In this document: piece by piece, positions 1 through 32,954 of the stretch
Layout of the letters: the number at the start of each line of letters is the position of its first letter
How positions within the stretch are numbered: the stretch's first letter is position 1
Assembly (NCBI GenBank): GCA_016867635.1
Contig: VGJC01000009.1
Location: 1-32,954 of the forward strand
Length of the DNA: 32,954 nucleotides
Reading direction: 5' to 3'
Origin: Candidatus Aminicenantota bacterium
GTDB taxonomy: Bacteria > Acidobacteriota > Aminicenantia > Aminicenantales > Saccharicenantaceae
Position numbers and translations under genes: made by a program
Notes under the pieces: model-generated
What the model saw: only the letters and a program-made list of their open reading frames with translations
What the model was told of the DNA's origin: nothing
Databases searched by the model: none

Positions 1-774
1 CGCGGCCCGGCGCGGGGAGGGCGCTTCCAAGCTGAGGACCTCGGCTAATCGAGCGCGGTCCCGGTCGCCGACGACCTGGACACGGGCCCGGTCCCCGGTC
101 ACACCTCCGGGGACAAGCCAGGTCCGCGCGTCCACGGTGGCCAGCCCCGAGCCGCCCGGCCGATCCAGATCCTCGATCGTTACGGACCGAGCCGGCACGG
201 CGAACAGGTTCAGCAGCCGGCGGACCTTGGCCGTCGGGAAGCCGACGACGTTGTCGAAGTCGCCCTTCATGCGCTCGACGAACGTGTCGCCGATGTCCTG
301 TACGGCGTAGGCCCCGGCCTTGTCCCGGTAATCGTCGCGGTCGAGGTAGCCCTCGATCATCTCCCCGGTGAGGGGCCGGAAGGTCACGTAGGTCAGCTCG
401 TAGCCGGTGAGGAGCCGGTCCTCGCTCTTGCGGAAAACGGCCAGCCCGGTGATGACCCGGTGCCTGCGGCCCGAGAGCGCCTGCAGCATCGCCCGGGCCG
501 AATCCCTGTCGGCGGGTTTGCCGAGGATACGCAGGTTGAGGGCGACGACGGTGTCCGCGCCGATGACGACGGACGAGGGGAAATGATCGCCGCCCTTTTT
601 CGCCTTGAGCACGGCCGCCTCGACGGCGAAACGGACGGGATCGCTTTCGGCCACGGAGGACTCGTCGACGTCGACGGGGAAGACGCGGAACTCGGGGGCC
701 ACCTTGGCCATCAGCTCCCGCCGCCGCGGCGAGGCCGAAGCGAGGACGATGTCGAACGGCGGTTGGCGGTCCAT
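1..774 (-). CDS. maf: Maf family nucleotide pyrophosphatase, continuing in frame into a TRAM-like domain (3' truncated by window edge)
   Basis: Own minus-strand translation from ATG at 774: MDRQPPFDIVLASASPRRRELMAKV...VVIGADTVVALN..ILGKP...GDFDNVVGFPTAKVRRLL, then without a stop SVTIEDLDRPGGSGLATVDARTWLVPGGVTGDRARVQVVGDRDRARLAEVLSLEAPSPRRAA. Not in the ORF track because it runs off the edge. Confidence 0.88.
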   Translation of the reverse strand, partial: MDRQPPFDIVLASASPRRRELMAKVAPEFRVFPVDVDESSVAESDPVRFAVEAAVLKAKKGGDHFPSSVVIGADTVVALNLRILGKPADRDSARAMLQALSGRRHRVITGLAVFRKSEDRLLTGYELTYVTFRPLTGEMIEGYLDRDDYRDKAGAYAVQDIGDTFVERMKGDFDNVVGFPTAKVRRLLNLFAVPARSVTIEDLDRPGGSGLATVDARTWLVPGGVTGDRARVQVVGDRDRARLAEVLSLEAPSPRRAA

Positions 775-833
775 GGTTGCGGCGCCCATTTTACACGATT
801 TGGGGCTTCCCGGGCAGGGGACTTGCCTTTCCG

Positions 834-2072
834 TCAAGCCGGGAACAGGCGCGTCCCCCAGCCCGCTTCGACGGCGAACGCCATGCACCGGCGGAACACG
901 TCTTCATTGAACTCCGGGCAGGCCAAGCCCCGCTTTGCGAGGGCCGGCGCGGAATTCCTTATCTCGTACGTCCTCAGGTCCTGCATGTAGGGGCGATAGG
1001 CCTCGAGATGGGAGTCGTAGAGCCGTTCCAGGGCGTTCCTGGGGCGGGTCTCGAAGGCCTCCGCCCCGCAGGCCTCGATGCCCCGGATGCCGAAATATCG
1101 CTCGGCATATCCGACGATGTCCTCGATCCTCTTCGGGCGAGAGTTGGCGATGTGGAAGATGCCGCCGCCAAGGCACTCTTCCCTGAGGGCCATGAAAACT
1201 TCGACACAGTGGTCGATGGGCACGAGGTTGAGGCCGCCCTGGGGGCCGACCTCGATCCGGATGGGCAGGTGAACGCGCCCGTCCGGGTCGGTTCTCACGC
1301 CCATGGCGGCCGCCTTGGCCCCGCCCCGCTCCCGGATGTCCGAGGCATAGATATCCCGGAGCAGGACGGCCGCTTTGACCGGATAGTAGAGCGCGTTGAA
1401 ACGCAGCGTGCGGCCCGTGCGGGAGTCGCCGTAAACGATGGACGGCCGGTAGACGCTGAGCCGGATGCCCTCGCGCCGGCAAATGTCGCGGGCCTGGATC
1501 TCGCCCCGGGCCTTGGTCTCCTCGTAGACGTTGGTGAACGGGCCGGACTCGACCCACTCCTCGCGGCAGAGGCCGTCGCGGGCCCCGGCAACGAACGCCG
1601 TGCTGACATGGTGGAAAAAGGAGCAGGCGCTCCGGGCGGCGAGATCGAGGACGTTCCGGAGCCCGCCGATGTTGGCGGCCTCGACCTCGGGTCGCTTGCG
1701 TTCGGAAAAAGATGTGTCCGAGGCGCAGTGGACGATCTCGTCGACCCGACCCAAGGCGGGAGTCCCGTTCATAGCTTCGACGACCCACCCGGGGTCGAGG
1801 ATGTCACCTTCGGCCACGGTCAGCCGCTCCCGGGCCGCCGGCTCGAGACCGAACCAGTCGGCGAGCCGGCCGACGCGGTCCCGGGCGGGGAGACGCTTGG
1901 AGGAACGGGCCAGGATGGTCACCCGACAGCCGGCCTTCAGGAGCGCCGCGGCGATGTGGCTGCCGAGAAAGCCCGTCCCGCCCGTGATCAGGACCCGGGA
2001 AAGGCCGGCCGCCCGCCTTTCCTGCAGTTCCTCGGCGCCGATCCGCATCATCTTCCCCTGCCCGTCACACAC
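834..2072 (-). CDS. NAD(P)-dependent SDR / thioester-reductase-like (NAD_binding_4 type) protein
   Basis: RVLITGGTGFLGSHIAAALLKAGCRVTILARSS Rossmann motif, VYEETKARGE (YxxxK) and YRPSIVYGDS. GTG start overlaps the stop of the upstream gene (GTGTGTGA). Confidence 0.85.
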   Translation of the reverse strand: MCDGQGKMMRIGAEELQERRAAGLSRVLITGGTGFLGSHIAAALLKAGCRVTILARSSKRLPARDRVGRLADWFGLEPAARERLTVAEGDILDPGWVVEAMNGTPALGRVDEIVHCASDTSFSERKRPEVEAANIGGLRNVLDLAARSACSFFHHVSTAFVAGARDGLCREEWVESGPFTNVYEETKARGEIQARDICRREGIRLSVYRPSIVYGDSRTGRTLRFNALYYPVKAAVLLRDIYASDIRERGGAKAAAMGVRTDPDGRVHLPIRIEVGPQGGLNLVPIDHCVEVFMALREECLGGGIFHIANSRPKRIEDIVGYAERYFGIRGIEACGAEAFETRPRNALERLYDSHLEAYRPYMQDLRTYEIRNSAPALAKRGLACPEFNEDVFRRCMAFAVEAGWGTRLFPA

Positions 2073-3918
2073 GATAGAGGAAACCGTCCTTCCTCGAGCA
2101 CCCTTGGGAGAAGACGTATTTCAGGGACATGACGCCGGGGACCCGCTCAGCGAGCCGGTCGAGCCAGGGGTCGAGCTCCGGCAGGGCCCGGGCGATCTTT
2201 TCCCTTTCGGCCGGGTCGGTGTGGTCGACGTAGTAGTCGTACTCGAGGATGGCCCGCTTGCCGAGGTCCATCGGCGTCAAGAACCCGAAATCGTGATCGA
2301 TGCCGTGGGACCGGGCGACGCCGGCAAAGCCGTCGAGGATCTCGTGGATGACGGCGGGGTTGTCCGGCGGGAGATAGACCAGGAAGGCGAACATGTGCTT
2401 GCGGCGCGACATCCGGGCGCTGACGATGCGGTGCATGTTGAGCCAGACCATGTCGGTCATCTCGGGCCGGCGGTAGAGCTCCCGGTATAAAGGCCTGAGG
2501 GTCTCGGGCACGCAAGAGGAAGCCGTTTCGGGCGAAGGCTGGAGCGCGGCCTCGACGAGCGGCCTCATCTCGGGCCGGCAAAGGAGCTCGTAGGGGCGTT
2601 CTTGGCCCTGATAGCCGCGGACCAGCTCCAGCCACTGAGGCTCGACGAGCTTCGGCAGCCCGAGCATCAAGGTGCGAAGGAGATCGGCATCGATGACCGC
2701 CGGCGACATCTTGCGGACCGCCTCGCGGGCGTGGCTGTCGCCGGTCAAGAAGACCATATAATTCACGCCCAGCGCCTCCGGAAGGGCGGCCTTGAGATCT
2801 TGGGCCAGGGTTTCGTCGGGCGACAGGAAGCCGGCGATGTAGTGGGCCCCGAGGACGGCGACGGCCAGACCGATCCGCCGCTGGCCGAGCTCGCGGGCGA
2901 ACCGGACGGCTTCGTCGAAGCCTTCGAACGGCACCAGGAGGCCCTCCTCGTCGGCGGTCGTCGGGTGGAGCTTGACGAAGGCTTTGGTGCAGATGCCGGG
3001 AGAGGGCGCGACCCGATGTTCGAAGGCGAAATGGTTCGGGGCGGCCTTGTCGTTGAGCCGGAAGACGCGGCCGTCGCGGCCGACGAACTCCATGTCGATG
3101 AAATTGTCGGCCGCGGTCCCGTAGACGTTGGACCAGGTCGAGAAGGTCCCCGTGCAGACGATGTTCCCGCAGACCGTGGCCGCGGGCTCGGCGGCGTTGA
3201 TGCGCAGGCCGTGCCGGAAGGCTTCCTGCTGGAGCTCGAACGACGTGACCCCCGGCTCCGCCGCCGCGCAGAAATTCGGCAGATCGATCTCGATCCCCCG
3301 CATCCGGTTCATGTCCAGAACGATGCCGTCCGTGAAAACGAAGCCGAAGACGCTGCCGCCGTTGCCGCGGACCGCGTAGGGGAGGTCCCTTTCGTTGGCC
3401 AGCCGGACGATCGCGGCAACCTCGTCCCTCGAGCCCGGCAGGACGACATAAAGGGGCAGCTGCGGGCCGGCCAGGGGGAAGGGGTCGTCGGCGTAGGTCC
3501 AGAGGACGGCCGGGTCGTTCGAGGCCCAGTCCCGGCCGACGATGGCCCGCAGCCGGCGCAGGGTTTCGTCCTCGGCCGGCCGTACGATCTCGCCTTTTTC
3601 CCTGCGGTGCTCCTCGACGGCGTCCTTGAGGGCCCGCATGACGGACGTGGGCTGCATCCCGGTCACAAAGTGGCACTGGCCGTCGCAGATGCCGCACAGC
3701 GTGCAGGTGTCGGCGGCGTCCAGGAGCGCCTCGGTGACGGGGACCCGCCCTTCGGCGAGGCCCCGGTAAAGGTCCATCCTTCCCTGGGGATAATAGGTGA
3801 CGAAGTGCTTTTCGGGCCCCGACGGGCAGAGGCCCGTGGCCAGGTAATCGATCTTGCACATCGCATAATGACGGCATTGAGCGGCCGTGGCCGCGGCGCT
3901 ACGATCGATCTTCGGCAT
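2065..3918 (-). CDS. FAD-binding (FAD_binding_4 type) oxidase with N-terminal Fe-S cysteine motif
   Basis: Start chosen at MPKIDRS rather than the ORF-track start at 4137, which would overlap ubiE. CTLCGICDGQC (CxxCxxCxxxC) followed by LPLYVVLPGSRDEVAAIVRLANERDLPYAVRGNGGSVFGFVFTDGIVLDMNRM. Confidence 0.85.
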   Translation of the reverse strand: MPKIDRSAAATAAQCRHYAMCKIDYLATGLCPSGPEKHFVTYYPQGRMDLYRGLAEGRVPVTEALLDAADTCTLCGICDGQCHFVTGMQPTSVMRALKDAVEEHRREKGEIVRPAEDETLRRLRAIVGRDWASNDPAVLWTYADDPFPLAGPQLPLYVVLPGSRDEVAAIVRLANERDLPYAVRGNGGSVFGFVFTDGIVLDMNRMRGIEIDLPNFCAAAEPGVTSFELQQEAFRHGLRINAAEPAATVCGNIVCTGTFSTWSNVYGTAADNFIDMEFVGRDGRVFRLNDKAAPNHFAFEHRVAPSPGICTKAFVKLHPTTADEEGLLVPFEGFDEAVRFARELGQRRIGLAVAVLGAHYIAGFLSPDETLAQDLKAALPEALGVNYMVFLTGDSHAREAVRKMSPAVIDADLLRTLMLGLPKLVEPQWLELVRGYQGQERPYELLCRPEMRPLVEAALQPSPETASSCVPETLRPLYRELYRRPEMTDMVWLNMHRIVSARMSRRKHMFAFLVYLPPDNPAVIHEILDGFAGVARSHGIDHDFGFLTPMDLGKRAILEYDYYVDHTDPAEREKIARALPELDPWLDRLAERVPGVMSLKYVFSQGCSRKDGFLYRV

Positions 3919-4681
3919 CAGAGACCTCCTCGGGCTTGCGCCCGAAATAGATGACGGCGATCCCGAAAGTCCGTGGATGGACGGCGATATCGATGAATCC
4001 GGCCCCGGCCAGGCGCTGGGCCAGGGCGGCCGGCGGGTCGAAAACGCGGATGGATTCGGCCAGATAGCGGAACGGCCCGTCCGTCCCGGTGATGATCCGG
4101 GCGGCCCGCGGCATGAGCCGGAAAGAATAGAGATCATAGAGCGAACGCTGCCAGCGGCGCCGCGGCAGGGAGAATTCGAGGGCCGCCAGCCGCCCGCCGG
4201 GCTTCAGGACCCGGCGTATCTCCCGGAGACCCCGGTCTAGGTGGACGAGGTTCCTCAGCCCGAAGCCGACGGTGGCGGCGTTGAATGTGGAACCGGCGTA
4301 CGGCAGCTCTTCGGCGTCGCCTTGGACGAAGGCCGTGCGTCCGCCGACGCCGGCGCGCGCGAGCTTTTCGCGGCCGGCGTCCATCATGGGCCGGTTGAAA
4401 TCGCAGACGACAGCATGCCCGGAAACCCCGACGCGACGGGCCGCGAGAAGGGCCAGGTCGGCCGTGCCCCCGCAGACGTCCAGGACGGCCTCTCCCGGCG
4501 CCAACCGCAGAAGACGGATGACCGCGCGCTTCCAAAGGAAATGGAGTCCGAAGCTCAGCAGGGCGTCGGCCCGGTCGTAGCTCCGGGCGATGGGCGTGAA
4601 CTGGTCGTGGACGAGCTTTTTTTTCTCTTCAGACCCGACCGTCCTGTAGCCGAAGTTGACCTTTTCCGGCGGCGCTTGCAT
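3899..4681 (-). CDS. ubiE: UbiE/COQ5-type demethylmenaquinone/ubiquinone methyltransferase
   Basis: VHDQFTPIARSYDRADALLSFGLHFLWKRAVIRLL..VLDVCGGTADLA...FGLRNL..LREIRRVLKPGG. ATG at 4681 preceded by AGGA; the track start at 4699 is a TTG. Confidence 0.87.
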   Translation of the reverse strand: MQAPPEKVNFGYRTVGSEEKKKLVHDQFTPIARSYDRADALLSFGLHFLWKRAVIRLLRLAPGEAVLDVCGGTADLALLAARRVGVSGHAVVCDFNRPMMDAGREKLARAGVGGRTAFVQGDAEELPYAGSTFNAATVGFGLRNLVHLDRGLREIRRVLKPGGRLAALEFSLPRRRWQRSLYDLYSFRLMPRAARIITGTDGPFRYLAESIRVFDPPAALAQRLAGAGFIDIAVHPRTFGIAVIYFGRKPEEVSDAEDRS

Positions 4682-4778
4682 GTTCCTGGTGAATTTCAAT
4701 GACCATCAATATAACAGATGCCGCCCCGGATGCGAATCCCTCGTGGAATCCGGGCGGAGTCTGCCGCCGGTCGTCCAG

Positions 4779-4808
4779 TTGCCTTCCGCCGGCCGTCTCG
4801 CTTAGAAT
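4779..4808 (+). promoter_or_regulatory. Putative sigma-70-type promoter for the ROK gene (TTGCCT-N18-TAGAAT)
   Basis: -10 hexamer ends 9 nt before the ATG at 4818, implying a leaderless or nearly leaderless mRNA. Confidence 0.5.
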
Positions 4809-4817
4809 GGCCGTGGA

Positions 4818-5741
4818 ATGACAAGGATCGAACGTTACGCCGTCGGTGTCGACCTCGGCGGGACCAAGGTCGAGGCCTGCCTGGTCGACGAGACGCGGTC
4901 CGTCCTGGCCCGCAAGCGCCGGCCATCCGAGCCGGACAAGGGCCGGGAGCGGGTCGTCGCCAACATCCTGGAGCTCGTCGACGAGACGGCGGGCGCCGCC
5001 CGCATCGAGGCCGTCGGCATGGGCACTCCCGGCACCTATCACCCGGCCGACGACATCATGTACGGCGCCCCGCACACGCCGCTCTACGAAGAGCCGGGGC
5101 TCGTCGGCCTCCTGCGGTCCAAGCTCGATGTCCCCGTCATCGTCGAGAACGACGCCAACTGCCTGGCCCTGGCCGAGTTCTTCGCCCAGTGCCATGGGAC
5201 GTACGGCACGGTCATGGCCGTCATCCTGGGAACGGGTATGGGCTCAGGGCTCATTCTCGACAACCGCCTCTACCGCGGCCCGCACGGCAATGCCGGGGAG
5301 ATCGGCCACATGACCGTCGACATCGACGGCCGCCTCTGCGAATGCGGGAGACGAGGCTGCGGCGAAGCCTACCTCTCGGGACCGAGTCTATCGCGTCGCT
5401 ATGCCGAGCTCACGGGGATCTCGATCCCTCCCGACAGGGTCTTCGAGGAATACAAGGCCGGGGACCGGCACGCGCGGAGGGTCTTCGAAGAGTCCTTCCG
5501 GATCATGGGCGAGCTGTTCGCCGACTGCGTCAACGTTCTCGATCTCGAGGCCATCGTCCTCGGCGGCGGCGTGTCGAATATCCCTTTATGGTACGACCAT
5601 GTCCCGCCGGTCATGCTGAAGTCCCTGTTCGGCACCCCCGGGCGTAAGGTCCCCCTCCTCAAGGCCGTCCTGGGCGATTCGGCGGGAGTCCTCGGCGCCG
5701 CCTACCTCGCTCTCCGCGAAATGGGCCTCTTGGAGTTTTAG
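4818..5741 (+). CDS. ROK family sugar kinase / glucokinase-like protein
   Basis: VGVDLGGTKVEACLVD, VENDANCLALAE, GTGMGSGLI, GNAGEIGHM and the zinc motif CECGRRGCGEAYLSG. Confidence 0.92.
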   Translation: MTRIERYAVGVDLGGTKVEACLVDETRSVLARKRRPSEPDKGRERVVANILELVDETAGAARIEAVGMGTPGTYHPADDIMYGAPHTPLYEEPGLVGLLRSKLDVPVIVENDANCLALAEFFAQCHGTYGTVMAVILGTGMGSGLILDNRLYRGPHGNAGEIGHMTVDIDGRLCECGRRGCGEAYLSGPSLSRRYAELTGISIPPDRVFEEYKAGDRHARRVFEESFRIMGELFADCVNVLDLEAIVLGGGVSNIPLWYDHVPPVMLKSLFGTPGRKVPLLKAVLGDSAGVLGAAYLALREMGLLEF

Positions 5742-5745
5742 GGCC

Positions 5746-6183
5746 TTATTGGTACTTCCCCATGATGTAATTCTCGAGGTTCTCGATCTTGACCTTCTGC
5801 TCGGTCATGACGGCCTTGACGACGTCGCCGATGGAGATGACCCCGGCCAGCTTGCCCTCGGTGCGGACGGGCAGGTGGCGGATGCGCTTGTCCGTCATCA
5901 GGGCCATGCACTCCTCGGCCGCCGTGTCGAGGCGCACTCCGTAGACCTCGGTGGTCATGATGTCGCGGACGGGCGTGTCCTGGGATTGCAGGCCCTTCAG
6001 AATGACCTTCCGGGCGTAGTCGCGCTCGGAGATGATGCCCACGATCTCGTCGTTCTCGACGACGACCAGGGCGCCGACCCGCTTCGCGGCCATCAGCTTC
6101 AAGGCCTCGAGGACCTTGGCCCCGGGCGAGATCGTCCAGGCCGTGTGCCCCTTCTGATCCAGGATCTCTTTGACGGTCATCAT
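5746..6183 (-). CDS. CBS-domain-pair protein
   Basis: KRVGALVVVENDEIVGIISERDYARKVI...VRDIMTTEVYGV...IRHLPVRTEGKLAGVISIGDVVK: two CBS repeats. Confidence 0.93.
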   Translation of the reverse strand: MMTVKEILDQKGHTAWTISPGAKVLEALKLMAAKRVGALVVVENDEIVGIISERDYARKVILKGLQSQDTPVRDIMTTEVYGVRLDTAAEECMALMTDKRIRHLPVRTEGKLAGVISIGDVVKAVMTEQKVKIENLENYIMGKYQ

Positions 6184-6237
6184 GGTTGTCCCTCCCGACC
6201 ATCGGCGTTCATGACATCATGGATAGATGATGACGTC

Positions 6238-6253
6238 CGGGGGCCGGCCCCCG
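6238..6253. repeat. 16-nt perfect palindrome CGGGGGCCGGCCCCCG in the predicted 5' leader of the CBS gene
   Basis: Read directly; lies between the predicted -10 (6275-6280) and the start codon (6183). Confidence 0.8.
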
Positions 6254-6274
6254 TTTCCCTTATCTTGTGATTGA

Positions 6275-6303
6275 TTTATAGCGGATGCCGCCGGGGATGT
6301 CAA
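6275..6303 (-). promoter_or_regulatory. Sigma-70-type promoter for the CBS gene (TTGACA-N17-TATAAA)
   Basis: Reverse complement reads TTGACATCCCCGGCGGCATCCGCTATAAA. Confidence 0.7.
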
Positions 6304-6340
6304 CCCGGGCCATCGCCGTGTCGAGGGCCAAGCGCCCCGG

Positions 6341-7687
6341 TCAGTCGAAATAGCCCGTCAGGTCGTCCCGGTTGAGGCCCTGTTCGAGGGCCACTCGGGC
6401 CACGGCCCGGGCCACGGACTTGTGGAGGGCCTTGTCGAGCGGGTTGGGGACGATCTCGCCGGGCGGGGCGAAGGCGGCGATGGCCTCGGCCGCGGCGGCG
6501 AGCATCTCGCGGGTGATCCTGGGCACGTCGGCGTCGACCGCGCCGCGGAAAATGCCGGGGAAGCCGAGGACGTTGTTGACCGACTTCCCGTCGGCGGCGA
6601 AGGCCGCGCCGGCTTTGAGGGCCTCCTCGGGCTCGATCTCGGGATTGGGGTTGGACAGGGCCAGGACGACCTGGCCCTTGCGGACCATATCCTTCTTGAT
6701 CAGCCCGGGCACACCCGTCGTGGCGATGACGACGTCGCTGCCGGCCATGATCGACTTGAGGTCGGACGGGACGCCGCCCGCGGCCTTGAGCCGGTCGAGG
6801 GCGCCCGGGGCGATGTCGGCCCCGGACACGGGGTTCTGGAACCGGAACATCAGCATTTTGGCCAGGGCCAGCCCCGCCGCGCCGAGCCCGATGACCCCCA
6901 TCCGGCAGCGGCCGAGGTCGACGCCGACCACCTTGGCCGCGTTGATCAGGGTGGCCGTGACGACGCAGGCTGTGCCGTGCTGGTCGTCGTGCATGACGGG
7001 GACGTCGACCCGGGCCTGGATGCGCTCCTCGATCTCGAAGCAGCGAGGCGCCGAGATGTCCTCGAGCTGGATGGCGGCGAAGGTCGGGGCCATGTGGACG
7101 ACCGTGTCGACGATCTCGTCCGGGTCCTTGGTGTCGAGGAGGATGGGCATGCCCGAAAGACCGGTCAGCGTTTCGAGCAGGCTGGCCTTGCCTTCCATGA
7201 CGGGCATCGCGGCCTTGGGGCCGATGTCGCCGAGACCGAGCACGGCTGTGCCGTCGGTGACGATGGCCACGAGGTGCCGGATGGAGGTGAAACGGCGGGC
7301 CAGGGCCGGGTCGTCCTTGATCTTCAAGCAGACCTCGGCGACGCCGGGCGTGTAGACCCGCCGCAGAGTGGACAGGTTGGAGATGTCGTAGCGGCTGCGG
7401 ATGGCGATCTTGCCTCCCTGGTGCATTTCGAGGACCTCGTCGCGGACCTCGAGAAGCGCGGCTTCCGAGTAGGCCTCGACGGCCTGGATGAGGCGGGTGA
7501 GGTGGGCCGGGTCGTCGGCCCAGATGTTGATGTCGCGGTCGACGGCCGACCCGCCCATGTGGATGGTTCGGATCTCGCCGATGAGGCCGCCGTGGTCGCC
7601 GATGGCCGAAAGCAGCCGGCCGAGTGCCCCGGGTTTCTGCTGCAGCCGGCAACGGAATGTCCGCTGGATCTTGCCGTCCCACCACAT
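6341..7687 (-). CDS. NAD(P)-dependent malic enzyme with N-terminal ACT-like domain
   Basis: N-terminal QQKPGALGRLLSAIGDHGGLIGEI (ACT-like), then YTPGVAEVCLKI, VTDGTAVLGLGDIGPKAAMPVMEGKA and HDDQHGTACVV. Confidence 0.93.
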   Translation of the reverse strand: MWWDGKIQRTFRCRLQQKPGALGRLLSAIGDHGGLIGEIRTIHMGGSAVDRDINIWADDPAHLTRLIQAVEAYSEAALLEVRDEVLEMHQGGKIAIRSRYDISNLSTLRRVYTPGVAEVCLKIKDDPALARRFTSIRHLVAIVTDGTAVLGLGDIGPKAAMPVMEGKASLLETLTGLSGMPILLDTKDPDEIVDTVVHMAPTFAAIQLEDISAPRCFEIEERIQARVDVPVMHDDQHGTACVVTATLINAAKVVGVDLGRCRMGVIGLGAAGLALAKMLMFRFQNPVSGADIAPGALDRLKAAGGVPSDLKSIMAGSDVVIATTGVPGLIKKDMVRKGQVVLALSNPNPEIEPEEALKAGAAFAADGKSVNNVLGFPGIFRGAVDADVPRITREMLAAAAEAIAAFAPPGEIVPNPLDKALHKSVARAVARVALEQGLNRDDLTGYFD

Positions 7688-7728
7688 GATCTATCTCCTT
7701 GTCTCCGAGAGCCGATATGCTCCGCCCC

Positions 7729-7757
7729 ATTATAACGTTGTCGCTCCGGCCGGGCAA
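7729..7757 (-). promoter_or_regulatory. Sigma-70-type promoter for malic enzyme (TTGCCC-N17-TATAAT)
   Basis: Reverse complement of 7729-7757, 42 nt upstream of the start codon. Confidence 0.55.
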
Positions 7758-7953
7758 ACCCGCCTTAAGTTCATCGGCTGCCGCCAGGGGACCTGCGTCA
7801 TCGCCGGCAACCGCTATCTGTCCATCCTCTACTGGGCCGTCCTCGGCGGCCTGGCCGCCAACATCATTGCCAAGCTCTAGAGCTCAGTCTATGAGCAGAA
7901 AGGCGTAGCGGTTCATTTCCTGGAAGGCTGCAGCTCGGCTATAATGGGAGGCC

Positions 7954-8700
7954 ATGAAAGCTCTCTCCCGGTTCGCCGTCGTCCTCGTCCGTCCGGACAG
8001 CCCCGAGAACATCGGCCTTGCGGCCCGGGGCATGGCCAACGCGGGGTTCGCCGACCTGAGGGTCGTCGGGCTCGAGCGCTTCGAGGCTCCCGTCTGGAGG
8101 ACCGCCGTCCACGCCGAGCCGATCCTCGAGGGGGCCCGGTTCTTCGACAGCCTGCCCGAGGCGGTCGCCGACCGGCACGTCGTCGCCGGTTCGACGGCCC
8201 GCGTCCGCCGCGATTTCCCCTTGGTCGCCCTGCCCGAGGCTGTCCGCCGGATCGCCGAATATCCGTCCTCGACCCGGGTCGGTCTCGTCTTCGGGAACGA
8301 AAGGACCGGCCTGACGTCCGGCGAGATCGGCCTCGCGAACCTCCGTTTCCACATCCCCCAGGCGGCCCGTCAGCCCTCCTACAACCTGGGCGTGGCCGTG
8401 ACCCTGACGCTCTATGAGATGGCCCGCCGCGGCGACCCCGTTCCGTCCGTCCGCAAGGACCGGCCGCTGACCCATGCCGAGCAAGCGGAGTCCGGGGACC
8501 GCTTCCGGGCCATGCTCGACGGTCTGGGGTTCATGCGCGATACGAACCGGACGTTCATCGAAGAAAAGGTCCGGGACATCTTCTTCCGGATGGCCCTGAC
8601 GGCCAAGGACCGGGACGTCATCCTGGCCATGTTCCGCAAGCCCCTGCTGGGGCCCCGGAGAAGGACCTCCCGCATCAAGAGAGGAAAGGACATATCGTGA
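7954..8700 (+). CDS. TrmH/SpoU superfamily RNA methyltransferase, TrmJ-like
   Basis: FAVVLVRPDSPENIGLAARGMANAGFADLRVV, VGLVFGNERTGLTSGEI and IPQAARQPSYNLGVAVTLTLYEM (SpoU motifs). TATAAT at 7940-7945 just upstream. Confidence 0.9.
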   Translation: MKALSRFAVVLVRPDSPENIGLAARGMANAGFADLRVVGLERFEAPVWRTAVHAEPILEGARFFDSLPEAVADRHVVAGSTARVRRDFPLVALPEAVRRIAEYPSSTRVGLVFGNERTGLTSGEIGLANLRFHIPQAARQPSYNLGVAVTLTLYEMARRGDPVPSVRKDRPLTHAEQAESGDRFRAMLDGLGFMRDTNRTFIEEKVRDIFFRMALTAKDRDVILAMFRKPLLGPRRRTSRIKRGKDIS

Positions 8701-9107
8701 GCGAAAAAGAGTTGAAAATCGTGTTCGGCGAAGGGCTCCAGATCGATGTCGAATACAAGGGGTTCGTCGTCAAGACCGACCAGCCCGCCCGCGAGGGCGG
8801 CGGCGGGACGGCCCCGTCCCCCTTCGACCTCTTCCTGGTTTCCCTGGCCTCCTGTGCCGGCTTCTACGCCCTGGCTTTCTGTCGGGAGCGGAAGATCCCC
8901 GTCGAAGGGCTGGGCGTGAAGATGACCACCGAGAAGGGCGAGGTCTCCAAGATGATCGACAAGATCACGATCACCGTCGACCTGCCCGCCGATTTCCCCG
9001 AGAAGTACAAGTTCGCCCTGGTCAAGGCCATCGACCACTGCACGGTCAAGAACCACATCCTCCGGGCCCCGCGGTTCGAGATCGTCACCCGCCCCGCGTC
9101 GTCCTGA
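8697..9107 (+). CDS. OsmC family protein
   Basis: GGGGTAPSPFDLFLVSLASCAGFYALAFCRERKIPVEGL...DHCTVKNHIL. GTG start overlaps the upstream stop (GTGA). Confidence 0.88.
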   Translation: MSEKELKIVFGEGLQIDVEYKGFVVKTDQPAREGGGGTAPSPFDLFLVSLASCAGFYALAFCRERKIPVEGLGVKMTTEKGEVSKMIDKITITVDLPADFPEKYKFALVKAIDHCTVKNHILRAPRFEIVTRPASS

Positions 9108-9174
9108 AGCGTCGAATCCGGGGTGATGGGTTCCGGGGCCGGCAGGGATCCCGCGCCTTCCGCCGACGCCCGGC

Positions 9175-10146
9175 CTATTCGGCCTGGGGCAGCCAGAGGT
9201 AGTAGAAGCCCGTCTTGAGGGCCGCGACCGTGGATTCCAGGAATTTCGTCTCGAGCGGCGAGAAGTCCCCGAGGCGGCCGGCATAGACGTTGGTCTTGAC
9301 CTTGGGATAATAGGTGTAGGACACGAGCCGGGCGCTCTTCAGGAGCGAGAGATCGAGGGTCTTCCGGAAGGCGTCGTCGAAATACCCGACACCGTCGATC
9401 AGCCCGAGCCGCAGGGCCTGCTGGGCCGTGTAGACCCGGCCGTCGGCGATCCTCCGCAGCTCGTCGGCCGGGATGCGGTCCTTCCGGTTCCTCGCCACGA
9501 CCCCCAGGAAGCTCTCGTAATACTCGTCGATGATCCCCTGGAAGAGGGCTCTCTCGTCGTCGGTCATGTCCCGGAAGGGCGACCCGGAGTCCTTGGCGGC
9601 GCCGGACTTGATGATGTTGACCTTGACCCCGACCTTGCCCATCAGCGATTCGAGGCTCGGGAAGACGGAGATGACGCCGATGCTCCCCGTCAGGGTCGAA
9701 GGGTGGGCCATGATGACGTCGCAGGCCGAGGCGATGTAGTAGCCGCCCGAGGCCGCCACGGCCATCATCAGGCCGACGACCGGTTTTCCCGTCCGCTCCT
9801 TGAACCGCAGGATCTCGTGGTAGATGATGTCGCTCGCCGTGACCTCGCCGCCCGGCGTGTCCAGCCGGAGGATGACGGCCTTGACTAGCGGGTCGCGCCC
9901 GGCTTTCTCGAGGCGCTCGAACACCCGGGAGACGGCGTTCTTCTCGCGGGACAGCAGCCCGCTGCCGGTCATCGAGGAGATCATGCCCTCGACGTCGATC
10001 ATCAGGACCTTGTCCTTGGGAGGGCCGGGAAGAAGGACGATCTCTTCGAGCTTCTCCTGCCCCAGGACGTCGATGTGGATGTGCGGCGAACACGCCGACG
10101 CCGCCAACAGGGCGGCGACGGCCGCCAGCGTTGCGGTTCTTTTCAT
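9175..10146 (-). CDS. sppA: Signal peptide peptidase SppA (short form), putative lipoprotein
   Basis: VILRLDTPGGEVTASDIIYHEI, VVGLMMAVAASGGYYIASACDVIMAHPSTLTGSIGVI. N-terminus MKRTATLAAVAALLAASAC. Confidence 0.92.
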   Translation of the reverse strand: MKRTATLAAVAALLAASACSPHIHIDVLGQEKLEEIVLLPGPPKDKVLMIDVEGMISSMTGSGLLSREKNAVSRVFERLEKAGRDPLVKAVILRLDTPGGEVTASDIIYHEILRFKERTGKPVVGLMMAVAASGGYYIASACDVIMAHPSTLTGSIGVISVFPSLESLMGKVGVKVNIIKSGAAKDSGSPFRDMTDDERALFQGIIDEYYESFLGVVARNRKDRIPADELRRIADGRVYTAQQALRLGLIDGVGYFDDAFRKTLDLSLLKSARLVSYTYYPKVKTNVYAGRLGDFSPLETKFLESTVAALKTGFYYLWLPQAE

Positions 10147-10179
10147 CAGGCCTCCTCGTGTCTGCGGTCCGCCCGAACG

Positions 10180-11133
10180 TCAGGGCGACGCGTGCTGGAA
10201 CCTCTTCCGGGCCCGCCGGGTCGGCGGGCAGAGCATCCGGATGGCCTGCGGCAGGACCCGGAAATCGACGCGGTCGCGGTCGCAGATGACCTCGCCGTTG
10301 AACTGGACGGGGAGGTCCCGCCCGCGGATGGTCACCCGTCTGGCCTTGAAGTGCCGCAGGCGCCTCTGGTAGAGCCCGAAATAGATCAGGGGGAAGAGCA
10401 GGGCGTACTTGACCGGGCTGAGCTCGAACAAGGTCACGTCGAGGTAGCCGTCGTCCACGACGGCCCGGGGGGCGATGTTCCAGCTGTAGCCGAAAAAGTT
10501 CGTCTTGGCGACGATGCAGTCGAAGAACGTCGAGCGGACGATCTTGTGCTCGAAAGGACCGCTCTCATCGTGCCCCTCGAAGAGCTCGATCTCGGCCTCG
10601 GCGGGGGAGATCTGGAACAGGCGCCGGGCGGCCAGGACGTGGCCCCACATGCCCTGCACTTCGTGCTGGAGCTTTTCGTCCGTCACCCGGGCCGTGGCTC
10701 CCACGCTGGCGAAGGCCGCCACCCGGCCTTCGACCTCCATCAGGTCGATGAGCCGGGGGATCCCGGCGGACAGGGCGTCGATCGCCCGGCGGGGGTTCTT
10801 GGAGATGCCGAAGGCCTTGCGAAAAGCGTTGCCGCTGCCGAAAGGGATGACCCCGAACAGGACGTCCTTTTGCCTCCCGGCGTCGAAGATCCCTTGCAAG
10901 GCGTCGGCGATCGTCCCGTCGCCGCCCATGGCCACGATGAGGCCGTGCTCCCGGCAGGCGGCGGCGGCCCGTTCGATGGTCGTCCTCATGTCCCCCACGC
11001 CGTCGTAGATCTCCCCCGGGAGCTTTTTCTGGAGGTAGCTGCGGAGGTACTTCCGCCTGAGCCACTTGGAATTGGCCGCCCGCGGATTGACCAGGCAGGC
11101 GACCCCGCTGCGCTCGACTCCGGAACGTTCCAT
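10180..11133 (-). CDS. Diacylglycerol kinase / YegS-like lipid kinase
   Basis: CLVNPRAANSKW..., HGLIVAMGGDGTIADALQGIF, FGVIPFGSGNAFRKAFGI. Start set at 11133 because a promoter spans the track start at 11160. Confidence 0.88.
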   Translation of the reverse strand: MERSGVERSGVACLVNPRAANSKWLRRKYLRSYLQKKLPGEIYDGVGDMRTTIERAAAACREHGLIVAMGGDGTIADALQGIFDAGRQKDVLFGVIPFGSGNAFRKAFGISKNPRRAIDALSAGIPRLIDLMEVEGRVAAFASVGATARVTDEKLQHEVQGMWGHVLAARRLFQISPAEAEIELFEGHDESGPFEHKIVRSTFFDCIVAKTNFFGYSWNIAPRAVVDDGYLDVTLFELSPVKYALLFPLIYFGLYQRRLRHFKARRVTIRGRDLPVQFNGEVICDRDRVDFRVLPQAIRMLCPPTRRARKRFQHASP

Positions 11134-11150
11134 GTTCGATTCCCCAACCA

Positions 11151-11179
11151 TGTATAGCATGAGGGCGCGGGGCTGTCAA
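11151..11179 (-). promoter_or_regulatory. Sigma-70-type promoter (TTGACA-N17-TATACA) for the lipid kinase
   Basis: Reverse complement reads TTGACAGCCCCGCGCCCTCATGCTATACA. Confidence 0.65.
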
Positions 11180-11197
11180 AAACGGGGGCCCGCCGGA

Positions 11198-11226
11198 ATG
11201 ACCCGGTGCGGGGAATCTGCTACAAT
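11198..11226 (+). promoter_or_regulatory. Putative promoter (ATGACC-N17-TACAAT) for the DUF362-like operon
   Basis: Read directly; 32 nt upstream of the ATG, with GGCGGAGG as SD-like element. Confidence 0.4.
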
Positions 11227-11257
11227 CGGAAAGGACGACCAAGGCGGAGGTGCGAAC

Positions 11258-12475
11258 ATGAGAAGACGGGAATTCGTCAAGTGGACGCTGGCCGGCGCGG
11301 CGGCGCTTCCGATCATCGGCTGCGAGAGCGTCGCCCCGCCCGACGACCCTCCTCCCGCCTCCGCCTTGAGCCCGATCTTCCGCGTCAGCCAGATCGCGGC
11401 CAACGCCGTGACCGGCGGGAACCATCACCTCGGCGTGGACGCCCTGATCCGGCTGATGGGCGAGAACGGCCTCAAATTCTACCGGTCCGCTCTGAGCGGC
11501 GTCACCCAGGGACCCCATGGCCTGATCGCCCCCGACGACGTCGTCCTCCTCAAGGTCAACGCCCAGTGGAAATACCGGGGCTGCACCAACAGCGACCTGG
11601 TCCGCGGGCTCGTCCGGCGCATTCTCGACCACCCCGACGTTTTCCGCGGGGAGGTCGTCATCTTCGAGAACGGGCAGGGCCGCGGCAGCCTCAACTGCGA
11701 CACGTCCGCGTCCTACGGCGGCGACTCGACGGTCCGTGCCAACGCCCAGAACGAGAGCCACTCCTTTCTCTGGCTTGTCAACTCCCTCTTTCAGGACTCG
11801 CGTGTCTCGGCGTTCCTCCTCGATCCCGTCCGGAGCACCTTCATCCCGGCCTCCGACCACGTGACCAACGGCTACCGCACCTTCGAGAACGTCTCCTACC
11901 CCTGCTTCACGACGGCCGGCGGCCGGCGGGTCGAGCTCAGGGAAGGGATCTGGAACGGCTCGGCCTACGATCAAAATCTGAAGCTCATCAACATCCCGGT
12001 GCTCAAGCATCACGACACGGGCGGCTCCGAGATCACCGGGGCCCTCAAGCACGTCTACGGCATCCTCTCGATGGCCGACGGCCAATCGGGCTTCCGTCAC
12101 TACTCCGGGCTCGGCGAGACCTGCGGCAAGATGTTCGTCTCCGTCCACACTCCGGTCCTGAACATCGTGGACGCTATCTGGGTGTCCTTCAGCTCCCTCA
12201 CCGGGTATCCGGCCTCGACGACGTTCCGGGCCGATCAGATCGTCGCCAGCCAGGACCCGGTGGCCCTCGACTATTGGACCGCCAAGCACGTCCTGTACCC
12301 GGTCAACAACAACGAGCGCCATCACCCCGGCTTCGCCGGGATCGACGCCTGGCTGACCGGGGCCCGGGACCTGATAAACGGGCGCGGCGGGTTCGACCTG
12401 GCCGCCCGGGGCATCCAGGTCCGGACGACGACCAAGACCGAATCCGAGATGGAGCTTTTCGAGACCGTTCCATGA
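11258..12475 (+). CDS. Exported DUF362-like protein (Tat-like signal and lipobox)
   Basis: MRRREFVKWTLAGAAALPIIGCES leader; VLLKVNAQWKYRGCTNSDLVRGLVRRIL, LINIPVLKHHDTGGSEITGALKHVYGI, DQIVASQDPVALDYWTAKHVL. Confidence 0.8.
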   Translation: MRRREFVKWTLAGAAALPIIGCESVAPPDDPPPASALSPIFRVSQIAANAVTGGNHHLGVDALIRLMGENGLKFYRSALSGVTQGPHGLIAPDDVVLLKVNAQWKYRGCTNSDLVRGLVRRILDHPDVFRGEVVIFENGQGRGSLNCDTSASYGGDSTVRANAQNESHSFLWLVNSLFQDSRVSAFLLDPVRSTFIPASDHVTNGYRTFENVSYPCFTTAGGRRVELREGIWNGSAYDQNLKLINIPVLKHHDTGGSEITGALKHVYGILSMADGQSGFRHYSGLGETCGKMFVSVHTPVLNIVDAIWVSFSSLTGYPASTTFRADQIVASQDPVALDYWTAKHVLYPVNNNERHHPGFAGIDAWLTGARDLINGRGGFDLAARGIQVRTTTKTESEMELFETVP

Positions 12476-13431
12476 TCGAGCACGGCAAGATCGTCGAAAC
12501 CGGCGGCCGGGAATTCCTGCTGCGGGTCGAGACCTCGGCCCGGCCCTCGGATTACCTGATGTACGAGGACCTCCGCAACGAGGTCTGGGGGTTTCCCGAG
12601 GACCACATGTCCGGGACCCGGAACATGATGTGCGAGAGCTTTCTCCACGAGGGGGGCAGCCTGTTCATCGGGGCCTTCGTCCGGGGCGAAAAGGGGGGCT
12701 TCCCGGCCGATGCCGGGCACCTGGCGGCGTTCTGTTACGGCTTCGTCGGCGTCCGCGACAAGGAGGTCGGCTTCCGCGACCCGGCCAACCTGCGCTTCTA
12801 CTCCCAGTTCGCCGCCGTCCGGAGGCGATATCAGGGGCTCGGGCTGGGGATCCGGCTCAAGGAGTTCCAGGGGGAGACCGTCCTGGGCCTCCTGGGCGTC
12901 GGGACCGTCATCTGTACCTACGACCCCCTGACGGCCGTCAACGCCCACCGGAACGTCCGTCATTTCGGGATGGAGGTTGTCGAGTACCGTGTCGCGACCT
13001 ACGGGGAATACGGAGGGCATCTCAACAGGCTCGACGTCCCCACGGACAGGTTCCTGATGTCCTGGGACCTGGCCGGGAAGCCGGCAGGCGCCTCCCGGGC
13101 CGCGTGCGCGGTCCCAGGTGACGCCGGACAGGCCATCCGGACCGGGTCCCGGCGGGTGAAGGGGCGGACCGGTGACGTCGAGCTCGAGGTCGCCGAAGCC
13201 GTCGAGCTCGATCGTCCGGGAGATGTCGTGCTCGCCCGCATCCCCTCCGATTTTTACCTCATGCTCCGGGAAACGGACGTCGAGGACCCGGACGTGAGAC
13301 GGATCCCCCTGGACTGGAGGGCGGCCACGCGCCGGGCCTTCACGACGCTCTTCGAGCGCGGCTTCAGGGTCGTCGATTTCCGGAGACCGGGAGCGGAAGG
13401 CCCCGGCGGCGGATATGTCCTGATGAAATAG
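12472..13431 (+). CDS. GNAT-superfamily-like acetyltransferase
   Basis: ATGA overlap with the DUF362-like gene. FYSQFAAVRRRYQGLGLGIRLKEFQ and TYDPLTAVNAHRNVRHFGMEVVEYR resemble GNAT (COG3375-like) proteins. Confidence 0.7.
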   Translation: MIEHGKIVETGGREFLLRVETSARPSDYLMYEDLRNEVWGFPEDHMSGTRNMMCESFLHEGGSLFIGAFVRGEKGGFPADAGHLAAFCYGFVGVRDKEVGFRDPANLRFYSQFAAVRRRYQGLGLGIRLKEFQGETVLGLLGVGTVICTYDPLTAVNAHRNVRHFGMEVVEYRVATYGEYGGHLNRLDVPTDRFLMSWDLAGKPAGASRAACAVPGDAGQAIRTGSRRVKGRTGDVELEVAEAVELDRPGDVVLARIPSDFYLMLRETDVEDPDVRRIPLDWRAATRRAFTTLFERGFRVVDFRRPGAEGPGGGYVLMK

Positions 13432-13439
13432 GAGCTTCC

Positions 13440-14687
13440 ATGATCCCATCGAAGACCGCTAGAGCCGCGCTGGGCGCGGTCGCCGGCCTCGGCCTGGTCC
13501 TGGCCGGGTGCCGGCCGCCGGCCGCGATGAGCGTCGAGCAGAAAGCCCTGGACCTGCACCGGCGGATGCTGACCGTCGACACCCACTGCGATACGCCGTT
13601 CAACCTGCTCCGCACGGACTGGAAGATCGGCGACCGCCACGACCCCGCCGACCGCCGCGGCGGCAAGATCGACCTGCCCCGGATGAAAGAAGGCGGCCTC
13701 GACGCCGAGTTCTTCGCGGCCTTCGTCGGCCAGGGGCCGCGAACGCCCGAAGGGTACGCGCGGGCCAAGGACCGGGCCCTCCAGGCCGTTGAGGCCGTCC
13801 GGAAAATGACGGAAGAATATCCGTCCATGATCGGCCTGGCCCTGACCCCTCAGGACGCCCGGCGCTTGAAAAAGGACGGGTTGCTCTCGGCCTTCATCGG
13901 CATGGAGAACGGGTATCCCCTGGGCCTGGACATCTCCCTTGTCGAATTTTTCTTCGACCGGGGGGCGCGCTATATCACCCTCTGCCATTCCTCGGACAAC
14001 GACATCTGCGATTCGTCCACGGACCGCCGGAATCCCGACGACGAAGGCCTGAGCGAGTTCGGCCGGCAGGTCGTCGAAGAGTGCAACCGGGTGGGCATGA
14101 TGGTCGACATCTCGCACGCCTCCGACAAGTCCTTCTATGACGTCCTGGCCGTGACCAAGGCGCCGGTCATCGCCTCTCACTCGAGCGCCCGGGCCGTCTG
14201 CGACAATCCCCGCAATCTGTCGGACGACATGCTCCGGGCCCTGGCCCGCAACGGAGGCGTCGTCCAGATCTGCTTTCTCTCCGCTTACGTGAAAACGCCC
14301 GTCCCGAACCCCGAGCGCGACGCGGCCATGAAGGAGCTCGAAGCCAAGTACGGCCCTCTCCGCGCGATCCAAGACGAGGGCCTCCGCGCCCAGGCCATGG
14401 CCGAGAGGGAGGCCGTCAATCAGAAATTCCCTCCCGACCGGGCCACCGTCGCCGACGTCGTGGACCACATCGACCATGTCAAGAAGGTCATCGGAGTGGA
14501 CTACGCGGGCATCGGCACCGATTTCGACGGCGGGGGAGGGGTCGTCGGATGTGACGATGTCAGCGGGATGATCCGCGTCACCGAGGAGCTCATCCGCCGC
14601 GGCTACACGGACAGGGAGATCGAAAAGATCTGGGGAGGGAACTTCATCCGCGTCTTCCAGAAGGTTCTCGATCTGGCCGGAAGGTGA
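13440..14687 (+). CDS. Membrane (renal) dipeptidase, peptidase M19, putative lipoprotein
   Basis: Lipobox LVLAGC; LTVDTHCDTPFNL, AFIGMENGYPLG, YITLCHSSDNDICDS, VDISHASDKSFYDVL, VIASHSSARAVCDNPRNLSDD, GIGTDFDG. Confidence 0.93.
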   Translation: MIPSKTARAALGAVAGLGLVLAGCRPPAAMSVEQKALDLHRRMLTVDTHCDTPFNLLRTDWKIGDRHDPADRRGGKIDLPRMKEGGLDAEFFAAFVGQGPRTPEGYARAKDRALQAVEAVRKMTEEYPSMIGLALTPQDARRLKKDGLLSAFIGMENGYPLGLDISLVEFFFDRGARYITLCHSSDNDICDSSTDRRNPDDEGLSEFGRQVVEECNRVGMMVDISHASDKSFYDVLAVTKAPVIASHSSARAVCDNPRNLSDDMLRALARNGGVVQICFLSAYVKTPVPNPERDAAMKELEAKYGPLRAIQDEGLRAQAMAEREAVNQKFPPDRATVADVVDHIDHVKKVIGVDYAGIGTDFDGGGGVVGCDDVSGMIRVTEELIRRGYTDREIEKIWGGNFIRVFQKVLDLAGR

Positions 14688-14735
14688 CCCGTTTGTGCAT
14701 TTTTCCCCGGTTTTGGCTATGATGAAGACGCTCCC

Positions 14736-16349
14736 ATGGTGAAATCGCGTCCCCGCCCGAACCGGACCGCCGTCGCTTTCGGAATGGCGTTCCTCCTCGC
14801 CGGAGCGGCCTTCTCCGGCTCGCTGATCCAGAAAAAGCCCGAGGCCAGCCCTCGCCAGGGAGGCACGCTGCGGGTCATGGCCTTCCTGACCCCCTTCAAC
14901 CCGATCTTCGACCCCGCCTCCCCCTCACACTACTTCCTCTGCGAGCAGCTCTTCGACGGCCTGGTCCGGTTCGACGACCGTTTCACCCCGATGCCGGCCC
15001 TGGCGGAGTACTGGCAGATCTCCCCGGACGGCAAGCGCATCACGTTCTTCCTCCGCAAGGGCGTGACCTTCCACAACGGCCGGGCCCTGACGGCCTGGGA
15101 CGTCAAGTTCTCTCTCGAGAGACTCGTCCAGAACAGGCCGGGAAGCACGCACTACCAGTATTTCACGCGCAAGGTCGTAGGGGCCGAGGAATACTGGCGG
15201 GGCTTGGCCGATGAAGTCGCCGGCTTCAGGGTCGTGGACGACTCCACGTTCGAGATCCAGTGGACGCGGCCCTTTGTCTCCGGCCTTCACCTCTTGGGCA
15301 TGTACTATTGCAAGATCCTGCCCAAAGACCTCGTCGAATCCCAAGGGCGCGGCTTCTTCCAGAAACCCGTCGGCACCGGCCCCTTCAAGTTCGACTACTG
15401 GCTGAGAAGCCCCCAACTGGACGTCCTGGGCGTCCGGCTCGTGCGCAACGCGGCCTATTTCGGGAAGAGGCCCTACCTGGCCGCGCTCGAATACAGCCCG
15501 CATTTCACGGACGACCAGTTCGAGCAGGGCAGCGTTCACCTGATCTCGGTGAGATCCGAAAGGATGCTCCGCAAAGATCTCCAGATCCTGGAGAACGACA
15601 CTCTGAAGTCCGCCTTCCTGGCCCTGAGCTGCGAGATCCCTCCCCTCAACCGCCCGGAGGTCCGCCGGGCCCTGGCCCTCGGCCTCGACCGGGCCCGGCT
15701 GGCCGAAGCCTGCTCGACGGCGGCCTCCATGGCCCGCCCCCTGGACAACTACCTCCCTCCCCGCCTGCCCGGTTTTTACCCCCGGTCGCTCAGTCCCGTC
15801 CATGATCCGGACAAGGCCAGGATGCTCCTGGACCGTCTTCTGCCCGAGAGCGGCAGGAAAGCCCTCGAGCTGACGCTCCTTCTTCCCTCCCCGAGGCAGG
15901 ACACCCATTCCCGGCTCGTCCAGGAGCTGGAGCGGCAGCTCGGCGGGATGGGCATCAAGCTCTCCTCAAGATACCTGAGGAAGCCCGAGGATATCGGAGG
16001 TGTCCGGGTTCCCTATCTCAAGCTGCTCGAATACAGCATGGATTTCCCGGACCCCGAGAACATCATCGTTCCTCTGTATCATTCCCGCTCCATCGTCAAC
16101 CAGCTCAACGCCCGCTATGCCAGCCCGAGGCTCGACGCTCTGCTCGAGCAGTCCGAGGTCGAGCGGAGCTGGGATAAGCGGACCGCCCTGTTCAGACAGG
16201 TCGAAAAGCTCCTGTTCGAGGAAGTGCCCTCGATCCCTCTCTATTCGGAGAGGGTACGGATAGCCCTTCTGCCCCGCGTGCGGGGGGCCAAGCTGCCGGC
16301 CCTGGGATTCATCTTTCTGGACACCAAGGAGATCTGGCTGGAGGAATGA
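14736..16349 (+). CDS. ABC transporter solute-binding protein, family 5 (peptide-type)
   Basis: GGTLRVMAF...EQLFDGLVRFDDRFTPMPALAEYWQISPDGKRITFFLRKGVTFHNGRALTAWDVKFSLERL...GTGPFKF. Confidence 0.9.
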   Translation: MVKSRPRPNRTAVAFGMAFLLAGAAFSGSLIQKKPEASPRQGGTLRVMAFLTPFNPIFDPASPSHYFLCEQLFDGLVRFDDRFTPMPALAEYWQISPDGKRITFFLRKGVTFHNGRALTAWDVKFSLERLVQNRPGSTHYQYFTRKVVGAEEYWRGLADEVAGFRVVDDSTFEIQWTRPFVSGLHLLGMYYCKILPKDLVESQGRGFFQKPVGTGPFKFDYWLRSPQLDVLGVRLVRNAAYFGKRPYLAALEYSPHFTDDQFEQGSVHLISVRSERMLRKDLQILENDTLKSAFLALSCEIPPLNRPEVRRALALGLDRARLAEACSTAASMARPLDNYLPPRLPGFYPRSLSPVHDPDKARMLLDRLLPESGRKALELTLLLPSPRQDTHSRLVQELERQLGGMGIKLSSRYLRKPEDIGGVRVPYLKLLEYSMDFPDPENIIVPLYHSRSIVNQLNARYASPRLDALLEQSEVERSWDKRTALFRQVEKLLFEEVPSIPLYSERVRIALLPRVRGAKLPALGFIFLDTKEIWLEE

Positions 16350-16359
16350 GCGGGGAGCG

Positions 16360-17817
16360 ATGAAGCTCAAGCTGTCGATCTACACGCGGTTCGTCTTCTG
16401 GATCACCTTCCTTCTCTGCGTCCTCTTCGGGGCCGTCCTGTTCGTCATCCAGCGGATGGAAGCCCGGACACTCTTCGAGGAGACCCGGATCCGGGCCGAG
16501 CTCCAGGCCGGCCACATGGCCGAGGTCAACCTCCCCCGGCTCATCCTGTCGGATCAGAGCGCGGTCCAGAAATACGTCGACGAGCATGTCAGCGACGACC
16601 TGCCCTACATCGTCTTTTACGACAAGACGGGCCGGCCCTGGGCGGCCAACGAATTCGTCCTTTCCTACGGCGACATCTACAGGTCCAGCCACTTCGACGA
16701 CAACGCCGTCCCCGGCGACAAGGAATTCCGGAGGGAAAGGATCCGGCTCGGGGACCGCTGGCTGAGGGTCCTGGAGGTCGAGATCCCTATCTTCACGCCG
16801 GGGGCCGGGTCTAAATGGGCCTCGGTCAAGGTCGGCCATTCCCTCGAGCCTATGTACGCCCGGGTCCGCGGCAGCTCGACGGCCCTGGTCCTCATCGGGG
16901 TTATCGGCCTGCTCCTGGGGATCCTCGGGACGACCGTCCTGGCCAGGAGGATCACCCGTCCCATCCACCGGCTCGTGGACGGGACGGTCAGGATCGCGAA
17001 AGGGGATTTCTCCCACGTCATCCCGATGTCCTCGAGGGACGAGATCGGCGAGCTGGCCCGGAGCTTCAACGAGATGACCTCGCGGCTCCTCGAGGCCCGG
17101 GAGCGCATGGAAGCGGCCAACCGCAAGCTCATCCAGGCCGAGAAGCTGGCTTCCATCGGACGCCTGGCCGCGACCATCGCCCACGAGATCCGCAACCCCC
17201 TGACCTCCGTCAAGCTCAACGTCCAAAAGGTGGCCGAGGACGGGACGCTCGATCCCGTCGTCCGGGAGCACCTCGGATTGTCCCTCGAAGGCATCGACCA
17301 GATCGAGAAGTTCATCAAGGAGCTCCTCAATTTCACCAGGGTCTCGGAGCTGGCCCTGGTGAGATTCCCTCTGGAACAGGTCGTCGACGAGTCGCTCAAA
17401 ATGATCCAGGACGTGTTCCGAGAGCGAGGGACCGTCGTCGAGAAGCGCTATGCCCCGGGCCTGCCTCCCGTGCTCGTCGACGGCCAAAAGATGCGCCAGG
17501 TGTTCCTCAACGTCCTGCGCAACGCCCATGAGGCGCTGACGGACGGAGGGCGCATCTCCGTGACCATGGACGCCGCCGAAGAGGACGGGCGGCGCTGGGT
17601 CCGGGTCCGGATCGCGGACGACGGGCCGGGCATCCCCGAGAAGGACCGGGAGAACATCTTCGAGCCGTTCTTCACGACCCGTCCGGCCGGATTCGGGCTC
17701 GGGCTGGCCAATGCCCGAAAGATCGTCGAACAGCACAACGGCTCCATCCGGGCGGCCGCCGGGGACGGCCGGGGGGCCTGTTTCGTCATCCAGATCCCGG
17801 CGGAGGAGGGGACATGA
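16360..17817 (+). CDS. Membrane sensor histidine kinase (HAMP-HisKA-HATPase_c)
   Basis: Two TM segments; RRITRPIHRLVDGTVRIAKGDF (HAMP); IGRLAATIAHEIRNPLTSVKLNV (H-box); FLNVLRNAHEAL (N-box); ADDGPGIPEKDRENIFEPFFTT. Confidence 0.95.
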   Translation: MKLKLSIYTRFVFWITFLLCVLFGAVLFVIQRMEARTLFEETRIRAELQAGHMAEVNLPRLILSDQSAVQKYVDEHVSDDLPYIVFYDKTGRPWAANEFVLSYGDIYRSSHFDDNAVPGDKEFRRERIRLGDRWLRVLEVEIPIFTPGAGSKWASVKVGHSLEPMYARVRGSSTALVLIGVIGLLLGILGTTVLARRITRPIHRLVDGTVRIAKGDFSHVIPMSSRDEIGELARSFNEMTSRLLEARERMEAANRKLIQAEKLASIGRLAATIAHEIRNPLTSVKLNVQKVAEDGTLDPVVREHLGLSLEGIDQIEKFIKELLNFTRVSELALVRFPLEQVVDESLKMIQDVFRERGTVVEKRYAPGLPPVLVDGQKMRQVFLNVLRNAHEALTDGGRISVTMDAAEEDGRRWVRVRIADDGPGIPEKDRENIFEPFFTTRPAGFGLGLANARKIVEQHNGSIRAAAGDGRGACFVIQIPAEEGT

Positions 17818-19160
17818 GATCCATCCTGATCATCGAGGACGACGCCCTGGTCCGCAAGACGCTGGCGTCCCAGTTGGCCAAACAAGGCTTCGAGGTCGTC
17901 GCCGCGGGCACGGGGGAGGAGGGCGTCCGGGCCTTCGTCGAGTCCGCCCCCGACCTCGTGCTCCTCGACGTCCGCCTCCCGGACACGGACGGATTGGACG
18001 TCCTGCGCAGGATCAAGGACAAGAACCGCCGGGCCGTCATCCTGGTCATGACGGCTTTCGACGACATGAAGACGACGGTCGAGGCCATCAAGCTGGGGGC
18101 CTTCGAATACCTCGTCAAGCCCCTCGACGCCACCGAGCTCGAGCTGACGATCGACAAGGCCTTCCAGGTGCGGGCCCTCGAGGAAAAGGTCAGCTACCTC
18201 GTCGAGGAGAAGCAGAAGGAATACACCATCGACAACATCATCGGGCGCTCGGCCGGGATGAGGGCCGTTTTCAAGCTCATCGGGTCGGTGGCCAACACCC
18301 GGGCCAACGTCCTCATCCAGGGGGAGAGCGGCACGGGCAAGGAGCTGGTGGCCAAGGCCATCCACTACAACAGCCCCTGGCGGGAGGAACCCTTCATCGT
18401 CATCAACTGCTCGGCGATCTCCGACACCCTGCTCGAGAGCGAGCTCTTCGGCCACGTCAAGGGCGCCTTCACGGACGCCCACTGCGAGACCAGGGGGAAG
18501 TTCGAGATCGCCGGCAAGGGGACGCTTTTTCTCGATGAGGTCGGCGATGTCTCGCCCAATCTCCAGTCCAAGCTCCTGCGGGTCATCGAAAGCCGGGACT
18601 TCATGAAGGTCGGGGGGGAAAAGGTCCTCAAGACCGAGGCCCGGATCATTGCCGCCACCAACCAGAGCCTCCGGGCCCTTATCGAGAACGGGAAGTTCCG
18701 GGAGGACCTGTACTACCGGCTCAAGGTCGTCGAGATCCAGCTGCCTCCTCTCCGGGACAGGCGCGAGGATATCCCCGATCTGGTCGCGTACCTCCTCGAA
18801 AAGATCAACCGGGAGCTCCGGCGCAGCGTCCGCAAGGTCCCGCCCGACGTCATGAGGACCCTGACCGAGATCCCCTGGAAGGGCAACGTCCGGGAGCTCG
18901 AGAACGCCCTGACCCGGGCCGTCATCCTGGCCAAGGGCGATGTCGTGCTCAAGGAGAATCTGCCCCTCGATACGGAGGAAAAGCGCTCTTTTTCCGATGA
19001 CCTCGTGTCCCTTGACCGGGTCGAGAAGGATTACATCCAGCACGTGCTGAGCTCCGTCAAGGGCAGCAAGACCCGGGCCAGCCAGATCCTCGGCATCAGC
19101 CGGCCGACGCTCGACAAAAAGATCAAGGAATACGGCCTGGACCTCGGGGCCAACGGCTGA
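17814..19160 (+). CDS. NtrC-family sigma-54-dependent response regulator
   Basis: Receiver IIEDDALVRKTLASQL..VLLDVRLPDTDGLDVLRRI; Walker A GESGTGKELVAKAIH; ELFGHVKGAFTDA; TLFLDEVGD; C-terminal HTH KTRASQILGISRPTLDKKIKEYGL. ATGA overlap with the kinase. Confidence 0.95.
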   Translation: MRSILIIEDDALVRKTLASQLAKQGFEVVAAGTGEEGVRAFVESAPDLVLLDVRLPDTDGLDVLRRIKDKNRRAVILVMTAFDDMKTTVEAIKLGAFEYLVKPLDATELELTIDKAFQVRALEEKVSYLVEEKQKEYTIDNIIGRSAGMRAVFKLIGSVANTRANVLIQGESGTGKELVAKAIHYNSPWREEPFIVINCSAISDTLLESELFGHVKGAFTDAHCETRGKFEIAGKGTLFLDEVGDVSPNLQSKLLRVIESRDFMKVGGEKVLKTEARIIAATNQSLRALIENGKFREDLYYRLKVVEIQLPPLRDRREDIPDLVAYLLEKINRELRRSVRKVPPDVMRTLTEIPWKGNVRELENALTRAVILAKGDVVLKENLPLDTEEKRSFSDDLVSLDRVEKDYIQHVLSSVKGSKTRASQILGISRPTLDKKIKEYGLDLGANG

Positions 19161-19171
19161 AAGACGGGCTC

Positions 19172-19198
19172 GTAAACTCCCTTTCCGGCCTGTAAACT
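19172..19198 (+). promoter_or_regulatory. Putative enhancer-binding-protein site: two direct GTAAACT repeats 20 bp apart
   Basis: GTAAACT at 19172-19178 and 19192-19198, upstream of the sigma-54 promoter at 19270. Confidence 0.5.
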
Positions 19199-19269
19199 AT
19201 CTTGGGGCGGCCTTCCCGCCCGCCTCCTCCGGCCCGCCCTTTTCCCCTGATGGCGGGGCCCCTAGAAGT

Positions 19270-19285
19270 TGGCATGAAACCTGCA
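19270..19285 (+). promoter_or_regulatory. Sigma-54 (-24/-12) promoter
   Basis: TGGCATGAAACCTGCA; GG and GC are 12 nt apart as in consensus TGGCAC-N5-TTGCA. 39-54 bp upstream of a response regulator and downstream of an NtrC-type gene. Confidence 0.75.
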
Positions 19286-19323
19286 AATTTATGGGGCGCG
19301 CGCTGATCAAAGAGGTAATGAAC

Positions 19324-19710
19324 ATGGCAGCCAAAAAGATCGTGGTCGTGGACGACGACAAGAACATCCGGAAAACTTTCGACCTTCTCCTCGGGAAAAA
19401 ATACAGGGTCTATTCCGCGAAGGATTCCAAGGAGGCCCTGACCAGGTTCAGGAATTCCCCGGCCGACCTGGTCATCGCCGATTACAAGCTTCCCGACGGC
19501 AACGGCTTGGATCTGATCAAAAAGCTCCGGGCCACGGGCTTCGAAGGCGGGGCCATGCTCATCTCCGCCCACCCCGACCTCGTCCCGGTCGAGGACATGA
19601 GCCGCTTCGCCATCAGCCATTTCTTCGTCAAGCCGCTCGACCTCGCGCTCCTCAACGTTTCGATCGACCGGGTCCTCCAGCCCAAGGAACCCGTCGAGTC
19701 GGCGGCCTGA
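19324..19710 (+). CDS. Stand-alone receiver-domain response regulator
   Basis: KIVVVDDDKNIRKTFDLLL...DLVIADYKLPDGNGLDLIKKL...AMLISAHP..HFFVKPLDLALL; no output domain. Alternative in-frame start at 19318. Confidence 0.9.
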   Translation: MAAKKIVVVDDDKNIRKTFDLLLGKKYRVYSAKDSKEALTRFRNSPADLVIADYKLPDGNGLDLIKKLRATGFEGGAMLISAHPDLVPVEDMSRFAISHFFVKPLDLALLNVSIDRVLQPKEPVESAA

Positions 19711-19753
19711 GTCGGCCCTTTTCTTTCCGCCGCGGGGTCTCAAATAGCTCAGG

Positions 19754-19783
19754 TTGACTCCGCGAGGGCGTTCTTTCTACAAT
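19754..19783 (+). promoter_or_regulatory. Sigma-70-type promoter (TTGACT-N18-TACAAT) for the class V aminotransferase
   Basis: Read directly, 32 nt upstream of the ATG at 19816; AGGAGG SD at 19803. Confidence 0.6.
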
Positions 19784-19815
19784 GGCCCCTCAGCCAAACA
19801 GAAGGAGGTCCGTCC

Positions 19816-21123
19816 ATGCATCTTCCGCCAGGTCTGCCGCGCCGCGATTTCTTCAAGTACCTTTTGGCCGGTTCAGCCGTCTCCGTGTCCGCTCTGGACG
19901 CGCTCAACGCGGGCATCGCCCAGAGCATCACGACGCTCAACCAGAAATTCCTGGACGACGAGGCGCCCGACGGCGTCTACTGGGAGGGGGTCCGGGATCT
20001 CTTCGAGTTCGAGGACCGGTTCATCATGATGAACAACGGGACCCTGGGCCCCATGCCCAAGCCCGTCTTCAACACCCTCATCCGTTACTTCCGCGTCCAG
20101 ATGACCAATCCTTACGACGGTTACAGCTACCTGCCGACGTTCAAAGAGTCCGTCCGGGCCAAGCTGGCGGCCTTCATCCACGCCTCGCCCGACGAGGTAT
20201 CCCTGACGACCAATACGACCGAAGGGGTCAACATCATCGTCCACGGGCTCGACCTCCGGGAGGGGGACGAGGTCCTCGTCACCAGCCTTGAACACCCCGG
20301 CCATATCAACCCCTGGATGCTCAGAGCGAAACGGCACGGGATCAAGGTCACCGAGGTGCCCATGCCGCTGTTCCCGAAGTCGGTCGAGGAGGTCGTCGCC
20401 GCCTTCGAGGCCGCCATCACCCCGCGGACCAGGATCATCAGCATCAGCCACACGGTGTTCATCACCGGCCTGATCATGCCGCTCAAGGAGCTGAGCCAAC
20501 TGGCCCACGACAAGGGGCTCCTCATCCTGGCCGACAGCGCCCACGGGCTGGGCATGATCGACCTCAACATGAAGGAGACGGGCGTCGATTTCTTCATGTC
20601 CAGCCCCTACAAGTGGCTCGGGGCCCCGACCGGGATCGGGCTCCTCTATGTCCGCAAAGAGGTCTTGGACAAGGTCTGGCCGACCATCGTGTCCTCCGGC
20701 TGGGAGACGAACAAGGCAGCCGGCAAGCTCGACCCCCAGGGGCAGCGGTCGGACGCTTTCGTCTTCGCCCTCGACGAGGCCCTCAATTTCCAGAACCGCA
20801 TCGGCCGGACGCGCATCGAGCGAAGGATCAAGGTCCTGGCCGGCCGCCTGAAACAGGAGCTGGCGAAGATACCGGGCGTCAAGGTCCACACGCCGGTCGA
20901 TCCTTATCTCAGCGCCGGGCTGACGGCTTTTTCGATGACGGGCGCCAATCCCGCCAAGCTCGTCGACTATCTTCGCGAGAAGCACAACTTGGTCGTGCGG
21001 ACGACCGGGAATCAGGCCGCCGGCACCTATGGCGTCCGGGTCTCCACCCCCATCTACATCTCGACGAAAGAGGTGGACATGGTCGTCGACGGGGTCAGGA
21101 CGCTCATGTCCCGCAAGGCCTGA
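19816..21123 (+). CDS. Class V aminotransferase (isopenicillin-N-epimerase / cysteine-desulfurase-like fold) with Tat-like signal
   Basis: MHLPPGLPRRDFFKYLLAGSAVSVSAL leader; TTNTTEGVNIIVHGLDLREGDEVLVTSLEHPGHINPW...ADSAHGLGMIDL...DFFMSSPYKWLGAPTGIGLLYVRKE (PLP lysine). Confidence 0.9.
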   Translation: MHLPPGLPRRDFFKYLLAGSAVSVSALDALNAGIAQSITTLNQKFLDDEAPDGVYWEGVRDLFEFEDRFIMMNNGTLGPMPKPVFNTLIRYFRVQMTNPYDGYSYLPTFKESVRAKLAAFIHASPDEVSLTTNTTEGVNIIVHGLDLREGDEVLVTSLEHPGHINPWMLRAKRHGIKVTEVPMPLFPKSVEEVVAAFEAAITPRTRIISISHTVFITGLIMPLKELSQLAHDKGLLILADSAHGLGMIDLNMKETGVDFFMSSPYKWLGAPTGIGLLYVRKEVLDKVWPTIVSSGWETNKAAGKLDPQGQRSDAFVFALDEALNFQNRIGRTRIERRIKVLAGRLKQELAKIPGVKVHTPVDPYLSAGLTAFSMTGANPAKLVDYLREKHNLVVRTTGNQAAGTYGVRVSTPIYISTKEVDMVVDGVRTLMSRKA

Positions 21124-21136
21124 TCGAAACCCCCGC

Positions 21137-21151
21137 GTAAACGAAATTTAC
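21137..21151 (+). promoter_or_regulatory. Putative activator site: inverted repeat GTAAA-N5-TTTAC
   Basis: GTAAACGAAATTTAC; shares the GTAAAC core with the 19172/19192 repeats. Confidence 0.45.
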
Positions 21152-21213
21152 AGCGGCGAAAGAGATTTTTTTCCACCGGTCCGTCGCTCCAGGGGAAAAC
21201 CTCCGTTCCCGTT

Positions 21214-21229
21214 TGGCACGAATTATGCT
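21214..21229 (+). promoter_or_regulatory. Sigma-54 (-24/-12) promoter, near consensus
   Basis: TTGGCACGAATTATGCTT; GG and GC 12 nt apart. Confidence 0.8.
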
Positions 21230-21239
21230 TCATCTCCGG

Positions 21240-21405
21240 GTGCGCGTGAGTGAGATGGCAACGACGGGTAACGGACAGAGCACCTTGAGGGACGGCTCGA
21301 TGGATGTTTTGTTAAGCCCCCATTCCCACAATACCCTTCCATAACCCTCCTTCTTTCAGTGACGGAGCGAGGGGCGCCGCGGGGGGCGCCCCTCCTCCCC
21401 TTTGT
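21240..21405 (+). ncRNA. Putative sigma-54-dependent small transcript (sRNA or 29-aa sORF mRNA), bounds inferred
   Basis: Bounded by the sigma-54 promoter (predicted +1 near 21240) and a strong GC hairpin (21369-21394). No long ORF convincingly explains it. Contains sORF 21255-21344. Confidence 0.35.
21369..21394 (+). terminator. Strong GC-rich stem-loop, terminator- or attenuator-like
   Basis: GAGGGGCGCC-gcgggg-GGCGCCCCTC, 10-bp perfect stem, followed by CTCCCCTTTGTCTC (weak U-tract). Confidence 0.45.
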
Positions 21406-21446
21406 CTCGCTTGCCCGAAGGGCAGGGACAGGGCCCGAAACGGGCG

Positions 21447-21476
21447 TTGACACGCCTTTCCTGGCGGGCCTATAAT
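21447..21476 (+). promoter_or_regulatory. Consensus sigma-70 promoter TTGACA-N18-TATAAT for the secreted paralogue operon
   Basis: Read directly; the spacer contains the dyad CGCC-TTTCCT-GGCG (21453-21466). Confidence 0.8.
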
Positions 21477-21600
21477 TCCCTCTAAGAAACACATGAGGGG
21501 AAAAACGCCTTCCGGCCGCCCTTCCGCGCGACTAAATAAGCTGAATGATGAGGCTATCTCCGCTCCGGAGCCCCTCTCGAGAAAACCGAAGGAGGACCGA

Positions 21601-23751
21601 ATGAACGCACCTTACCCCCGCTCCAGGGGTCGCGCGCGGCTCGTTATCCTGGCCGGCCTGATCCTGGCGGTCGTTTCGTCGTTGCCGGGCGCCGTCGTCT
21701 ACGATTTCGTCCAGAAAGCCCCCGAGGCCAAGTGGTCGAGATCTCTTTCCGCCCCCGGCGAGCTGCCCTGGAACGGCCGGGACAACGACGCCCGCGGTTT
21801 CGCCCGCCACCTGACGAACGCCGTTCTCGAGGACGGCAAGAGCTATGGGCTCGTCCTCCAGACCCATCCCGAATGGAAGAGCGAGGGGAGCGTCTTCGGG
21901 ACCTACGCGAACGTCCAGGTCCCGGCCGGGGCCAAGTTCGCCGCCCGGGTCGGCTTTCTCAAGAACGCGACGGCCACCGACGGCGTGACCTTCGCGGTCC
22001 ACGTCTTCGACCAGACGACGGGGGCGCTCCAACGGCTCGCGACGAAAGCGGCCCGCCATGACGGCGTCCTCGACGAGCTCACGGCCGATCTCGCGCCTTA
22101 CGCCGGCAAGACCGTGACCTTCCGCTTCGAGGTCCATGCCGGCGCGACGGCCCGCCAGGACTGGGCCGTCTGGGCCTCGGCCGCCATCACCCAGGAGCTC
22201 GCCCTCCAGCCCATGAAGGTCGCGGCCGCCAAGCCGGTGATGACGGCCAAGGTCGCGGCGCCTCCGGCTTCCGGGCCGATGATCCAGGCCTTCAAGCCCG
22301 CGGTCATCAAGCGGGTCACCCTGATGCCGATGGGAGCGGTCCCCCCGAAGCACAAGATCGAGGACGCCGGGACCCTGTCCGTCGAGGAGCCTCTGACCGT
22401 CCTCGACCGGATCTGGAAAGACAACGAGCGGGCGAACACCTATTACTACCTGCCCCGCGAGATCAACCTCATCCGGGAACCGTCCTCCGGGAACTACCGG
22501 GTCAGCGCCGTCTGGACCCAGGACCAGAAGATCCGCACGACCTTGGCCCTGCGGGCCAACATCGATCCGGCCGACGTCCGGATCCTCGACGAGGCCCTGA
22601 AGAAGGCCAAGGGGCCCCAGGCATCGCTCAGGTCCATGCCCTACGACGAGGCCAACATCATCGACATGAAGGGCTGGGAGGACTGGCAGATCGAGAATAT
22701 CCGCATCCCGACCTTCGGCTCCCTGGAGAGCGAGCTGCCCGTCAACATCAGCATGACCCCCGAAACGTTGGCCCAGCTGAAGCCGCTCCTCGAGAGGGAA
22801 GGACTGACGGCCGGCATGCGCCTCAAGACGGGCGACGTCGAGCGCGAGGTCCCCATCAAGGTCGGTCTGAAATACGCCACGGGCCGGATGTATTCCGATC
22901 TGAGCGACCTCGGCTACTCCTACAAGCGGTCCGAATCCCTGCTGACCCTCCACAACGTCCGGAACCTCTCGGCCTTCCCCCTCAAGATCAACTCCGTGAG
23001 CTTCCGCTTCCGGCTGCCGAACGGGGACGAGCTTTACAAAGATCTCAAACCGCAGACGGACGCCGTCCTGCCGGCCAACGGAACGGGATCCGTGACGGTC
23101 AGGCTCACGCCCCAGCCCCTGCTCGCGGCCGAGCTGGCCAGATCCCTGCCGGCGTCGAAGTCCGACGACAAGCCCGTCAACCCCCTGCTCAAGCAGGCCC
23201 TGGACAAGCTCAAGGGCGAGGTCGCCGAGAAGGCCGGGATCGACATCCCGGAAAAAGCCGAAGGTCTCGATCCCAAGGTCGACGAGTTCTTCAGATCGAG
23301 GGCCCGCAGCTTCTGGATGGAGGTCGTCCCCGACTTCGAATGCCAGGAATGCCTGGACGCGGTCTGGGACAAGATCGAGGTCGTCTCCTATATCGAGCGG
23401 ATGAGAAAGATCAACGTCGAAGCGCTGGCCAACGTCTTCGATCCGTCCGCGTACGAAAGCCCTATCGAGGTCGAGAAGGTCCACATCGAGATCCGTTCGC
23501 CGTACCTCAGCGCCCAGGCCAAGGACGGCTTGATGGCCGCCGTGGACCTCAACAAGGACAAGCTCCGGGAGGACGTCGTCGTCTACCTGCCGCGGTCGAG
23601 CGGCCAGACGCTCTCTTTCGACTATAAGATCAAGGTCATCCTGAAGACCGGCCAGTCCGCCGAGTCGGAGGCCTGGGAAACGGTCTCGGATTCCCTGGAC
23701 CTGACCCTGGGCACGTTCCACGTCGCCAAGGTCTTCGAGAGAACGGACTGA
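21601..23751 (+). CDS. Secreted protein of unknown function, paralogue-cluster member 1 (extra N-terminal beta-sandwich-like domain)
   Basis: SD AGGAGG before ATG 21601; signal peptide RLVILAGLILAVVSSLPGA. NTYYYLPREINLIREPSSGNYRVSAVWT and C-terminal VEKVHIEIRSPYLS..LREDVVVYLPRSSGQTLSFDYKIKVILKTG align with the cluster signatures. Confidence 0.8.
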   Translation: MNAPYPRSRGRARLVILAGLILAVVSSLPGAVVYDFVQKAPEAKWSRSLSAPGELPWNGRDNDARGFARHLTNAVLEDGKSYGLVLQTHPEWKSEGSVFGTYANVQVPAGAKFAARVGFLKNATATDGVTFAVHVFDQTTGALQRLATKAARHDGVLDELTADLAPYAGKTVTFRFEVHAGATARQDWAVWASAAITQELALQPMKVAAAKPVMTAKVAAPPASGPMIQAFKPAVIKRVTLMPMGAVPPKHKIEDAGTLSVEEPLTVLDRIWKDNERANTYYYLPREINLIREPSSGNYRVSAVWTQDQKIRTTLALRANIDPADVRILDEALKKAKGPQASLRSMPYDEANIIDMKGWEDWQIENIRIPTFGSLESELPVNISMTPETLAQLKPLLEREGLTAGMRLKTGDVEREVPIKVGLKYATGRMYSDLSDLGYSYKRSESLLTLHNVRNLSAFPLKINSVSFRFRLPNGDELYKDLKPQTDAVLPANGTGSVTVRLTPQPLLAAELARSLPASKSDDKPVNPLLKQALDKLKGEVAEKAGIDIPEKAEGLDPKVDEFFRSRARSFWMEVVPDFECQECLDAVWDKIEVVSYIERMRKINVEALANVFDPSAYESPIEVEKVHIEIRSPYLSAQAKDGLMAAVDLNKDKLREDVVVYLPRSSGQTLSFDYKIKVILKTGQSAESEAWETVSDSLDLTLGTFHVAKVFERTD

Positions 23752-23764
23752 GAAGGAGGCCCCC

Positions 23765-25438
23765 ATGCGTTCGCGTTTGACATCTATCGGAGGGATCGTT
23801 CTGGCCCTGCTCTTGACGGCCTCGATCGTCGAGGCCGAGGTCCTGCTCGACGCCGAGCCGATCCAGGCGGGCACCGTCCTGCTGTTCCGGGACCACGCCG
23901 ACGAGCACGGCTATCACTACATGCCGCTCTCGCCGCGGATCTCGGCCTGGCCCGACGGCACGCCCAAGTTCAGCTTCATCCAGTACGTCCGGACCGGCAA
24001 GGACATCACCGGCGGCATCCTCCATTTCCTGTGCACCTTCGGGCTGACGAAGGAGGAGCTGAACCAGGCCCAACGGGACCTGGCCCGGGTGGACAAGGAC
24101 GGCAAGATCCTCGGCCCCGTGATGTTCGTCAAGGGCGATTTCCACATCATCTCGGCGTCGGCCGGAGAGGGCGGGGTCTTCGCCCGCAAGGTCGCCGGCA
24201 CCGGCAAGGCCCCGCTCCTGGCGGGAACGGAGGCGGCCGTGTCCATCGCCCTGACCGAAGAGGGCTCGACCCTGCTCATGGAATCCTTCAACCAGCCGAC
24301 CTCCGATGTCTCCGTCCAGTTCGTCATGACCTACCAGGGCCTGACGCCGGCCTACAGGGCCATCCTGACCGTCGACTGGGACAAGGTCTACGACCATAAG
24401 GAGTTCAAGGCCGACGCCGGCAACTTCCTCGTCAGCGCCCAGATCCAGAAGATCTACGCCGAGCTGCGGGAGCAGGGCGCCATCAAGCTCGACGTCCTGG
24501 GCGAGGACACCAAGATGGACGAGCTGCTCGACACGGCCTACAACACCATCACCAAGATGATGTTCGACGCCAAGCCGGTCAAACCCGAGGACATCGGCAA
24601 GTCCCAGGCCTCGACCGGCGGCAACTGGCTGGGCAAGCTCTTCGGCCAGGCCCACTTCGGCTTCTATCAGAAGACGGTCAAGATGACCGGGAAATACACG
24701 GTCGACCTGACCCGCCGCAAGAGGGACCAGCGGGAGATCCCCCTGACCGGCAACATCGGCGGCCTCCACAAGACCCACGGGAAGAACCGCGACCTGTTCG
24801 CCGTGGTCGACCTCGACGACCCGACCTTCGAGGAGCGCACGGTCAACGTCATCCTCGACGGGGAGGACCTGGAGACCTTCAAGCAGTTCGTCAACTTCGC
24901 CGGGGTGACGTTCAAGAAGGAATACGAGGACGCCGACATGAAGTCGGTCACCGAGGACCTCGTCTTCGACAAGACGAAGTTCGGCCAGAACGGCAACAAG
25001 CTGTCGCTCAAGTACCGGCGCAAGGGCGACTCCACCGAGAAATGGCTGGAGTACGAGTACAAGCCGATGTGGAGCTACATCGGCGGCCTCGAGGTCGCCG
25101 GCGAGTGGCAGAAGACCTCCCAGCCGGTCATCACCCTGGCCCCGCCCCACAAGTACCGCTACATCGAGGTCCTGGCCGAAGAGGAGAACATGAGCGCCCA
25201 GGGCGTCATCCGGGTCGCCGTCCAGTTCCGGCACAGGAACTTCGGCCGCGAGCTCCAGAAGGAGGTCGTCCTCCGCAAGGGCGACCCCCTCAATGTCCAA
25301 TACGCCTACTTCCACGAGCCCAACAACCTCGAATACGAATACAACGTCACCTGGCTCCTGCGGGACAACACCCGGGTCTCGTCGGGCTGGAAGAAGGCGA
25401 CCGACCCCTTCGTTTACGCCTATTTCGAGAAGAATTAA
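23765..25438 (+). CDS. Secreted protein of unknown function, paralogue-cluster member 2
   Basis: Signal peptide MRSRLTSIGGIVLALLLTASIVEA; LLFRDHADEHGYHYMPLSPRISAWPDGTPKFSFIQYVRTG; AGEGGVFARKVAGTGKAPLL; C-terminal APPHKYRYIEVLAEEENM...YFHEPNNLEYEYNVTWLLRDNTRVSSGWKKATDPFVYAYF. Confidence 0.88.
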   Translation: MRSRLTSIGGIVLALLLTASIVEAEVLLDAEPIQAGTVLLFRDHADEHGYHYMPLSPRISAWPDGTPKFSFIQYVRTGKDITGGILHFLCTFGLTKEELNQAQRDLARVDKDGKILGPVMFVKGDFHIISASAGEGGVFARKVAGTGKAPLLAGTEAAVSIALTEEGSTLLMESFNQPTSDVSVQFVMTYQGLTPAYRAILTVDWDKVYDHKEFKADAGNFLVSAQIQKIYAELREQGAIKLDVLGEDTKMDELLDTAYNTITKMMFDAKPVKPEDIGKSQASTGGNWLGKLFGQAHFGFYQKTVKMTGKYTVDLTRRKRDQREIPLTGNIGGLHKTHGKNRDLFAVVDLDDPTFEERTVNVILDGEDLETFKQFVNFAGVTFKKEYEDADMKSVTEDLVFDKTKFGQNGNKLSLKYRRKGDSTEKWLEYEYKPMWSYIGGLEVAGEWQKTSQPVITLAPPHKYRYIEVLAEEENMSAQGVIRVAVQFRHRNFGRELQKEVVLRKGDPLNVQYAYFHEPNNLEYEYNVTWLLRDNTRVSSGWKKATDPFVYAYFEKN

Positions 25439-25441
25439 GTC

Positions 25442-26479
25442 ATGAACCGGGCAACGGCCGTCCTCGGGCTGCTGGTCCTGCTGGCGGGCATGGGCCTGTC
25501 GGCCGACCCGCTGCTGACCAGGCCGGAAACGGCCGGGGGGAGGATCATCATCTACCCCGACCACCGGGACCCCAAAGTGTTCTATTACGTGCCGGGGGAG
25601 CTCGTCCTGGCCCGGGCCTTCGGCTCTCCCCAGTTCTTCTTCTACAAGTACGTTTACGTCAAGCCCGACGCCCCCGAAGGACCTCAGACGCTGGCCGGAG
25701 GGGTCCTGACCCTGACGATCGAGTTCAAGGACGAGACCGAGGCCCTGAAGGCCCTGAAAGGGGCCTCGTTCGAGTTCCGGCCGGTGCCCATCGAGTCCAT
25801 GACCTGTGTCCTCGGATACCACCCTATCGAAGGCGGGCCGCAGGAAGAGCCCGGCGAGGAGCTGGCCCGGAAAAAGCTCCTGTGGACCCAAAAGAGCTTC
25901 ACCCTGCCCCTCAAGCGGGAGTCCGCTTCCTATCTCTGGGGCGTTTTCGAGGACAACAAGGCGGCCGGGCTGAGCGTCGACTGCGAATTCAGTTACGGCG
26001 GATATGAGCTCGACGACGAGGGCAAGCTCAAGGCCGGGGCCCGGGACGGACGGCTCTCGCTGGGCGTGCCCGTTTCCATGGCCGCCGATCCCGGTCTCTT
26101 CAAGCTGGTCAATCTAGCCGGCAAGATCGCCTTCAATTACCGGAAGCTGAGCGTCCTGTGCTTCGACTTCGTCAACGGCGCGAGCGGCGACCTGGCCAAG
26201 ATCACCGCCGAGATCGAGATCCTGACGGCCCGAAAGCAGCGGGACTTCAAGACGGTCTCGTTCACGGCCGATTCGGAGCCGCAGATGGACCTCGAGTTCG
26301 ACATCCCCGAAGCCAAGGGCGGCAAGTACCGCTACCGGCTGACCCGGGTCCGCACGGACGGCCGGTCCGAAAAAGGCGAGTGGACGGAGAGCGACGACAT
26401 GTTCCTCGACCTGTCCACCTACGATTTCTCTATCGATGACGGGAGCCGGAACGTTCCCGCCCAAGGAGGCCTGCGATGA
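25442..26479 (+). CDS. Secreted protein of unknown function, paralogue-cluster member 3 (compact form)
   Basis: Signal peptide MNRATAVLGLLVLLAGMGLSA; RIIIYPDHRDPKVFYYVPGELVLARAFGSPQFFFYKYVY is a reduced version of the cluster head; beta-rich C-terminus. Confidence 0.82.
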   Translation: MNRATAVLGLLVLLAGMGLSADPLLTRPETAGGRIIIYPDHRDPKVFYYVPGELVLARAFGSPQFFFYKYVYVKPDAPEGPQTLAGGVLTLTIEFKDETEALKALKGASFEFRPVPIESMTCVLGYHPIEGGPQEEPGEELARKKLLWTQKSFTLPLKRESASYLWGVFEDNKAAGLSVDCEFSYGGYELDDEGKLKAGARDGRLSLGVPVSMAADPGLFKLVNLAGKIAFNYRKLSVLCFDFVNGASGDLAKITAEIEILTARKQRDFKTVSFTADSEPQMDLEFDIPEAKGGKYRYRLTRVRTDGRSEKGEWTESDDMFLDLSTYDFSIDDGSRNVPAQGGLR

Positions 26480-29337
26480 AAAAGAATGCCAAGCTCACGA
26501 CCGTTCTTGCGGCGGCCCTTCTCGCCGGGGCGGTCCTGGCGTCCGCCGAAGTCGCCCTGGACGAGGTCGTCCAGGCGGGGCGGTTCGTCTTCTATCGGGA
26601 CCACGCCGACGCGCACAAGTATTACTACGTGCCCGACGCTCCGAGGCTGGCGACCAAAAGGGACGGCACGCCGGAGTTCACGTTCATCAAGTACACGAAG
26701 ACGGGCGGCGAGACGAGGGGCGGCGTCGTCCATTTCCTGGTGACCTGGGGCTACTCGAGCGGCGAGCTGAGCTCGGCCGAGGCCGTCCTGAAATCGACCG
26801 ACCCCCAGGCCAGGATCGCCGGCCCGGTGCCGTTCAAGGAGGGGACGTTCCAGGTCGTCTCGGCGACGGCGGGGGAGGGCGGGCTGTTCAGCCGGCGGAT
26901 CGTCGGCGAGGGCAAGGCGCCGATCATGCCCGGCCAGAAGGCGGCGGTGTCGATCGCTCTGACCGAAGAGGGGGCCTCGCTGCTCTGGGAATCGTTCAAG
27001 AACCCGACCTCGGACGTGTCGGTCCTATTCGCCCTGAAGTTCGCGGGGGTGACCCCGGCGTTCCAGGCCAAGCTGAAGGTCAACTGGGACAAGGTCTACA
27101 CGCATCACGATGTGCGGCTGCAGGCTGAGGGGACGATCAAGGTCGTCAAGCTGAAGGCCGAGATGCAGGCCATCCTGGACGACCTGCGGCAGAAGGGCGT
27201 CATCCAGCTCGATGTCGTGGGCGAGAACGAGAGCACGCAGAAGATGCTGGACGCGGTCTACACCCACATCCTCAACATGATGTGCGAGCCGGTGCCGATG
27301 GGGGCCGGGAGCGCGCCGGCGCCGCCGGTCAAGCCGCCGGCTACCGTCGCGGAGCTCGGCCCTCCGGACTGGTCGATGGGCGTGTTGAGCGACCTCGTCC
27401 GGACCTCGGGCGAACGGCTCCGCGGCGGCCCGTCCTGGGACCAGGAGCAGGCGACGACCGCCCGGACCGAGCCGCCATGCGATCCAGCCAGCAAAGCGAA
27501 ATGGACGCTTTTGAAGGCCGAAGGGGATGAGCTTGGAAGCAATAGAAATTTCCTGTTCGCGGCGCGGAAATATGAGGAAGCGTATGCCGTCTGCCCCATG
27601 CCGGAGACGCTGTACCGGATCGCGTCCTGCTACGACGTCATTCAGGAGTACGAAAAGGCCCGTAGTTCCTATGCCCGCTTCCTCCGGGAGGTGGGGGGGG
27701 CTCTCGGCGATGAAAGAGGAGCGAGAGCGACGACCAGGCTCTCGGTGGTAACCACGGCCGGCGCCGCCCTGATGGCCGGGAAGGACGCTCTTCGGCGGGG
27801 AGAGCTGAACGACGCGCTAGCGTTTTTCGAGGGCGCAGGAGGCACGGCTGGGAGCCTTGAAGCCCTCTACTATTCAGCTGTCACCTGCCGGGAGTTGGGC
27901 GACCGGACAAAAGATATTTCTTTTTATGAAAAAGCCCGGGAGCGATTCTCGTTGATGATCTCGATGTTCTCCGAGAATCCCTTTCTCAATGATAATCCGC
28001 TCCTTGAAAACCTGCGGATAAAGTCCCACTCCGAACTCGAAATCGTCGGCGCAAGAATGCAGCAGCTCAGATCGGCAACTCCTCCCGTCAAACCCGAGGG
28101 GCAGGCGGCGGCGACCGATACCGCGAGAACGGAGCAGACAACCGCCCAGATGGAAACCGCAAGGGCCCAGAGCCAGACCGCTGCCGAGGAGGCACGCCGG
28201 GCCCGAAGGGAGGCCGCCCAGGGCGGCGTCCAGGCCTCGCAGACCACGGCCCGGCAGGCCGAACAAGCAACGCAGCAGGCCGTTCAGGCGGAAACGGGCA
28301 AGCCGCCAGGCACGGTGGACGCAGGGACCAAACCGCCGACAGGCCAGGACGCGACGACGGCCCAGCTTGAGCAGCAAATCGCTTCCCTGCTGGGGTCCAA
28401 GCCTCCGGATGCGACGGGGGGCACGAAGCCGCCGACGACCCCGCCCCCCGCGGGCCAGACGCCTCCGGCCAAGCCGGCGGCCCAAACCCCAGCGGCCCCG
28501 GCGGCCAAACCCGCGGCCGCGGCGCCCGAGGTCAAGCCTATTGTCAGCGTGTCGCTCGGATACACGTTCAAGCGGGTTAAGATGTCGGGCAATTACGAGG
28601 TCGACATGCGCAAGCGGCTGCGCGAGGACCGGGACATCGTCATGAGCGGGAACATCAGCGGCGTCTTCCAGAAATACGGCGAGGACAAGCGGTTCTTCAC
28701 GGTCGTGAGCCTTGACGACCCGACCTTCCAGGAGCGTTCGGTCGAAGTCATCCTCGACGGGCAGGACGCCGAGGACTTCAAGAACTACATCAACACGGTG
28801 TCGGTCCTGTTCCGCAAGCAGCGCTTCTCGGGGGCGCCGATGACCGGCGAGGTCAAGTTCTTCGCCGACCAGTTCGCCCAGAGCGGGAACCGCCTGTCGT
28901 TCCGTTACGGACGCCTCAACGAGGCCTCGACGGAGTGGCTGACCTACGAGTACAAGCCGAAGTGGAGCTTCTACGGCGGGGTGGAGTGGGAAGGCGAGTG
29001 GACGAGGACCTCGGACTCGGTGCTGACGCTCGCGCCTCCGGTCCGGCGCCGGACGCTGGAGATCTCGGTCGACGAGGGCAACATCCTGAAGAACAGCGTC
29101 AAGGCCCTGGCCATCCAGGTCCGGAACCGGATCTACGGCAAGGACATCCTGAAGGAAGTGATCATCGACTACGACAAGGGCGACCCTCTGCAAGCGCGGT
29201 ACACGTACATGCACGAGGAGGGCAGCCCGGGCTACAGCTACAAGGTCATTTGGCTGACGACGGACGGCCGCGAGGTCGCGACCGACTGGATGAACCGGGA
29301 GAGCCCGTTCATCTACGCCGTCTTCACGGGGAAATAA
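26476..29337 (+). CDS. Secreted protein of unknown function, paralogue-cluster member 4, with inserted TPR-like and low-complexity segment
   Basis: ATGA overlap with member 3; FVFYRDHADAHKYYYVPDAPRLATKRDGTPEFTFIKYTKTG; AGEGGLFSRRIVGEGKAPIM; tail matches members 2 and 5; TPR-like ETLYRIASCYDVIQEYEKARSSYARFLRE. Confidence 0.88.
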   Translation: MKKNAKLTTVLAAALLAGAVLASAEVALDEVVQAGRFVFYRDHADAHKYYYVPDAPRLATKRDGTPEFTFIKYTKTGGETRGGVVHFLVTWGYSSGELSSAEAVLKSTDPQARIAGPVPFKEGTFQVVSATAGEGGLFSRRIVGEGKAPIMPGQKAAVSIALTEEGASLLWESFKNPTSDVSVLFALKFAGVTPAFQAKLKVNWDKVYTHHDVRLQAEGTIKVVKLKAEMQAILDDLRQKGVIQLDVVGENESTQKMLDAVYTHILNMMCEPVPMGAGSAPAPPVKPPATVAELGPPDWSMGVLSDLVRTSGERLRGGPSWDQEQATTARTEPPCDPASKAKWTLLKAEGDELGSNRNFLFAARKYEEAYAVCPMPETLYRIASCYDVIQEYEKARSSYARFLREVGGALGDERGARATTRLSVVTTAGAALMAGKDALRRGELNDALAFFEGAGGTAGSLEALYYSAVTCRELGDRTKDISFYEKARERFSLMISMFSENPFLNDNPLLENLRIKSHSELEIVGARMQQLRSATPPVKPEGQAAATDTARTEQTTAQMETARAQSQTAAEEARRARREAAQGGVQASQTTARQAEQATQQAVQAETGKPPGTVDAGTKPPTGQDATTAQLEQQIASLLGSKPPDATGGTKPPTTPPPAGQTPPAKPAAQTPAAPAAKPAAAAPEVKPIVSVSLGYTFKRVKMSGNYEVDMRKRLREDRDIVMSGNISGVFQKYGEDKRFFTVVSLDDPTFQERSVEVILDGQDAEDFKNYINTVSVLFRKQRFSGAPMTGEVKFFADQFAQSGNRLSFRYGRLNEASTEWLTYEYKPKWSFYGGVEWEGEWTRTSDSVLTLAPPVRRRTLEISVDEGNILKNSVKALAIQVRNRIYGKDILKEVIIDYDKGDPLQARYTYMHEEGSPGYSYKVIWLTTDGREVATDWMNRESPFIYAVFTGK
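27300..28527 (+). other. In-frame insertion (about 410 aa) within member 4: TPR-like then Ala/Pro/Gln/Thr-rich linker
   Basis: Member 2 has only about 30 aa at this point. Segment 27490-28070 also looks visibly less GC-rich than its flanks. Confidence 0.7.
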
Positions 29338-29373
29338 CGATACCGACGGACGATGACGACAAGGAGGACGACC

Positions 29374-31083
29374 ATGAGAAAGATCGCCGGAGCTCTGTTG
29401 ATCCCGCTCGTCGCGCTCGCGGCGCCGGCCTTCCTGGCCGCCGAGCTCGAGCTCGACTCGGCGCCGCTGCAGATCGGCAACGCCATCCTTTACAAGGACC
29501 ACTCCGAGGCCAACGCCTACTATTACATGCCCAACCAGCCGCGCCTGGCCTTCTGGCCCGACGGCACCCCCAAGCTGACCTTCCTCAAGTACACCAAGGC
29601 CGGCAAGGAGGACGCCAAGGGCGGCATCCTGCACTTCTTCGTCAAGTACGGCCTGACGGACCAGGAGCTGGCCAAGGTCCGGACCGACCTGGCCAAGCAG
29701 GTCCCGGGCGCCAAGCTCAAAGGCCCGGTGGTCTTCAAGAAAGGCACCTTTGTCGTCATCTCCGCCGCGGCCGGCGAGGGCGGGGCCTTCACCCGCAAGA
29801 TCCTCGGCGAAGGCAAGGCCCCGTTGATCACGGGCTCGGAAGTTTCGGTCTCGATCGCCGTGACGCCCGAAGGCGCGGCCTTCCTCGAAGAGGCCCTGCG
29901 CCAGCCGACCTATCCGGTCAGCGTCCGATTCGACATGACCTACGAAGGTCTGACCCCGAAATACCAGGCCAACGCGACCATCTCCTGGTCCAAGGCCCGG
30001 ACCTACTTCGAACAGTACAGGAAGTGGAAGATCTACAAGAAGAAAAAGCTCGGCATCTGGACCTGGTACGTCCACAAGGGCACGGGCGAGGAGCTCCAGA
30101 TCTCCGACGACCTCCGGTCGGCCGGCGCCGTGGCCATCGACGTCACCGGCGAGGACCAGAACATGGAAGCCATCCTGCAGACCGTGGTCGACCAGGTCAT
30201 GCGGGAGATGTTCGAGACCAAGATGGAGCTGCCCGGAGAAGGTCAGGAGGAAGGCGAGGGCGGCGGCCAGGAAGGGTCTCAACAAGCCCAGAACCGGCCC
30301 TACGGCGTCAGCACGACGATGAAGAGCGTCACCCGGTCCGACAACTGGACGGTCAACCTGACCAAGCGCCTGCGCCAGGAGCGCGAGACCGGGCCCATGG
30401 ACGCGGGCATCGGCGACACCCTGCGCAAGTTCAAGAGCAACAAGAAGGTCTACGACATCATCAACCTCGACGACCCGGACCTCCAGGACCGGACCGTCCA
30501 CGCCATCCTCGACGGCGAGGATTTCGATACCTTCAAGCGGTACATCAACTTCGTCACCGTCAGCTTCCGCAAGACCCACACCCAGGGCGAGCCGACGACG
30601 CGCGATCTCATCTTCAACGCCAAGTCCTTCGCCGAACAGGGCAACATGCTGGCGTTCGTCTACCCGCGCCTCGGCGAGGGGGCCAACTGGCTCAGCTACG
30701 AGTACAAGACGGCCTGGAGCTTCGTCGGCGGCATCAAGGTCGACGGCGACTGGACGCGCTCGGACGAAGCCGCCGTCAACCTCTTCCCGCCGCACCGCTA
30801 CCGGGAGGTCGATATCATCGCCGACGAGGACAACGTCCGGGCCCACAACATCAAGCTCATCACGGTCGGCTTCAAGAGCAGGATCTTCGACCGCGACAAG
30901 ACGGGCGAGGTCAAGATCCTGCCCTCCGAGACCCTGCTCACTAAGTATGAGTACGTCCACCAGGAGAACGACATGGGCTTCCAGTACCAGGTCACGTGGC
31001 TCCTGGGAGACGGCCGGCGTGTCGTCTCGGGCTGGAAGACGAGCACGGACCCGTTCGTCTACGCCCTGTACGAGGAGAAGTAG
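29374..31083 (+). CDS. Secreted protein of unknown function, paralogue-cluster member 5
   Basis: Signal peptide MRKIAGALLIPLVALAAPAFLAA; ILYKDHSEANAYYYMPNQPRLAFWPDGTPKLTFLKYTKAG; AGEGGAFTRKILGEGKAPLI; tail DMGFQYQVTWLLGDGRRVVSGWKTSTDPFVYALY. Confidence 0.88.
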   Translation: MRKIAGALLIPLVALAAPAFLAAELELDSAPLQIGNAILYKDHSEANAYYYMPNQPRLAFWPDGTPKLTFLKYTKAGKEDAKGGILHFFVKYGLTDQELAKVRTDLAKQVPGAKLKGPVVFKKGTFVVISAAAGEGGAFTRKILGEGKAPLITGSEVSVSIAVTPEGAAFLEEALRQPTYPVSVRFDMTYEGLTPKYQANATISWSKARTYFEQYRKWKIYKKKKLGIWTWYVHKGTGEELQISDDLRSAGAVAIDVTGEDQNMEAILQTVVDQVMREMFETKMELPGEGQEEGEGGGQEGSQQAQNRPYGVSTTMKSVTRSDNWTVNLTKRLRQERETGPMDAGIGDTLRKFKSNKKVYDIINLDDPDLQDRTVHAILDGEDFDTFKRYINFVTVSFRKTHTQGEPTTRDLIFNAKSFAEQGNMLAFVYPRLGEGANWLSYEYKTAWSFVGGIKVDGDWTRSDEAAVNLFPPHRYREVDIIADEDNVRAHNIKLITVGFKSRIFDRDKTGEVKILPSETLLTKYEYVHQENDMGFQYQVTWLLGDGRRVVSGWKTSTDPFVYALYEEK

Positions 31084-31092
31084 CGCCCGGCG

Positions 31093-32664
31093 TCAGCTGG
31101 CCTTGGGCGGGACGAAGCTCATGGCCCGCTCGGCGAGGGCGGTGATCGTCAGCGAGGGATTGACGCCCATGTTGGCGGGGACCGCCGATCCGTCGACGAC
31201 GTACATGTTCTCGTAGCCGAAGACGCGGTGGCGCGCGTCGACGACCCCGTGGTCCCGGTCCTGGCCGATGATGCAGCCGCCCAGGATGTGGGCCGTCATG
31301 GGCATGTTGAACAGGACCTCGGTCAGGGCGTTCTGGGGGATGGCGTCCATCCGCTCGGCCATGCCCCGCAGGGCCTGGTTGGCCTCGGGGATGTAAGTGG
31401 GGATCTTCTTCCCGCCGTTCTTCGAAGTCAGTCCTTTTCTGAAGAAGGCCCACCACCGGCGCTTCCTGGACACGGTCAGATAGTTGTCGAGCGTCTGCAT
31501 GACCAGCAGGATGACGCTGTTGCGGCCCCAGCCGAAGGGGATGCGGATCCTCAGGAACCGCAGCGGGTGGCGGAGGATCATGCCGACGGCCCTGAGCGGC
31601 CGTGGGATCTTGCCTCCGCCGTCGGTCATCAGCCCGGCGAACATCGACATGATGTCCGAGCCCTTGGGATAGCGGACGAGCTCGATGTGGGTCGAGTCGT
31701 TGACGAACACGCTCGAGGTGATGGATACGCCCAGGGAGTGCTGCTGGTTTTTCCTCGACGTCACTCCCGCCAGGACCTCGCTGTTGGTCCGGACGACGTG
31801 GCCCAGGCGGTCGGACAGGGCCGGCAAAGATCCGTTCTCTTTGCAGCGCATCAGCAGCTCGAGGGTCCCGAGGACGCCGGCGGCGAAGACGACGCCCTTG
31901 GCCCGCAGCGTGACCTTTCTCTTGAACACGACGTCGGTCGTTCTCTCGGCCATGACCAGGTATCCGCCGTCGCCGTCCGGTTTGACGTCGACGGCCTTAT
32001 GTTCGGGCACGATGCGGGCCCCGAGACGCTCGGCCAGGTAGAGGTAGTTACGGTCCAGGGAGTTCTTGCCGCCGTCCCGGCAGCCGACCATGCAGTGGCC
32101 GGTCATGGTGCAGCCGGTCCGGGCCGGCCCTTTCCCGCCGAAATAGGGGTCGGGGACCTCGACCCCGGGAGGGCCGAAGAACACGCCCACGTCGGTGGCC
32201 TTGAAATGCTCCTCCCGTCCGATCTCCCGGGCGTAGTCCCGGAGCATGTGGTCGGTCGGCCAGAACCGGGGGTTCTTGACGACCCCGAGCATCTGCTTGG
32301 CGGTTCGGTAATGAGGCGCGAGCTCGGTCTTCCAGTCGGGCGCGATCCCTTTCCATTGAGGGTCCTCGAAAAAGACATCGGGCGGCTCGAACAGAGTGTT
32401 GGCGTAGACCAGGCTTCCGCCGCCGACCCCGCTGCCGCCGAGAACGAGGGCATCGTTGAGCGGCCAGATCCGCTGGATCCCGAACGAGCGCAGGGCCGGG
32501 GCCCAGAGGAACTTCCAGAAGGCCCAGTTGGTCTTGGGGAAGTCCCGGCCCTGCCAGCGCCTGCCGCTCTCGACGACGCAGACCGAATGGCCTTTTTCGG
32601 CCAGCCGCAGCGCGGCGACGCTGCCGCCGAATCCCGATCCTATGACGACGTAGTCGCAGGTCAT
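31093..32664 (-). CDS. GMC-family FAD oxidoreductase (cholesterol-oxidase-like)
   Basis: MTCDYVVIGSGFGGSVAALRLAEKGHSVCVVESG; NDALVLGGSGVGGGSLVYANTLFEPP; C-terminal HILGGCIIGQD...YVVDGSAVPANMGVNPSLTITALAERAM. Start moved to 32664 because a promoter lies upstream. Confidence 0.92.
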   Translation of the reverse strand: MTCDYVVIGSGFGGSVAALRLAEKGHSVCVVESGRRWQGRDFPKTNWAFWKFLWAPALRSFGIQRIWPLNDALVLGGSGVGGGSLVYANTLFEPPDVFFEDPQWKGIAPDWKTELAPHYRTAKQMLGVVKNPRFWPTDHMLRDYAREIGREEHFKATDVGVFFGPPGVEVPDPYFGGKGPARTGCTMTGHCMVGCRDGGKNSLDRNYLYLAERLGARIVPEHKAVDVKPDGDGGYLVMAERTTDVVFKRKVTLRAKGVVFAAGVLGTLELLMRCKENGSLPALSDRLGHVVRTNSEVLAGVTSRKNQQHSLGVSITSSVFVNDSTHIELVRYPKGSDIMSMFAGLMTDGGGKIPRPLRAVGMILRHPLRFLRIRIPFGWGRNSVILLVMQTLDNYLTVSRKRRWWAFFRKGLTSKNGGKKIPTYIPEANQALRGMAERMDAIPQNALTEVLFNMPMTAHILGGCIIGQDRDHGVVDARHRVFGYENMYVVDGSAVPANMGVNPSLTITALAERAMSFVPPKAS

Positions 32665-32686
32665 GAGCTCGTCCGCCGTTGCGGGA

Positions 32687-32715
32687 GTTATAAACGAATT
32701 CCCCGGCCTTTTCAA
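32687..32715 (-). promoter_or_regulatory. Putative promoter (TTGAAA-N17-TATAAC) for the GMC oxidoreductase
   Basis: Reverse strand reads TTGAAAAGGCCGGGGAATTCGTTTATAAC, 22 nt before ATG 32664. Confidence 0.5.
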
Positions 32716-32831
32716 GCTCTCTTTCACCGCGGTGAGCCGCGATTGACTCGCTCTCCGGACCTGTTGTAGCATTAGCCGGGCGTCCGGGTGTCATCCCCAG
32801 GGACGTCCGCTCATCGACAAGGAGACCAGCG

Positions 32832-32954
32832 ATGCGCACGACCGTCAAGAGCCCCCACCTTCCGTTCGGAGATCAGCGCACGGCGCCCTGGTACGGCAAG
32901 GACATCATCTCCATCAAGCAGTTCAGCCGGTCCGACCTGGAATACATCTTCGCC
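32832..32954 (+). CDS. pyrB: Aspartate carbamoyltransferase, N-terminal fragment (truncated by window edge)
   Basis: MRTTVKSPHLPFGDQRTAPWYGKDIISIKQFSRSDLEYIFA; AAGGAG SD. DIISIxxFSRxDLEYIF is typical of the ATCase N-terminus. Confidence 0.7.
   Translation, partial: MRTTVKSPHLPFGDQRTAPWYGKDIISIKQFSRSDLEYIFA

What the first reader, a model, noticed from the sequence alone, without database searches (positions are those of the whole stretch)
21601..31083. Five-gene operon of secreted, mutually homologous proteins of unknown function
Five consecutive same-strand ORFs with gaps of 13, 3, -4 and 36 nt each begin with a signal peptide. Members 2, 4 and 5 share a clear head ([FY]xDHx[DE]xxxYxYxPxxPR[LI][AS]xxxDGTPxF[ST]F[IL][KQ]Y), an AGEGGxF[AST]R[KR][IV]xGxGKAP loop, PTxxVSVxF, a (V/I)xLDDPxxxxR[ST]V.xILDG[EQ]DxxxFKxx[IV]N module and a YxVxWLxxDxRxVxxxWxxxxxPF[IV]YAxF tail. 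Members 1 and 3 keep diverged versions of head (YYYLP / FYYVP) and tail. I cannot name any characterised family for this. Tandem diversification with co-transcription suggests a hetero-oligomeric surface or periplasmic assembly.
Basis: partly seen in the sequence, partly recalled or inferred. Interest (0 to 1): 0.85.

Follow-up and report, generated by a model that had tools for sequence, protein, structure and literature searches.

The report
Secreted five-subunit operon, unknown protein family
A little-studied uncultured bacterium carries a five-gene operon of related exported proteins that match no described family, are kept together as distinct single-copy parts in distant bacteria, and include one part that looks built to grip sugars, so they probably form one multi-part machine at the cell surface.

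Summary
All five ORFs carry Sec-type signal peptides, a perfect 12/12 sigma-70 promoter lies just upstream, and an iterated profile joins all five (member 1 E=5e-23, member 3 E=5e-70). No member reaches a Pfam, NCBIfam, PADLOC or PHROGs family or a PDB sequence. An AlphaFold model of member 2 (pLDDT 83) has no full-length match among solved structures. The fold is a unique head plus two duplicated Ig-like domains. Member 1 adds a carbohydrate-binding-module-like jelly roll that is a separate first gene in other Acidobacteriota (E=1e-40); Flavivirga has ricin lectins there. Members 2, 4 and 5 form three single-copy clades that mirror each other. The family also occurs as signal-less tandem arrays, often abutting hydrolase genes on the same strand: subtilases, trypsin+EAD1+STAND, caspases; other relatives abut papain+chagasin, a C70 protease or a PG amidase. 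Best reading: one hetero-oligomeric, glycan-targeted extracytoplasmic complex, probably used in biological conflict. The complex is supported by comparative evidence; the function is inferred, and no protein interaction was tested.

The parts
21447..21476 (+). perfect sigma-70 promoter TTGACA-N18-TATAAT
   Evidence: 12/12 match, only site found; shuffles average 0.9 sites of >=9/12
21601..23751 (+). member 1 (716 aa): signal peptide, CBM-like jelly roll, diverged head and tail modules, invariant CxxC
21628..22188 (+). member 1 carbohydrate-binding-module-like domain
   Evidence: Foldseek hits to CBM61/CBM4/CBM22; homologous to a separately encoded secreted protein in other Acidobacteriota, E=9.7e-41
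22411..22653 (+). member 1 head-module match (family profile 33-117)
23341..23352 (+). member 1 CxxC, invariant down to Bacteroidota
   Evidence: alignment A3, C569 and C572 invariant
23398..23691 (+). member 1 tail-module match (family profile 457-541)
23765..25438 (+). member 2 (557 aa): signal peptide, head domain, two Ig-like domains
   Evidence: AF2 model pLDDT 82.9; mid and tail duplicated, hhalign prob 96, E=3e-9
25442..26479 (+). member 3 (345 aa): signal peptide, head (profile 3-186) + one tail domain
   Evidence: E=4.9e-70
26476..29337 (+). member 4 (953 aa): as member 2 with an inserted TPR and low-complexity linker
27328..28550 (+). approximate extent of the member 4 insert (TPR, then Ala/Pro/Gln-rich linker)
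   Evidence: gap in alignment A1; weak Pfam TPR_6 match; profile matches TPR proteins beside relatives
29353..31083 (+). member 5 (576 aa; alternative start 29374): signal peptide, head, two Ig-like domains

Best explanation
The operon encodes the non-interchangeable subunits of one exported hetero-oligomeric complex. Members 2, 4 and 5 (and the short member 3) are scaffold subunits made of a family-specific head domain followed by one or two Ig-like beta-sandwiches. Member 1 is the targeting subunit, whose CBM-like domain binds a glycan on a neighbouring or own surface. The TPR insert of member 4 is a docking arm. The complex most likely serves biological conflict between cells: it binds a target surface and presents, or is triggered by, hydrolytic partners, which many relatives encode in the same gene cluster and this lineage must supply from elsewhere. 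Shown: genes, export signals, homology, domain fusion, subfamily trees, promoter-like site. Inferred from a structure prediction: sugar-binding fold. Inferred: heteromer, glycan binding in fact, conflict role.
For: Single-copy, mutually congruent clades for operon positions 2, 4 and 5 in seven genomes, and Bacteroidota subfamilies with G180 orthologues. Same gene order in all complete Aminicenantes loci, six genes only where member 4 is duplicated. CBM-like domain by Foldseek and as a separate first gene elsewhere; ricin-type lectin repeats in the Flavivirga member 1 counterpart. Only one family locus in the genome. Patchy presence: 10 of 40 relatives, 7 of 297 in the phylum sample, 5 of 346 in Bacteroidota including the centre genome. 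Same-strand hydrolases within about 60 nt of family genes: subtilases in G264 and G727, caspases in G429 and papain plus chagasin in G611, Peptidase_C70 in Bacteroidales, Amidase_2 in G717; in Paracoccus trypsin-EAD1, EAD1 and STAND genes precede the array and a PLD gene follows it.
Against: No protease, hydrolase or immunity gene sits in or next to the operon in Aminicenantes, so the conflict role is carried over from relatives 20-30% identical. Physical interaction was not tested. The member 1 model is low confidence overall (pLDDT 64.6), though most of its jelly-roll part is 75-89. Peptidase genes are common, so some adjacencies may be chance; no genome-wide baseline was computed.
Confidence: 0.45

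Rival explanations
1. A structural surface layer or fibre: the Ig-like subunits polymerise into an appendage or coat and the CBM-like subunit anchors it to the cell's own polysaccharide; no conflict role.
For: Tandem Ig-like architecture; weak Foldseek hits to pilins and Bacteroides adhesins with probability near 1; no enzymes in the Aminicenantes operon.
Against: TM-scores to pilins and adhesins are only 0.17-0.29; patchy presence inside one genus is unusual for a core surface layer; signal-less relatives cannot be surface layers by Sec export.
Confidence: 0.25
2. A protease-triggered membrane-damaging effector array, analogous to gasdermins: cleavage between head and Ig tails frees the head to oligomerise in membranes.
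For: Proteases of five families adjoin family genes in relatives; head + removable tail architecture; caspase, EAD1 and STAND neighbours.
Against: No pore-forming fold among the best matches; no protease beside the window's operon; papain + chagasin and PG amidase neighbours fit effectors better than activators.
Confidence: 0.12
3. A glycan-capture apparatus for growth on polysaccharides in saccharolytic Aminicenantes.
For: CBM-like and lectin domains in member 1 and its Flavivirga counterpart.
Against: No glycoside hydrolase or sugar transporter was recognised travelling with the operon; only one subunit looks sugar-binding; signal-less relatives exist.
Confidence: 0.12
4. Independent secreted paralogues that share an operon but do not associate.
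For: Tandem duplication alone can give this; unequal rates (members 2/5 about 82-85% identical to the nearest operon, 1/3/4 about 61-68%).
Against: Fixed order, no loss of single positions in complete loci, congruent clades, module fusion.
Confidence: 0.06

Closest known systems
EAD / STAND / protease conflict systems (Kaur et al. 2020, PMC7159879)
   Same: Signal-less family arrays on a Paracoccus plasmid sit directly downstream of EAD1-trypsin, EAD1 and STAND-like genes; caspases and subtilases adjoin other arrays
   Different: The window's operon has none of these; the family was not seen among their components in the passages read; the window proteins are exported
Bacterial gasdermin operons (cf. 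PMC9079055)
   Same: Relatives pair a non-enzymatic multi-copy protein with caspase, subtilase or trypsin genes
   Different: No Pfam or fold match to gasdermin; tandem Ig-like tails; many paralogues per cluster; export signals
Ig-like pilins and fimbrillin-like adhesins (3gle, 3up6)
   Same: Stacked beta-sandwich domains in an exported protein
   Different: Unique head domain; target TM-score only 0.26-0.29; sorting or donor-strand features not tested
CBM4/22/61-type carbohydrate-binding modules
   Same: Jelly-roll model of the member 1 N-terminal domain, TMt up to 0.67
   Different: No significant sequence match to a CBM family (NPCBM E=0.11); attached to a non-enzymatic family

Membership tests
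Gasdermin | gasdermin sequence family or pore-forming fold | tested here: not met
   no Pfam hit for the five proteins or 16 diverse family members; no gasdermin in the Foldseek PDB top hits
Gasdermin | activating protease encoded next to it | tested here: not met
   none in the window or in Aminicenantes loci; present only beside distant relatives
EAD/STAND conflict systems | core NTPase plus EAD-linked effector in the cluster | tested here: not met
   absent around the window operon; present only in Paracoccus L079
Known anti-phage defence systems (PADLOC) | component profile match | tested here: not met
   only E=0.024 noise for one member
Pilin / fimbrillin-like adhesins | full-length fold match | tested here: not met
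   TMt at most 0.29 over part of the model
Pilin / fimbrillin-like adhesins | assembly signal (sorting motif, donor strand) | not tested
   not examined
Carbohydrate-binding module (member 1 N-terminus) | beta jelly-roll fold of a CBM | tested here: met
   Foldseek to CBM61 2xom TMt 0.67, CBM4-2 1k42 0.53, CBM22 4xup 0.55, from a predicted region mostly pLDDT 75-89
Carbohydrate-binding module (member 1 N-terminus) | sugar binding | not testable with these tools
   needs a binding assay
Phage structural proteins (PHROGs) | profile match or presence in phages | tested here: not met

The most novel reading that the evidence does not exclude
A previously undescribed class of modular multi-subunit machine, with an exported glycan-targeted form and a cytoplasmic form plugged into caspase/subtilase/STAND immune circuits, spread across Acidobacteriota, Bacteroidota and Pseudomonadota and carrying exchangeable hydrolases.
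Probability: 0.3. Interest if true: 0.88.

Novelty: categorically new. Interest (0 to 1): 0.64.

Why it matters
A multi-gene protein family with no entry in Pfam, NCBIfam, PADLOC or PHROGs and no full-length structural match is conserved as a set of distinct subunits and has relatives in three phyla. If it forms one complex it is a new kind of secreted assembly; if the conflict reading holds, it links exported lectin-bearing assemblies to bacterial counterparts of inflammasome-type protease circuits. The profile and domain map given here make both questions directly testable. 'Categorically new' refers to family and system; the function could still turn out to be of a known type, and AlphaFold DB and HHpred were not available.

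Tried and rejected
Whole-chain Foldseek hits to CD109, complement and alpha-2-macroglobulin rejected as chance tandem-Ig alignments (TMq about 0.1, rmsd about 30). Viral library gave mostly Ig/FnIII proteins. Weak Pfam hits (SASP, LEA_2, DUF7352, NPCBM) are all below curated cut-offs. Phage records and viral contigs: no relatives. G010, which shows only the last 24 codons of member 5, first looked like a deletion scar, but the site is a scaffold gap of Ns between the same flanking genes, so the operon is probably unassembled there. Internal duplication of the head was suspected from secondary structure, but profile comparison aligned only the 10 residues the two segments shared by construction, so it is not claimed. 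The flanking aminotransferase and GMC oxidoreductase genes are not taken as functional partners: they are not next to the operon in most relatives.

Full report
Observation. The window carries five consecutive + strand ORFs at 21601-23751, 23765-25438, 25442-26479, 26476-29337 and 29353-31083. The ORF list starts the first at 21493, but the signal peptide begins at 21601 and orthologues agree. Every N-terminus has the form of a Sec signal peptide with an AxA-like site, by a simple heuristic. The only sigma-70-like site in 21100-31200 is a perfect TTGACA-N18-TATAAT at 21447-21476. Third codon positions are the most divergent against the closest operon, so all five look like genes under purifying selection; members 2 and 5 are best conserved (82-85% identical), members 1, 3 and 4 less so (61-68%).

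Homology. Members 2, 4 and 5 align over their length at about 41% identity. A profile iterated on related loci recovers member 3 at E=4.9e-70 and member 1 at E=5e-23, each as a head segment plus a tail segment. The genome has no other copy.

No known family. No member reaches any Pfam or NCBIfam cut-off; 16 diverse relatives, scanned one by one, give nothing significant in Pfam or PHROGs; PADLOC gives noise; no PDB sequence matches member 5 or the family profile.

Fold. An AlphaFold model of mature member 2 with 60 aligned sequences reaches pLDDT 82.9, pTM 0.60. It has a mixed alpha/beta head (about residues 1-245 of the mature protein), a poorly predicted linker, and two beta domains. Profile comparison shows that the two beta domains are duplicates (hhalign prob 96, E=3e-9 over 96 columns). 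Foldseek finds only partial matches, to Ig/FnIII, pilin and adhesin proteins among solved structures, with query TM-score up to 0.18, and up to 0.22 in the viral library. Searching the head alone was not possible with the jobs left. Member 4 has an insert of about 400 residues between head and tail with TPR and a low-complexity linker.

Member 1. Its N-terminal domain models as a jelly roll close to CBM61, CBM4-2 and CBM22 and to Eph ligand-binding domains (TMt up to 0.67). The same domain is the C-terminal part of a separately encoded exported protein that lies just upstream in four other Acidobacteriota (G180, G680, G699, G734; E=9.7e-41). Fusion in one lineage and separation in another is a classic sign of partners in one complex. 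In Flavivirga the member 1 counterpart carries ricin-type lectin repeats (RicinB_lectin_2 E=3.8e-61). A CxxC in member 1 is invariant from Aminicenantes to Bacteroidales.

Distribution and trees. A match occurs in 10 of 40 nearest genomes, 7 of 297 across the phylum sample, 8 of 148 in the class of G264 including G264 itself, and 5 of 346 in Bacteroidota including the genome used as centre. In a 54-row tree, members 2, 4 and 5 form three clades, each with one row per genome and with the same main branching, and together they are one clade restricted to the Aminicenantes-type loci; Bacteroidota positions form their own clades, two of them joined by G180 genes at support 100 (SH-aLRT only). All exported members in the tree form one clade against the signal-less ones (support 100; long branches noted). 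Complete Aminicenantes loci keep the order 1-2-3-4-5, with member 4 doubled in L018/G019. The neighbours differ between loci, so the five genes are the unit. In the window's own genus the operon lies after an aminotransferase gene in G007, G011 and probably G010, and no family gene was found at that place in G009.

Relatives without signal peptides. G264, G727, G429 and Alphaproteobacterial plasmids carry tandem arrays of the family that start directly at the head (for representatives), most with extra copies of the tail region. Their same-strand neighbours include two subtilases in G264 (the nearer 4 nt from a family gene) and one in G727, two caspases in G429 (the nearer at 12 nt), and trypsin-EAD1, EAD1, STAND-like ATPase and PLD genes in Paracoccus. 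A shorter relative in G611 follows a papain-family protease and a chagasin-family inhibitor, which looks like an effector and its immunity protein; a muramidase with PG_binding is two genes from its counterpart in G527. Exported clusters add a papain-like Peptidase_C70 in two Bacteroidales (7-10 nt; Pfam tested on one) and an N-acetylmuramoyl-L-alanine amidase overlapping the last family gene by 4 nt in G717. I did not compute how often this would occur by chance.

Interpretation. Shown: a real operon of five exported homologues, outside described families, with fixed order, single-copy subfamilies and a fused sugar-binding-like module. Inferred with fair support: one heteromeric complex, member 1 as targeting subunit. 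Inferred with weaker support: a role in conflict between cells, taken from hydrolase, protease and immunity-like neighbours in relatives. EAD1 modules are described as recruiting effectors in bacterial conflict systems (PMC7159879), which fits the Paracoccus locus but was not seen near the window. The strongest caution is that the Aminicenantes operon itself encodes no recognised enzyme, so a structural or glycan-binding role remains open.

Noticed in passing
L117:7561-8829: Papain-family peptidase gene followed at 12 nt by a chagasin-family (I42) inhibitor gene, just upstream of a family gene: looks like an effector-immunity pair.
   Followed up: partly
L079:6963-11850: Plasmid-borne EAD1-trypsin, EAD1 and STAND-like ATPase genes overlapping each other, directly before a four-gene family array and a PLD gene.
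   Followed up: partly
L018:5076-10771: Member 4 is duplicated in tandem, giving a six-gene operon; both copies keep the TPR insert.
   Followed up: no
L024:9571-10338 and L025:11048-11800: Conserved 250-aa exported protein of no Pfam family inside the Bacteroidales clusters.
   Followed up: no
L034:1440-1570: Scaffold gap of Ns in G010 exactly where the operon should be, leaving the last codons of member 5; presence tables would count it as nearly absent.
   Followed up: yes
window:16360-19160: Histidine kinase and NtrC-type response regulator genes (by eye) upstream of the aminotransferase gene that precedes the operon; a possible regulator, not tested.
   Followed up: no
window:11206-12475: Exported protein with a twin-arginine-like N-terminus (by eye) on the + strand, unrelated to the finding.
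   Followed up: no
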